Positions 1 through 64,000 of a stretch of 64,000 nucleotides of DNA are shown here, one piece after another. Numbering within the stretch: position 1 is the stretch's first letter; the number at the start of each line of letters is the position of its first letter. A program made the translations under genes and the position numbers. This stretch comes from Mesostigma viride. Its lineage: Eukaryota > Streptophyta > Mesostigmatophyceae > Mesostigmatales > Mesostigmataceae. The notes beneath the pieces are model-generated. The model was given only the letters and a program-made list of their open reading frames with translations, was not told where the DNA came from and did no database searches. The DNA is taken from positions 1 to 64,000 of the forward strand of contig RPFO01001805.1 in the NCBI GenBank assembly GCA_009746045.1. Reading direction: 5' to 3'.

Positions 1-2
1 AG

Positions 3-368
3 GCCATCAAAGGCGGCGTGGCTATCGACGTCGAAAAGTGGAAACGCGCCGTCCACGCGGCGCTCTCTGACCATTTGGATGGCCTACGACAGAAACGAGA
101 CGCTCTCAAAAGAGGGTCTACTGAACGCGCGAAGGCCGACGATGACGTCAACGAATTCAAAGCGGGGGTGGACATGTTGGAGATCAGGTTCACGAGGGAC
201 TTGAACTCGAATCCGCAGACGGCCATGTCGAACTTGCTCAACATGGTTTTGCCTATAGGAGCCAGCAAAGACCTTGTAAAATCGACGATGTCGTCACCCG
301 ATACTTGGGTCAAGGCCGAAGGAGCCACGACCGCTCTTTCGAATTACATATTGACAGCGTATTCTTGA
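3..368 (+). CDS. Hypothetical protein, 5' end outside window
   Basis: The reading frame is open from the left edge, so the start lies outside the window; the visible part is about 121 codons ending in TGA. It is rich in charged residues and predicted to be helical (Lys/Arg/Asp/Glu-rich first half, then a more hydrophobic second half), with no motif I recognise. The next gene starts 26 bases after its stop in the same direction, as in the compact coding layout of giant viruses. Function unknown. Confidence 0.55.
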   Translation, partial: AIKGGVAIDVEKWKRAVHAALSDHLDGLRQKRDALKRGSTERAKADDDVNEFKAGVDMLEIRFTRDLNSNPQTAMSNLLNMVLPIGASKDLVKSTMSSPDTWVKAEGATTALSNYILTAYS

Positions 369-393
369 ATATAATAAATTGGAATATCATACA

Positions 394-1136
394 ATGGCGA
401 CCGCATTTGAAAAATTCCTCAATTTCCTCACCCTGTGTGTAACTGCATTTCTACTTGGCGTAGTCTTGTACACGGTTTTGTCGGGGAAGCCCCCTTTATC
501 CATAGGCCTAAAGTCCACGAAACCTCCCGCGGAAGAAAAGGAAAAAAAGGCCGATGCCGAGGATGAAGCGACGTCCTCGAAGGAGAAAACGGCGGAAACG
601 TCCGTGTCGCGCAAAGAGAAGGCTCTCACTATATCGGACACTCTAGCCGAACAGACGTATCGCACCATCGTCGTCTCGACGAACCCGATAGCAATGGTGG
701 CGGACGCCGCCTCCATGTTGTTGGGAGTGATGGGCGCTCATCGAGCCGCGAACGGAATCGGCAAAGCGATTGACGCCGTGATAAGCCGCACCCCTCTAGG
801 CGCCCTGTTTGGAGCGCTTTTAGACCCGAAATTGAGCGCCAAGTGTAAAGCTAGACAGATCCTGTCGTTCGGGTTCAGCAGGTGCGGGGGGATACTTTCC
901 AAATCCAACCCCGAGAGTTCACGAAAGAGGAGGAAACGCCGATCGTTTCGGAGCGTTTTTCGTACAAAACGTACGTGTACAACCCAGAAACGAAAACCGT
1001 CCGCTTAGGCGACACTGCCGAGCGGTTTTCGGTGAAGGAAAATGCGACCGTGCCGCCCAAACAGCCCGCTCCGACGTTGCCGACGACTTCGACGGATCAC
1101 GTGGTTACGGTGGGTTCCGAAAGGTTCAAGTATTGA
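394..1136 (+). CDS. Membrane-anchored hypothetical protein, frameshifted
   Basis: I chose the ATG at 394, which follows an AT-rich stretch ending in ATACA. A strongly hydrophobic segment at residues about 8-30 looks like an N-terminal membrane anchor. A Lys/Glu-rich linker and an Ala/Gly-rich hydrophobic region around residues 95-140 follow. The frame closes at 1008, but the downstream sequence continues as a sensible protein tail in another frame up to a TGA at 1136. The switch falls at a run of six G near 880-890. Either the integrated gene has lost a base or the assembly has a homopolymer error. No family recognised. Its last 40 bases overlap the convergent gene at 1097-1744. Confidence 0.5.
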
Positions 1137-1744
1137 GCCTCCTCTTGTTCGTGTGTCGTGCCTGAATGCTTGATTTCGATGCTCTCATCGAACGTCAGTT
1201 CGATGCCAGCCCAAAGACAGGTTTCGTGCACGACAAGGATCTTTTCCAAGCAACAACCCGGCGTCCCGCGATTCTTGAAGAGATGGAGTCGCTTGCGGAA
1301 ACCGGGGTAGTATCTTCCATACGACAACAACTGCCCCACGCCCTCCATCCAATTCTGGAACAGCTTGACCTCGATGATGACCTTCTCACTGGGCACGACA
1401 ATGTCGATGATCCCGGCTGGACATTTGAACTCGCGTATGCCGCTCAGTTCTTCGGCCAGCCGTTCTTGTATTCCGCGTTCCATGAACACGCGGCCATCGT
1501 CGTTCTTGGCCGCTTCTTCGGCTTCGGCTCTGACTTTGTTCAAGCACGCCGGAGTCGCGTACACGAGCGTGATGGGACGGCCACCTTTTTTGCTTTTTTG
1601 GGGCTGCACGACGGTGTAATAGTCCACTCCGTCTTCGTACTTTTCGGACAGAACTTGAGCGAGACGAAGCTTTCCTCCGATCCTCGCGTCCTTCAACACG
1701 GCGTCATTGACCAGGAAGAATCCGGGCCTGTCTCCCTCTTCCAT
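1097..1744 (-). CDS. PD-(D/E)XK nuclease-like protein (giant-virus MSV199-associated type)
   Basis: A 215-residue protein starting at ATG 1744. Residues about 100-165 hold a pattern typical of a restriction-endonuclease-like fold: a conserved Asp in a hydrophobic strand (IIDIVV), then a Glu-x-Lys strand (IIEVKLF), then a helix with W, G and Q and a second strand (RLHLF). The same arrangement follows MSV199/KilA-N domains in many nucleocytoviruses. The N-terminal 90 residues resemble the linker that precedes that nuclease. The nuclease assignment is inferred from motif spacing only; the substrate is unknown. Its 3' end overlaps the tail of the convergent membrane-protein gene. Confidence 0.55.
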   Translation of the reverse strand: MEEGDRPGFFLVNDAVLKDARIGGKLRLAQVLSEKYEDGVDYYTVVQPQKSKKGGRPITLVYATPACLNKVRAEAEEAAKNDDGRVFMERGIQERLAEELSGIREFKCPAGIIDIVVPSEKVIIEVKLFQNWMEGVGQLLSYGRYYPGFRKRLHLFKNRGTPGCCLEKILVVHETCLWAGIELTFDESIEIKHSGTTHEQEEAQYLNLSEPTVTT

Positions 1745-1803
1745 CTGTCATACCTGCGTTCCAAGAACACACAAAAAACAACACAAGACACACGCGCGTC
1801 CCG

Positions 1804-4718
1804 TTAGTACGTGACCGCGTGCTCGGTAATCAAATTGTACGGGGCGTCGATGATAGTGCCGAGAGTGTTCGAGTTGGTCACGGAGTTCGGAGCCAGGTTC
1901 GTCCCGATCCATCCGTTATAACCGCCGGACCCGCGCACCTTCACGAGCTGCAGCCCCTCGTTGTTAGAAATGCGGAAGCCGTAGGTCACGGTCAGCCCGG
2001 CGGCGTACGTCTCCTTCCAGCCGTAGACTTGCGCGTCGTGACTGGAAACGACGGCGTTCTTCACGCGCACGTCGTCGAACCATATGGCGTATCCCTGTCT
2101 GGTTCTTCCCTGGGCCGAGCCGCAGGGTGGGGGTGGATCCGACGTCCACGGAACCCGTTATGGTGGCCACGGAGTCACCGTTACGTACAACACGGTATCG
2201 GTTCCGTTGCGAGAAAGGCGAGGACGAAGGGACATCGAACACGACGACCGACGCGGTCTCGACGGTCTGGGTCCCGTCGGAGATCGTGAGCTTGCCCGCG
2301 CTGGTCACGGACACCGCAGTTGTCGCGCTGCCAGCATACGACATGAGAACGAGACCATTGCGAGCGAGCTGGAAAGGGCGGCGCGGGGGATCACCTTCGT
2401 GATGACGGTGAAGGTCCCGTTGGGCAGGGACGTCGCACACGTGGCGCTCTGGTTTCCGGACGCGTCGATCTTGAGCACGCCGCTGTTGACTACGGCGCCC
2501 CCGTTCAAAGTGAACGTCTTGCTGCCCACCTCGGAAACGGCCCCGGAGTTGAACTCCCAGCGCACGTCATCGGTTCCAGAGGGGAGGGAGGCGAGGGACA
2601 CGGAGGTCCCTGGGGCCTCGCGGTCGGCGCTCTCGATGGTGCGAGACAGCATGAGCTGTCCACCCTCGATGTGCCAGTAGGACCCGCCGACGGCCCCTTG
2701 TCCTGGTAGGTCTCCCCTGTGCCCATGTGCCATGTGAGGGCGCGGTTGGAGTAGGACGCGCTGCCGTCGACGAAAAGACCGGAGTTGTCCGCGGCGGCGT
2801 TCGTCGCGGGCACGCCCTTGTTCAGCTTGAAGTAGTCCACCGTCCACGCCTGGTTGTAGCCGGTGAAGTACGTTCCAAACGCTATGGTGCTGCTTGCAAC
2901 CGCGGTCATGTAGGACGTCACGTTGGTTGTCGGACTGCCGCTGAAAGTGATGGGGACGGTCGCACCTCCGTCCTTGGAGAAGGTGTAAGTGCCTGTGCAC
3001 ACCCCGCCCGACCATTCAAATGATAATTTGAACAGGTATGTACCAGCAGAATTCAACATGTTGACATTGTCGGATGAGATGTTGCTGCCCGCCCCGGCTG
3101 TTGTTTCCCTGTCGATTCTCAGCACACCGTTGTTAGCGGAGAACCGGTAGAAGCCCTGTTGTGCTCCAGCGTTATAGAGTTCGAGCGCAAAAAACTGGGC
3201 CGAGGTGCCCGTGTTGGACGTGAGTCCGCTGGTGATGGTGATGGGAAATTCGATGGAAATGTTATCGGTGCTCCAGGCAATCACACTCGAGGGGATGTTT
3301 GTGTACGCGGACGGGTAGTAGAACCCAGCCCTGGAATTGAGAGTGGAGGCAATGTTAAGAACCCCTCCGCTTACTGTGGCCCCTGCGAACACAGACAGGC
3401 CGGTGCCGTTCGAGATCGCGTTCGACGAGTTGGCGAACTGGAAGTCCATGATCGCGGAGGACCCAACCTGGTACCCCAGCTTCATCGTCTTGTCCACGAC
3501 CTCCAGGTTCCCGGTCGCGTTCGTGCTCTCCAGCAGTCCAGCCACCTTCAAATCGCCACTTACCGTCGTGTTCCCGGACGTCGTCAGCGCGCCCGTCACC
3601 GCCACCGTCCCGCTCGTGCTCGTCAGCTCCAGATTGCCCGCCGAAGTAGTCACCTTGCCGCTCCCGCCCGCCGTGCTCGTCAGAATCAGGTCCTTGCCGA
3701 CCGTCAGAGACGAGCCGCCAGGAGTGATCGACATCGCCGCAGAGCTCGTGGTAACTGCCGCGTTCGTCACAACCACGCCGCCCACGGTCACCGGGTTGGA
3801 CGCCGACCCCGCCGATGTGATCGTCAGGTTGCCCGAACTCGTGCTGAGCGCCGACCCCGCGAACGTCACGTTGGCCGCCTGCACCGTGTTGGCCGTAGAT
3901 CCGCCCGAAGTCAAAGCCAGCGTGCCGCTCGAGGTCGTGACCGCGCTATCCGTGACCTTCACGTTCTCCAGAACCACGGACTTGGTGGCGCCAGCCGTAA
4001 GAGTCAGGTCCACGTCGCTCGAGACCGTGAGCGCGTTATCGGTAACCTTGACGCTCTCCAGAACCACGGACTTGGTAGCGCCGGCCGTGAGGGTAAGGTC
4101 CACGTCGCTCGATACTGACAATGCATTATCGGTGAACTTGACGGACTCCACGATCACCGATTTCGTAGCCCCCGCGGTAAGGCTCAAGTCGACATCCCCG
4201 GACACGGTCACTGCGCTATCGGTAACCTTGACGGACTCGAGCACGACCGACTTGGTCGCGCCCGCCGTCAAAGTGAGATCCACGTCGCCCGAAACCGTGA
4301 CCGCGCTGTTTGTGACCTTGACCGACTCGAGAACGACCGACTTTGTCGCGCCGGCGGTAAGTGTGAGATCCGTGTCGCTCGCAGTGGACAACGAGGCCGC
4401 GTTAAAAATGACATCGTCTACGCGAACCGCGCCGCTGCTAGAAGCTAGATTCAAACCGCCCGCGGACGTGCTAATCTGATTGCCTGAAAACGCGAGGTCG
4501 TCGACCGTGAGACCGCCTATCATGCTTGTGGTTCCTGTGATCAACAACATGTTCGTGTTATCCGACCCCAGCCCGTCGTTGGGGTTGATCACGATGCGGT
4601 CCTTAGAGGAAATGATGAGATCATGAGATGAGGCGAGGGGGTTCGAATCGCCAGACAAAGACGTCGTGGTAACGCTGCCCATGCGCATGTTGCTCAGGTT
4701 CTCACAAGGCAGAGACAT
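1804..4718 (-). pseudogene. Tail-fibre-like repeat protein with concanavalin/LamG-type C-terminus, three frameshifts
   Basis: Starting at ATG 4718, the N-terminal half consists of beta-rich repeats: five near-identical 30-residue units (positions about 4400-3930), then more diverged ones, ending in a short motif (about 3480) like those that close the stalks of giant-virus and phage fibres. Two jelly-roll lectin-like segments follow (about 3450-2790 and 2680-1830). The second ends in a segment of the IWFDDVRV type, typical of LamG/concanavalin-like domains. The frame changes near 2697, 2383 and 2115, each in a G/C run, and the last frame ends at 1804. Repaired length would be about 970 residues. 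Likely role: capsid or fibre surface adhesion. A broken fibre gene fits an integrated, decaying virus. Confidence 0.7.
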
Positions 4719-4760
4719 CGATTAGGGTAATACCATTACTTTAGAAAAAATTTATACAAG

Positions 4761-5927
4761 TCAAGAGGATTTCGTGACCACTAGGTAGTTCTTCAAGAAC
4801 TGCCCCTTATCGGCGTCCGAAGGCGCGCGAATCGCGATGTTGTCGAGCGTGTCCACAAAGTCAGAAGCCAACGTGATGTCAGCCATATCACCCCAGGTGA
4901 CGATCGTCGTCCCCCTTCCCTGGTTCTGGTTCCCGTTAAACACGGCCATGGCTCGATGATCGTCTCCCGTCGAATTCACCTCCGTGAAGTGATACGACCT
5001 CCCGACGGGCAGGACGAAAACCCCCACGCCCACAAAAAGCATGTTGCCGAACCGCGAGCCGTCTCGCACGTGGACCGTGTGATCCGGGTCCGTATTGCAC
5101 ACGACGATGTCGCGCTGGTTTTCGCGCGGCAGGCGGTTCTCGACGAAAGGAAAGGACTTGCCGTCAACCTGCAACATCGTGCCTGGAGGAACGTCGAACA
5201 CGAGCTTTTTGGTCGGATCGAGCTCTTCGAGTGCGATCGGAGCCTGGACCCCCGTGCCCCACACGAGCACCTTCGCGCCACCCGGGAGAAAACGGTTGTT
5301 GTTGGCCATCATCAAACGGCTGAAAGGAGTGGAGAAACACTCTCTCGGCGGTCGTGGGATGTTGAAGGCGGCGAACCTCGCCTTCCGGTCGGGGAACACG
5401 ATCATCGTGTCGCACTTGTACGCCCCGATCCACCGCTTGACGTGCGCGAGGGCCAACAAAACCGCGTATTCGAAGTAAAACGTCCCCTGACCCGGCCTCT
5501 GTGCGCACGCGGAGTCGAAAATGAGGACATCGATGCCGGGGCGGTTCCTCAGAAAAGGGACGACGGCTCTCCAGTCGAGGAGGATGCGACTCAGGTCGTC
5601 TGGAAACCGAGTGTCGACGTTTCCCAGGTCCCACGTGACACCGAAAAGGCCGAGATTCTTGTTCTCGGCGTCGTAAATGATGAGCCGGACGGCGGTCTTG
5701 TCCTTGAACGAGTACGAGCCTTTCCACTCGTCGAGGATTAAATTGTCCAAGCGCGCCGAGCACTTGAACATCCTCGATCGCAGGACGGGCCACATCTCGG
5801 ACATCATGGATTTAGACGCCATGCCGAAAAGGGCGGCGTCTCCATACCCCACGTCGGCGATCTTCTCCATGATATCGGCTCTCAACTCCACCGGCAGCTT
5901 TTCGAAGTAGCCCAGAGGAGACTCCAT
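4761..5927 (-). CDS. F-box-like protein
   Basis: I start this at ATG 5927, where an F-box-like segment begins at residue about 10 (LPVELRADIMEKI, then a short Ala/Leu/Ser-Lys helix). F-box-like N-termini are common in giant viruses, where they are thought to redirect host SCF ubiquitin ligases. The remaining roughly 340 residues are globular and match no family I know; they contain many beta-strand-like hydrophobic stretches and a D-P-D-H-T-V-H-V segment. No frameshift is visible. The upstream gene ends 14 bases before this start, and both lie on the same strand. Confidence 0.55.
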   Translation of the reverse strand: MESPLGYFEKLPVELRADIMEKIADVGYGDAALFGMASKSMMSEMWPVLRSRMFKCSARLDNLILDEWKGSYSFKDKTAVRLIIYDAENKNLGLFGVTWDLGNVDTRFPDDLSRILLDWRAVVPFLRNRPGIDVLIFDSACAQRPGQGTFYFEYAVLLALAHVKRWIGAYKCDTMIVFPDRKARFAAFNIPRPPRECFSTPFSRLMMANNNRFLPGGAKVLVWGTGVQAPIALEELDPTKKLVFDVPPGTMLQVDGKSFPFVENRLPRENQRDIVVCNTDPDHTVHVRDGSRFGNMLFVGVGVFVLPVGRSYHFTEVNSTGDDHRAMAVFNGNQNQGRGTTIVTWGDMADITLASDFVDTLDNIAIRAPSDADKGQFLKNYLVVTKSS

Positions 5928-5940
5928 GGCCGCCAAGGTT

Positions 5941-7195
5941 TCAAGACACGACCTCGAGCAGTTTGGTGTTGAGGTAGAGGTTGTTGGATATATACCCGAG
6001 AGCCTCCTCCTCAGCGTCCCCCAAAAGGTAATATGTAGGCGGCGGTTCGTTCTTACGAACCACCGATCCGTCCTCCGGTTCCTTCTGGATGGTTTCGGGT
6101 ACGGACGCCTTTTCGATGTCAAGAGCCGCCTTAAGAACGTCTGGAATCGATCGATCCGTATTATTCTCACGCGGGATCGAGTACCACTGCTTGTACACGT
6201 CACCGCCAGGTTCTAGTACACCAGGGACCCTCTGTTCTCCCGGGGATATCGATACGGTTGGAAGGCCGAGCTCTTTCTTGATCGCGTTTTCCAACGCTTT
6301 TGAGTTTGCGTCACAATCCACTCCTGACATCCTCGCCTTCCTGCACAATTCGTCGTACTCGAAGTGGCAATCCAACGGGTCGGTTTTCGACCCGTGGCAC
6401 GCAACATAAAACGCGCTATTCCCCCCCATCCCTTGCGTCTTGAGTTTGGACGCGTTTTCCAACTCTTTTTGAAACGACGCTCGTAACTGTGTTTCATACA
6501 TGTTGTATTGAGATTTCGCGCGGAAAACCTTGTCTTTGCGCAAGGTTTCTAAATATTTCACCATTGCTTCCATCTCTTTATCGCACTTATCGGGGGCTTG
6601 TAAACACGGGTGCTCGCCTATCCCCTTCGCGAGGATCTGTTCTTTGGAAGGCACAGGGGCGCCGAGAGACATCTTGAATGTCCAATAACTCATTGCCTCT
6701 TTAAGCGACTTCGGCTTTGCGTCATCCACGAGTTTCTCGATGATACCCTTGCGGATTTCGGCCACTTTTCGGTCGCACGGGCGGTACTCGTCGCACTTTC
6801 CTAATTGGGATTCGAGAGCGATATCTCTTTCGCTAGGGATCGTAATCTTTCCGTCTACGGCCGCGCTTTCTTGGATCTTGCGGACCCAATAGTTTACGAT
6901 ATCAGTTTGCTTGCTGACCGCATTCATAGCGGCCATCGCGGGATCGGACAGGTAACGGATCGAGTCTTGACCGCTATCTCGCATCCTTTCTAAATCCTGT
7001 GGGCTCGTCTTTGGCTCCGCTCGTGGCTTCGGTTTATGTGTCGAGGTTCCACTCCCCCTCCATTGTGAGCGCTGGCTTGTTCTCAATGGTCTTCCATGTT
7101 AAATAGGACTGCAACGCGAGACTACTGAAAAAAAGAAGCAGAACGGCAACCCATTCTCCTTTCATGCCTTTAGCTGCATTCTGGACAGAAGACAT
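5941..7195 (-). CDS. Hypothetical membrane-anchored protein, frameshifted near its N-terminus
   Basis: The long frame (7086-5941) has no ATG at its beginning. Upstream, ATG 7195 opens a frame coding for a short soluble stretch, a hydrophobic helix (VAVLLLFFSSLALQSYL) and a few more residues, and then runs into a stop. The two frames join sensibly at a run of five G near 7047. I therefore read this as one gene of about 418 residues with an N-terminal membrane anchor and one frameshift. The body is charged and Cys-containing (CDEYRPCDRK, then paired Cys about every 60 residues). No family recognised. An AT-rich TATAATATAAAGA lies directly before the start. Confidence 0.55.
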
Positions 7196-7220
7196 TCTTT
7201 ATATTATACACCGCAAATAA

Positions 7221-8473
7221 TCACAAGTCCATCACGACCTTCTGCACGTCCGACTCGTCGGTCTTCTTTTTCCGCCCCCTGGTTTTCTTTTTGGGGCATC
7301 GCCAACTTGCACGGTTCGGACGTCCTGATCCCCCATCGTGCTCCCCGTCACGCTCTCGTCGTCCATCTTGCCATCCAAAGTCTCGACGATGACCGCGTTC
7401 GAAGGACCCGTGGAACTCAGCGTGTCCTGAACGATATGGTCCAACGGAGTCAAGCTAGGAGCGCTCGCTCGCGCCCGAGCGCCGTCCATCATTCCACCCA
7501 TGTCCATCCCCATCCCCATCATGGGCCCACGCATCACGTAGGCTTCCTTGGGAGCGTTCGAGGAGGAGGATGCGGCAGGGGGCGGGTCGTTGAACACCTT
7601 CTTGGGAGCGGGAGGCGCGGGCTGAGACGAAGGAGACGGGTCCATGCTGTTCTTCATCATCACCTTCAGCAACGACTTCATCAGCTCCGGGTCCTGCTTG
7701 GCGATCTCCGACATGCTCGGCAACCCGGAACGCGTGAAAGATGCCGTCATATGGAACATCAGGGCGGATCCGCCCACCATCAAGATCAGTTCGACCTCGG
7801 GCGCCATCGCCACCTTCCCCCTGTGCTTGTCGTACAACCGCTCGAACACGTTGTCGTAATCCCCGATGTTCGCCATGACGCTTTCCGACCACCCGTCGAG
7901 TTTCAAGCCGATCGGGTCGTACCGGTTGTTGAAGAACTGCACGGCGCTCGTTCCGGCAACGAGGATCTGTCTCATCATGTTCACCGCGTTGCGGCATTCC
8001 GCGGCACGCTCGATCTTCGAATACTCGAACCGCATCTCCTCGATGTCGGACCGCATGTCAAACTGGGGCACGTCGAACCCCCTCTCTTTGAGCCGGTGGA
8101 GCCTGTGAAGCAGGTCCGTCTTCTCCTTGAACAATTCCTCTCGAGACGGACCCGACGGCGCGGACGGATGAATCGTGTCCTCCATTCCGAACCCGTCCAT
8201 CATGTCGTCTTCGTCGTCCCCGTCGTCCGGGAATTCGTCAAAGGCAAACTCTTCTTTCGCCGAACCGCCCGGATCCGTGCTCACCGGAGGCGCGAACTGG
8301 GAACGAGCCTTTTTGGGGTTCGCAAGCATGTCAAAGATGTCGTCCCCGGGACCCGAAGAGTCGACGGGCGGCCTCCTCGCGGCCGGCGGCGGGGGTCTGC
8401 GGTACCCGCCTTTCACAACGGGGATGTCATCTTCTTCCTCCACGACGTCGATGCCCATGAACCTGGCCGCCAT
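7221..8473 (-). CDS. DUF5767 family nucleocytovirus protein
   Basis: Residues about 115-275 show the signature of DUF5767: a coiled leader (KxxLLxRLxxLxERG-D-PQFDMRSDIEEMRFEY), then an Asn-Arg-Tyr-Asp-Pro turn (FFNNRYDPIGLKLDGWSESV), a YDNVFERLYDKHRGK helix and a GGSALMFHMT segment. The family is widespread in giant viruses; its function is not known to me. The N-terminus is Pro/Asp/Glu-rich, and a Met/Gly-rich low-complexity tail follows. The frame as read ends at 7232, but a one-base shift in the C4-A5 run near 7285 gives a basic tail with the usual GRKKK-type end and a stop at 7221. This is one of the best markers that the region is viral. Confidence 0.8.
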
Positions 8474-8560
8474 CCTCTATGACAAGAAGGCATAAAACTT
8501 TGCGCATCGGCGAAACGAGCCACGTGTGCGGTATCGCGAAAACAATTATGTCGCAAGTCC

Positions 8561-8570
8561 TTATAAAGCA
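8561..8570 (+). promoter_or_regulatory. TATA-like box TTATAAAGCA
   Basis: The ten bases TTATAAAGCA lie 4 nt before the ATG at 8574. The identical ten bases lie 9 nt before the ATG at 16455. Such short spacing to the start codon is typical of late-type viral promoters or very short leaders and is unusual for a host gene. Confidence 0.45.
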
Positions 8571-8573
8571 CGC

Positions 8574-9436
8574 ATGCCCGTCAACGCCCCCCTCGCCGTA
8601 GCCGGCGCCGCCACCGCCGCGGCGTCCATGTTTCTGTTGTACAAGGTCGCGCGAGAAAGCCCCGTGGACGAACCGGAAACGGATTCCGAGCCGGAGTCGG
8701 ACGAGCAACCCCAACTGACCCCGATGGACCCGTACGTCGACAAGAACGAATACTTGATCCCGTCGGCGAAGAAGACCGACCAAGTGGTCGCTGACTCTGT
8801 GACCCCGGAAATGGTCGAAGAAGCCATCCGGCAGCAGGAGGAGCAGCAACAAGTGATCGCCGCGCTCCTGCAGCGAGTGGACACGCCCATGGAAATCCCG
8901 CTCTGGACCTCGGTTTCGCTCGTCCCAAACCCCACGAGTCCTATCAACGACGTCGTGGAGTCGGACGAGCCGCCGACCAAGCTCCCCTTGTCCGAAATCG
9001 CCAGGAGAATGGACGGGAAGACGGGGCAGTGGTACCAAATCGGCCCTTTCCTGGCCGTCTTCGACGACACGAACATGAAGTTCGCCCTCGCACGGGTGGT
9101 GGAAGAAGGATCGATTCCGAATCCGGATTTCGCGCCGTTCTATTGGACGAGGCGGCAGTCCGTCCCGCACAAAAATTACACCAAGTTCGAAATAGGGGCC
9201 CTGATGACGAATCTGAGGGCCCAGGCGAAAAACGGGGCGAGTCGCAAGAACACGTGGTGCTCCACGAAGCGGGGCCCTTCAACATCGGCATGGCGCTCTT
9301 CGAGTCCAAAGAGTCGCGCATCGTGGACGGGGTGACGAGGGGGTCGACGACCCGGCGGAAGGCGTTCGTGTTTCGCTACTCGAACTTCAACGGGCTTCCC
9401 GCGTTAGGAGAGGACGAGGAAGACGGAGGAGAATGA
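8574..9436 (+). CDS. Hypothetical protein with N-terminal membrane anchor, frameshifted
   Basis: ATG 8574 is followed at once by an Ala-rich hydrophobic segment (residues about 5-25) and then an acidic stretch. The body has a Gln/Glu coiled segment (EEAIRQQEEQQQVIAALLQRV) and a globular C-terminal half. Near 9225-9245 (runs AAAAA and GGGG) the frame slips. Continuing in the other frame gives a coherent tail (HEAGPFNIGMALFES and onwards) to a TGA at 9436. It ends 14 bases before the convergent OTU-type gene. I do not recognise the family; a virion or membrane-associated role is possible from the anchor alone. Confidence 0.5.
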
Positions 9437-9450
9437 GGCGGAAACTGTTA

Positions 9451-10691
9451 TCACTCGTACCTGAGCGGCTCGTAGATACCTCCGTGGCCTTTGTACAGAT
9501 AAATGCGTTTGAACCCTATATTGTTCGTGGGGTACAATCTCGCCCAAAGCCTCGTCACGAGGTGTGGTTCATTACCTCCCACCCGGGTCAAGATTACGAT
9601 CTCTCTTCCCTCCTCGAAGGCCGCGAGGGTGATAATTTCGTCGGTGATCTTCCCGTTCTTGATGTCTTCGATAACACTCTTCATCCCTTGTTCGGTTTTT
9701 AATCTCGGGAGGAACCCGTCGTTCGATTGGATCGAGTTATAGCTCTGTGCATCCCCCTGCAACCTCCCCATAAGCTTTTTGTCTTCCTCGCTCAATCTCT
9801 TATCGTGTTTCGAGTGGTTATCGGTCAGGTGGAGAGTGTCCAGCGGGTCTGTCATGGCGACGGCGAGGGTAACGGCGGTGAAGAAACTCCCCGTCGGACT
9901 CGCGCGAACATGGGTGATCTTGTCGTTGAGATACGGCACTCGTCCCAACCGGAACGGGGCGTCCGAGTACGGGTCCAAGGGAGGGGTATACATGCCGGTA
10001 TTCGGAGGGTCGTGCTTTTCGATCCGGATGTTTAAGTTGTTTATCAAGACGCCTTTGGGATCTAATAGCGGGTGGTCCCCATAATCCGCCCTTGTACGAC
10101 GAGAATCGCGAGGAAGAAGAGCCTCGTAATGCTTTTTGCCATTGTGGTATATCAACAACGGCCGTAAAGCGCGAACTACCCCCACTTGCGACTCGTAAAT
10201 CTGGAACCTAAACTGGTCGTGTTTGAGAGACGTGTCGAACACCCTGCTGATGACGTAGATGTCCGTACGGAGAATGTCCGCAAGCAAGGCGATAATATCG
10301 CTGTTCGCGAAATTGTTCCCTGACAACCTCTTCTTCGTATCGTTGAGAGCGCTATCCGTGTACTCGATGTACGGATGTCTTTCGTGCCTTTCGGCGTGCC
10401 GTATCAGACTATCGAGTCTTGACCGCGCCTCCTCTCGTAATTTCGTGGCCAATTTGAGGAGCGTCTGGTACGTCACTTCCGGATTTCTCTCTCGCCAAGC
10501 CTTGCAGAGATTCACGGCGTGATATAAACAGTTGCCATCGGCCGGCGTTGATCGAAGGTACGCGACCTCGTGGACTCCGAACAACTTGTGACTGAATTTG
10601 AAAGGGACGTCGATTTTGTTCATGATCTTAAACTGGTACGTGGGGTGGTTGTCCGGATATCGGTGTGGGTTTATATTGATCACGTCCGTCT
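9451..10691 (-). pseudogene. OTU-like cysteine protease gene, 3' part (split by TTAA element)
   Basis: This is the downstream part of a gene whose 5' part is at 12416-13241. It encodes about 410 residues. The first half is an OTU domain: a catalytic-type D-G-N-C-L-Y-H-A loop near 10540-10520 and a histidine segment KKHYEALL near 10120. OTU proteases remove ubiquitin. The second half repeats the fold, but its equivalent loop reads PTGSFFTAV and its end GGIYEPL, so the Cys and His positions are lost and this copy is probably a non-catalytic binding domain. No ATG starts this fragment properly; the first in-frame one is at 10623. Removing the insertion joins it in frame to the upstream part. Confidence 0.7.
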
Positions 10692-10695
10692 TTAA

Positions 10696-12415
10696 CTCGT
10701 CGTCTGTCCCACTACCTCTGGAGAGGACTGAGTTTTTCTCAGTCCTCTCCTGAGGACCGAGTTTTGAGGTTCTGTACAAAATTCGCCCCGGTCAGAATGT
10801 TTGACAAAAAAATTCTCTCAAAATTTATTCAAATACTACGTGAAAAGATGTTTCTTGGACATATTTTTGGGATTTTTTTGGATTTGGTATGAGCGGCTAA
10901 ATGTACGGTCAAAGTACAGGTGGTAAGGGTACTTTTCCACGTGAAACGCGAGTTCCGGAAATGCACGACCTAGCCATGGCGGCTCGCGCCCATGCATGCA
11001 GTTTACGTTTGCGGACGAGTTAGCTATCCAAACTCAGGAAATAGATTTTATATGTCCTATAGATGATAAATCCTAATTTTTAGCTCGCAGGGAAGCGATT
11101 TACCCGGTGTCGGCACTGTTCTTGCTGGAAAAAACTGCGATAAGGCAGGTCGACGGAATTGATGACTGCGCTTGCTTTCCGGCGCGATTTCAATGGCTGA
11201 TAGGTTTCTTTCTACATTGTAACATGTATTGTATTAGAATAAATTGAGTGGCAGTATAGATTTGATGATTTCGACCACTCTGTCACGTCATGGTCTATGT
11301 GCCGCAAAGTGCCACTTTTGCGGGCACCGCCTGGGCCAAGGTAACGCCAGCCGTGCCAGGTAAAGTCGGATTATCGTTGCCTCTTCGTTTCTTGATGTTC
11401 TTACATGAGTTTAAGCTTGCCAGGCGTTGTCAGGTTCAAGTCTTGATGCTCTTTCTTGACCGTTGCCTGCCCCTCTCTAAAACCCCCTTTTCAGATGATG
11501 TTAGCAGGCATTTGCCTTAACCCAGTGTAGTTGTGCAGGGTTTTAGGAGCTGTGCAGGTTTAAACACCTTCATAGATGTTAGTTATTCTTTTGCTACGTT
11601 CATACTGCATGATTGTGCGGCCACAGCCTGCGTCAAGGGTGCTTTCAAGCTTATACGGGTGAGTGAAAAGTCTTGGTGACAAACCACTGCCATCATGTGC
11701 CAGCAACTATGTTGGCCACATCATGGCAAGGAAAAACAGTTATAGCCATATCTATTGTTGTTAGAAACAATGGAAAGATGCTTAACCTACCCATTATATT
11801 GGTGGTTGACACTTATAACATAACCCTTTGTTGGTAGGTATCCAAGCCCATTCCCTACGTGCATGCATAGGCTCTCACTACATGATAAGGTATGATACAA
11901 CTGCAGCATGATGATGCAAGTGTGTTGTCCTGTTACGCTTGAAGGGAAATGAGGTGATTGGGATGGTTGGTGGCCACGGTGGTGTGTAGTATGACCGCAC
12001 TTACATGCTAGCAAAGTTAGCAAAAGCCCCATTCCTCTCCTGAGGACTGAGAGTTTTTTAATTGTTTCAGGCAGTGGCAGCGGCCAAATTGAGCCCAGTT
12101 TTTTGCCACGTTTCAAGAACTATATTGTTTACATGCCTATATTTTTCTAACGTGCACCATGATTTGATTAAATTTTCCCCACGCGCTCTTATCCCGAAAA
12201 ATGCAAATTCGCCGAGGGTGTCATATGTCCGAGTAATTTCCAGGTGTTTGGGTCAAGTTTTCACTAACGCAGCATTTTTTCCAGCAAATTGACATCAAAT
12301 ACACCCTCGATCCACATCAAAACATTTGGGATGGACCCCCCACCTAGTCGCTACACCCGGTTGAAAAAGGTCAACTCAGTCCTCTTTTGAGGACTGAGTT
12401 GGGACAGACGACGAG
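10696..12415. mobile_element. Non-autonomous TTAA-flanked DNA transposon (piggyBac-like), 1.72 kb
   Basis: The element is bounded by TTAA on both sides (10692-10695 and 12416-12419) and has perfect 16-bp terminal inverted repeats, CTCGTCGTCTGTCCCA at the left and its complement at the right. Just inside each end is a strong hairpin: about 10711-10740 (GAGAGGACTGAG with its complement) and about 12373-12400 (AACTCAGTCCTC with its complement). A third related hairpin-like piece lies near 12035-12053. There is no convincing open reading frame inside, so it depends on a transposase supplied elsewhere. TTAA targeting is characteristic of the piggyBac superfamily. It interrupts a viral OTU gene. 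Confidence 0.85.
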
Positions 12416-13241
12416 TTAACGAGTCGGGCACATAAAGACTAGGATACTTTGCCAGCGGGGTGGGGGCTTTCTGGGATTTAGAAGACGGCGGTTTCGCCAC
12501 CGGGGGGGTCAGGACACTCTTCCCCTTATCCGCTTGAGCGGGCTTGGCTGTTTGCGTAGGAGCCTTTTCGGGCGTCTTCGCCGGGGTCGGTGTTGCGCTC
12601 GTCTTCCTTGCAGAAGTGGACGGACCTGCGGACGGACCTGCGGAGGTTCTTTGGGTCGTATCCGAGAAAAGCTTGGACGGAGGGTTGTTATACTCGGAGA
12701 ATGGTCTGGTAATCCGATCCGCGGACCTTTTCGTGCGAGGATGGGGGTCCAGCGGCGCCCCCTCAAACAACTTGGCGGTGTCTCGCATCTTCGCCCGCTC
12801 CTCCCTCTCTTTGACCTGCCTCTTGCGTTCTTCCGCCTTTTGGAGCATCAGGAGCGCCGCCGAGGCCTCTTCCTCCGCCAACGTCCTGCGTGGCTTTCTC
12901 GCTCGTTTTTTCCGCGCGGGGGGCAAGCGAACCTCTTGTGTCGCGGCGCGGGTCACCCCGGCCCGTTTTCGCGCCCGGTCTACATCCTCCTTCGTGTAGA
13001 GACCCCATAGACGGAGCTGCCCCTTCTTAGCGCACTGTTCGTACGTTCCGAGATTTCGAGACTTCGTGGTCCCGCAGTGCGCGTTTTCAGTCGTCGCGAC
13101 CGTTTTCACGGGCCCAGTGGGGTCGAAGGTCTCGGATTTGTATCGTCCATACAACCGCAGTTGCCTTCCTTTGATGCACGTCTTCTCATCCGCGCCGTTT
13201 CTCGTGTTCCGAAATCCGCATCCAAGAGATTGCCGGAACAT
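12416..13241 (-). pseudogene. 5' part of the split OTU gene: Cys repeats plus low-complexity linker
   Basis: It starts at ATG 13241 and encodes about 275 residues before the TTAA site. The N-terminus holds two copies of a short motif (residues about 6-35 and 50-85): a Cys, then R-N, a second Cys, and QLRLxGxYxxE. This looks like a small repeated DNA- or metal-binding unit of the kind giant viruses use. A basic, Glu-rich helix (RRTLAEEEASAALLMLQKAEERKRQ) and a Pro/Ser/Thr/Lys linker follow. Read through to 12351, the last 20 or so codons are transposon sequence. Joined across the TTAA, 13241-12416 plus 10691-9451 is 2,067 bases, exactly 689 codons, with no stop before the end. Confidence 0.7.
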
Positions 13242-13527
13242 GAGCTATGTATATGGTACTATTAGCACACAAAAGAGTTGCTTCTTCACCCGACCGCGCG
13301 CGAAAGGGTTTTTTATAATGCATTACAATACCCCTGATGAAAATCAAGAAACTCGTACGATCCGCGATATCCCGGATCCGCGGCAATGTCTTGCGCAAGT
13401 ATCAGCGCGCAAGAGAGATCTACAACTTGCGAAACGTGGACGAGTGGTGACGTGGCCCCCGGGAATTTCCATCATCCGGGTGAAAGCCCGCGATAAAAAA
13501 AAAACGTATATACAATACATATGGCAA

Positions 13528-14475
13528 ATGACAAAGACGTGCGGTTTCAAACTCAAATGTGGAAGCAACTGTCGCATCAAGGTCAAGGACCCTAAGCGGA
13601 AGCGGTGTCGGTTTCACACCAAGGGCGGTCCTAAACAACACCGAGCAAAGGGACCATGGGTTTCAAAATTCATATCCAGATCAGAACCGAAAATAGAAAA
13701 TTTTACAAATATCGCAGATCTTCCCGGTGAAGCGATCCAGACGATTGGCCAACGAGCAGATCCTAAAGACATGGCTGCCCTCGCGAGCACAAATAAAGCA
13801 ACCAGGAATGCGGTTTTGTCGCAATTGCCAGGCGGTATCAGGGGAGACAACAATGGGGGGATATACTCTGACTGGGTAGTGCAATCTGACCCACGCAGTG
13901 AAAATCTGGAAACGTTTGCGAGAGAGTCCAACCTCAAAAGGCCCCGAGAGCCGGATACAGGTGAATCAGTACACGAAGACCCGGTGCGAACTTTAGCACG
14001 AGGCGCGTGGGATAATAGAGACGACCCTGAATTTAAAAACACTTGGAAAAAGGCTAGATATGACCAGTTCATCCGACCACAGCACCCGGCTAAATTTGAC
14101 CTCCCAATGTACTCGGCACTCTCGAAACCCGGAACGAGCTTTTACACAGATGCTTACAACAAGAAAGGAATTCAAGTCGAGGAAGGAGACGAGGCGACAT
14201 CGAAGCAATTTTACGACGTCGCACTACCCTGGGCTGGCGACGATAACGTTCGCCCGGCGTATAATAACGATCACTTAAGAAATTTAGAAGCACTTCGAAC
14301 CCCATGGCCTGTAAATGGTAAATCCCGGTATAGTAACTACGAAGCAGAAAAGCTGATAACAGATAATCAGGGGTTCCAAACATCCCAGTACAAACCGCGA
14401 AAGTTTGGACCAAGAAACAAACCAAAGTTTACTGGCACGAATGTTTGGATGTATAACGGCCCGCAGACATACTGA
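13528..14475 (+). CDS. Cys/His small zinc-motif protein with F-box-like domain
   Basis: I chose ATG 13528 because its first 40 residues match the start of the next gene: MTKTCGFKLK, a second Cys, a basic stretch KVKDPKRKRCRFH and KGGPK. The C-x9-C and C-x2-H arrangement suggests a small zinc-binding motif. After it, residues about 60-100 resemble an F-box (NIADLPGEAIQTIGQ, DMAALASTNKATRNAV). The rest is hydrophilic, Tyr/Asn/Pro-rich and probably disordered. An AT-rich leader (TATATACAATACAT) lies just upstream. Paralogous small zinc-motif proteins lie at 14557, 16455, 19476 and 27546. Confidence 0.6.
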   Translation: MTKTCGFKLKCGSNCRIKVKDPKRKRCRFHTKGGPKQHRAKGPWVSKFISRSEPKIENFTNIADLPGEAIQTIGQRADPKDMAALASTNKATRNAVLSQLPGGIRGDNNGGIYSDWVVQSDPRSENLETFARESNLKRPREPDTGESVHEDPVRTLARGAWDNRDDPEFKNTWKKARYDQFIRPQHPAKFDLPMYSALSKPGTSFYTDAYNKKGIQVEEGDEATSKQFYDVALPWAGDDNVRPAYNNDHLRNLEALRTPWPVNGKSRYSNYEAEKLITDNQGFQTSQYKPRKFGPRNKPKFTGTNVWMYNGPQTY

Positions 14476-14556
14476 TACTGAAAATGAAGTTCGCCTCACT
14501 AATTAGTAGTTATACGATGCCATTACATTACGCAAAATCATCTTTGTTCATTAAAA

Positions 14557-15042
14557 ATGACGAAGACTTGCGGCTTCAAGCTGAAAACCGGCGGCAACTG
14601 TCGCATGAAAGTGAAAGATCCCCGGAGGAAGCGGTGCAGATTCCACACCAAGGGCGGCCCTAAAAAACACCGAGTAAGAGGCACGACGCCTGTCTCAACA
14701 GGGCGCCCGACGCCTGTTTCAAAAGAGACGAAGCGCAAGCGCCCCCCGTCACCTGCCCCGACGCAGTTTTCAGACTTAAGGGACCCGTTGGTGGCCGCAC
14801 GAGCCAATTACGAAAATAACTCGTACGACACGGGAAGGCACATGGAACTGACCACACAGGAATTGCGCAAGGCAGTGAGACAACAGGAAGCGGACGAGAT
14901 GTCGGAAGGCATCTCGCCCTCGCAGCTTACTGAAGGTACTCAATGGTATACAGCCAAACCGACCTTCTCGTCTACTGACAAGGAACGAGAAGAGGACGCC
15001 CAGTCCAAGGTACATTATGACAAACCCAGGACAAGACACTAG
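14557..15042 (+). CDS. Cys/His small zinc-motif protein, paralogue of preceding gene
   Basis: 161 residues from ATG 14557. The first 40 residues are very close to those of the gene at 13528 (MTKTCGFKL, KVKDP, RKRCRFHTKGGPK), pointing to a tandem duplication. The remainder has no F-box and is a charged, probably disordered tail with a predicted helix near residues 85-125 (HMELTTQELRKAVRQQEADEM). The Cys/His-Lys-Arg head suggests a nucleic-acid or protein-binding module; function unknown. It ends 49 bases before the convergent gene at 15092-16330. Confidence 0.6.
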   Translation: MTKTCGFKLKTGGNCRMKVKDPRRKRCRFHTKGGPKKHRVRGTTPVSTGRPTPVSKETKRKRPPSPAPTQFSDLRDPLVAARANYENNSYDTGRHMELTTQELRKAVRQQEADEMSEGISPSQLTEGTQWYTAKPTFSSTDKEREEDAQSKVHYDKPRTRH

Positions 15043-15091
15043 AAACGGGCTTTCGATCTACGAATCCATCGTCACTGTCGTCCTTTCCGTC

Positions 15092-16330
15092 TCACGGCAG
15101 CCCGTTCTCCTGTGCGACGGAGGCTTCCATGCTTTCTGCCCCGCCCTCCTCAGGCGGAGGGGGTACAATGGTTTCGCGTTCCATGGCCATGTGCCTGTAC
15201 AACGCGGCGGTCGCCAGAAGTTCCAACGGGTTGTCTGAAGTGGTCGGGAACGACGTCAAGGTCGTCGCGGTCCACGCGGCGGTGTCGCCCCCTTCGACCA
15301 TCTGAGCGACCATGAAATCGGAAAGACCGTTCGGGATCAAACGGGCGTGGTGCGAGCGGCTCGGCGTCGGAGCCGGCATCACGGTGTACTGGTGAATGGC
15401 GGGGCTCGGGGGAGGAATGCCGCCGAACCCTTTCACGTGGTGCGTGTTCAAGAGGCACCGGATGTAGGTGAGAACTCCGCGCTTGTGCATGATGTCTCGA
15501 AGAGGTACGTACGGGTCCTTTCCCTCGTCCGTGTGCGTCTTGTCGATGGCCATCTGGACCATCCCCCTATAATGCACGAGTCCCGAGTGAGCCGCGTGGG
15601 GGTCGATCGAAACCAGTTGGCGGAAGTACACGTGCCACTGGGGAAAGTAGTCGGCGTCGAGCAGGATGAGCGCTTCTCTCGACTCAGCGCCCCCCTCCGC
15701 GACCTGAATCATCATCTCCACCATCTCCGCACACATCCTCTCCAAACCAGCCACGAGTGATTCCCTCTCCCTCTTCGCTCGAATGATCTCCGGGTGGCGA
15801 AAGAGGTGGAGAGTAGATCGTCGCTGGTACCCTAAACGTCGGACCTGGGCGTCGAGGCGCAGGAGCTCGACCTCGTTGAAGGCGTGGCGGGTGAACGGGT
15901 CGACGAAGGTCCCGGAATCCAGGATAAACTCCGCCAGCCTCACGGCGTGGAACCCGATGACGGTCCTGTCCGGCAAAACGAGCTTGAACACGTGGGATTT
16001 GTGTGGGAGGCGTTCGAGCATGACCATATCGTCCCGGTTCTGCGGGATGAGGGCGACGTACTTCTTGATCGTCCGAATCGCCTTTCGCTTGGCCAAGAAC
16101 GTCCTCCTGGCCCACCGCTGGATCTTGCGAGCCGCCAACACGGCGACGAGACTCGCGGAGGCTTCCTTCTCCGTGACTGTCTTCGGAGGGGCGAACCCCA
16201 TCCGCTTGCAAAGTGTGCGCATATCGTTCACCGTGAGAGGGGCGAACGGGCGCCTCCCAAGCTTCTTTACAGAAGCACCGTTTAAAGAAAGCCAGCGACA
16301 TATTCTCAGTCCTCTGGTCGTTCCCTTCAT
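15092..16330 (-). CDS. Giant-virus protein with IQ-like helix and U-box-like segment
   Basis: 412 residues from ATG 16330. Residues about 30-60 resemble a SAP-like helix pair (PLTVNDMRTLCKRMGF). A basic IQ-type calmodulin-binding helix follows (AARKIQRWARRTFLAKRKA). Around residue 140 the segment FVDPFTRHAFNEVELLRLD matches the conserved core of U-box/RING-like domains (D-P-x-T-R, then N and E-V/I-x-R-L), an arrangement found in other giant-virus proteins. A possible role as a ubiquitin-ligase-like factor is inferred only from this. The C-terminal half has no known domain and ends in a Pro/Glu-rich tail. It is transcribed divergently from the gene at 16455, with 124 bases between starts. Confidence 0.5.
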   Translation of the reverse strand: MKGTTRGLRICRWLSLNGASVKKLGRRPFAPLTVNDMRTLCKRMGFAPPKTVTEKEASASLVAVLAARKIQRWARRTFLAKRKAIRTIKKYVALIPQNRDDMVMLERLPHKSHVFKLVLPDRTVIGFHAVRLAEFILDSGTFVDPFTRHAFNEVELLRLDAQVRRLGYQRRSTLHLFRHPEIIRAKRERESLVAGLERMCAEMVEMMIQVAEGGAESREALILLDADYFPQWHVYFRQLVSIDPHAAHSGLVHYRGMVQMAIDKTHTDEGKDPYVPLRDIMHKRGVLTYIRCLLNTHHVKGFGGIPPPSPAIHQYTVMPAPTPSRSHHARLIPNGLSDFMVAQMVEGGDTAAWTATTLTSFPTTSDNPLELLATAALYRHMAMERETIVPPPPEEGGAESMEASVAQENGLP

Positions 16331-16436
16331 GACGGCGAACGTTTTCGCCTTCTCACAATAAGCGTGTCAAAAACTTCACGGGCGGCCTTTTATGGATTCT
16401 GGGACACCGAAACGGCGCGCAATTTTTCTGCCGTAC

Positions 16437-16446
16437 TTATAAAGCA
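16437..16446 (+). promoter_or_regulatory. TATA-like box TTATAAAGCA
   Basis: The same ten bases occur just before the gene at 8574. Here they sit 9 nt before ATG 16455. An ATG at 16451 in another frame would overlap it, so I prefer 16455, which gives the Cys/His head typical of this gene family. Confidence 0.45.
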
Positions 16447-16454
16447 GCGCATGA

Positions 16455-18256
16455 ATGAAGTCCACGTGCAAGGGAACGACGGCGCGCGGCGCCCGTTGTA
16501 CGTACACGGCCGTCACGAAAGGGTACTGCAAGATCCACTCCAAACGCGACGTACACAGAGCCCGCGCTCGTCCACGTCACAGGCCGCGTCAGGGTGAGGC
16601 AAGTACACTGCCAGGCGCGACCAGGGAAAAGATTGCGGAGATCAAGGAGGCCGTGGCGGAACTCGTCCGCATGTACAAGGCGGCGGAGCCCAGCGTGGCC
16701 GACCGGCCGGACGCGGAACTCGGAGACGAGGCGATCCAATGGGCAGAACAGTACTCTCCTCCCGGGTCCCTCGAGCTCCTCGAGAAGATCAACCGACTTC
16801 ACGAAGAGGCGTCCAAATCAATCCTCGAAGACAGCGGCATGCTCGACGCGTCCGACCCGGAATCGGAGATCGGCGACGCGCACGGCCCGGAACTCGCGGA
16901 TGCCGCCACTCGTGGCCCGGAAATTGCGAATTTCGCCCGCAAGATACGGACGCGGCCCTCGAAGACGCGCTCGACAAGCAGGCGGACAGCCTGATGAACT
17001 GCACGGGGTTGTCGAACAGTCTTCAGCGAAAGGACGCGGAAAAGCTCGCGGTGTTTTTGAACGTGGGGCACACGGAAGAGTCCGTCAAGACACTCTCGAA
17101 GCAGCAACTGTGCGCGATCATCTCGAAGGAACTGATCGACACGTTCGCGTTCTCCCTTTGCGCGAAAAACGTGTTCGACAACTCCACCAAGGAACAACTC
17201 GTGGAATACCTGAACGCAAGGTACGGAGGGGACCGCCAAAAGTTGGAGGAGCTGACGCACGAGGAGCTTTGCATGGTCGTGGGCGCCACGCGCGATCCCG
17301 TTTCGTGGACTAGGTCGGCGTTCGAATGGCTGAAGAAACTCCCGTGGAAGCACCTCGGCGTTTACCTGGCCGGCAGGATGCTCGCGGGGGTGCTAGTGGC
17401 GACGTACACGGGAGAGGAAGCCGAGTTGTACAAGTTCCTGAACACACTCAAGTCCAAGGGAGTCCCCGAATGGGTCGTCAACAAATTCCGGCATTTCGTC
17501 GACAACCTGAAATGGTTCGGCATCATGTTCGTGAACGCGTTCGAATTCGTCAAGCTAGCCTCGGTGTGGTTCAAAGACGTCACGCCCCCTTTCGTTACGA
17601 GGTGGGTGGAAAAGGCCGCGAAGTGGGGGGCGAACAATCCCGTAACTTCAACGGTCGCGAACTTGCTAGGGTTGGTTGGTTTCTCGTACGCCCAACGAGG
17701 CGCTCAGAACGCGGCCATCGCAGGGGGGAAGGCCGCCGTGAACAAGTCTCGCCAGGCGTTCCAAGCTGGCAAGGACTACTACAACTCCAACAAAACGGCC
17801 GCCGTCAACCGCGCGTACGAACTTGGCGAGTCGGCGAAAGCGGCTGGAATGGAAGCCGCGTCGAAGGCTAAAAACGCCGCGGTCACTCGAGGGAAGCAAT
17901 TGGCAACGACAGCACAGCGCGTTGCCGTAGAAAAGGGCACGGCCGCCGCCAATGCCGCGAAAAGAGCTGGGCGCGCGGCGGCCAAAAAGGCAGCCGGTGC
18001 GGCAGCGGAGGCCGCGAGATCCGCCAAAGAGTCCGCCATCGCCCAGGGTCAGAACTTCATGCTGACTGCACAGGACACCGTGTCGAACATCAAGACCGCC
18101 GCCCCCGGGTACGTCCCGTCCGCCGTGAACTCTGCATATCAAGTGTTCGCGTCTCATCCTTTGATCCCGGATCCGCGTACCGTCGTCCCGGACGACGTGA
18201 ATGCTTTCCAACGCCGTTTAGAAGCGGTGCAGCGGAAACGAAATAAGAGTTCGTGA
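16455..18256 (+). CDS. Zinc-motif and membrane-domain protein with Ala-rich tail, frameshifted
   Basis: The first 30 residues form a Cys/His motif (CKGTTARGARC, then GYCKIHSK) like those of the other small zinc-motif proteins here. A charged region follows. Near 16945 the frame slips by one base, and the rest is read in a second frame to TGA 18256. That second part has a Cys-containing helical domain (MNCTGLSNSLQRKDAEKLAVFL and onwards, repeated in the next gene) and hydrophobic segments likely to enter membranes. It ends in a long Ala/Lys-rich helix (residues about 400-520). The repaired product is about 600 residues. Its C-terminal two thirds are clearly paralogous to the next gene. Confidence 0.55.
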
Positions 18257-18294
18257 GCGGGCGGTTATTTCTCCGGTAATGATACGACTTGGCG

Positions 18295-19248
18295 ATGAAC
18301 AAACGCAGACATCGCGCCAGGGCTGAAACAGCGCCGGATGAAAAAGCGCCGGTTCAAGCGCTCTTTGACCCTGAAAGTCTCATGGACTGCGCGGGGCTTT
18401 CGAACCATCTCACTCGCCGCGAGGCGGAATCTCTCGCGCTCGCGGCGAATCCGCAGCACACGAAAGAAACCATCGCTCAGTTGACGAACGAGCAGATGTG
18501 CGGCCTTCTTACGTTCGAAATCATCGACAAAGTCGCCTTCGCCGCTTGCGCCAAGTCTATCCACAGTTCGACAGACAGGGCGAGTCTGGTTTCCTACCTG
18601 CACGCGATTACGAATATCAGTGTCCAGAAGCTCGAGAGCCTTACAAAAAAAGAGTTGTGCTCTTTGGTGACACTGACACGCGATCCGAAAAAGTGGAGAT
18701 CAAAGGCCTTAAAAGCGTTCAAGAAGATCCCCTGGGGAACGGTGGCTTCAAGCGTCACTGTGGTCGGAACACTATTGGCTTCCTTCTTCGTAGCCACCGA
18801 GACCGGAGTCATGGCCCCAGTGAACAAATTATTATTACGAAACAAGTTGAAAGGCTACTTTGGAGAGAAGTTTGTGGATGCGTTTTTAGACTTCATTCGT
18901 GAGTATGGCTCATGGTTAGCATTGCCGTTTATGCCTTCAGGACACGGAACCAAACTTCTTGCGAACGAATGGGCCGACAAACAACCTTGGTACTGGAAGT
19001 ATCCCACAAAAACCGCGATCTGGGCATCTAACTTTAACCCTTTCGCTGTTTACGGTGCGACAAGCAAACTGAGCTGGCTCTTGCCTACCGGCACCGCACT
19101 CGCCGGCGCCGTAGTGGGAGCGGGCGCGGGGGCTCACGTCGCGGGCCGGAAATACGTCGATGAGAAAAAACTCAATATTCTCTTGGAAGCAGAGAGGAAC
19201 GAGAAATTAATGAACACCGTGTTCATGGACAATTTTCTGACCAATTGA
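18295..19248 (+). CDS. Membrane protein, tandem paralogue of preceding gene
   Basis: 317 residues from ATG 18295. Residues about 25-150 align along their length with the preceding gene: D-C-A-G-L-S-N-H-L with N-C-T-G-L-S-N-S-L, then EQMCGLL with QQLCAII, FAACAK with FSLCAK, KKELCSLVTLTRDPKKW with HEELCMVVGATRDPVSW. Hydrophobic helices follow (TVASSVTVVGTLLASFFVA, and TGTALAGAVVGAGAGAHVAG near the C-terminus). The duplication lacks both the zinc motif and the Ala-rich tail. Likely a viral membrane protein; family unknown to me. Intact. Confidence 0.6.
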   Translation: MNKRRHRARAETAPDEKAPVQALFDPESLMDCAGLSNHLTRREAESLALAANPQHTKETIAQLTNEQMCGLLTFEIIDKVAFAACAKSIHSSTDRASLVSYLHAITNISVQKLESLTKKELCSLVTLTRDPKKWRSKALKAFKKIPWGTVASSVTVVGTLLASFFVATETGVMAPVNKLLLRNKLKGYFGEKFVDAFLDFIREYGSWLALPFMPSGHGTKLLANEWADKQPWYWKYPTKTAIWASNFNPFAVYGATSKLSWLLPTGTALAGAVVGAGAGAHVAGRKYVDEKKLNILLEAERNEKLMNTVFMDNFLTN

Positions 19249-19303
19249 TATTGCGTTTGTAAAATATACATCCACGTCGGTGCTGTTATATTGTGTTTGT
19301 TCA

Positions 19304-19310
19304 TTATAAA
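19304..19310 (+). promoter_or_regulatory. TATA box close to start of small gene
   Basis: TTATAAA lies 4 nt before the ATG at 19315. Together with similar AT-rich boxes before 394, 8574, 13528, 16455 and 19476, it supports a common promoter style with very short leaders in the viral part. Confidence 0.4.
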
Positions 19311-19314
19311 TAGA

Positions 19315-19458
19315 ATGACATCCCAAGACCCCGTAAAGCCTGTAACGGATTTACCCGCCCCCGCGGTGGCGGCGAAGAGCGGCAAACGGTTGAAGCGGCT
19401 CCGAATCAACGGGCACGTCTTCGACAAGTGCAAAGAGCTGAACGCTAAATTATTTTAG
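19315..19458 (+). CDS. Small basic protein, 47 residues
   Basis: This short frame runs from ATG 19315 to TAG 19458. It is preceded by a TATA-like box and followed within 20 bases by the next gene's start. The product is Pro/Ala-rich at first and then basic (GKRLKRLRIN). Because of its size the evidence is mainly position: it fills an otherwise empty gap between two co-oriented genes. No homologue recognised. Confidence 0.4.
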   Translation: MTSQDPVKPVTDLPAPAVAAKSGKRLKRLRINGHVFDKCKELNAKLF

Positions 19459-19475
19459 TCACTGGAGAATATACA

Positions 19476-19820
19476 ATGGCCCACACTTGCAACGCGAAAA
19501 CGCTGAGAGGCGACAACTGCAAACGCTCTTGCGCGCCTCGTTCCAAACGGTGCGCGGTCCACAAGACGGGCGCCAAGAAGGCCAGGAGGCACCGGGTGAG
19601 AACGGAGAATGTTAATAATCCAAATACACCTCTATCTCAAGTACCGCGCATAGAAAACAGACCTAAGCCGGTGCATCCCAGAGATGAGTCAGAAGACGTT
19701 CAGGGAGATCGACCGCCGCCCCAGTTCAATGTGGACGCGCGCGCCATGGCCGGTCTCGCTGCGATGAAACGAGAAGCCCAGTTCAAGGCCGTGTACGGGG
19801 CCAACGGCCAGGACGATTAG
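19476..19820 (+). CDS. Small Cys/His zinc-motif protein
   Basis: 114 residues from ATG 19476, right after AATATACA. The head carries C-x8-C-x3-C and R-C-x-V-H (MAHTCNAKTLRGDNCKRSC, then KRCAVHK), followed by Lys/Arg. This layout is found in many short giant-virus proteins and matches the other members at 13528, 14557, 16455 and 27546. The tail is hydrophilic, with an Ala/Met helix at the end. Its stop codon overlaps by 4 bases the stop of the convergent gene at 19817-20590. Role unknown; nucleic-acid binding is a guess. Confidence 0.6.
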   Translation: MAHTCNAKTLRGDNCKRSCAPRSKRCAVHKTGAKKARRHRVRTENVNNPNTPLSQVPRIENRPKPVHPRDESEDVQGDRPPPQFNVDARAMAGLAAMKREAQFKAVYGANGQDD

Positions 19821-20590
19821 AACGCGGGGTTCGCAGCCACGATGAGGTCCGCCATGGCGATCGCCACCGGCGACGGCTTGTGCTTGTCCACGCCGTGCGG
19901 CGAGCTCGCGTTGTAAGCCGCCCTCGATGCCGCCATCACCTCTTCCACCAACTCTTGGACGTACGACTTCACGATCCGCCCCGTCTGCACAACAGAACCG
20001 ATGTGTATCAAACTGCTCACGGCCACGAAATCGATCCCGACGTTCGCCATCGTCGCGGCGAGGCCCACTCTCAACAAAGCGGAGTTGATGCGGCTCGGAG
20101 CCGTTACGGCGCTGTTGAAACAACGGGCGAGAGCGTGAAGCTGGCCGTGCTCTTGAACGATCGAGAGGTACGAGTCCAGGTTTTCGTCCTTCAGCATGGC
20201 GAACAACGCGTCCACGCCCTCTTTTGTCTCCGTCTTCGTGTCTCCCATGTTCGGGGCGAGCGATTGGGAAACGGCGTCAAAAAGAAGCGTCCACTGCGAA
20301 GGAGAGATGGAAACCCCCGCGTTCCCTGAAAGAGGCGCTTCGTTCACGCAAGAGAGGATCGCGTCCACGATGAATCTCGTGGACCCCTCTGTCGTCAAGA
20401 GATTGCACATGAACGCTTGTCCGAGCTTTTGTATCAGAGCTTCAGGAACGCCGAGGAGCCGAGAGTTTGTTGTGTGCGACTCCAAAACAGCGAAAATTCG
20501 ACGAGGTACGTCGATCCCCATGATGCTTCCATCCATGATGAGCTTGACCGCTTCGACAGCCTCGGCGAGCTCGTTAGAAACTTTCATCAT
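19817..20590 (-). CDS. Hypothetical all-helical protein
   Basis: 257 residues from ATG 20590. I prefer this start to the longer frame upstream because the sequence before it is low-complexity and GT/GA-rich (promoter-like). The protein alternates hydrophobic and charged segments and looks all-alpha, with no membrane anchor and no catalytic motif I recognise. It is intact. It shares a 130-bp divergent promoter region with the membrane-protein gene at 20721. Confidence 0.55.
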   Translation of the reverse strand: MMKVSNELAEAVEAVKLIMDGSIMGIDVPRRIFAVLESHTTNSRLLGVPEALIQKLGQAFMCNLLTTEGSTRFIVDAILSCVNEAPLSGNAGVSISPSQWTLLFDAVSQSLAPNMGDTKTETKEGVDALFAMLKDENLDSYLSIVQEHGQLHALARCFNSAVTAPSRINSALLRVGLAATMANVGIDFVAVSSLIHIGSVVQTGRIVKSYVQELVEEVMAASRAAYNASSPHGVDKHKPSPVAIAMADLIVAANPAF

Positions 20591-20720
20591 GGTTGCGGCT
20601 CGAGAAGGAGAGAGTGAGAGCGCTTCTGTGTGTGTGTGAGAGAGAGAGAACGAGGTGAGACGAGAAGGCGTCACTCGCAGGTTTTTATACCTTCTAATCA
20701 GAAGGTGTGGCTCTCGTGCG

Positions 20721-21131
20721 ATGAATCCCGAAGAGCGGTTACAAAAGCCCGGCGCCGCGCCGACTCCTCCCCCAGCCCCGGCCCCGGTCGCGCCGTCGTT
20801 CCTGTCCGTATGCTTCGGATCCGGCCTGAAGATCTTCGACATCATCGTGTCCCCCCTTATCTGGATCGCTGTTTCCGTCGCGTGGACGAGAATGATGCAG
20901 ATCGATCAGGAAGAAGAAACCGTCAAGACGGTCCTCGTAAAGTCCGTACCGTTTTTCGTGCAGTTGCTGATCACGTGCGTCATCTTCGTGCCTGGTTTCG
21001 TGCGCGCGGGGCTCGTGAAGGGCGTGTTGGCGTTTTTACTCGTCAGCTACGTGCGTTTTAACGTCGCCAACGTGTACGCCATGCTCTTTACGAGGTCCTT
21101 GGAGTCCGAGGACGAAGATATCGAATCCTAA
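20721..21131 (+). CDS. Small membrane protein with two or three helices
   Basis: 136 residues from ATG 20721. A Pro/Ala-rich N-terminus leads into a hydrophobic segment (IFDIIVSPLIWIAVSVAW), a short acidic loop (DQEEETVK) and further hydrophobic stretches (VPFFVQLLITCVIFVPGFV, then LVKGVLAFLLVSYV), and it ends in an acidic tail. This topology is common for virion membrane proteins. TATA-like TTTTTATAC lies about 40 bases upstream. No family assignment. Confidence 0.6.
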   Translation: MNPEERLQKPGAAPTPPPAPAPVAPSFLSVCFGSGLKIFDIIVSPLIWIAVSVAWTRMMQIDQEEETVKTVLVKSVPFFVQLLITCVIFVPGFVRAGLVKGVLAFLLVSYVRFNVANVYAMLFTRSLESEDEDIES

Positions 21132-21144
21132 GGTAGGAATCGGA

Positions 21145-21354
21145 ATGTTTTCGTGCTTCGCTCCGAAACCGCGATCCCCGACCGGCCTTTGGACGGGCCC
21201 GCGCTACTCTCCGCCTTCCGAGCCTCCGCGTTCTCCCGCGAAAATGACCGCGGGTCTCGCGCGAGTGATCGAGTTTCGGTACAACCGGTACTGGTCGAAG
21301 CGTCGAAAGGCCGAAGCGACAGCGGAAAAGAAGGGTTCGCCCCCCGAGCGTTGA
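21145..21354 (+). CDS. Small basic hypothetical protein
   Basis: 69 residues from ATG 21145, 13 bases after the preceding stop, on the same strand. Pro/Ser/Arg-rich start, then a basic helix (RVIEFRYNRYWSKRRKAEATAEKK). The compact spacing favours a real gene; composition and length alone would not. No homologue recognised. Confidence 0.35.
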   Translation: MFSCFAPKPRSPTGLWTGPRYSPPSEPPRSPAKMTAGLARVIEFRYNRYWSKRRKAEATAEKKGSPPER

Positions 21355-21380
21355 AAAACTTGTTCGATTCCCGTGTAAAG

Positions 21381-21644
21381 ATGTCTCGACCCGTTCTCCC
21401 TGCACCCTCCTACGACAAGGAGACCGCGGCGGCGTTTAACGCGATCCTTGACAGAGTGTTGAGGGACAATCCCGAGCTGCAAAAGCTCGTGACGTACGTC
21501 GAGGAGGAGGGTGGGACGTTTACCCCCGTTTGCAAACCGTCGGCGATGGTCGCCATTCTTCGGAAACTGCCTGTCCAAAACGAGGAGCAGCGAGAGAATA
21601 TGCGCATCCTCTGCCGCAACTACCTCGGCGCCGAACTGGACTGA
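21381..21644 (+). CDS. Small helical hypothetical protein
   Basis: 87 residues from ATG 21381, 26 bases after the preceding stop. It has regular helical periodicity (AAAFNAILDRVLRDNPELQKLVTYVEEEGG, then SAMVAILRKLPVQNEEQRENMRILCRNYLG). Another frame runs through from 21153, but the amino-acid pattern is convincing only after this ATG. No family recognised. Confidence 0.5.
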   Translation: MSRPVLPAPSYDKETAAAFNAILDRVLRDNPELQKLVTYVEEEGGTFTPVCKPSAMVAILRKLPVQNEEQRENMRILCRNYLGAELD

Positions 21645-22106
21645 TCCGGACTGGCGCGGCGCTCTGAACGGTTCCACGGTTCGAGACGCTTCGACCGCGT
21701 TCGTGGACGACGGGATTAATTCGATGCGTGGGACATGAACACGCGAAAACACCACGCCGTCATGTCTGACGTCGTGAGGTTCCTCCACCCTTTAACCCCT
21801 AAACCGTCCTCGTGCCGATTTTCGACTGCGAGTTTTTCTCATGCCTCACGTTCGGCATGAGTTTGTGCGCCCTGTAGGGATTTGGCGGGAAGGTTTTGGC
21901 GGGAACCAACTAGACCCCCGAAAAGATCTAGATTCACTCTATCCGTAGGACACTTGTCTGACCGTATTTGACCACCGTATCAGGGTGGAAACCCTGGTCA
22001 AAGTCAACAGGGTACCCTGGTGCATGCAGGTTTTGGCGGTAAAAAAAATTGACAAAAACGTACGAAAACGAAGGATGCGAAAAAAGGGGGGAGCGCGGAC
22101 GTAGAC

Positions 22107-24530
22107 ATGGCGGACGAAATGCAGGCAGATATACGGACTTTCAAGGTAAAGAAGGGCATTTTCATTGCAGTGCCTGTGGAAAAGTTCGGACTAGACTGGG
22201 CGATACAGCAGTATGGGGAAAAACACAGCGAGGTACGTTTGCCGGGCAAGGTAGTGACAGTGAACAGGTCCGGAGATGGTGCACGTTGCTATTTCCCGGA
22301 CGACAAGCTCACATACCCATTCACCCGTGAGCAGATTTTCATATATTCGTGCAGCTCAGATGAGTACGAAGCTCTAGTGAAAGAATGCGCAGCCAGGAAG
22401 GTCCCAACGGCAGGTAGCAGTGACGATGATAGCGAGCAGGGCCAGGATAGCGATTCTGACGCCGGCGAGGACGACGACGACAAATCCGAGGATATCGAGC
22501 TGCCCACACCGGTCAAGCGACGCGAGCCGGGGAAGCGCGCTGTCGGCAACCCGAAGAAGAACCCAGCCATCAGCCACGCCCCGAAAAGGCGCCGTCAGAC
22601 CAAGGCGGCGGCCAGCGAGAGCGTTGTCTCGGACGCTTCCGATGACGACTTTGTTTACCAGAAGGGTGCGGAGGGTCCGGTGCCGAGCGGTGAGGCTGAG
22701 CTCGATGATTCGTTTTTTCCTGACGATACGCCTGCCACTGAGGAGCCAGCCGAGACCGTCTGGAAATTTGGTTTCGGCAAGCCAGGCGTGTTTCCTTTTC
22801 CCGATACTCCGGTGCTGTCGCCGATGACGGGTACCGCCTGCTATCAAAACCTTTCCCCTGCCCAGCTCAAGTTTGGGCCCCTCGGGCTTTTCTCCCTTTT
22901 CTGGTCCCAGCGTGATGTCATGGCCAAGATTGTCAAGGAGACCAACGACTATGCTGAGCTCAAGGGGGCGGGCAAGCCAGGTGGGCGTGAGTGGCATCCG
23001 TTAACACTGCATGAGATGGGCAAATTTCTGGGCATCGTCATCACCATGGCCCTGGGCAGGTTCCCTTCGAGGGATGACTACTTTTCCAGCGAGGGGATGG
23101 GTGTGGCAAAGCCCGTCTGCTTCCAAGACGTGATGCCGCAGAAGCGGTTCGAGCAAATTGCACGCTTCCTCCACTGCCAGCCGACTGCCCAGCGCCCTGC
23201 CCGCGACACTGACCCGAGGGCGCACATCCTCTGGCAGACCCTGTGGCTCGAGGAGCACCTCAACGCCGCGTACATCAAGTACGTGAAGCCCGGGGACCGC
23301 ATCGCGCTGGACGAGCGCTCCATCCCCACGCGCCACAAGATGTCCCCCGTGAAGTGCTTCAACCCCACGAAGCCCGAGCAATTCCACATCAAGCTGTTCG
23401 CTCTGAACGACAAGACGGGCTACCTGCTCAAGGTGGAGACCTACGACAAGGTCAAGGAGGAGGACCACACGTTCAAGGTGGTGACGCGCATGGTGTCCGT
23501 GCTCGAGCGCCCCGCCATCGTCGCGATGGACCGGTTCTACACGAGCAAGCGCGCCATCGACTCAGTCGCTGAGATGGGCCACCGCGTGGTCGGCACCATC
23601 TGCGCGAACCGCAAGGGGCTGCCCTTCGATGAGGTGGCGAAGCTCATGCCCAAGAAGAAGGAGGTGGAGCAGGGTGACTACGCGTGGGCGGCAAGCAACG
23701 AGGGGCACCTGCTGTGCAGCTGGCAGGACAAGAAGCCGGTGTGGACCCTCTCCAAGGGGCTGGGCGCCCTTGCGGAGGTGGCGGTCACCCGGCACGGCGG
23801 CCACACCGGGGTGCGGAAGACGGTGACCGCACCCCACAACATCGTGGAGTATTGGCTCACCTACAAGGCCACGGACGTGTGCGACCAATACTGCGCCGAG
23901 TACGACGTGTGCAAGGCCCTTGTGACGAGGGTGTGGTGGGTGCGCCTGCTGATGGGGCACTTCGCCAACGTGCTCACCAACAGCTACCTGCTGCACGTGA
24001 TGATCCACACGGAGTCCAAGACCGCCATGACCCACTCGAGGTTCCTGAGCGTGCTGGCCAAGGAGCTCGAGGCGAACGCGTGGCCGGGCGCAACCGTGCC
24101 CATCCGTGAGCTGCAGGCCGCGGACATCCCCCTCAGCCGCACGGTGGGCCGATTTGGCCCCCTGCACTACCCCGCCAAGAAGATCCCGTGGGTGGAGCAG
24201 GTGCTGTGCCAACTGTGCTGCGCGCAAGGCAGGAAGCACAAGACCTCGGTCATGTGCGAGCACTGTGACATGGCGTTCTGCAGCAACAGCGAGCGGAACT
24301 GCTTCGGCCTCTTCCACTCCGGGCAGGTGGAGGGGCTGGACTTCAACGTGACGAAGCAGCGGGTATGGCAGCGCCTCTCCCAGCGTGGCGAATGCGCCAA
24401 GAATTTCAAGGGCGCCACTACCACGAGGGGGGCAGCAGCCACCACCCGGAAGCTCAAGGGGGTGGCGCGGCGCCGCCATCTCAGGGCGGAGCATGTCCGC
24501 CTGGGATATAGTCCTACGGAGGCTGACTAA
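22107..24530 (+). CDS. piggyBac-type transposase
   Basis: 807 residues from ATG 22107. The N-terminal 230 residues are acidic and low-complexity with basic patches. The DDE_Tnp_1_7 catalytic domain follows. Likely catalytic Asp residues are D402 (IALDERSIP), D475 (AMDRFYTSK, the counterpart of the family's MDNFYTS) and D593 in the VCDQY region. The C-terminus has a Cys-rich zinc-binding domain (C-x2-C, then C-x2-C, FC and CFGLFH, residues about 710-750), as usual in the family. All parts are present and unbroken, so the protein may still be active. Its very GC-rich, uniform codon use differs from the flanking viral genes. Confidence 0.93.
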   Translation: MADEMQADIRTFKVKKGIFIAVPVEKFGLDWAIQQYGEKHSEVRLPGKVVTVNRSGDGARCYFPDDKLTYPFTREQIFIYSCSSDEYEALVKECAARKVPTAGSSDDDSEQGQDSDSDAGEDDDDKSEDIELPTPVKRREPGKRAVGNPKKNPAISHAPKRRRQTKAAASESVVSDASDDDFVYQKGAEGPVPSGEAELDDSFFPDDTPATEEPAETVWKFGFGKPGVFPFPDTPVLSPMTGTACYQNLSPAQLKFGPLGLFSLFWSQRDVMAKIVKETNDYAELKGAGKPGGREWHPLTLHEMGKFLGIVITMALGRFPSRDDYFSSEGMGVAKPVCFQDVMPQKRFEQIARFLHCQPTAQRPARDTDPRAHILWQTLWLEEHLNAAYIKYVKPGDRIALDERSIPTRHKMSPVKCFNPTKPEQFHIKLFALNDKTGYLLKVETYDKVKEEDHTFKVVTRMVSVLERPAIVAMDRFYTSKRAIDSVAEMGHRVVGTICANRKGLPFDEVAKLMPKKKEVEQGDYAWAASNEGHLLCSWQDKKPVWTLSKGLGALAEVAVTRHGGHTGVRKTVTAPHNIVEYWLTYKATDVCDQYCAEYDVCKALVTRVWWVRLLMGHFANVLTNSYLLHVMIHTESKTAMTHSRFLSVLAKELEANAWPGATVPIRELQAADIPLSRTVGRFGPLHYPAKKIPWVEQVLCQLCCAQGRKHKTSVMCEHCDMAFCSNSERNCFGLFHSGQVEGLDFNVTKQRVWQRLSQRGECAKNFKGATTTRGAAATTRKLKGVARRRHLRAEHVRLGYSPTEAD

Positions 24531-25811
24531 GAATGCTAGCATTTGTTGCCTACGTGGCATGGCATTTGGCCTTTCCTGCCCGCGCTCATGCGCGCCGTGT
24601 ATCACCATGGGCCGGCATGGTTTGAAGTGTGTGTTATTGTTTCATGGACCCACCTGTGCATGTGTTATTTGGTTTCATGTTGTTAGCCTGGGTTATTGTT
24701 TCATGGTCATGTCTTATTAGCTTTCATGTTTATGCATAACTTGTGCAGTTTGAAAATCTGCTCCGTGATGGTCACAGTGCCACCTATTTCTAGTTGGCAA
24801 TTTTCAGTGTTACTGCATGCATGGTCCCTTGGTCACTAATTTATCTAGGAGTGCTGGGATGTTTTGACTTTGTGTCATTGAAGGTCCATCATGCATGTAA
24901 AAATAAGTACCACAGTATTAGCGGGTCTGCAAGCATTTACGCTTATTGTGGCATATATTTGTGCCACATAGGCTGGAATAAACATAATCATGCATGTTTC
25001 ATGCTTACCTATCATTTCCATGTTCAAAACTGCACTAGGATGTTTATTCTAGCCCCCCAAAAACTGGTGACTCAAAATAGTCACCAGCTATTTTTAGCAT
25101 TATCTTGTGGGTCCCTGGGTGAAACAAGACATGTAAGTGTTTGGATGTAGTGCTTGGGTACAGTTGCAGTCCCCCCTGAAATACTAGGGTGAAATCCAAG
25201 GTATACGTGCTCCATCATGCATGATAAGGTTGTGAACCCCGTACTCGCGGCCCGCGCGTAGTCGTCTCCAATCATATCCGGCAGGGACCTGCAGCGGTTA
25301 TGGCAGGTATTGGTGGCACACAGGTTGGAATAAGTGTTAGCATGCATGTTTGCCCATACTCCATGCTTACCTATCGTTTCCATGTTCAAAACTGCACTAG
25401 GATGCCTATTTTAGCCCCCAAAAACTCGCGACTCAAAATAGTCACCAGTTATTTTTAGCACCAGCTGATGGGTCCCTGGGGTAGTTACAATTTTTAGTGT
25501 TTGTATCCCATCCTAACTAAAAAATCTATCTACAAAACCAACCCCAGGGTCAACTCATTGAGGAAAGGGGTCTATCATCCATTATAAGGGTGTCACCGCG
25601 CACACTCACCGTACCCCCCTGAGGGGGGGCTATTTATAGAGCAGGGGGGCTAGCACTGGGACCACCCACTATACCCCCAGGTGGGCCCTAATATGGTTAT
25701 GCTTGGTTCCTAGTATGGTCTAGAAAAAATAATTAGGCTGAATGGGGGCACCTGTGGCATACTGTGCAACTCGTGACTCATTTTAGTCACGAGTCAAAGA
25801 CAGTTGAGGGG
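24531..25811 (+). repeat. piggyBac 3' region with internal ~180-bp direct repeat
   Basis: No gene is visible here. Two imperfect copies of a stretch of about 180 bases lie at about 24950-25130 and 25303-25490, each containing a G-G/C-T-G-A-C-T hairpin around CAAAAT (for example GGTGACT-CAAAAT-AGTCACC). A third hairpin of the same kind ends the element. Such subterminal repeats may bind the transposase; that is an inference. Confidence 0.6.
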
Positions 25812-26867
25812 TTAAACGGTGCAGAGGACCATCCCCGTTTTGCTAAGAAAATTCGAGTTTCTCCTGATGAAAAGGTGTCAGTGTACGACGGGCTTGGTGC
25901 CCTTGGGTTTAAGAACCCCCGTGATGTTTGGTGCGCCTTGCAAAAGGCGCATCCCGAAGTTGTCGGGCTAACCGACAACTTCCGTTTTCCAGGTCAGGGG
26001 CAGCGAGACACCCCGGTGACCGACCGTCAGGGGTTGAGTCGCATCATCATGCTCCTTCCCGGCAAGATGGCTGCCAAGTTTCGTGAGAACATCTCCATCC
26101 TCCTCGAGCGGTACCTGAACGCGGACGTGTCATTGGCCGACGATATCTACGCGAGGGCATCGGAGAAGGTGGCCTTGGAAGACGACAAGCGCGTCAAGAG
26201 CTGTCAGAGCACCAAGGAGCACATGGCCGCCGTCAAGCTGTTCATGGACACCCCCGATAAGAAGGCCGGGCCGAAGGTGTACGCGTTCATCAACGAAACG
26301 GAGAACTTCGCCGTATCGGGAATGCACACGCCCGCTATTCGACACCTGCACAACATGAAGAAGAGCGACTCGACGCGCGACTACTTTACAGAGGAGATGA
26401 GCGCCGGAGTGGACTTGATGAACATAATCAACAAGAAGAACATTTCCAAGGGAATAGACCCCGTCAAGAGCATCACTCAGCTCGGAAGGGGCATGTTCGA
26501 CTTCTTTAAGGAGAACGGCGTCCACGAGGAAGCCAAGATCCCCGTGGACCGCGCGTTTGCGCTCGAGAATAAACGCAAGAGAGAGCAATACCTGACTAGT
26601 CGGAAGGCTCTCGAGGGTCCTCCCCAGCGCTTTCTTCCTATCACTTCTTAAACATCGAGTTGTATCGATATTTTACAAAAAGGGCCATAAATGAAGTAAT
26701 AATTGTTCATGAATAAAATCTGGCCGATGCTCGTTCAAAATGAAAAATATTTTTGCTTGATATAATACATAATATCAAAGATTCAATCTCGCCCGAGGCT
26801 GGCGACTCCTGCCCCTTTCTGAAAAGCCTCTCTTGCTATCGACGCCCTCCTACGGGCCGCCGAGCAG

Positions 26868-27270
26868 CTAGACAAGACGGACGCAGCTGCACTCGTCCGT
26901 CACACCGCAAAAACCCTCCACCACCGCGTTCCAAATAACGGCGCGGTTTTCATCGATTGAGTGTAGGCGTTTGCACACTTCAGGGGGCGTTTTCATGGCC
27001 ATCGCTCTGTTTGCCTTTTCTTCCATGTTTCTTATGACGTTCCTCATCGCCAGAACGATGTCATTCCGCTCTTTCGCGTTCATCCACCAGAACCCGAGCG
27101 GACGAGGCGCGTCTGGAACTTCCTTCAAAACCCTGCGCGAGGAGGAACGGTACGTAAGCGGCAACCCGGGCGAACCGTGGTAAGCGAACGAGTGTTTGGA
27201 TCCAATGCTTTGGTTCTCGATTCAAAAAAACGCACAAACTCACTCACGTTTTCGTTTTTGGCAGCATGTC
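26868..27270 (-). pseudogene. Degraded open frame, possible viral gene remnant
   Basis: A frame ending at 26868 encodes about 98 residues (charged helix MRNVIRNMEEKANRAMAMK near the end) but lacks a credible ATG start. Upstream, around 27270-27300, another frame has ATGs and a short Lys/Trp/Asp-rich peptide. The two can be joined only by assuming one or more frameshifts. I recognise no family. It may be a decayed viral gene, or simply chance reading frames between the BRO gene and the tRNA. Confidence 0.3.
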
Positions 27271-27440
27271 GTCCCACTCCTTCATGGCGAGTTTCAGATT
27301 CGCGCCTTTCATGGCTTGTTTTGGTTTTTGCGTCACTGTGTCCGCTGCGTCTCCCTTTCGTGGTCGCCCTTTTATCCTTTGCTCTACTGACCCTCTCCGG
27401 CGGTTACAAATCTCTCCGGATTCGTAACCGCCACGTGAAC

Positions 27441-27511
27441 GTTCTGGTAGCTCAGTGGAAGAGCGTCGGCCTTATGAACCGAAAGTCGCGAGTTCGAATC
27501 TCGCCCAGAAC
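27441..27511 (+). tRNA. tRNA-Ile(UAU)-like gene
   Basis: 71 bases fold as a full cloverleaf: acceptor stem GTTCTGG/CCAGAAC, D arm with GCTC/GAGC, anticodon stem TCGGC/ACCGA, T arm GCGAG-TTCGAAT-CTCGC. There is no intron and no encoded CCA. With the loop CTTATGA the anticodon is TAT, giving isoleucine (AUA codons). The lowest pair of the anticodon stem is a C-A mismatch, so a database check is needed to rule out another identity. It lies 34 bases before a small viral-type gene. Giant viruses often carry one or more tRNAs, frequently for AUA or Leu codons. Confidence 0.8.
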
Positions 27512-27545
27512 ATCGAAATTTTCTAGAACTTTCTTATACAACCAC

Positions 27546-27812
27546 ATGGCACAGTGCAGTGCGAAGACCAAGGATAATCACAAATGCAACAACGCCGCCC
27601 GAAAGGGCTACAAGACGTGCGCCTCCCACGCTCGAAAGTCGCGGAAGCACTCCGCGCACCAAGGCGGGTTCACGTGTCCTATGCGAGACCTGACCGCGGT
27701 CGAATCGACCCCCGTCCCGGGAGGCGATTTGAACGCAGGAGGGTATTCGGATTACGCGACGCCGGCCACGCACTCCATAGCCCAGCGCAGGTACCGAAAG
27801 AAGAGGCGCTAG
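27546..27812 (+). CDS. Small Cys/His zinc-motif protein
   Basis: 88 residues from ATG 27546, just after an AT-rich leader TTCTTATACA. The head reads C-x9-C-x8-C-x3-H (MAQCSAKTKDNHKCNN, YKTCASHARK), then basic residues, making it the fifth member here of the small zinc-motif family. The tail is Gly/Ser/Thr/Tyr-rich and ends in RRYRKKRR. A longer frame reads through the tRNA upstream, but only the part after this ATG resembles a protein. Function unknown. Confidence 0.6.
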   Translation: MAQCSAKTKDNHKCNNAARKGYKTCASHARKSRKHSAHQGGFTCPMRDLTAVESTPVPGGDLNAGGYSDYATPATHSIAQRRYRKKRR

Positions 27813-27977
27813 GTCGCGCACAGTAAAAAATTTTGAGAACTTGTAAATAACGGACACGCAGATGCCCTCCCACACTCGCTGGACGGAACAAGGGGCCACG
27901 CACGTTCGTTTTTCGGACAGAACGGAACGCAAGCCGCGCAAAATACCGCCGCCTGACGCGCAAGTGACAACGAGTCG

Positions 27978-28145
27978 TTAGGATGGCCGCGTAGAGCACG
28001 GCAATGGGGGAGATTCCTTCTGGACAGAACGCAGGGCCGAGGCGTACTCGGCGCACAATTTGGATCCCTCCGTGCTCATTCGCACCGTAGACCCTATATC
28101 TTTATCGTCGCTCGCGGCAGTTTCTGCGCTACAACAACAACCCAT
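27978..28145 (-). CDS. Short hypothetical protein with N-terminal Gly-Cys cluster
   Basis: The frame from ATG 28145 gives a product beginning MGCCCSAE, a possible N-myristoylation and palmitoylation signal, and runs about 55 residues. A following peptide (27941-27830, other frames) looks as if the gene once continued past a frameshift. Low confidence: it rests on the start context alone. Confidence 0.3.
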   Translation of the reverse strand: MGCCCSAETAASDDKDIGSTVRMSTEGSKLCAEYASALRSVQKESPPLPCSTRPS

Positions 28146-28328
28146 GGGCGTGCACACATTGTGAATGCGAAAAGGTTTTTTCATTGATTATCGTAAATAT
28201 TGCATGAATTGCACGGACAGACGCCGTACATGTACGCTATGGATTCGCGGACACAAGAGGCCCGCGCGCATCGTATCCTTTCGCGACTGTTTCAAAACCC
28301 CCGTCCTCTCTAGGACGAAGGAGGAGAA

Positions 28329-28985
28329 CTATTGAAGCACGGTGGTGTTCGAATATTGGTCCACGTGTCGCGTCGTAGCGCTCGACCACCACCCGGAACG
28401 TTCCCAATGAAATCCGGTCGTACTTCTTCCCGCCATGATTTCCTGACGCTCTAGCTGGTTGAACGTCTTGAACACGAAACTGTGCGCGCGTTCTTGCAGC
28501 GTCCAGTTCCTCCCGGCGACGTCGTACAGCCGCTCCTCCACTCTGCGCCTCATGCTGTTAGACACCCTCAACTCCATCACGTGCGTGATGCCTTCCTCCA
28601 ACTCCTCCCAAAGGGCCCACATCTTGCGGATTTTGTCGCCCCGGGGCGTGAAAACGGCGTCCTCGCACTCTTGGAGCCTTTCGGGCGCGAGGGCGGCCAT
28701 CACCCCTCGCAATTGTTCGTCCGTCCTCTGTTCGAGAAGAGGGTCGATGCGGTCGATCTCGGCCTCCTGACGAAACGCCAGCTCTTTGGAAACGGCGAGC
28801 TCCAAGTTCACGTACCGCCTTTTGAGATATTCCTCTTCCAACTTCTCTCGTTTCACCTCCTCGTACGCTTTCTGCGTGGCCTTGTTGATGCCATCGCCGA
28901 ACGGCCAAGACTTTTCCACGATCTTTTTGATGAGTTCCGGGGGGAGGGACTCGTAGGACGCGGGCTCTCCTTCACCGAGCTCCAT
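28329..28985 (-). CDS. F-box-like protein
   Basis: 218 residues from ATG 28985. An earlier GTG-started extension is not supported. Residues about 8-25 (YESLPPELIKKIVEKSW) resemble the start of an F-box. The rest is strongly charged and probably coiled coil (YEEVKREKLEEEYLKRRYVNLELAVSKELAFRQEAEID), with a Trp-rich end. It would be the third F-box-like protein of the viral part, fitting the habit of giant viruses of multiplying such genes. A complete LTR element sits 61 bases before its ATG, in its promoter region. Confidence 0.5.
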   Translation of the reverse strand: MELGEGEPASYESLPPELIKKIVEKSWPFGDGINKATQKAYEEVKREKLEEEYLKRRYVNLELAVSKELAFRQEAEIDRIDPLLEQRTDEQLRGVMAALAPERLQECEDAVFTPRGDKIRKMWALWEELEEGITHVMELRVSNSMRRRVEERLYDVAGRNWTLQERAHSFVFKTFNQLERQEIMAGRSTTGFHWERSGWWSSATTRHVDQYSNTTVLQ

Positions 28986-29045
28986 CGCTGCGAGAATGGC
29001 GTGCGAGGACGGGGACACCTTTCGTCAGAGAGCGGGTGACAATTT

Positions 29046-29690
29046 TGTCAAGGGTATATTTTACCCTATGTGCCCAACTACCTGTTTATATTTAATTCTG
29101 GCCGTCATGTTGTAAACGGAGGACTAATTAGGGTTGCGTCATTATTAATCGCACCCGCCTACCGTATTTCAGGCCGATAATTGAATAGGTTAGGAAGGGC
29201 TCGCCGTGATAATTACGGCACAGTTTATAGCACTAGAAATAGTGCCGTACAGCGAAAGTTATTGTATGCCGAAGTTGTACTATTTCCGGCACAAGACTTA
29301 ACGCACTGTAGGTGCCGACGGTACCATCCTCGGCCCACTATTCCGTGTTGGATATTTCTACCGACACGAGTTACTAGATGCCCCGTACTTAATGCGCTGG
29401 CATGTTAGCAAGACTTCTAGAATGTACGACTCTGAAGTTAAGTCGTTAAGTTATTGTCTTGCGCATAGCCGCCACCTTTGGTGGATATAGGCACGATGTT
29501 TGTGCTCGATGCCTTCACCTTACCTGTCCTAGCTGTCAGCTATGGACGATAATGGTCCCCACCCGGGAACCGCACCATGGCTTTGGCGGTCAAACGGTGG
29601 CAGTCCGTAACCTAAATATGAAATGAATAAATCGTCTATCAATTGTCTCAAGCAGTCTTGACGACCAAGGAATCAACCAAATTTCTAACA
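29046..29690. repeat. Left LTR (645 bp)
   Basis: Direct repeat of 30469-31113, with TGT...ACA ends. It contains short internal hairpins (GCCGTGATAATTACGGC; AGCACTAGAAATAGTGC). Confidence 0.9.
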
Positions 29691-30049
29691 CAAAGCCATT
29701 ACACAAATTCACCCTATGGACGTCAATTAGCGAGACCCGCCTGAAAATGGCGAGAGACGTAATGTATTTTCATGCATTATTATGGTCCGGAGGTTCGCGG
29801 CGTTGCTGTCGTCAAGCCGCATTGTAATTCCAGGAACTGGCCCAGTGCCGCGGCCTGATCAACCGCAGGCCTTATATTGCCAGATTCCAGGAAATTTTCC
29901 CCAGATTCCAGAGTGTGGCCGCGGCACTCATGCCAAATGCTGCTGAAGCTAGAGCCATACACGAGCTCAAGTTCAAATCGCGGCGGAGGCGAATTCGCAG
30001 CCCTCTTTGTGAAATTTCATTTTTTGCTGGGTGATCATGTCGGCCAGGC

Positions 30050-30200
30050 GCGGTATCCGCCTGCATTCTATGACTCGAATTTTTGTGAAGGCCGAGAAGC
30101 CAAGTGCGCAGGAGCCCAGCTGCCGAGAAGCCAAGTGCCGCAGAGCCGAGAAGCCAAGTGCGCAGGAGCCCAGAGCCGAGAAGCCAGTGCCATCCACGAG
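30050..30200. repeat. Short tandem repeats inside the LTR element
   Basis: About four imperfect copies of a unit around GCCGAGAAGCCAAGTGC with GCAGGAGCCCAG fillers, within the internal region (29691-30468). This stretch has no coding content; it may be a packaging or structural piece of the element, or simple repeat expansion. Confidence 0.6.
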
Positions 30201-30468
30201 TTAAGGAAATCGGGATTTTTTGTTCCGGTTCATGTCATCGGGTTCTGATGCTAAGCCCTGTATTCAAAAGCACACATTCGGGTTTTTTGTTGCTAATCCC
30301 CATGTCCAAAAGCACAAGTGTTAACCTCGCCTAAGCTCCAGTTTTTGTTGCAATGGTTCACCATGGAATGTTATCCCAAGTAAGGGGGGCTATACACCCT
30401 ACCTAAGCTAAAGGGAAAGTTACAACCATTGGATTATACCATAGTACTGGCTAGTTGAGCAAGGGGGG

Positions 30469-31113
30469 TGTCAAGGGTATATTTTACCCTATGTGCCCAA
30501 CTACCTGTTTATATTTAATTCTGGCCGTCATGTTGTAAACGGAGGACTAATTAGGGTTGCGTCATTATTAATCGCACCCGCCTACCGTATTTCAGGCCGA
30601 TAATTAAATAGGTTAGGAAGGGCTCGCCGTGATAATTACGGCACAGTTTATAGCACTAGAAATAGTGCCGTACAGCGAAAGTTATTGTATGCCGAAGTTG
30701 TACTATTTCCGGCACAAGACTTAACGCACTGTAGGTGCCGACGGTACCATCCTCGGCCCACTATTCCGTGTTGGATATTTCTACCGACACGAGTTACTAG
30801 ATGCCCCGTACTTAATGCGCTGGCATGTTAGCAAGACTTCTAGAATGTACGACTCTGAAGTTAAGTCGTTAAGTTATTGTCTTGCGCATAGCCGCCACCT
30901 TTGGTGGATATAGGCACGATGTTTGTGCTCGATGCCTTCACCTTACCTGTCCTAGCTGTCAGCTATGGACGATAATGGTCCCCACCCGGGAACCGCACCA
31001 TGGCTTTGGCGGTCAAACGGTGGCAGTCCGTAACCTAAATATGAAATGAATAAATCGTCTATCAATTGTCTCAAGCAGTCTTGACGACCAAGGAATCAAC
31101 CAAATTTCTAACA
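30469..31113. repeat. Right LTR (645 bp)
   Basis: Matches the left LTR at all but one position. Preceded directly by the polypurine run AAGGGGGG. Confidence 0.9.
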
Positions 31114-31380
31114 AATTTCAAATAAGCAACGAACGCTCCGGAACTCCGAATTACTCTAGTACGGGCTTCCAAAAGGGTGAGAAGTGAATGGACGGCCAGA
31201 TGCCCAGACACTCCACGTGGCATTCGTAGGACGGTCCACGTATGATCCGCCGTTTGGGGACCGGTGACGTGGGTTTCGAAGGTGGAAAGCGCTTAGACCG
31301 CCCTCGAACGCTCTGCTCGTCACTCGAAGAGGCATAAATGGATCTGTAAAAGCAAACAACCGATCAAGAAAGACGGAGCC

Positions 31381-32316
31381 ATGGAGGCGAACAAGATCAT
31401 GCAGAGGTACCTCTGCCCCTCTCGTCCTTTCCATGACGACGAGCAGGACCCGTTCGAGGGGAAGATTCGCGTGAACGTAAATGGCCAGATATCGGTCATC
31501 GACGTAATCAAGGTGATGATGTTCATGACTGATGACGGGGCGTTCACTAAGAACGCCGGTATCCACGCCAATAACACGTTTGCAAGGCTTTGCAAAGTCC
31601 ACCCAGAGGTTTACTCTCTCTGTGTAAACTTCAAATTCCCCGGGGCCGGGCAGCGAGAGACTCCGGTCACGGACCGAGCTGGGATCTTGACCATCATTCA
31701 GTTGCTGCCAGGCAGAAAGGCCGCCGTTTGTCGCCGCGCCATCACCGTGTTGCTGGAGAGGTACCTCGACGCAGACCCTAGTCTCATCCAGGACCTCCAT
31801 GATAGGTATCGTGACAAAACCGGCGAGGACTTCGTCCCGTTGTCTCGTTCCGCTCTGGCCGAGACCCCTCGTATCAAGGCGGCAGAGGCTGTAAAGTCAG
31901 ACATGCTGGCGATCAAGAACAGCTCGAAGGAGAAGGTGCCTCCTCGCGTGTACGCATTCGTGAACGACGTGAGCAACAAACTCGTCACGGGAGACCACAC
32001 GGCCAAGTACCGCGAGAATCAAAAGCTGGTGAAGAGGAGTCAGGCGACCAGAAACACATTTACGGACGCCATGAGCTCATTGGCGGAATTCTTCCATCTG
32101 AGCCACCAAGGCATGGTATCAAAGGGCGGGGACCCGAAGAAGGTGGCTGTGGATATAGAGGAGGCATTGGCACCCGGGCTAGAGAGAATGGGGCACTATG
32201 AGGAGGCTCGCAAGTACCGTGGTCCCGAGTTCGCAGAGAAGAACAGGATTCTGATGCAGCAGAACCGACTTCTGATCAAACAGGAGCAGCAGGCGAAGAG
32301 GATCAAAACGGAGTAG
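31381..32316 (+). CDS. BRO/MSV199-like protein 2 (intact)
   Basis: 311 residues from ATG 31381, with a CATAAATG box about 50 bases upstream. Residues about 60-150 hold the BRO-type pattern (HPEVYSLCVNFKFPGAGQRETPVTDR, IIQLLPGRKAAVCRRAITVLLERYLDADPSL). It is the intact paralogue of the transposon-split gene at 21762-26651, and the two share the domain and a similar C-terminal half (KVYAFINE / RVYAFVND, HLHNMKKS / YRENQKLVKRSQ). It ends in a Gln/Lys-rich tail. Such proteins are expected to bind DNA; the target is unknown. Confidence 0.75.
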   Translation: MEANKIMQRYLCPSRPFHDDEQDPFEGKIRVNVNGQISVIDVIKVMMFMTDDGAFTKNAGIHANNTFARLCKVHPEVYSLCVNFKFPGAGQRETPVTDRAGILTIIQLLPGRKAAVCRRAITVLLERYLDADPSLIQDLHDRYRDKTGEDFVPLSRSALAETPRIKAAEAVKSDMLAIKNSSKEKVPPRVYAFVNDVSNKLVTGDHTAKYRENQKLVKRSQATRNTFTDAMSSLAEFFHLSHQGMVSKGGDPKKVAVDIEEALAPGLERMGHYEEARKYRGPEFAEKNRILMQQNRLLIKQEQQAKRIKTE

Positions 32317-32384
32317 CTTTCTCACACCGAAGTGACCACGTGGTCTCTGGAAATCCCCTGGCGCCAAGCAGCGTTCACACACTC

Positions 32385-33064
32385 CGAGGTTCACTATGGC
32401 GTATTCGACCTTTGTTCGAGCCACAAGGAGGTTCAAACGCGGTGTGTAAACTTCCCATTCCCGGTCCCGGGCATCGAGAGTCCTTTATTATTAACACGTG
32501 CCGAGGTTTACTCATGTGTAAACTTCGAATTCCCCAGTCCCGGGCAGTGAGAGGGCTTTAATATTCACTGATCCATTCACAAAGTCCTTTATTATTAACA
32601 CGTGCGTCCTTACGTGTACTTATAATATCCGAATTCCGTGTCAAATTGCGCCTCCCCCTTTTCTACAAGCTCTTTCCAATAAGTCGGTACACGTTCAGGG
32701 GCCGAGAACGGCTTCATTGACGGTATCCCCCATTTGATCAGTTTGTGTATCCCGAAAAGGATAGGTGGGAGTACGGATACTGCTACGAGTCCGATGCCGA
32801 TATACAGAAATTTATCGGTGACGTGAGATTGTTTGAGCCACTGATGATACTGCTTATCAGCGTCATAGGGGTTTCGAGATCTGAGCCATACCGGTATGGA
32901 CCCCCCCACGAATATTAGAAACCACACGACAAAAAATATTATAATCTTTGCGGTCCTGTCGTCCATCGGGTGTCATAGTGGGTACGTGAAAAAAATAATT
33001 CTGCCACCGGGGTACGCTAGCTTCCGTAACCTGTGGAATTCCCCAGTCCCGGGCGGCGAGAGGC
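32385..33064. repeat. Three short repeats of a BRO coding segment in non-coding DNA
   Basis: Stretches of roughly 35-55 bases at about 32425-32477, 32503-32555 and 33030-33064 resemble bases 31606-31668 inside the BRO 2 gene (GAGGTTTACTC, TGTGTAAACTTC, AATTCCCC, CCGGGCAGYGAGAG). None is in an open frame. In addition, AGTCCTTTATTATTAACACGTGC occurs twice (32477-32499, 32583-32605). The stretch 32317-32609 otherwise holds no gene. Confidence 0.6.
32610..32966 (-). CDS. Small membrane protein with two helices
   Basis: 118 residues from ATG 32966. Two hydrophobic helices (IIIFFVVWFLIFVGGSI near the start; FLYIGIGLVAVSVLPPILFGIHKLI in the middle) with a basic loop between, and a soluble acidic tail. 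Typical of small virion or membrane proteins; no family recognised. It is intact. It is the last gene with a viral look before the GC-rich cluster begins. Confidence 0.6.
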   Translation of the reverse strand: MDDRTAKIIIFFVVWFLIFVGGSIPVWLRSRNPYDADKQYHQWLKQSHVTDKFLYIGIGLVAVSVLPPILFGIHKLIKWGIPSMKPFSAPERVPTYWKELVEKGEAQFDTEFGYYKYT

Positions 33065-33218
33065 CTTTTGGCCAGGTAGCTAGTGGGTCCACTCATTGTT
33101 GGAATTGTCAATTAAAACACTTTATTATTCATTCATCAATAAAGTTCTTTATTACTCATTACATTTCATCCATCCATCAACCAAGTCCCCAAACCCCAAG
33201 CATCCCCAACCCCCGAGT

Positions 33219-34712
33219 CTACAGCTCGCCCACGGGCGTGTACGAGAACAGCGCCGTCGCCTTGTCCCGCAAGTTAGCCACCCTATTCTGAATAGCAGCC
33301 GCCCCAGAACGACCCGCGGAAGCGCAAGCCCGCACCACCGTGCTCCTCGCGAAGAAGCTGAACTCCCTCGCCATCGTCGCGTAGTCGCGCCGGCGGTACT
33401 CGGGCACCAGAGGAAGCAAGTCCCTCAAGAGGTGCTCGTTCAGAGTCGCCAGAGCCAGCGCCTGCGTGCGCAACGCCGCGCGCTGGTCGATGCAAGCCGC
33501 CATCTCCGGAGACGAGGGCGCGATCTTGGCCAGGCAGGCGTCCACCGCGTCCCTCTCTGCCCTGACCGCCTTGCAGGTCCCCTGCAGCACGCACGGCTGC
33601 CTCCACCCCTCCTCGATCCGGGCGTTGCGGATGTTCCTCCATATGGCCTCCTGCTCCTTGTCCTCTGCCTCGTTGAGCGGCACCTTGGTGGGCATCTGCC
33701 CCCAGCACTTGGCGGGCGTGACCACCATGAGGGGGTATACGAGCTTGGCGTCCTGCTCCGGGTCGATGTTCTCCACGCGCGCGGGCTTCCTGTCCTCCCC
33801 GGGCAGCAGGAGGAGCCTGTCGACCTTGTGCTGCTCTCCCGCCGGCGTGGGGAAGACCCTGGCCGCCGGGTTCCTCGTGAGCAGCGCCCTGACCTGCGCG
33901 GAGTGCTGCCTGGGCGCGTGAACGGGCACGTCCCTGTTGATGAGCACGTGGTTGGGGAGGATCTGCCTGGGCTGCTGCGGCTGCTGCGTCTGCGTCTGCG
34001 GCTGTGCGAGGACGGGGCTTCTCGCGGCCATGGCGGTTGCGGCGACTTGCATCCTGGCGAGGTTCTGCATCCCCTGCGCGAAGAGGTTGACGGGCGGCAG
34101 GAGCGGGGGCCCCGCGGGCCTGGGCACGACTTGGGGCAGCTTGGGCACGCCCACGACGGTGTGCGTGTTGCAGGGCACGCCCACGGCGACGGAGATGACC
34201 GTCTTGGCTCTCTTTGCCGCCGCCACCGCGGGCACGATGCGGTAAACGAGCTCCTTCCTCCCGTCCGGGTGCACGACCTCCATGGTGACGGCTCCCTCGG
34301 GCAGCGAGAGGATGGGCGTGGGCGCAGGGGCCTGAGAAAGGGCTGGCGAAAGGGCCGGGGCGGGCAAGGGCGCGGGCGCCATCTCCAGGGGTCGTTTCGG
34401 CCTCTGCGCGAGGTTGGCGTTTGCCTGCGTCTGCGTCTGCGGCTGCGGCTGGGCCTGCGGCTGGGCCTGCGTCTGCGTGGGCGCTGGCGTGGGCGCTTGC
34501 GTGGGCTTGTTGTTGTTGTTGTTTGCGGCCCCCGTGCCCGCCTGGACCGCCTTGATGACCTCGGGCACGATTTTGAGCGTGGCGAGCGCGGTGGCGGCCT
34601 CCTTCTCGTCGTCAGAGAGGTTCAGAGAGTGCATTTCGGGGATTTCCTTTTCCTGAGTCTGAGCCTTAGCCTGAGCCTGAGCGGCCTCGCACAAAACGGA
34701 GAAGGCGTCCAT
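33219..34712 (-). CDS. Gln/Pro/Ala-rich hypothetical protein of the GC-rich cluster
   Basis: 497 residues from ATG 34712. The first third is low-complexity (repeated Gln-Ala, Gln-Thr and Pro-Ala runs and an Asn run). The middle has a strand-rich stretch (MEVVHPDGRKELVYRIVPAV). The last 200 residues look globular and helical, with several Cys. No family recognised. AATAAAG polyadenylation-type signals occur just after its stop (33120-33160 on the reverse strand). It is head to head with the gene at 35246 over a 533-bp shared promoter. The antisense frame of 848 codons is a shadow of its GC-rich codons. Confidence 0.6.
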   Translation of the reverse strand: MDAFSVLCEAAQAQAKAQTQEKEIPEMHSLNLSDDEKEAATALATLKIVPEVIKAVQAGTGAANNNNNKPTQAPTPAPTQTQAQPQAQPQPQTQTQANANLAQRPKRPLEMAPAPLPAPALSPALSQAPAPTPILSLPEGAVTMEVVHPDGRKELVYRIVPAVAAAKRAKTVISVAVGVPCNTHTVVGVPKLPQVVPRPAGPPLLPPVNLFAQGMQNLARMQVAATAMAARSPVLAQPQTQTQQPQQPRQILPNHVLINRDVPVHAPRQHSAQVRALLTRNPAARVFPTPAGEQHKVDRLLLLPGEDRKPARVENIDPEQDAKLVYPLMVVTPAKCWGQMPTKVPLNEAEDKEQEAIWRNIRNARIEEGWRQPCVLQGTCKAVRAERDAVDACLAKIAPSSPEMAACIDQRAALRTQALALATLNEHLLRDLLPLVPEYRRRDYATMAREFSFFARSTVVRACASAGRSGAAAIQNRVANLRDKATALFSYTPVGEL

Positions 34713-35245
34713 GTCTGGCGTGTAGGAGTGTTGGCTATGGCTGTTCGTTCGCTAGCTTGTGTGTGTGCGCGTGTAAGTCTGTGCGTGTTCCTTGCGCGTC
34801 GGAGTGCTTTTGTCCTTTCCCGTGGGTCTCGCGTGTGGCGTGGTGGCTGGACCAATGGGCGCTCGGCGCTCGGCGGTCGTAACGGTCTTTCTGCCCCGCG
34901 TCCCGGCCCGTCCAATGGGCGTGCACGGGATCTCGTAACCGCCGGCGCGTGCCGTGTTCGTCCCGTGTTCGTTCTGTCCTTCTCGGTCCACGAGTGGCGG
35001 CCGGCGCCCGGTGGTGACGCACGGGATCTCTGCGCGGATCCGCTGACAAGATCTCGTGGCGGGCCGCGGGAATCTTCTAGAAGTTTCCAGCCGGCGCGAC
35101 GCCGTCCGTTTTCGTCCAATGGGAACGCACGGGAATCGAGGCCGGTCCGCGTAGAAAGTGCGTGGTCCCCTCGGACTTGGCCATCTCACTCACGCATCCC
35201 TCGCTATCGTCTATCTCGGCACTCTTCCTTGCTTCCTTTCTGGCT
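34713..35245. promoter_or_regulatory. Divergent promoter with CCAAT boxes and a heat-shock element
   Basis: No gene. It lies between divergent starts. CCAATGGG occurs three times (about 34852, 34910 and 35116). A four-unit heat-shock element lies at 35070-35087. CACGGGA-type and G/C-rich stretches are frequent. It probably drives both neighbours. Confidence 0.5.
35070..35087. promoter_or_regulatory. Four-unit heat-shock element
   Basis: GAATCTTCTAGAAGTTTC consists of alternating GAA and TTC units spaced by two bases, a perfect match to the binding site of heat-shock transcription factors. It is 176 bases before ATG 35246 and 358 before ATG 34712. The related TTCTAGAA also occurs in the next divergent promoter. 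Confidence 0.65.
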
Positions 35246-36161
35246 ATGGCTTCCTCCGCCCGTTTCCTGTCTTGCAACAAGTGCAACCGGGCGTTCCCCG
35301 AGTCCCATTTCGTGTCCGCCCGCTTGGCGAACGGGTTCACGCTGGCGTGCCTTTCTTGCCGCGAAACTCAGAACAAGCAGGCCCGCCTTCGCAAGGCCCG
35401 CGCGAAGGAGATGCAGCGGGACGAGGAGGAGGACTACGAGAACGTGCCCTCCTTCAGCTACAGCTCCTCCGAGGGCGTCTCCTCCGAGATTTCCTCGCCT
35501 TCCTCTGTTCACGGCGCTGCCTCCGCCGAGGCCGTTTCCGAGTCGTCTTCTGACGCTGAGTCCGAGCCGGCTCGCCTGCCTTCTCCTCGCACTCCGTGCG
35601 CGCCTTGCATGCCGGCTCCTTTCCGCCGCTGCCTTCGCGTGAAGGGCAAGAACCCGCACCTGCGCCCTCACGACGGGATGGGCGCTCGCGTGAAGGACAG
35701 CTCTCGCCGCGAGTTGCGCGGCTGCCGTCGCCGTCTGTCTCCCTACTTCCGCGGTTCTCCTCCCAAGTCTTCGGAGGCGCACGTGCAGGACGACGAGGTG
35801 CTCGGTTGGGGCGCGTTCGAGGGCCCCGTGAAGGATCTTTTGAGCGAGTCCCGCATCCGTCGCAGCGACCGCGAGATCCGCGAGGCGATCGATCTGATGG
35901 CCGCCGAGGAGGAGAAGTCTCTGGCTCCCGCCCCGCCCCGCCCCCGCTCCTTGCGCTCCGGAGGAGGAGGAGGAGGAGGACGTGTTTTCTGCGATGGGCC
36001 CCTTCCGCGTGGAGGACATGGACCTGGACCTGGACTTGGAGCGTCTGGGCGAGGACCTTTTCTGCGACTTCCGTTTGGGCGCTCTTTCCTTGGAGGACAT
36101 CGCCGGGCTCGAGAAGGTGGAGAAGGAGCGTTGGTTCCTCCCCTTCGAGCTGAAGAATTGA
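35246..36161 (+). CDS. CxxC zinc-motif protein with acidic C-terminus (frameshifted)
   Basis: From ATG 35246 the N-terminus has a C-x2-C...C-x2-C motif (CNKCNRAF, CLSCRE) like those of the neighbours at 38453 and 41746. A Ser/Glu-rich region and a basic Cys-containing region follow. The frame runs on to 36217 with an odd Gly/Pro/Arg tail. A one-base shift in the C4-G-C4-G-C5 run near 35935-35955 instead gives a run of Glu and an acidic, hydrophobic tail (DMDLDLDLERLGEDLF, LSLEDIAGLEKVEKERWFLPFELKN) ending at TGA 36161. This resembles a transcription activation domain. AATAAAG polyadenylation signal at about 36220. A regulator is plausible but unproven. Confidence 0.55.
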
Positions 36162-36332
36162 AGTCCTCGGGCCGTTGTTTTGCCCCTTTCCACGGGGCTT
36201 GCTTGCCCCATGCATGATAATAAAGTACATTTCCTCCCCTTTGATTGGCCCCCACTCGTGTGCACTAGGTAGTTCCGCGGCCTCGCGTATCTGTACTAGG
36301 AACTCGCTACACCCGCCGAATCCGAGCGATCC

Positions 36333-37186
36333 GATTGGCCGCTAGTAGACGTACTTGGAGTATCGACCAGTAGGGATAGCATAACCACGCTCCTCCATTT
36401 TGGACCCGTTTCCCACGGGATGGTGATGGTAAAGGTGACTCTGCTGTTTTTTTCGCGTTTGGAAAACGAAAAATTTAGTTTTGCTGGACAAGGTAAATCG
36501 GGCATATCGCGGTCCGTGGTCCGGCACATGTCAATATTTTATGGTCAGCGATGGAGTATATTAATATGACCGTTCCATTCAATATTTTATGGTCAGCGAT
36601 GGAGTATATTAATAATGCTGGCACATGTCAATATTTTATGGTCAGCGATGGAGTATATTAATAATGCTGGCACATGTCAATATTTTATGGTCAGCGATGG
36701 AGTATATTAATAATGCTGGCACATGTCAATATTTTATGGTCAGCGATGGAGTATATTAATAATGCTGGCACATGTCAATATTTTATGGTCAGCGATGGAG
36801 TATATCAATAATGCTGGCACATGTCAATATTTTATGGTCAGCGATGGAGTATATTAATAATGCTGGCACATGTCAATATTTTATGGTCAGCGATGGAGTA
36901 TATCAATAATGCTGGCACATGTCAAAATTTTATGGTCAGCGATGGAGTATATTAATATGACCGTTACATTCAAACTTGTATGGTCATCGACGGAGTAGAG
37001 AGGAATCGCATCCCTACGAGATTCATCACGTCCAGCAAAACTAAATTTTTCGTTTTCCAAACGCGAAAAAAACAGCAGAGTCACCTTTACCATCACCATC
37101 CCGTGGGAAACAGGCCCAAAAGGGAGGAGCGTGGTGGTGCTATCCCTACTGGTCGATACTCCAAGTATTCTAAGTGTCGTCCAATC
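36333..37186. repeat. Large inverted repeat enclosing a 49-bp minisatellite
   Basis: Two arms of about 156 bp (36333-36488 and 37031-37186) are near-perfect inverted copies, starting GATTGG and ending TTTTGCTGGA. Between them are a tandem array (36522-36962) and short unique flanks. I see no target-site duplication at the edges. It lies between convergent genes (35246-36161 and 37224-37925). Possible explanations: a foldback-type transposon, a replication-origin-like structure, or a recombination product. It encodes no convincing protein. Confidence 0.75.
36522..36962. repeat. 49-bp minisatellite, about nine units
   Basis: Copies of GCTGGCACATG, CAATATTTTATGGTCAGCG, ATGGAGTATATTAATAAT recur every 49 bases; the starts I read are 36617, 36666, 36715, 36764, 36813, 36862 and 36911. 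The first two copies and the last are irregular. The array is AT-rich and nearly uniform, so recent expansion is likely. Confidence 0.85.
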
Positions 37187-37223
37187 AGAAAGCCTCTTTT
37201 GATAGCCTGCGAGTCTCGACCGA

Positions 37224-37925
37224 TCATTTGCCGGCCATGTCGGCCCCTGTCTGGGCCCGTTTCCACGTCGGCCGGATGTTCGTGTAGTGGAGTCTCTGCA
37301 GCCCCTCTTCCTTGGAGGGCGACCCGCGCGCCACGGGGATCACGTGGTCGAAATGCCAGGCCTTGCCGTAGTTCACCCACGTCATCCCCGGCTTCATCAT
37401 CGCGTCCATGTGGCGGATGAATCCGGGGATGTCGGTCCCGAGGGCCTTCAAGAGCACGTCCCGGGAATAGACGCCCAGCACCCTCATGTAAGGTCGGAAC
37501 AGGTTTCGGTATATCTTCTCTCGCGGCCTGCAAATCATGCAGCTCTTCTTGGTGGTGCCGGGGTGATTCTCGCACTGCCCGATGCCGCAACGCTGACAGG
37601 CCGTCTTGAAACCGTGGGGACACCTCTGCATTTCCTCCGAGAGCGATCTCGCGTGGATGCCGCACGTTTTGCACCTGCGCTTCCTCCCGTGTCGGCACAC
37701 CCCTCCGCGCGCCACCGGTTCGGGAGGGCGCGTCTTGTTCTTCGAGATGCCGCACTTTTTGCACGCGTACTTCCTGCCGTGGGGGCACACCGCTGGCCGG
37801 GAAGGCTGCAGGCCGGGAAGGCGCGCCTTCTTCGTCGGGATCCCGCACTTTTTGCACGCGTACTTCCTGCCGTGGTGGCACACCGGAGCTTTTGGTCGCG
37901 AGCCCGTCACCCGCTCGCCCCTCAT
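37224..37925 (-). CDS. HNH endonuclease with repeated Cys/His motifs
   Basis: 233 residues from ATG 37925. The N-terminus has four or five copies of C-x-H-G-R/F-K-x2-C-K/Q-x-C-G (residues about 15-125), which probably bind zinc. Near the C-terminus, WHFDHVIPVARGS, LQRLHYTNIRPTW fits the HNH nuclease fold (H-D-H, then N and R/W). This combination is common in giant viruses and some algae. The gene may be of viral origin in this cluster or a selfish homing-type nuclease; the target is unknown. A CT microsatellite (about 37930-37955) lies directly before the start. Confidence 0.7.
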   Translation of the reverse strand: MRGERVTGSRPKAPVCHHGRKYACKKCGIPTKKARLPGLQPSRPAVCPHGRKYACKKCGISKNKTRPPEPVARGGVCRHGRKRRCKTCGIHARSLSEEMQRCPHGFKTACQRCGIGQCENHPGTTKKSCMICRPREKIYRNLFRPYMRVLGVYSRDVLLKALGTDIPGFIRHMDAMMKPGMTWVNYGKAWHFDHVIPVARGSPSKEEGLQRLHYTNIRPTWKRAQTGADMAGK

Positions 37926-38452
37926 GGCGTCTCTCTCTCTCTCTCTCTCTCTCTGCCCCTCCCCTTTTACGCCCGGAGAAAGGGATTCGAAAGCCTTCGA
38001 AAGCCTTCCAGAAACGCCTCGACCGGTAGTATCCACCAATAGAAACGCGAGGAACGCGACCCCGTGAGCCCCCACGCGGAACCGGGCCGGGGTTCCAGAA
38101 GCGCGCGCCGACAGCGGGTCGTTCGGACCGGTCCGGTGAGTCAGCACGCGGGACCGTCTAGTAGCGCCGCGCCGGACGCGGCCTTTCCGGTCCCGTGAGT
38201 CAGCACGCGGGACCGTCTAGTAGCGCCGCGCCGGACGCGGCCTTTCCGGTCCCGTGAGTCAGCACGCGGAACTGGCCGGAGGTTCTAGAAGCGCCGCGCC
38301 GGACAAGGCCCACCCGTGGATGGACCAATCCCGTGCGTCCGCCGCCACCCGTGGAAAATCACAAAGACTGCGGCCACCCACGGGGAAGCCATCTCACGCA
38401 AGACCAACCAGCGAGCCAGAAACCAAACGCCTTCTCTTTTCACGACATAGCC
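37926..38452. promoter_or_regulatory. Divergent promoter with 59-bp tandem units (AP-1-like plus HSE-like sites)
   Basis: No gene. After a CT microsatellite, 37985-38013 has TTCGAAAGCC twice and TTCCAGAA. Next, 38060-38300 holds about four units of 59 bp. The clear ones start near 38136, 38195 and 38254 with GTGAGTCAGCACGCGG, an AP-1/bZIP-like site (TGAGTCAGCA). Each unit then has TTCTAGAA, TTCCAGAA or a decayed form (CTAGTA) before GCGCCGCGCCGGAC. CCAAT-type boxes lie at about 38035 and 38325. Probable stress-responsive control of both neighbours. Confidence 0.5.
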
Positions 38453-39566
38453 ATGGCCATCACCACGCGCTCCATGGCCTCCATGCGCAGGCGCTCCTCG
38501 CGCAAGCCGGTGCCAAAGCTGCGAGACGGATTCGTGCAGTTCGTGCTGGGCGCCCACCTGGCCAGGAAGCAAGCGCGGCCCCCTCCGCAAGCGCAAAGCC
38601 GTCAAGGGATGCCGCCTCCGCTGCTGCGACCCCAACGCCGTCCTCTGCCCCTCCTCGCCTCTGCCGGAGGAGCGCGAGTACGCCCTCACCGACCTGGTCC
38701 CCGACCCCGACGAGTCCGTGGCCCCCTTCGACTACGAGCAGGCCGTCAGAGACCACTACCCCTGCGACAAGTGCCACAAGAAGGGACCGGACAGCATCTT
38801 GATGCGACACAACCCCAGGAACCAGATGGGCTCCATGGACGACATCCTCTGCGAGGAGTGCCTCGTCTCCTGCATCGGCATCATCATGGACGAGGGCAGG
38901 GACTCCGAGTACCGAAAGAAGTACATGTCCCAGTGGATCAGGGTGCCCGTGCCCAAGCCGGAAACCAGCCGCCCGCTCGTCCCGCTGGAACAAGGGGGGC
39001 AGTACAGGTGCCGCGAGTGCAAGACCATGCCGTACAAGGTCGCCTTCCGCGTCCTGCACAAGGAGGGGGACACCGAGCCGGGGATCTACTGCGAGCCCTG
39101 CGTCAACAGGCAGGTCGTGGCCATCATGCGCAAAGGAAACCACCAGGACTTCGGCCCCATGGTCGCCAGCTGCGAGGACGTCCTGCGCCGCTTCAAGCTT
39201 GACGAGGACTTGGCGCGCATCTGCACCTCCCTCGCCCCCTCCTACAACTTCCCCTACTACGACCAGTGGCCGCCCGCGAGGTGCGAGAGCTGCAAGCGCA
39301 AGTTCGAGCACCACGCCATGTCCGCCTACATGATGTACATCCCGCAGGAGGGCACCATGGGCGTGGCCTGCCACTTCTGCGCCAGGAACGCGCACAGGAA
39401 GGCCCTCATCAAGTTCGACGGGTACAGCTTCGAAAACTGCTTCAAGGCGTGGTACCAGGACGGAGAAAACACCAAGCTATCCGGGCACCTGGCGCCCCTC
39501 ACGGACATCACCACCCTCCTGGGCGTGCACGCCATCGGCGCCCCCGTGCCGGTCGACTACGATTAA
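38453..39566 (+). CDS. Cys-rich zinc-ribbon-type protein (frameshifted)
   Basis: From ATG 38453 the first 40 residues are basic (MAITTRSMASMRRRSSRKPV). Near 38570-38580 (C5 run) the frame slips, and the rest reads in a second frame to TAA 39566. It has three paired C-x2-C...C-x2-C units: CDKCHKKGPD with CEECLVSC, CRECKTMPYK with CEPCVNR, and CESCKRKFEHH with CHFCARN. These look like treble-clef or zinc-ribbon modules. No catalytic motif is seen. It shares the cluster's CxxC style and its promoter faces the HNH gene. Function unknown; DNA or protein binding is a guess. Confidence 0.6.
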
Positions 39567-40092
39567 ACAGCCTCATGGGATCAATAGCCACAAGTGCACA
39601 CCTAGCCCAGCCCTCATCAATAGACAAGTCTCTGCCTGTAAATTATTAACTTGTAATGAAAAAACGATTCGTGCATGCCCACATCTCATGCAGTGCCACG
39701 GGACTTAGAAAAATCCCGTGGCACACAAAACATAAGGAAAACATGGGGTCACCCTCGCGGAGCGTAGTAAGGGCCCGCAGGTGTGTTGACACGGGAAAAT
39801 GGGGTTTACCCCCTTACTACAAAAACCCAAGGTGACCCCAGGGGTGGGCACCTGGGACACATGGATCCACGGGAAATCATCACAGGTGGCCAGGGTGTGA
39901 CAGTAGCCAGCATACCATCACAATCCCGTGGGGTGCATGGACATGTGTGCAATACATCCATTATTATTCATAATAAAATCCAATTACACATTGTGATGCC
40001 ATGAAATGACTCAATAATGCAAACAGTGTCCATTGCTTTATTCATTTATTCAAAAACAGCTGTAATTCATGAACTGTCAAGCCACCAAAGGT
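39567..40092. other. Intergenic region with CCACGGGA hairpin
   Basis: No gene. At 39697-39722 CCACGGGA and TCCCGTGG form a hairpin around CTTAGAAAAA. A related stretch lies at about 42921-42947. Further copies of the CCCACGGGA/TCCCGTGGG motif occur at 36411, 37098, 39867, 39923, 41556 and 45213. AATAAA-type signals (about 40040-40060 on the reverse strand) probably end the gene at 40093. Confidence 0.5.
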
Positions 40093-41088
40093 CTACGTCT
40101 TCTTCTGGCCGGCCTGGGCGGCCTGGGCGGCCTGGGCGGCCATGCTCTCTGCGATTTGAGCGTGTGTGAACCCCATAGTCGCCATGTGGTTCAACATCCT
40201 TTGCAGGGCGTTTATTCCAGAAGCAACTTCAGCGTCACTAGGGACAGGCTTGCTCCCTGACCCCTGCCCAGCTGCTGGCTTCTCCCCAGGAGTGACAGGT
40301 GCAGGCTTCTCCTCCTCGCTGGCGGGTGCAGGCTTGTTTCCAGCACTGGGTGCAGGCTTCTCCTCAGCACCGGCTGCAGGCTTCTGGGAAGGGACGGGGG
40401 TCTTCTTGATGGCGAATGACCTGTCTGCCGGGCTCGGCGTGATTTTTGTTAGCTTTACGCGTCGTCCCACCGGTGGCGACTTCCTTGCCCTCTTGGAGGA
40501 GGGAGTGGATCCCTCCTCCTTCTTTACCACTACCTCCCACTGCATGGGCGGGGGGTCGTTGGTTCCGGTAACGTCGACCTCCTGGGCTGCGAGGATTTCT
40601 TCCTGCTGCATGCGTTCATTCCACGCATCTCTCGCCATCTTGGCTGTGACGCGATTCCCTGGAGCCACGTTCGCCGTCCCCCTAAAGTTCTTGAGAAAGT
40701 CACGCATCCTTGCGTCGTACTGGCTGTCAATCTTGGACAGTGGCAACCATGCCAGGGTGAGGTCAGAAAACCTCGTCCTCACGTGCATTACCCCGCCTTC
40801 CAGCTTAACGCTGTCGAATTTGTACACCTTTCCGTCGTCGTTGTATGCTGGCTCCTCCTCCTCCTCGTCTTCCTCATCTGATGACGAGGAGGAGGAGACA
40901 ATGTCGGCATTTGCCGGCCCCCCCTGGGTGGCCTTGCCCCTAGAGTTTCTCTTTGAAATGTCGTCGACTGTTTCCTGGAGTATATCTCCTACAGCGTGAA
41001 ATAAAGCGGCGATTGGCAGCCGCTTCGCCTGCCTCACGTTATCCTTCATAATATCGCTATCCTTCATCATACCTGGGCTATCGTTCAT
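40093..41088 (-). CDS. Hypothetical protein with acidic run and Lys-Pro-Ala-Pro repeats
   Basis: 331 residues from ATG 41088. The N-terminal 60 residues are helical. An acidic Ser/Asp/Glu run follows. A globular-looking stretch (residues about 85-155; VYKFDSVKLEGGVMHVRTRFSDLTLAWLPL) precedes a basic linker with possible nuclear-localisation sequences (SKRARKSPP, RRVKLTK). Five or six EKPAP/NKPAP-type repeats come next, then a helical Ala/Gln tail. No family recognised. It is intact. Confidence 0.55.
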   Translation of the reverse strand: MNDSPGMMKDSDIMKDNVRQAKRLPIAALFHAVGDILQETVDDISKRNSRGKATQGGPANADIVSSSSSSDEEDEEEEEPAYNDDGKVYKFDSVKLEGGVMHVRTRFSDLTLAWLPLSKIDSQYDARMRDFLKNFRGTANVAPGNRVTAKMARDAWNERMQQEEILAAQEVDVTGTNDPPPMQWEVVVKKEEGSTPSSKRARKSPPVGRRVKLTKITPSPADRSFAIKKTPVPSQKPAAGAEEKPAPSAGNKPAPASEEEKPAPVTPGEKPAAGQGSGSKPVPSDAEVASGINALQRMLNHMATMGFTHAQIAESMAAQAAQAAQAGQKKT

Positions 41089-41745
41089 TGTGTCACTTCT
41101 CTTCGCGTTGCTTGATCAATTAATTCATTGCACGCATGCACGCCGCCTTTGATTCATTTTGTATATGTTTACCACCCCCAAAATTCGATAATGTGCCAAG
41201 TGGGCCGCCAGCCACCCCCTTACAATTCGTCCCAAGTCCAGAATGTGCATTATATACGATTGTGATGCGTGATACTGCATTCGTACGGTGCAAGTACCAT
41301 ATTCTGGCGTCGTACGGTGCAGTATAGGCGCGGCTCTGAATTCGGTGGTCCCGGACTTGAGAAAATTGCCTAAGTCCCAAACACTAAGGCGTATGGGCCT
41401 GCTACCTAAGTGCACAGGCCAAAGTACTTGTCCAAATTGTAATTAAATTATATATCCATGCAAGGCTTGATAAGCACATTGTTCGTGAATGTTTGCATGC
41501 AAGAAACTTTTATTATTTCAATAACATCATGAGTAAATATATGAAAATGCACAAGGTCCCACGGGACTTGCCCTATACTGACTACCATGCGTGCTAGTGT
41601 ACATCACAAATGACAATGATGTGAGTCCTAGGGACTTGTCTTTAGTCCCCCTTCATGGAGCAGGGCCTCATGGAGGGGTTGGAGCCAGACGGGCCAGCTC
41701 GAAAACGCTGGGAGGGGTTGGCACCACGGAAGACCTTCTCCTTCT
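41089..41745. other. Gene-free interval
   Basis: No gene seen. It contains the direct repeat CGTACGGTGCA (about 41281 and 41312) and a CCCACGGGACTTGCC motif near 41556. The AATAA-rich stretch near 41505-41520 (reverse strand) may end the spliced gene to its right. Confidence 0.4.
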
Positions 41746-42804
41746 TCACGACTGGCTCCTCGGAGGTGGGGGGGAGTCAGCAGGGCGCTTTCCCTTGAGG
41801 AAGTCGCTCTTGGGGACCTCCACAACGTCGTCATCGTCATCCTCCACCTCGATGACCTTGGGGGCCATCTTGGAAGGCGTGGTCTTCACCCTCCTGCAGG
41901 TGTTGCCCCTGAGGAACTTGGGCTCCTCCTCCTCCTCCTCCTCCTCCTCCTCCTCCTTGACCACAGCCTCCTGGGGCTGCTGCTCCTCCTCCTGCTCCTG
42001 CTCCTCCTCCTCCTCCTCCTCCTCGGGATCCCGCTTGAACTGGTACCACGGGTCCTCCGCGTCGTCCAACGGCTCCTCGTCGTCCTCGTCCTTCTCAGAC
42101 TCGAGGGCCCCCTCCTCAGCGTCAGACTCGTCCTGGATTTCCTGGAGGCGCCTGCGTGCCTCCTCCTGGATCGCCTTCCTCCTCTCGTCCCTGTCCGCCT
42201 TCCTCACTTGCCACTTGAGTGGCATGTTGTAGCGAGGGTCGGACTCGCAGGGGTCCACGGGCCTGGGGATGTTCGGAGCAGTGAAGAGGTTCTCCTTCTT
42301 GGAGAAGAAGCAATTGACGCAGAGCTCGCGCTTCCAGTTGGCGTTGGGGAAGAAAGCCCACGGAGCGGTCTCATCCCCGCACTCTGGGCAATCAGGAGGG
42401 AAAATCGGCTTGTGGTCGATCTCGTTGTTCTGCAAAGTGGGGTGGGCAGCACAAAAAATGACAAGGGGCAGTGCGTCTTGTTAGAATCCACAGGAGGAGT
42501 GCAAAAATGCAGCCAAAGTCAGCAAAAAACGCAAGGAAAAGAAGTTTACCTCGAGCATGTGCTCGCAGAGGATGCATTCCGTGTGGTAGCCACCGATATC
42601 CTCGGGGACCTTGCGAAACTTGTCAATGGGGAGCAAGGTATTGCAACAAATGCAAATGGACAGCACTTCTGCGACTGGCTTGTTTTCCTTGTTCCTTTTT
42701 GCGAGAGCTGCGTCAAAAGCGTCGTGGAGCTTGTCTGTCATATCGTGGACTTTGACTCCATTGCCTGGGTAAGCGCGGACTGGGAAACGCTTAGTGCGGG
42801 CCAT
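41746..42804 (-). CDS. Zinc-motif and acidic-repeat protein with one intron
   Basis: Exon 1 42804-42550 and exon 2 42429-41746 are joined by a 120-bp intron (42549-42430) with GT (GTAAAC) and AG (TTTGCAG) borders. The exons sum to 939 bases, 313 codons, in frame. Exon 1 has C-x2-C and C-x2-C (CICCNTLLP, CILCEH). Exon 2 begins with CPECGDE and CVNCFFSK, giving two zinc-ribbon-like units. The rest is a long Glu-rich, Gln-rich stretch and an acidic, basic-tipped tail. A eukaryotic intron fits a host gene, or a viral gene adapted to nuclear expression. It faces the RING gene at 43621. Confidence 0.7.
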
Positions 42805-43620
42805 TGTGTTTTGGTGCTAAGGGGTTGGTTTTGCTGAGAGCTTTTTGGCTATGGCGGTTTGGCTTGCAGAATGCCCTTGGATGCAAAGGGGGAAGTGTTT
42901 TATACCTTCCCCGTGGATGACGCATGGGACTTGTGAAAAATCCTGTGGTCGCCGCTGTGACAGGCTGGTAACGGCAAAACGGCCGTGGAAATCCACGCGG
43001 TGAAGGCCGCGGGCCGCGTGAATCCGCGGGAAATCTGATACGAAACCGCCTTTCCCGCGTCACGCCACGCTGGCCTGGCATGTAACCGCCGTTTCCCGCG
43101 GCACTCCACGCTGGACAAGTTCAGAAAACCGCCGTTTCCCGCGTCACGCCACGCTGGCCTGGCATGTAACCGCCGTTTCCCGCGGCACTCCACGCTGGAC
43201 AAGTTCAGAAAACCGCCGTTTCCCGCGTCACGCCACGCTGGCCTGGCATGTAACCGCCGTTTCCCGCGGCACTCCACGCTGGACCGGCACGTAACGGCCG
43301 TTTCCCGCGGCACGCCACGCTAAAATCGTGAAGTAACCGCCACGCCAACTTGTCAGTCCCGAGCCGCGGCACGAGAAAACGGAGATCCCGAGATCTTCCA
43401 GCGGATTTTTTGGCGCGATTCCTTGTACGGCGTGCTGTCTCACGGGAAATCTCCTGCAAAACGCCTGTTCAGGCCAATCGCACGGTCACGAATCGCCCAA
43501 AAACTTTGAGGCGGAGAAGGGTCTTCGAAGTGTATATGTGCCCAACCACCACGCCTCCACGAGCACTCACCACTACACACCGCCATAGCCAAGAAAGCTC
43601 ACTACATCTCTCAGAACACG
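42805..43620. promoter_or_regulatory. Divergent promoter with ~43/86-bp tandem repeats
   Basis: No gene. Between 43081 and 43310, CCGCCGTTTCCCGCG followed by GCACTCCACGCTGG or TCACGCCACGCTGGC recurs every 43 or so bases, giving an ordered 86-bp higher unit repeated about two and a half times. A decayed hairpin CATGGGACTTGTGAAAAAT...CTGTGG lies near 42921. It may be a regulatory array for both divergent genes. Confidence 0.5.
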
Positions 43621-44846
43621 ATGCCTAGGACTGGATCCGCTTCTAACTGTCATGGTAGCCAGGGTTTGAGGGGGGCAATGAGGCCTGTGCCTCGCCCACT
43701 TCCAAGGGAAGGAACTCGCGACAGGCCATACGACGCTGAGCAGGAGCAAGAGCCGGGTAATGTTCCTTTTCCTGTCCTTTTCCGTCTTTTCCCGTGGAGA
43801 GCTGTCGTTTGCAAGTGGGTTTGCCCCCAAAAGCTCACTCCTTGTGTGGTTTTCCGTGGCTTATAAATTTGTTTGTTTTTTCAATGCTTGCGTTTTTTTT
43901 TTTTTGCTTTTTTGTTTTGCTTGCAGAAGAAAGCCGTGACGCCAAACGGCTGAAGGAGATGCCTATGAGGCAGAAGGTCTCCACTCCCACCGCCCTCCGC
44001 GAACGCTCTTGGCAGGAGAAATACGAGGGGCTGTCCTGCAACGTCAAAAACGCAGTCGTTATCAAGTTGCCGCAGTGCCCCTTCTGCCTGGCCCCCAGCA
44101 AGACGGGGAAGTACGCGAGGCTCGTCGCCCTCATCGACCATCCCCACATCCACGAGTGCAACTGCGTGATGTGCCCCGAGTGCGTGGAGAAGATGAAGGC
44201 GTTCCATCTCACCAAGCCGAACGGCAAGACCACCAACATGAAGTGTCCCATGTGCAGCTGCGAAGTCCTGACGCACTACCACAAGTTCTACCAGATGGAC
44301 CACGCCCTCAACGAGCTGGTGGCCTCCCTCCCCTACGGCTTCTGCGACTACGGCTGCGGAATGTTCCTTCACAGGGAGGACGTCGACGACCACTTCGCCA
44401 CCTGCGAGAAGAACCGCTTCGAGTGCGGTTTCTCCGTCGATATCAAGAGGCAGGACGGCTCCAAGTCCAAGACCGGCTGTTCTTACACTGGCAGGAAGGC
44501 GGACGTGGAGGCTCACATGAAGAGGTGCGCCTACTACCACGAGGCCTGCGCTGTGCTGGAGCTGAAGGAGAAGGCCAAGCAGGCAGATGCTGTCAAGGAG
44601 CGCCTGATGAAGGAAGGCCACGGCGCCAGGGAGGACTTGAGGATGCTCCTCGGCTTCACGGCTGAGGAGATGGACGATATAATGGAGCGACTGGTGGTGA
44701 AGGAGTTGGACCGCGTGGGGAAGCTCCCGTGTGCCAGCTCGTTGCCTGATGGAGGCCAGGCATTCCCAACAGATAGCGAGATACAAAACGCCTCGTTCCC
44801 AGTCCTTGAGGTGTCACAGGGCCCACAGTCTGCAAGGATAGTGTAG
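43621..44846 (+). CDS. RING/TRAF-type zinc-finger protein with one intron
   Basis: Exon 1 43621-43756 and exon 2 43927-44846 (intron 43757-43926, GTAATG...TTGCAG) sum to 1,056 bases, 352 codons, in frame across the phase-1 junction. A Cys-rich RING-like module lies at residues about 75-150 (CPFCLAPSK, CNCVMCPECVEK, KCPMCSCEV). Next come TRAF-type zinc fingers (CDYGCGMFLHREDVDDHFATC, GCSYTGRKADVEAHMKRC). The order matches SIAH/TRAF-like E3 ligases, although pairing of the Cys residues is loose. The C-terminal part is helical. An open frame from 43794 alone would be wrong: its first 40 residues are intron. Confidence 0.7.
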
Positions 44847-45299
44847 GTGACAGATGCCAGCATAAGATGTGCTTGTTTTCAGCACTAGGCAGTTGGAGAT
44901 AGGATGCCAGCATAGGATGTAGATGTTTGCCAGAATTAGGCCAGTAGATATGCGAATGCCAGCATAACACACTGATATTTTTGAATGACTTGGAAAAGAT
45001 GTGAATGTTCTGGCCCAAACATAAAAAATATCTAAGTGCCATAGTATATTTAAGTATCTGTAGTTAGGAACAGGCCACGTGGCAGCCACAAAGCCCGAGG
45101 GTAGCCAGCCGAATCTGTAGTACGAGATCCGACGGTTACGGAACGGACGGGTACGGACAAGTACGGACGGGTACGGACGGATACGGCCAGTACGGAACGG
45201 ACGCGGCACGCGGAATCCCGTGGACCACCACGAGGCCCCCGTGGGTCCCGGCGGTTTTTAGGTTCCAGGGTTAGTATTACGGGCGCCCGTAATACTAAC
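44847..45299. other. Gene-free interval with small repeats
   Basis: No gene. ATGCCAGCATA recurs three times at about 44860-44970. About 45125-45195 has GTACGGACGG-type short tandem repeats (six or so). A perfect 30-bp palindrome closes it at 45270-45299. Confidence 0.4.
45270..45299. repeat. Perfect 30-bp palindrome at retroelement junction
   Basis: The half site GTTAGTATTACGGGC is followed directly by its exact complement. It abuts the abrupt left end of the Ty3-like element. It could be the remains of a terminal inverted repeat or a structure that broke and joined. Confidence 0.8.
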
Positions 45300-45305
45300 G
45301 GCGGC

Positions 45306-47974
45306 GTGTTGTCGCGAGAGTATCCCGCGCAGTTTCCGCCATCAGCATGGCGTGACCCGTTTGGGGAATGTCCTCAAGATATCCGAGCCATCGGTGAGGT
45401 GCAGGTGCAGCAGTTGTTGCGCAGGCATCATGCCATCGACTTGGTAATCGCGGGTTGGGAGTGCCAGGGCCTGAGCCAGGCAGGGCACGGGCGGGGGCTA
45501 GCCGATCCGCGTAGCGCGCTGTTCTGGGAACTGTTGCGTGTGGTGGGACTGTTGCAGTCGCGTCAGCCCCATCCGCCTGCGTATCTGTTTGAGAACGTTG
45601 TGGCGGGTGACAGCCCACATCAGGCGGTGCGGGAGGACTGGGCTACAATCGTGGCACTCCTGGGGGAGCCCATCGTGTGTGACAACGCAGGGCTGGGTGG
45701 GCTCACGCATCGTTTGCGTGCCTATTGGACCAACGTGGCGTGTGCGACCGGTGTGCAGGCGGTCTTGGGGGCCGTAGCAAGGCAGCATCCGAGTGTGTCT
45801 GCGGAGGTAGCATTGCCTTCCCACCTAGTCACGCAGAAGGTGGATAGCGAGGATCGCCCACCGTATGCACGCGTCAACCGGGTCGGGAGCCCCATGTGTG
45901 CACTGCCGACCCTGGTCAGTTACCAAGGGTCGACAGCATACCGTGATCGGGGTAAGGGTCTCGTTTGGGACACTACCACCGGTCTGTTGGTGCAGCCACC
46001 CGCAGAATTTCGTGAGGCCAGCATGGGTTTTCATGTCGGGGCCTCGGCGCTGCCGGGCGTGCTCGAGAGTGAGCGCTGGTCTTTGATAGGCCAGGCTATG
46101 TCGGTGTTGCAGGTCGGGTATGTGCTGCTTGCATCGGTTGCCGTGCGCCAGTCTGGGGGGGCGTCCCCAGCCAATCCGCCTCAGCAGGTTGAGGCGCGCG
46201 CAGCCAAACTGAAGCGCCCTGCAGCGACGGGGACTTCATCAGCATGGGGGTGGCGTCTGCGACAGGTGTGGACTATCATTCTCATGACCGCCCTGCTGAC
46301 CAGCACCGTGCTGGCCGGCGAGCCCACGCTGCATCGGGTAATACACCGTGCGGCACGCGAGGCTCCGGCGGTGGGTGTCACACCAGGTGTGGCAGCCTTT
46401 TCCTTGTTCCACGACGATGCGGCTAGGGCGCCGCATCTTGAGGCACATGCGGTAGCTGTGGGTGATCCCGCGGATACGCACCCCTGGGCTATTGGCGAAC
46501 ACCTTTCTGATGCGCAGCGCTCAGCCATGCTAAAGTGGCTAGGCACTGCAAGGGGGGCCTTCGCTTTCACAAGTGATGAACTGGGGTGTTTCAATGGTGG
46601 GACCATGCGTGTTCCATTGGACACTGACACTCCTTTGTTCCGACGCCAGCATCGCCTGAGTCAGGCCGAGTTGGATTTTGTAGCCGAGCAATGCAAGGAG
46701 TTAGAGGATGCCGGTATCATCAGGCAATCTTCCTCCAGCTATGCTGCTGCCGTTGTCGTTGCGCCCAAGAAGGACGCTATCACCGGGGCATGGACGGGTA
46801 TGCGCATGGCCACCGATCTGCGGTTGCTGAATGCACACACACCCGTGGACCGTTACCCCATGCCACGTGTGGATGATGTCCTGGATAAGATATCTCCTCA
46901 TGTGAAGTTTGTGTCCTCGCTGGACCTGCGTAGCGGCTTTCATCAGATCGCAGTTGCGCCGGAGGATCAGCGGAAGCTTGCATTCTGGGGGGGCGGCAAT
47001 TTGTATGAGTGGGTGCGCATGCCCTTTGGGCACCGCAACGCTAGTGCTGTTTTCCAACGAGCTATGGACAAAGTGCTTGCAGGTCTTCCTTTCGCCGCTT
47101 GTTACATTGATGATGTAATCGTCTTTAGCGCGACATTTGAGGAGCACCTGGCGCACTTGGAGCAGGTTCGCTTGGCTCTCGAGGAGCATAATATGCGGCT
47201 GCACCCTGAGAAGTGCAAGTTCGCCCAGCGGACCCTCTCATTCCTTGGTCATCAGATTGTGCCGGGTGGCCGGACGCCTGATGCCGCCAAGGTCGAATCC
47301 ATTGCGCAGGCCGCCGTACCCACGGATGTCTCAGGGGTGCGGGCGTATTTGGGTTTGGCTGGCTATTACCGAGGTTACATTGAGAACTTCAGCAGCAAGG
47401 TGAAGCCCTTGACCGAGTTACTCAAGAAGGGGTGCGTGTGGGCGTGGGGTCCCGCACAGCAACGCGCCATCGAGACAATCAAGCAGGAGCTCACGTCGGC
47501 ACCGATTCTGCGCGCCCCTGACTATGCTTTGCCATTTGTGTTATATACCGACTGGTCCAAGGTAGGACTGGGTGCGGTCTTGGCGCAAAAGGATGGTGAT
47601 GGGCGCGAGCACGTTATTGCTTATGCTAGTCGCAGCAACAACCCAGCGGAGAGCCGGTATTCTTCCTATGAGGGGGAGGCACTGGCTGTGGTGTGGGCCA
47701 TCAAGCACTTTCGCCCGTATTTATTGGGCGCGTGTTTACTCTGGTGACAGACCACCAGCCGCTTCAGTGGCTAATGACCAACACCAACCTGACGGGTAAG
47801 CTCGCCCGATGGGCCATGATTATCCAGGAGTACCACATGACCATTGTGCATCGGGCCGGCAAGGACCATGTCAACGCCGATGTGCTATCCCGATACGCCA
47901 TGCCTACCACTGTTGACCACACTGGAGCCCGGGCCATGGGTGCCGAGGGCTCGTCGGTTCTGTGGTCTTTGTGA
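45306..47974 (+). pseudogene. Ty3-like pol part 1: cytosine methyltransferase, reverse transcriptase, RNase H (frameshifted)
   Basis: The frame is open through the left junction, with no ATG start. Residues 50-60 (AGWECQGLSQAG) match the catalytic Cys motif of C5 cytosine methyltransferases (motif IV; here E-C rather than P-C). Residues about 94-98 (FENV) match motif VI, and about 125-140 (LTHRLRAYWTN) motif VIII, in the style of DNMT3-type enzymes. The AdoMet-binding motif I is absent, probably truncated. A hydrophobic segment follows. The reverse transcriptase has YIDD near residue 600, and RNase H follows. The frame slips near 47730 and again near 47930. Confidence 0.75.
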
Positions 47975-49752
47975 ACGCTGCTGGGTATGCGGCCGACGAT
48001 GAGGAGGAGGCGTGGTGGCGCAGTGTCGAGTACTCTGTGGCGGACTTCGGCATCAGCGACGACCCGGTGCGGCCGTCGCCATTCACGCCATCCAAAGCTG
48101 TGTGCGCTATGGAAGAGGGTAGGTCTCTGTCCTTTGACATTGATCCTTCTCTGCAGCAGCTGATCGCTGTGCAGGCTCTCTTAGCGCGTAGCTCTCTTGC
48201 TGATTGCTACACCGCTGATATCTGGCTAGATGGTCGAGTTTTGGAGCAAGTGCAGGGTGCTGTCTTGACTCCTACTCCAGTCGATTGGACTCCTGCTCAG
48301 AAGGCGACGGAGTTGAACAGGGTGCAGCACAGGGCTGCAACCTATGGTTGGGAAGATGGGGTTTTGTACAAGCTGTTGGGCAAGCGTAGGGTGGTCGTCC
48401 CACCGCCTGACAAGCGCGTTGCTATAGTGCAGGCGTACCACGAGCGGTATGGTCACTTGGGTGGCAATCGCACGCTCAGCCTCGTACGGACCAGCTATTG
48501 GTGGAATAACATGCGACACACAGTGGCCCAGGTAGTGGCCAGCTGTGTCCCGTGTGCTCGAACCAAGGCTAACTTTAGCGCAGATCATGGTGCCAAGGAG
48601 CTGATGTCGCTTCCCATCAAGGGCTTGTTTTATCGCTGGCACGTCGATCTGTGCGGGCCGTTTCAGGAGAGCCCTGACGGCAACCTCTATGTCATGGTAT
48701 GCGTGGAGAGCTTTAGCAAATGGGTTGAGTTGATCCCCATTGCTGACAAGCATGCCGCTACCACAGCGAAGCATTTTGCAGACATCATCACCAGGTTTGG
48801 GGCTCCCGCGGAGGTAGTCACGGACCAGGGTGGTGAGTTCAGGGGTGAGTTCCAGGAGTTGCTGGATGGATGTCTTATTGATCACCGTCGCACTTCTCGG
48901 GAGCATCCTCAGGCCAATGGTTTGGCTGAGAGATTGGTGCAGACCGTCAAGCAGGCGCTGCGCAAGTGGAGCCTGCAGGTGCCGGAGTCGGCCAGGTGGG
49001 ATCGCGAGTTGGCATGGATTGCCATGGGTTATCGCATGTCTCCCCAGGAGTCTCTCGCTACCTTCTCCCCGTATTTCCTTCTGTTCGGGCGTAATCCTCT
49101 TTTGCCTACGGAGGCACAGGTTGCGCACCCCGAACCCATGGCCTTCGACAACGCTCAGCAATTTTTGGTTGAGGTGCTGGCCAGGGCAGAGACTTTTAAG
49201 AAGGTCATGCCCATCGCGATGAACAACTTGTTCATTGCTCAGCACAGGGACTCCCTGCGCTACGCTCAGCGCCGGGGGGGCACATACATGGCTCGCCAGC
49301 TGCGGTTTAGGCCAGGGCAGTATGTTTTCCTGCGCACTCAGCTGAAGCACACTTTGGATGTGGAGGCGGGGCCCACCATTTTGCGCATTGTGGCTATCAA
49401 ACCATCGGGAGTGGCAATTTTGGAGGGCGCCGACGGGAGCCGTACGACTGACAACCTCAGCAATCTCAGTCCCTGCTCGCTGCCCAATTTGGTCCACGAC
49501 CTCCAACCGCACACGTCTCGCCGAGTCAAGGACGCCCAGTGTCAGGTTTGTCACCGGGTCGATCAGGCGGAGTCCATGTTATTGTGTGATCAGTGTAACT
49601 GTGGTTGGCACATGCAGTGCTTGCAGCCAGTGGTCACCAGCATTCCGGAGGGGGATTGGTTTTGTCCAGTGTGCACCGCTGCGCAGTTTACCTCCCGCAG
49701 CTTGACTGCGGTCACCGCTGCCCTTGTCTTGGTACGATCGCTGTCTTCGTGA
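47962..49752 (+). pseudogene. Ty3-like pol part 2: integrase with C-terminal PHD finger
   Basis: It is in another frame from part 1 and has no ATG start of its own. The zinc-binding N-terminus (HERYGHLGG, CVPCARTKA) leads to an integrase core with D (WHVDLCGPF), D (VTDQGGEF) and E (HPQANGLAERL) at normal spacing. A GPY/F-like segment (LRFRPGQYVFLR) follows. The last 60 residues are a PHD finger (CQVCHRVDQAESMLLCDQCNCGWHMQC, DWFCPVC). PHD fingers read histone tails, which suggests chromatin-directed integration; this is inference. The integrase core itself shows no break. Confidence 0.8.
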
Positions 49753-49783
49753 TGGGGCCGGTCGCCAGCGAGGGGGGGAATCA

Positions 49784-49921
49784 TGGGACAGGTCCTCGCC
49801 CACCCCACAGGGCATGCAGTTAAGGCAGGCACGTCAGCTAAGCTCATTTGGGTTTTACCAAATTAAGCTGAGTGGCCAGCCGCCATGGTGGCGCCGGAGA
49901 TTGTGGCACGCAGACGCGACA
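49784..49921. repeat. LTR-like terminal repeat (copy 1)
   Basis: TGGGACAGG...CGCGACA, 138 bp, directly after a run of seven G following the integrase. The same sequence occurs at 52950-56087, where a transposon interrupts it. I see no target-site duplication for either copy. Confidence 0.6.
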
Positions 49922-52900
49922 GCTGTCACGGACGCGAGCTATTGGCTCACACCCAACAGTTTTGTCCTCAATTGAGGACAGTGCAATGCTGTTAATAACT
50001 CTTACACTAAAAAAAAATTAAATATGGGGCTTTGAACCATGATCATTTATGATGTGTTTGAGAGTTCCAATGCTTAACATCATCCATATGTGCGCATTTC
50101 CTATTTAATTATGAATTGTTACGTGCAGGGGGGCCTGCATCGGCAACCAAGGAAAACCCTCCACTATAATGCACGAGAGAATGAGACACAAAGACCATGC
50201 TTCCAAGGACCACAAGCGGTCACCAAACCCATAGGACCCCTCCCTAACATGTGGCAGCCACCCCGGGGCTGCCCATGCTTGGCCACCCCACGGACAGCTA
50301 TGGCATATGGCCAGGAACCCGATACGAGCAACTGCACTTGGCAGAGCACTAGGAAAGCTAGCTATGCCAAACTAGGGTAAGGACAGGTTTTCAGTGGCCG
50401 AGTAAGGTCCTAGGTCTTCGTAGGACGCTTAGGTGACACCATGGTGCTTTAGCACCCTAAGTAGAGCCATGCATGCAATATAAAGGGCTCATTATAGGTA
50501 TCGCAAAGACGAAGAGCCTATCACAGCAGCAGAATGCCAACATGACAAGGTCAACTCCTCTACCTAGCTCCCTCTAGAAAAAGGGTTATATGTCAGAAAC
50601 CAAATAGGCAAGATCCCAGAAAGCCTGGGAAAAACTTTCAGCAACAAGGCAGCAACAAGAAACTATCCACACGTACGCTTACCATAGCAAGCAAGGCATT
50701 GCTTCTAACGCCAGCGTTGGCCATGCAGATAACGATTACCTTTGCATTGACGGAACGGAAGGAAAAAACGGTGGCCAGCTAACACTCGCCTCTCCCCATT
50801 CAACAGCGGCATGAAAATGAAGGGGCTGGGCATAATACACCATCGAAATCATACAATGTAATCGAATAACAACCTACGACATGTGTTGTCGTAATTTATA
50901 TGAAGAAACGGATGCGGATGATGTCCGGAGACGGCTTCTCGACGTGCTCCCAGCCGGCCAGATGCGCGGAAAGGCTCGAAAATTATAAAAGAAAGCATGG
51001 GGACGCGCGGGCAGCACCTAGCCTTGCGGCAAATGAAATCTATGGCTCGCGCCCACCGCCGTCGTCGCCAGGCGCAACGACGATCTGACGACATAAAAAC
51101 TGGGTATATTTAACGCTTCCAACCGCCCAAAATACTTGTACCCAGAACTCGCCCTTGAACCCGAAAGCGTAACAATACCCACCCTCACGGTATCCGTTGC
51201 TAATGTCAAGAAAAAAGCGCGCATCACAGAGCAGTATACCGGCTTGTCATGCAATCTACGTCGCCTCCCGTTTTTCTGCAAACTAGACAAATTCCGTTCA
51301 TCAAAGAATTTTTTAGAGAATCAAAAGCGATTGCCCCCCAAAAACAGCTTGGGCGGAAGATCTAGATGTCGATCTATAATTCTGTCTTGGTCCGGGGCAA
51401 AACGATCGCCTGTATAGTTCAGGCAAGCCTCGGACCTGGCTCGACCCCATAGCCGCAATTTGCGGGAACACACGCACGCATTGCAACGTTCCCACCAAAA
51501 TAGGTACTTTTCTCCACCACATAATTTACAGGTACGGACGGGTCCTGTCGACCCCAGTACCGCGCCGCGCCGGGTACCGAGTCCATTTTCGCGGGAAAAG
51601 GGTCAGATGACCGTTGGGACCAAGGTTTCGCGCCAATACCTGCTGCTGAAGGTGCTGTCCTTATTGGGAGGATTTTGTCCTCAATTGAGGACATGTGAGT
51701 TTGGGGCACTATGTCATCCGGGCGGCGCCCACTATGCACAAGACCGGTGACGTGCGCAAGGAATTTGTTTTCTACGCATTTTCGACAAAGGCTAGTGACC
51801 GGGGGGGAACACTAGCACTTGTAGCATAAGAGCGGACGAAAGTGTACGTGCACGCGCGCCGGGCCAGGCACAGCTGGGCGCGCAGCACTGACTTGAGCGG
51901 ACGGCAGCACAAGTGCGCAGCGTCGAGAGGATCATACGCGTGTTAGTGGACAGCTGGAGCTGAAGCTGGACTGCTGGACTTCAACAGCGCCGAGGCTATT
52001 GACAGGCCAGGTGTCTTTGTGGTGTAGAATAGCGGGTCAACGTTATGAGGACTGGACAGAAAATGGAAAAGGACAATTTGCGGTGCGCAGCCAGATCGCT
52101 GGAATGAATGCGAAATTGCTGGCAGCCCTACAAAGGGATTTCTTCTAGAAAGGAACGATTAGACGCAATGTTTGCTGGGCCACTCACACGCAAGGTGTGA
52201 GCGTGCAGATTGTCTGAAGGATATTATGCTTCGACCTTGGTGGACGTGACTCAATGCCGGACATTCCCAGGGACAGAAATGCCGGAGCCTCTAGGAGATG
52301 AGATCGGCAAGAGGGTAGCAATTTAGATTTGTCGGGATGCCTTCCTGCTTTTGTTGGCATGTGTGGTAGAAAGCCAGGACGGCAACTGGAATGCGGTTTC
52401 TATTTGCATGGTTCAGGCAGCAAGATAGTTTTGGCATTCCTGGCTGGACTGACAAGTGTGGCGTGTGTCATGCGTGTGGCATGACGAATGGTTTGGTTCA
52501 TAGTCGAAGAGGACTCTCACGCAGCGTGTAGTCTCTTCGAGTCTCTCGTTAGTGGCCTTCGTGTTTCTCCCTTTCCTTGGGAGCAAGGCCGGTAGCATGT
52601 CATGGAGCGCTGCCTAACTGCGGGCTCGTGAGCATGGAGTGCATCGATATTGAGACTATCAACGTGTTGTAATTGTATTAACTTTCTCAATAAATTCCGC
52701 ATGTGCGGCTTCATCATCAGACTGTGCAAAGTGTGTGTTGTGAAAGCATTGTTCTATAGCAGGGGAGGCAAAAGCACCCTCTTGCACCATCATATTGTCG
52801 CAATTAGAGTAGTTGGAGCGTCTAGCTAACGCCCCAGCAAGGATATTCAAACGCGGCACGCGACGGTACACAAGGGGATCAAGAAGGTGGTCATCAGGCA

Positions 52901-52949
52901 CGAGGGACAGTTCCTTGTCCTCGGCTGAGAGCCCTCTTTTCATTAATCA
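49922..52949. other. Gene-free interval with repeated palindrome
   Basis: No gene I can support. The 18-bp palindrome TGTCCTCAATTGAGGACA occurs at about 49966 and 51680. It resembles the GTCCTC...GAGGAC hairpins of the TTAA element at 10696. AT-rich stretches and TATAAAAG near 50985 may be a promoter, but nothing can be assigned. Confidence 0.4.
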
Positions 52950-55900
52950 TGGGACAGGTCCTCGCCCACCCCACAGGGCATGCAGTTAAGGCAGGCACGT
53001 CAGCTCAGCTCATTTGGGTTTTACCAAATTAAGGGGTCCGGACGGACCTGCCCCCCCCCAAATTGAATACACATGTTTTGCACTCAATACTCATGCTGGC
53101 AATGCAAATTATGATGGGGGACCATAAATATGACCCTTGGGCATGCATCTGGCTACTTTTTGAGTTCAAGGCCCATCACAATACAAGTGCAGGGAGCTTT
53201 TTTTGGCGCGCACACCCCCTAAAAGCACGGATTGCCTAGGACAACCCCCCCACACTTGTGTACCAAACACCATATTCCAGTCAAATCCCCACCCAGACCA
53301 AGGAATGGAGCTAATTTGCAGCACCAAAATCGCACGTCTGGGCATACTTTGGCAGTTTACCGAAAAATACGTCTTTTTTGTGACTAAAAAAAAAAAATCA
53401 AATCAAATACGCATGGGTTGGGCCCAGGGAGATATAGATAACTTCCACAGGGTGGGAATATCAATGGGACCAATTTTCAGCTCATTCTGACTGTAACAGT
53501 ATTTTCTGACAGTGTGTATACTGTTACATCCAAGTGGACGTGAACTTGGAGTTCAACGTTCAGTGTAAATGGCTGAGTCTTTTGTACGGCCAAAGTGTAA
53601 TGATTCCTGGCCTGACTTGACTTTTTGGGACTTATATGCGGAGTGCCCTTTTGATGGTGCTTTGTGTTGGGCCCTGGACGGTATGGGACAGTACCTTGGA
53701 ATCTATGTGTTATCTGACTGATGTCAGTTAGTATCTTTCGTAAGTTAGGGGTGTAAAGCATATATAGAGAGAACCTTACCGGTTCATCTGTGTTCTGATT
53801 GGCTGAGACCTGTAGGATTGCGTTGGACTCCTCTGTGTCGGCGGGGACATAACCTTTGCCTGTTTGTCACCATAGATAGCCATCACGCGGATACCCCCAA
53901 TTATGTGAAGTTATTTCTAATAACCAAACATGCTCACTTCAGGCCCTGTTATTGGACAGCCATATCCGATAGACAGGAAGTCTTGTGTCTGTATGAACAA
54001 GCAGAGAGACGCCCGACCAAAAGGGGACCACCGCTCTCTACCGCGTAAGTACCGTCTCGTAGGAATGGCCTCTAGACGGGAAACGACCACCCTCTATGAT
54101 TCCTGGAGAGTGCTAGGAATCTCCCCTGTCTCTTGGGGTTTGATAAGTCCGTTCTGTCTTTAATGACAGGAGGTAAAAGATCTGTGCATTTAGTGGAGCA
54201 GAGACCACCATTTTATTCTGTTACACTGACCACGTATGTGAACAGGCATCACTTTTGTATGAAAAAAAAAATGCACAAAAATACGGTTTTATGCCAAATG
54301 GCTGCACCAATCACAACCTTGCCCACCACCAAGTGGGGCAAACAAGGTGCCAGCAAGTCATTTATCATGCAAACTATCTTGGAATCAAAATTCAGGTCAT
54401 TCTGAGCTAGACTGATGGCATAAACTAGTGTCCTCAACTGCCACCCCTCAACCCTAGTATAGACTGGCATGAGCTCAAACATAACCCTTTTCATCACCTG
54501 CCCACCACAAATCATCAGCATCCTAACATAGACGGCTGCCAATTGAGTTATACAAACAGCCACCAAATGCAGGATCAAGCTGAGCATGAGCCTTGACTAC
54601 TAGAGAGGTCATTCATAGCATGCAGCACCACACTATGGTAGCATAGTTGGCAATCTTCATTGGTAATAACAGAAATGTTTAGAGGCCCAAGCAACGTTCA
54701 ATAGCAACAGAAACATGTGGGATTAGATGGGTGACTCGTACATGCTAGCCACACCCCACACCTCACCATGGTTGTAAACCATGCTCAACAATAAGGTGTA
54801 TAAACAGCATGCTCATATACACGTGCTATGCTGACTTAGAGTAGAGGATGATGCCTCAATCAACCAGCAATAATAACACAATGTTCTAACCCTGCAGGTT
54901 CACATCACCCCGTTCAAAAACCAACCAACAAAACAGAACTGTAAGCGCAAACACGAAATACAGCAAAGCCATAAGAGAAATGGCTTGCAGCCATCCTCAT
55001 AAGCATGGCTAGCATCCTTGAGAGCACATTGATTGTGATGCATAGTGGCTGTGATCCACAAATCTAAAGAGAACACACACGTAAGCATAGCTTACACATA
55101 TACAAAGCATGGCCAGCAAGAGAAGTATAGCCACCTTGTTTCCCAGCACGTTGAGACGCACGGTTCATATGCTCGCCAGCTTGTTGCATGCCGCCCTCGA
55201 GGCATGCCGGGGTACGTGTTGAATATGCAATATAAGCACTCTGCCATCCAAATCCTTCCATATATCATTACATTAACGTAGCAGCTTACCTTGATATTAC
55301 CCAAATCAATCCTAGACAGGATTTCAGAGCTTGCCACGCATAACGTAAGCGAATCGGTTGAAAGCTGCCGGAAAACTAGAGACGTGCATGCAGCAAGCGG
55401 CGAACAAAACAACGCACCCTTCCAGGAAACCGTGCTGAAAGCTTAGAATAAAGGGATTTCTAAACGCAATAGACTTCGGGGGTAACCACTGGATAATAGA
55501 GGTACAATGGCATGCTATCATTCCTGACAAGGCGCGCAAGAAATGCCAGCCACCCATGGACGGGTTGACAGCGCATAAAGCAGGACCTGGCGTTTTCTTT
55601 CCGAAAATGACGAGGAAAAGTAATAAAATAAAAGGTTCTTTAACATTTTCAATCTCCCCGTTAATGAACGTTGCTTTCTGCATCGCTAGGGACTAAGAAC
55701 CTTTGTAATTATCGCTGTAGGCATGTATTGCTGCTTATTCGTTGCGGCAAGATTTCCGGGCCAGACCCCCTCGCAAACGCGGATGAAAAATGGCATCGAT
55801 CTCGTCAATAATGCATCTTCGGCTACGCAAGATCATGATGAAACTTTAATTTGACGCATCTGCATAATTTTCTGCGGTCTTATTGCCATATTACTGCATT

Positions 55901-56087
55901 TATTACCTAACGCACGTCGCCATGGCCAACTTGGCGCAAGGGTTACGCGCATCGTGCACCACAATTTCACGTGACGGGTACCGGCGCGAATTTTTTGGCG
56001 CGAAATAATTCCGGTCCGTCCGGACCCCTTAAGCTGAGTGGCCAGCCGCCATGGTGGCGCCGGAGATTGTGGCACGCAGACGCGACA
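52950..56087. repeat. LTR-like repeat (copy 2), interrupted by a TTAA element
   Basis: 52950-53032 and 56029-56087 together equal copy 1 (49784-49921) except for one or two base changes, with TTAA at the join. It is therefore a filled-site partner of copy 1. Its neighbourhood shows no other retroelement part in the right orientation. Confidence 0.8.
53033..56028. mobile_element. Non-autonomous TTAA-flanked DNA transposon, 3.0 kb
   Basis: It is flanked by TTAA (53029-53032 and 56029-56032) with perfect 16-bp inverted ends GGGGTCCGGACGGACC, themselves partly palindromic. Its ends differ from the other two TTAA elements, so it belongs to another family. It has no convincing transposase. The longest frame (55324-55683, reverse, 119 codons) is hydrophobic and unassigned. 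The empty version of its target is at 49784-49921. Confidence 0.85.
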
Positions 56088-56258
56088 ACCTCCCAGCCAA
56101 GGGGGGGGTTCCCCCCCCCTCCCACCCCCCCCTCCCACAACCAAGACCAGACCCCCTGTCTCCCAAGTCGCTACGGGTCACATTACGTTGCCACAATTGT
56201 GACTCTTCCATCTACCTTTTCCCACAATACAATCCACCAATGTCACAGCCTACGACGT

Positions 56259-57286
56259 TTAGTGTCTGCCGTGGCCTTGGGTCTTCTTGAAGGAAGGACA
56301 CTCTTTCTTGATGTGCCCCCACCCCTTGCACAGGTAGCACTGAATCTTGGACTTGCCCTGGCCACCACCCCCATTGTCAGACGCGTTACCCGGCTTGGGC
56401 TTGCCACCCACCCTCCTGAACACCGACTTGGCATGTGATTGCCCGTCAGGGTCGGGTGAATGGTTGGCCTTCCGCTTGTTGTGGTTGCCCCCACGCCCTC
56501 CTTGGCTTCTGTCAGCCTCAGACGCCCTGGAGCCCCCCTGGGCACGCCCACCTGCATGGGTTGCCTTCACAGCTGGCACCCCACCCTCAAACAGCTCCTC
56601 TGCCTCGAGTGCCTGTTTGATGATGACCTTATAGGCCTTCAGGGTAGAGTGTGGGGCACACATGACCTTTAAGGAGCCACGTGTTGCCTTGTCCAGCCCA
56701 GAAACCTTCAGCCAGTTAGTCAGGGCTATGTTGTCAGCTACGTTAAAGCCATGAGCCCTGCCCTCCTCAACCATTTTACAATAGTTGAGAAAATTCTGGA
56801 TGAGGTCTCCCTTGACCTCCCACCCTTGGTACTTATCCTGCCAGTGGATCCCCACTTTCTTACGTTGGTCCTCTAGCAGCTCCCTCAGCTCTGCCACGTA
56901 GACTGCCCAGGCCTTGTTGGCCTTCTTGCACTCCCTAGTGAGGTCTTTTATCTGATCTGTGCATTTGCCAAAAGTCTGGCTGCCTATCCAGATCTGATAA
57001 TATAGTTAGTACCACCGTACAAACTTGGAAACCCCTCTAGTCCCTCCACAAACTCCTCTGCCTGCTTTGGCTTAGAGTCTGAAGTGACAGGTTGCAGCTG
57101 ATTTACTATAAGGAGACCCTGGGTGGTGAAATCATAACCTGAAACAGCATGTGCATTATTATTAATCGAAGGGATATTGGTGATTTCTCCGGGGGCGCCC
57201 ACATCATCTACGTGAGCCGTCCCACTACCAGCACCCCCGTCTTTATTGCCACTGGCTGGGCCTTTACTACGCCGCCCGTCTGCCAT
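56259..57286 (-). pseudogene. Retrotransposon gag with CCHC zinc knuckle, frameshifted
   Basis: Starts at ATG 57286. The first frame stops near 56984; continuing in another frame from about 57000 gives a coherent gag-like helical body (QDKYQGWEVKGDLIQNFLNYCK, KATRGSLKVM), a Gly/Arg-rich stretch and one zinc knuckle C-x2-C-x4-H-x4-C (CYLCKGWGHIKKEC). No pol follows. It is on the strand opposite to the Ty3-like element, so it is from another copy or family. A poly-C/G stretch (56100-56155) lies after its end. Confidence 0.65.
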
Positions 57287-57748
57287 GGTACACTACACTG
57301 CTGTTCAAGAACACTGGAGCAAAGCAGCCAAAACAAAACCTGACAGCAAATATGTACAAGTCTGCCAAGAAGTGCCGCCTGCACCGGTGTCAATTGCGCC
57401 GCGAAGTGCCGACGAGTACAGAAAAAAAATTGCCGACGTTTGTAGCCCCGTTTAACTGAGGCCACGGAAGTCGCAATACTCGTATGCGTATTCCCCGTCT
57501 TCCAGGTCGGGCGTGAGAGCCGGACCCGCGCCGGTCTGGATCAACACAGGAACATGAAACCCTTTGTACAGATCGAATTAGTCAGCCCATGTCGCAGACA
57601 GCCTTCCACATGCAGGCCAAGGCATAGCGGCCCTATCTTTCCCGCATGCGTTAATTAAACTATATTCAGAGAAAACCGATCCCAAGAGACGAAGGCGCAG
57701 GTATAGAAGGAAATATTATCTACGTGAGGATTTCCGCTGTGAGCAGGT

Positions 57749-58153
57749 CTAACTTCTAAACGCGAGCATGTCCCGAAGCGGGCAGCACGTCTCCGATAGC
57801 TTGTCTGCGACCCGCCCATTACCTGACAAGAATGTGTCGTCTTCGTTATCCTGACCGCGGAAGGTCAAAGGCATAAAGGGGTTCTGCTGCAGAGGACCGT
57901 CGTCGTCGTATCTACCTGAAGTTCCTCCGATACCATCGTTACGCCGCGGACCTACACCGCCTCCTCTACCACGACCTAATCCACGTCCCAAGGAGCCTCG
58001 TCTAATTCTACCTAAACTAGTGGGGCCGCAAGTTGCTGAGGAGCTACTCTGTGCGAAGGTCGGACGCGACAATTCAGATCTCAATGCATTTACATATGTA
58101 TAACTATAATATGCCATCAGCCAGTTATGCCGTCTAGGGTATTCCGGCCCCAC
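57749..58153 (-). CDS. Low-complexity Gly/Arg-rich open frame
   Basis: The 134-codon frame begins outside any recognisable domain and has Arg/Gly repeats (GLGRGRGGGVGPRRN). Part of it lies within the repeat family at 58145-58345. It may be a fragment of a transposon protein or a chance frame. Low confidence. Confidence 0.2.
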   Translation of the reverse strand: MGPEYPRRHNWLMAYYSYTYVNALRSELSRPTFAQSSSSATCGPTSLGRIRRGSLGRGLGRGRGGGVGPRRNDGIGGTSGRYDDDGPLQQNPFMPLTFRGQDNEDDTFLSGNGRVADKLSETCCPLRDMLAFRS

Positions 58154-58399
58154 CGTCTAGGTCATCTAGTCGCTCTACACGTAAGCCAGCCATAATTTCA
58201 ATGCACAAGGATACACATTTCCATCACCATTCATCTTCATCATCCTGAACGACTCGAACACGCGGACAAGATAACGGCAGGCTCGAGCTACCATGGTCCG
58301 GATTCTCCCGATTTCTGGCCTGCTCTGGTTGTCTCCTTGATAATATGCCATGAGCCAGTTATGCCGTGACCAATTCAATTCAGGATATTATGAAGGAAA

Positions 58400-60240
58400 C
58401 ACCTAACCAGCCATGACCCAAGCTAATACGTGTTACAATCCATAACACACGCCGAGTGCCAACACGAGGGGTAGAACGTGCATAAATGACCACCAACGGT
58501 CAGGCATGCTCGGGCCGACCTGGCCCTCGCACACAGGAACCATGCTGGTCCACTACATCTACACGAAGGATAAGGACCACTAATAAAGTACGCAGCGCGG
58601 CGCAGATGCACCGTTACACTGAACTACAGTACCACACAATTGCCACGTCATAGGCCCAAGTAACCACTGGCCAAAGGTACTAACTACACGTAGGCATAGG
58701 AAAGCTCACGGTCATAACTACAGACCGTACAGACTAGCTGAGGCCACTGAAACGTAAGACCTACATTTACGGCCATAACTACAGCAGGTTGTTACGCGAC
58801 GTAACAGCACCATAGATATAGAGTTGGCTTGATGTTTTAGAGAGATTAGACCGGTAGGATTGCGTGTACCCATCAATCCATCCATCAGGGTTAATGCTCC
58901 GTGACTCCCCAACGGGAGCACGAGATTAACCCATGGTCCGCCAGCACTTTTTTTGGTTTTTTGACCCCTGAAAATGAAAAAAATCATAACTCCTAGACCA
59001 CAACTCCAAATACCCTCAACCCAGGTACTGGGAATATCTACACTTCAAGGGCTTTCAGAGTATGCAATAATACCATTGGTTTGTCAAGGCATTTGGATAC
59101 TAGGTCCAACCAAAGTTGGCCAAACGATCGTTTCCGTGCAAGAAAAAGTACACCCCCCCCATTTTTCTCAGGGGGGGGTCAGAAACCTCAATACCAACAT
59201 TGGACAATTTAGTTGGATAGTCCAATGGTGCTTTCCTTTGGTCAAACCACCCGGATACCCCATTTGACATGTATAATGCACGCGTGTACATGTATGGCTT
59301 ACGCGCGCGCAAACAGCCAACTATGCCATGCTATACAATTATGCAATATAAATGACCACAATAGAGTGCCAAACCTGCTGGAATCCAAACATGACGCCAA
59401 CTTGCCATCACTGAACGTTATCCCCCAAAGAAGTGCCACAAATTGTGCACCATAATGGCTAATACCCCTCCTAGAGCAGGCATGGAAAGCTGTTGCAATA
59501 ACCACTATCCTACTCATCAAAAGACATGTAAGAAGGTACGAGTCTCCCTGCAAACAACGTGCAAACGCATTGCCGCACCTGCCTCGATCATGACCTGGCC
59601 GGGTTCCGCTGGCCGGCATGCTCACACGTCACGTATGCAGCTACTAGTGGGAGAGGCGGCCATAGCCGCTCTATCCATGCATCCGTCATCATTACCATGT
59701 TGAAGATATGTGCAAAAATGACGTCTAACGCGTCCACGTTCCCAGCAAATGGCGCAGCGGGCTTTCGTAAAGACGCGGGAGGCCCAGGCAGACGGAAACT
59801 CCCAAGAACCAAAGGAAACCGGCGATACCAAACGGGACGTCAAGACAGAGGTAATAGCCACTGCGTATTTCCTCAACAGCATACATCTGATCATTCTTGA
59901 TGTACCAAAATAATGCATCATCGTTCAGGGGTCTACATCTGACCCATTTCAAGCCGCGGAACCCAAAATTGCCACAAAATGGCACGCTGACAGCCATATC
60001 TCTATGCGCGCGCGCAACGGTAAAAAATGTTAGCAAAAGTCACGTGACTGCCTGCAAGAAAGTGGTGGTATTTACTGGGCTGTGGCGCAATTACCTACCC
60101 AACCTAAGCATTTTCATTCACGTTGGGTCTGCCCCGACCGGCCGGACATATTTACGTTACGTCACTTACGTCGCAGGTCACGGAATTACGCGGCACAGTT
60201 ACGTTACGTGTGTTGTGGTAAAAAATGACCACATCGGCGG
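58400..60240. other. Gene-free interval
   Basis: No gene seen. It contains C-run and G-run low-complexity stretches (about 59145-59180) and no repeat or motif that I can classify. The chance frames here have no conserved character. Confidence 0.4.
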
Positions 60241-60250
60241 ACCATGTGGG

Positions 60251-60448
60251 TTAATCTGGCTGTAGCGTGCGAGCATTGAAGGTGGCGAGGACTAGGGGTG
60301 CGCGTTGACCAAAGAGCGGGGGGGTGCGAGCGGGGATGGGGGCGGGGGTGGAGCAGGGTGGTGATGGGGGTGGAGACGGTGGTGAGAGGGGGGTGGCGGG
60401 GGCAGGAGGACTTATGCTTTCAATCACCGTTTCGATTCTTCCTGCCAA
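60251..60448 (-). pseudogene. LINE-type ORF2 start remnant
   Basis: A frame of 65 codons ends in PLVLATFNARTLQPD, which matches the beginning of the endonuclease domain of LINE ORF2 proteins (ATFNVRTL-type). It is preceded by Pro-rich low complexity and breaks off at once. A fragment only. Confidence 0.45.
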
Positions 60449-61357
60449 CGCGTCGAGGCGACGCCGACGGTTGGCTCAGGTGGCCAGGTAGAATGAATCT
60501 GCGTCTGCACGCATTAGAAATGCGTGCAGTCTGAGGAGGTTTCAGAGGGGGCCGCGCGAGGCGGGGCGAACCTGGCACACTGCCGACCTGTTGCTCTCTC
60601 TCCGACAGCCTGAGGACTGCGAAGGGAAATTAATTAATGCTCGCGAATGAATGGACGAATTTCAATATATTGAGCTGACACATTTTCATCTCCATTCATA
60701 TTTATCATCCTGAACGACTCGAAAACGCGGACAAGACAACGGCAGGCTCGAGCTACCATGGTCCGGATTCTCCCGATTTCTGGCCTGCGCTGGTTGTCTC
60801 CTTGATATTGAGCTGGTTGTCTCATTGATATAGAGCCCATGCAAGTGTAAAATCATAGATTAAAAAAGAAATAAGTTGTTCATGCATGAAGTTATTTACA
60901 GCACGATATACCCGTCTGAGGGGCATGCTCCTGTTTTATCAAGGAGACAACCAGCTCAGGCCAGAAATCGGGAGAATCCGGACCATGGTAGCTCGAGCCT
61001 GCCGTTATCTTGTCCGCGTTTTCGAGTCGTTCAGGATGATGAATATGAATGGAGATGGAAATGTGTAGCCTTTAGTAGATGAAATGATGGCTGGCTTACG
61101 TGTAGAGCGACTATAGATGACCTAGACGGTGGGGCCAGAAACAGCTTGCTTGATCAGGGCGTGGTCCTGTTTTATCCCCACGGGCCCCCCATGGCCCATT
61201 GCTAGAATGCAGGGTAGAAGTCCGCAGGTGGAGGTTATTGCCCCTGAGGATACCCGCTAAACTACCGCCTCGTCTGCTATTACAGTAGAGGACAGCTCAG
61301 ATGAGGATTATATCCCCCTCTAGTGACTATATGGTTGGGGTAGGATGCACTGAGAGG

Positions 61358-61858
61358 TGCTACACTAGACGTGACGGGCTCACACCCGGGCAGCCTCCTG
61401 GTTTGTCTGTAATATGGAGGCAGATGGTACGCAAGGATAGATGGCAAGTAGTGATGAAGGAGACCACCCGCAAGTCTGTGGGGGCTTCGCATGTGACCGC
61501 GTATGGCATTCATAGCGATTCGGGCCGTGGTGCCCACAACCCTGTAACTAGGACCTAGATGAATTAATTAATTAATAGACACGTGACTCCGTCACGTGAG
61601 CGTAAGTCCTCAGTGGGAGGGGAACATGGGATGGAATGGATGGTGTAAGCTATCTAGGTCCTAGTTACAGGGTTGCGGGCATCACGGCCCGAATCGCTAT
61701 GGATGCCATTATTACGCGGTCACACGCGGAGCCCCTACAGACTTGGGGGTGGTCTCCTTCATCACTACTTGCCATCTATCCTTGCGTACCATCTGCCTTG
61801 ATATTACAGACAAACCAGGAGGCTGCCCGGGGGTGAGCCCGTCACGTCTAGTGTAGCC
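61358..61858. repeat. Long inverted repeat, ~200-bp arms
   Basis: The left arm (about 61358-61558) and right arm (about 61650-61858) are near-exact inverse copies, with a 90-base loop holding CACGTGAC-TCC-GTCACGTG and ATTAATTAATTAA. Transcripts would form long double-stranded RNA. A third copy of one arm lies at 62640-62870. No coding content. Confidence 0.75.
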
Positions 61859-61989
61859 CATGTCCATGCCGAGTCTATCACGAAAAGTCCACGGGTGGCG
61901 GCCCTGCCGCGCGCGGCCGGGGGCACGCCAGGTGAGGACATATCGCCCAGGCTGGGCGGGCTTAGTGCCCGCTAGTCTATCTGATGTGT

Positions 61990-62709
61990 CTACCTGATAT
62001 CTGTGCGGGCCAGGTGCCCGGCTAGGCCCAGGCGCCTGTGCCTAATAATGTGGGAAACATAGGGCAAATCAGCGTACAAATCCTCATTACTCATGTGCAA
62101 ACCAAAGGGGATGTTAAGGGCCTTGCGCAGCATCTTGGTGACGGCGCCGTCGAGTCGTTGCTCCAGCTCCTGCGTCAGTGTCCAGGTCTCGGCGCCGTAG
62201 GTCAGGATCGTCAGAATGACGACCTTGAAGAGGTCACGCTTGACGATCCGGGGTAGGGCGGGGTTGCTCCACCAGCGGCGGTGGTCGTGGAGTTGCGCCC
62301 ACGCCATGCCGATCCGTGTCGTCAGGTTGTCCTCGCAGTCGGGAAGCCAACTGCCGAGCAGCTTGAAGCGGCCTGAAGTAGGGTAGTTGACCTCGGTGTC
62401 GTCTAAGAGGCGGAGTGTGGGTGGGGGCCCTGCCATGCCGAGGGCCAGGGCCTCCGTTTTGGGGCTGATTTCTAGACCAACCGTCCGAGCCTTGAGCGCC
62501 AGGCAGTCCAGCCAAAGTTGGGCAGACTCCGGCTTCTCGATGAGCGTGATGTCGTCGGCATAAATGAGGTCAGCTAGTAAATTCTGCTTGTTAGTCGGGC
62601 CCCCTTCCCCAAGCTCGTTCGTGATCGCTTGGCCAGGGGCACGGCAAGTAGTGATGAAGGAGACCACCCCCAAGTCTGTGGGGGCTCCGCGTGTGACCGC
62701 GTATGACAT
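61990..62709 (-). pseudogene. LINE reverse-transcriptase fragment
   Basis: The open frame holds the RT catalytic motif LIYADDITLIE and a C-terminal segment of the RRLGLAGHLAR type that ends many LINE RTs, about 240 residues in all. There is no endonuclease part and no start. It is flanked by the repeat at 62640, so it is a truncated non-LTR retrotransposon. Confidence 0.8.
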
Positions 62710-62870
62710 TCATAGCGATTCGGGCCGTGGTGCCCACAACCCTGTAACTAGGAACTAGATAGCTTACACCATCCATTCCATTTTTTATCTATTAATTAAT
62801 TAATTAATCCATTCCATTCCATGTTCCCCTCCCACTGAGGACTTAGGCTCACGTGACGCAGTCACGTGTC
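62640..62870. repeat. Third copy of the inverted-repeat arm
   Basis: Matches 61440-61640 in the same orientation (GGCAAGTAGTGATGAAGGAG, then AACCCTGTAACTAGGA) and ends with a CACGTGAC-GCA-GTCACGTG hairpin near 62850-62873, with ATTAATTAATTAA next to it. Confidence 0.75.
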
Positions 62871-63123
62871 TATTAATTATTAATTAACTAATGATGCAGA
62901 CGATATTTGTAACTTTCGCATTAATTATTTTCTAATGAGATTAGCGTAGTACTCCGTGACATGCCCATGCGCATGACACGCAAGTACTTACTTATACCCG
63001 TCATGCATGGACACTGGCCCCACCCAAGGCCAAACACTTCCGAACTTCGCAGTGCTCATGCATGGCAGTCATGGGAAACACTGGATAGCTTGTCACTGGA
63101 AGCGCGAGCAAGTACTTGCCACC

Positions 63124-63954
63124 TCACGGGAAACACGGGTGCCAATCCATGTCTCCCGGCAGGCACCCAGTCCGTTTCCCACCCGGGAGCGTCCAATCGT
63201 TGTGCGGCCGAAAGCCGGTCGCGATCCCATCAAACGACATCACATCGTTGAAGATCTCGTACACGGGCGGGGGCCACGTGACCATCGCCGCCAGCTCAAC
63301 CACCGTCGAATAGACGTTGCTGAGCGCTGCGCCGATGATCGCGCCCGCCTGCGCCATGAGGACCACCTCGGCTAATAATAGCGCCACCTGGTCCACTGTC
63401 GGGTCAGCAATGGGACCTTCCACCTCCCCACCCGTAATTGACCGATCAGCCGCCCTAGTGCTAATGGAATGACCATTCTCGATACTACCAGTGAAATTAA
63501 GACTGTCCAGACTAGAGAAACTGCCATTCCTCCTCCCTCTCCTCGTCTCATTCGTCTGCTGCTTATTCATCAAGACGTTGTTCTTGCGGTAGTACTTTCT
63601 CATCGCCTGGGACCCCATCTCGCCTCCTACTCTGGCATACGCAACCTTGTCCTCCCCTAGCGCCACCACCCGCCCAAAGAAAACGTGCGCAAAGTCCCTT
63701 GCCGCGTGCACGTCGTCCGACATGACGTGCGCCACGTCCAGCCCGAGCATGCCGCCCACCGCATTGGCATATTCTGCGAACCGGTACGTGTCACCGGCGC
63801 CCCGCCCTGTATTATGCTCATCCCCGTGACGAATGTGGACCGCGATCGTCTCCCCCACACCCACACCACCGCGGCTGTGCATGCTACCAGCTGCCCCTGC
63901 ACGAATAGAAGACTTGCGGTTGTTGTGCCGCCTTTGCAACGAAAAATGGGCCAT
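63124..63954 (-). CDS. Fucosyltransferase-like protein (GT23/O-FucT style), 5' end uncertain
   Basis: The reading frame from ATG 63954 encodes 276 residues and may continue past the window edge. Two features suggest a fucosyltransferase fold: VHIRHGDE near residue 40, resembling the donor-binding H-x-R motif, and LLLAEVVLMAQAGAIIGAALSNVYSTVVELA near residue 200, resembling the GDP-fucose binding D-x2-L/M-x-A-x4-G-x3-SN segment. In plants such enzymes modify proteins or cell-wall glycans in the Golgi. There is no visible break. This looks like a host gene. It could instead be another glycosyltransferase family. Confidence 0.45.
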   Translation of the reverse strand: MAHFSLQRRHNNRKSSIRAGAAGSMHSRGGVGVGETIAVHIRHGDEHNTGRGAGDTYRFAEYANAVGGMLGLDVAHVMSDDVHAARDFAHVFFGRVVALGEDKVAYARVGGEMGSQAMRKYYRKNNVLMNKQQTNETRRGRRNGSFSSLDSLNFTGSIENGHSISTRAADRSITGGEVEGPIADPTVDQVALLLAEVVLMAQAGAIIGAALSNVYSTVVELAAMVTWPPPVYEIFNDVMSFDGIATGFRPHNDWTLPGGKRTGCLPGDMDWHPCFP

Positions 63955-64000
63955 CGACCCACTTCCCCCCCACTTGAACTCTCGCGAGCGACGGCCCCGC

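Follow-up and report, generated by a model that had tools for sequence, protein, structure and literature searches.

Mesostigma viride harbors a family of Ty3-like LTR retrotransposons that encode a DNMT3-like cytosine methyltransferase within Pol and have a PHD finger at the C-terminus of their integrase; the family is abundant, with more than 100 near-identical loci, and it belongs to a large clade, some members of which occur in named green algae and nearly all of which bear both domains. In the window (the whole 64,000-nucleotide stretch of contig RPFO01001805.1 that was analyzed), a Ty3-like pol at 45303-49752 encodes a C5-cytosine methyltransferase and then reverse transcriptase (RT), RNase H, integrase, and the PHD finger (Table 1). 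A preliminary description of this DNA had named the methyltransferase, RT, integrase, and a PHD finger closing the integrase, and each of these was recovered by Pfam on the window frames. Its placement of the methyltransferase at the front of RT stands insofar as the two share a single open frame (45105-47747), but the intact copy has a protease ahead of them; similarly, the span of 45306-49752 that it proposed does contain the domains, but homology begins at 45303 and the repeats run to 56087.

Table 1. Features of the window copy and its surroundings, with Pfam matches made on the window frames.
Feature	Position	Strand	Evidence
Perfect palindrome, outside the family	45270..45299	.	30-bp inverted self-match beside the 5' break
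DNMT3-like C5-cytosine methyltransferase, motifs III-X (presumed numbering)	45303..46169	+	PF00145 (DNA_methylase) 3.6e-8; 99.7% DNA identity to intact copy
Reverse transcriptase	46764..47258	+	PF00078 (RVT_1) 1.3e-27
RNase H, other frame after break near its end	47445..47833	+	PF17919/PF17917; RT_RNaseH_2 3.8e-35
Integrase, H2C2 zinc-binding and DDE core	48400..48909	+	PF17921 (Integrase_H2C2) 5.6e-17; PF00665 (rve) 1.4e-11
PHD finger, C-terminus of integrase	49540..49674	+	PF00628 (PHD) 2.5e-9
Purine tract adjoining 3' repeats	49770..49779	+	sequence
B1, first copy of 143-bp split repeat, ends ..GCGACA	49779..49921	+	98.6% to intact-copy repeat
A2 start (TGTCACGGACGCG..)	49924..49942	+	alignment to intact copies
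1.76-kb later insertion within A2, foreign to element	49943..51705	.	A2 resumes at ~51706
A2 remainder, about 1.1 kb	51706..52944	+	98% to A1/A2 of intact copies
B2, first part	52945..53033	+	repeat family D5, 99%
3.0-kb later insertion within B2, foreign to element	53034..56028	.	repeat families D5/D6
B2, second part, element 3' end (..GCGACA)	56029..56087	+	repeat family D6, 100%

The window copy is a wreck, with its 5' end cut, two frame breaks lying between RNase H and integrase, and two later insertions interrupting the repeats that extend it past 49752. Because family homology, as aligned to an intact copy, starts only at 45303, the window copy lacks the first ~46 methyltransferase residues, a part comprising the cofactor-binding start and what we take to be motifs I-II; the remainder retains PQDIR, GWECQG, FENV, HRLR, FREASMGF, and GQAMS, and the conservation of such motifs was judged over 103 aligned rows. 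The 5' break falls directly after the palindrome, at which none of the other 29 fetched family loci starts, and the flank at 45000-45302 matched none of the compared loci save the window's own. About 100 bp of the window A2 (52772-52872) is absent from the intact copies examined, and the insertion in B2 has TTAA flanks with inverted ends GGGGTCCGGACGGACC.

Across the genome, the methyltransferase matches at 99-100% at all 135 scored loci (of 489 candidates). The preliminary description had called for full-length copies, and these exist: an unbroken 2074-aa frame holds 24 of the 72 scored integrase matches, the other 48 lying in frames shorter than, or different from, the intact one, and frames of 2074-aa length recur on many contigs. 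The sole such frame read whole (L046) has both domains and encodes zinc knuckle, protease, methyltransferase, RT, RNase H, integrase, and PHD finger in that order; its protease motif, LDSGA at pol 311, was located by inspection, Pfam having reported no protease in this pol while doing so in the relative P0082. A second Mesostigma family (L048), 67% alike in pol, also bears the methyltransferase. A class of 1356-aa frames was checked as a possible loss of the methyltransferase, and the one member fetched (L047) has the domain in a broken frame; a search for distant Mesostigma Ty3 families without the domain, in which 150 of 7638 RT candidates were scored, returned zero loci.

The element has TG..CA ends (TGTCACGG..GCGACA) and split repeats of the form A1..B1-A2-B2, in which the 5' repeat is A alone and the 3' side reads B1-A2-B2, with 4-bp target duplications in six of the nine copies whose two ends were read (5/7 in one set, 1/2 in another). 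The protease-RT-RNase H-integrase order, the DDE core, the TG..CA ends, and the short target-site duplication are those of Ty3/Gypsy (Metaviridae) elements; two identical full LTRs were not present in the copies examined. Split direct repeats of this form are a character of DIRS/PAT elements, which possess a tyrosine recombinase and are not known to make a target duplication. Neither pol nor the 615-aa frame gave a Pfam match to a tyrosine recombinase, and the DDE integrase in pol, together with the 4-bp duplications, argues against the DIRS/PAT class.

Compared with DNMT3, as the preliminary description had proposed, the element methyltransferase is DNMT3-like as judged from its sequence. An 11-row profile set against solved structures is nearest to DNMT3A (3e-22), followed by DNMT3B (4e-21), 4onj (1.4e-16), which we take to be a DRM, DRM2 (1.2e-12), and HhaI (2.7e-11), and supersedes an earlier single-sequence comparison headed by 4onj, HaeIII, DRM2, and HhaI. 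The motif order I-X is unpermuted and three collinear stretches match DNMT3A; the best matched stretch against DRM chains spans the I-IV part only, and neither an ADD nor a PWWP domain is among the Pfam matches of the 2074-aa pol. Among rows with a letter at the position, the catalytic Cys is present in 98 of 101 (Pleodorina P0033 being one of the three without it), the ENV Glu in 100 of 102, and the motif VIII arginines in 100 and 99 of 102. The residue preceding the catalytic Cys is E in 62/101 rows and P in 34/101; since both Mesostigma families have ECQ at motif IV, where PCQ is usual, methyltransferase activity is not certain. Between these families, which are 66% identical in the methyltransferase domain with pS near saturation, pN/pS is 0.32 for the methyltransferase, 0.25 for the PHD finger, and 0.43 and 0.48 for two linkers. 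Other origins of the domain were considered and rejected: a genome-contig scan for a bacterial or phage source gave 134 pattern matches and no confirmed relatives, and such a source is also disfavored by the preference of the profile for DNMT3, while 15 viral contigs hold distant relatives, the eight of these used in the tree all falling outside the retroelement group.

The PHD finger is similarly well kept: of 99 aligned fingers, 96-99 retain any given one of the eight C4HC3 zinc ligands, and the finger lies 198-229 residues from the integrase core in 98 rows. The solved fingers nearest to that of L046 are those of BAZ2B, KDM5 (lid), BAZ2A, CHD4, and ATXR5, and the K4me3 aromatic cage is presumably absent, as compared by eye with ING fingers. 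Relatives were taken as the best 120 models by RT-integrase-PHD match; 14 of these carry neither methyltransferase nor PHD. Among the remaining 106, matches to the methyltransferase profile occur in 100, to the PHD in 97, and to both in 91. Among the six relatives without a methyltransferase match, P0011, P0014, P0015, P0016, and P0050 are uninformative on the upstream domain because their RT matches start within the first 224 residues, and P0066 has a decayed remnant only. Among the nine without a PHD match, P0020, P0100, and P0111 terminate too soon to be informative and P0013 has a PHD-like tail below threshold; the five Closterium-type rows (P0082, P0083, P0091, P0092, and P0105) match the methyltransferase with the finger absent, so that one domain does not always accompany the other. 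The methyltransferase tree tracks the pol tree, and the domain, found at two different places in Pol among the relatives, has apparently moved once within pol. One relative, P0103, has both a PHD finger and a chromodomain.

A DNMT3 domain in a Ty3 element is already known from Klebsormidium (PMC5890265), and the precedents in dinoflagellates and Klebsormidium named in the preliminary description are present in the available text of that paper. There, KnitGypsy-Dnmt3 of Klebsormidium nitens combines a Dnmt3-related methyltransferase in the Pol ORF with Gypsy domains and DIRS-like repeats; compared by description, the Mesostigma element resembles it in its Dnmt3-like domain within a Gypsy Pol, its DIRS-like repeats, and its streptophyte algal host. 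The same text describes KnitGypsy-Dnmt3 as having been acquired independently by the lineage of K. nitens, whereas the Mesostigma-type domain spans a deep clade; neither "PHD" nor "Mesostigma" occurs in the main text of PMC5890265, and Klebsormidium is absent among the named rows of the protein matches listed. In dinoflagellates, SymbioDIRS-Dnmt3, which methylates CG de novo, and SymbioLINE-Dnmt are likewise retrotransposon-borne DNMTs (PMC5890265, available text), but they belong to the DIRS and LINE classes, whereas the Mesostigma element is Ty3/Gypsy with a DDE integrase. The authors of that text see no relationship between the dinoflagellate and Klebsormidium elements, and a later paper (PMC12344493, available text) classes the elements described in 2018 as LTR Copia and DIRS.

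In the papers searched, no description of the present clade or of its PHD finger turned up. Chromoviruses, which are Ty3 elements with an integrase chromodomain, likewise end the integrase in a histone-reading domain, theirs being a chromodomain and that of the Mesostigma element a PHD finger. Ginger1 is a cut-and-paste DNA transposon, unlike the Mesostigma retrotransposon, and is not known to have RT or a methyltransferase. Its integrase is of the Gypsy type, and Ginger1-9_HM adds a C-terminal PHD with Ulp1 (PMC2836005, available text). A Culex PHD finger was rejected as a parallel, being part of a host gene at an insertion in the accessible text of PMC3286476.

DNA methylation is usually seen as a host weapon against transposons. 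Since a large transposon clade has kept a methylation writer plus a histone reader through deep divergence, it is suggested that the pair pays the element. The preliminary description had proposed that an element with both could influence or target chromatin where it inserts, a role that is still putative. The reading that we favor, with about even confidence, is that the Pol-borne methyltransferase methylates the element's own cDNA and that the PHD finger tethers integration to H3 unmodified at K4. The methyltransferase, made within Pol, would accompany the reverse transcription complex and, ahead of integration, methylate the newly made cDNA, chiefly at CG, while the PHD finger would keep the integration complex on nucleosomes with such H3 tails, away from active promoters. 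Through this proposed combination, new copies would be methylated on arrival and would land in chromatin in which the maintenance enzymes of the host preserve the mark, and the mark might hide or tame them, sparing the host; the de novo CG methylation by a retrotransposon DNMT (PMC5890265, available text) is a supporting precedent. Also in its favor are the 5mC of M. viride DNA, mostly at CG (PMC6947507, available text), and the C-to-T changes among ten compared copies of the element, at 23 of 3145 CG positions versus 17 of 10136 other C/G positions, although this CG excess rests on few changes, some of which the B copies may share, and host enzymes could cause it. A more far-reaching form, which we regard as doubtful, is a complete de novo silencing kit, in which an H3K4me0-reading PHD finger and a DNMT3-type writer in one Pol would rebuild the ADD-methyltransferase logic of host DNMT3 as two domains and each insertion would be both placed in and written into methylated chromatin; the kit would have been assembled once, ahead of the clade's expansion in streptophyte and chlorophyte algae, and mostly kept, with one relocation of the writer in Pol.

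That an unrelated methyltransferase was joined to RT at the palindrome, by a chance junction or an assembly artefact, has a negligible probability. The window copy does break there, but the break cuts the methyltransferase and leaves its join to RT untouched; moreover, the intact 2074-aa frame has the identical order, at a length that recurs on many contigs, and both the second family and 100/106 of the relatives from the best 120 have the domain. Methyltransferase-free full-length relatives, which the preliminary description took as the sign of such a junction, were not found among those examined, and the join at the palindrome is private to the window copy, so that the idea is refuted for the fusion and applies to nothing beyond the 5' end of that copy. 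It is possible, albeit unlikely, that the methyltransferase serves counter-defence, shielding cDNA against being recognized or damaged by the host (through deamination, or cleavage of unmethylated DNA), with the PHD finger as an independent tether and the chromatin outcome a by-product; the conserved catalytic residues agree with this idea, which the authors of PMC5890265 put forward, in the available text, for dinoflagellate elements, but alone it leaves unexplained the pairing of both domains in 91/106 relatives from the best 120. Quite unlikely is a non-catalytic or regulatory role, in which the domain would bind cDNA, RNA, or SAM and aid Pol assembly, methylation not being the selected function: the E before the catalytic Cys in 62/101 rows, the fold retained by profile in the Cys-less P0033, and the two Pol positions favor it, but the catalytic Cys, Glu, and Arg vary hardly at all over deep divergence.

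It is very unlikely that the methyltransferase acts chiefly in trans on the host genome and shapes the host methylome. The domain is encoded at more than 100 near-identical loci, and M. viride DNA carries widely distributed 5mC, mostly at CG, according to the available text of PMC6947507; however, the same text gives the alga its own CMT/DMT orthologs and an effect of methylation on expression partially consistent with land plants, and a DNMT1/CMT-like frame (L090) was recognized in Mesostigma by eye. Why retrotransposons carry methyltransferases is testable in this alga, because it offers many near-identical unbroken-frame copies and a published bisulfite methylome.

The association of a cytosine methyltransferase with a PHD finger in one Ty3-like element of the streptophyte alga Mesostigma viride, which the preliminary description had put forward from the window, proved to be real, high in copy number and common to a deep clade. 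The window copy itself is defective: its C5-methyltransferase, reverse transcriptase (RT), RNase H, integrase and PHD finger are encoded by two long frames and a short bridging frame, with two frame breaks, both between RNase H and integrase. The sole match of the first protein search was a Mesostigma protein model (jgi/Mesvir1; 215 of 219 residues identical). The window copy matches intact ones only from 45303 onward; the methyltransferase is therefore without its first ~46 residues (motifs I–II), while motifs III–X are retained. A perfect 30-bp palindrome adjoins this 5′ break, which is private to the window copy, none of the 29 other fetched family loci starting there (30 loci compared). 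The 3′ repeats are split by insertions of 1.76 kb and 3.0 kb; the former has a palindromic stretch, GTCCTCAATTGAGGAC, close to each end, and the latter, with TTAA at both sides and inverted ends GGGGTCCGGACGGACC, resembles a piggyBac-type DNA transposon.

Features of the element copy and other repeats in the window
Feature	Window positions	Strand	Remark
First long frame	45105–47747	+	open frame; with second frame and bridge encodes methyltransferase to PHD
Second long frame	47917–49752	+	open frame
1.76-kb insertion	49943–51705		
3.0-kb insertion	53034–56028		
645-bp direct repeat	29046–29690 and 30469–31113		99.8% identical, ~0.8 kb apart
84-bp tandem repeat	43051–43343		upstream of element
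Clustered large inverted and direct repeats	58142–62885		~80–96% identity

Copies on contigs C1468, C1646 and C473 (the last of which stops within A2) were covered in sections, and L046 supplied one contiguous pol frame. The element runs in the order A1 (~1.14 kb), a 615-aa frame, an overlapping 2074-aa pol frame, a purine tract, B1 (143 bp), A2 and B2, where A and B are copies of its split terminal repeats; the 615-aa frame, in gag position, gave no Pfam match. In L046, pol comprises a zinc knuckle (scored below its Pfam cut-off), a protease (assigned by inspection), a methyltransferase whose motif I reads LELFAGIGG, RT, RNase H, integrase and the PHD finger, with Pfam matches to PF00145 (9.9e-11), PF00078 (1.7e-27), PF00665 (1.5e-10) and PF00628 (8.5e-9). 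The outer ends are TG and CA, and a 4-bp target duplication is present in six of nine copies with both ends known (C1468, C1429, C1505, C1579 and two on C1391; C592, C1249 and C133 are left out of the count) and absent at C488, C998 and C1646, the 5′ flank of C1646 being almost all N. Split repeats of the DIRS kind thus go together here with insertion by a DDE-type integrase. According to a figure legend (PMC5890265), KnitGypsy-Dnmt3 of Klebsormidium nitens is likewise a Gypsy element with DIRS-like repeats. The copy on C1468 (L042) holds 88 bp of additional sequence between A2 and B2, absent from the other 3′ ends compared.

The same genome, in which a search for full-length copies had been proposed, was searched with an integrase query: of 72 scored rows (from 3440 candidates), 24 lay within a 2074-aa frame free of breaks, the other 48 in different frames. 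With a methyltransferase query, all 135 scored rows (the best of 489 candidates), window included, were 99–100% identical; such counts are lower bounds biased to close copies, because only the best candidates were scored. Within one copy, A1 and A2 are 99.5–99.7% identical outside gaps (three copies, one partial). A second family (L048) has the same methyltransferase and PHD finger in a pol 67% identical, and pN/pS between the two families, with pS close to saturation, is 0.32 for the methyltransferase and 0.25 for PHD, against 0.10 for RNase H, 0.17 for RT and 0.22 for integrase; two linkers gave 0.43 and 0.48.

The comparison with DNMT3 that had also been suggested placed DNMT3A first among solved structures (3e-22, 11-row profile) and DNMT3B second, followed by 4onj (1.4e-16; a DRM, annotated as DNA methyltransferase), DRM2 (1.2e-12), HhaI (2.7e-11) and DNMT2 (2.6e-6). 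The catalytic Cys is kept in 98 of 101 aligned rows with a letter there; 62 of the 101 rows have E at the preceding position and 34 have P. The Glu of motif VI is conserved in 100 of 102 rows, and the arginines of motif VIII in 100 and 99 rows, respectively, of 102. P0033, a model from Pleodorina starrii, has a methyltransferase-like domain without the catalytic Cys. Each C4HC3 ligand of the PHD finger occurs in 96–99 of 99 aligned fingers, and 198–229 residues separate it from the integrase core in 98 rows. The closest solved fingers are BAZ2B (2.5e-16), then Drosophila lid, BAZ2A, CHD4 and ATXR5; BAZ2-, lid-, CHD4- and ATXR5-like fingers read H3 unmodified at K4, and the element's finger is presumably without a K4me3 cage. 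Chances are about even that the two domains serve in cDNA methylation and H3K4me0 tethering. The genome also harbors a second multi-copy methyltransferase type, compact and HhaI-like (~300–390 aa, with GFPCQ; L001–L008, L091–L094, L096–L100; equal-score sets on many contigs), perhaps from an endogenous virus or other mobile element.

A query restricted to RT, integrase and PHD had 1918 matches among 7998 scored candidates, and the best 120 matches were sorted by domain profiles built in this analysis. Fourteen carry neither domain (13 multi-element models and P0026; 13 from Cordylochernes scorpioides, one from Haematococcus); among the other 106, the methyltransferase is matched in 100, PHD in 97 and both in 91, with partial or decayed matches in P0010, P0018, P0023, P0031 and P0089. 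Organisms named among the 106 are Haematococcus lacustris, Pleodorina starrii, Monoraphidium neglectum and two Closterium strains; a bacterial genome bin is also represented (P0075, which was probably misbinned). Five rows of the Closterium type are without the finger, and P0013 has a PHD-like tail below threshold. The methyltransferase lies ahead of RT in Mesostigma, Closterium and others (layout 1), or between RNase H and integrase in Haematococcus, Pleodorina, Monoraphidium and most remaining rows (layout 2). P0103 unites methyltransferase, PHD and chromodomain in a single Pol. Among titles and opening lines of abstracts, with subscription papers and Repbase outside the scope, no paper was found on a retrotransposon in which a DNA methyltransferase and a PHD finger occur together, and none on such elements in Mesostigma.

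Two quick trees, with one support value, a single DNMT3 outgroup and neither algal host DNMT3 nor the K. nitens element, were compared. The RT–RNase H–integrase tree (110 rows) leaves out the 13 multi-element models, P0006, P0091 and P0012, with one P0108 unit restored as outgroup, P0012 restored via its second part and P0026 appearing twice; its two outgroup rows are not on one side of a branch. Layout 2 falls inside one clade of 84 rows (SH-aLRT 100), including one row without a methyltransferase match. In the methyltransferase tree (109 rows; P0010, P0018, P0023, P0031 and P0089 left out of 103), layout 2 is one group of 82 (SH-aLRT 99), and the 98 retroelement methyltransferases form one group (support 99) against 11 outgroup rows, namely DNMT3A pieces, eight sequences from viral contigs and, from Mesostigma, two of HhaI type. 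Between the two trees, pairwise distances are correlated (r 0.71 over 95 shared rows; maximum 0.17 in 999 permutations). On these sequences, the simplest reading would be one capture, then vertical inheritance with one move within pol.

M. viride DNA carries 5mC, chiefly at CG (PMC6947507). When two copies of family A and eight of family B were set against intact copies, C-to-T change affected 23 of 3145 CG positions versus 17 of 10136 other C/G positions (Fisher p 4.5e-6). This excess is no more than a hint, as B copies may share changes; it fits methylated elements, with element and host enzymes indistinguishable by it. Elsewhere in the window, the 645-bp repeat pair (29046–31113) resembles a small LTR element of recent origin.
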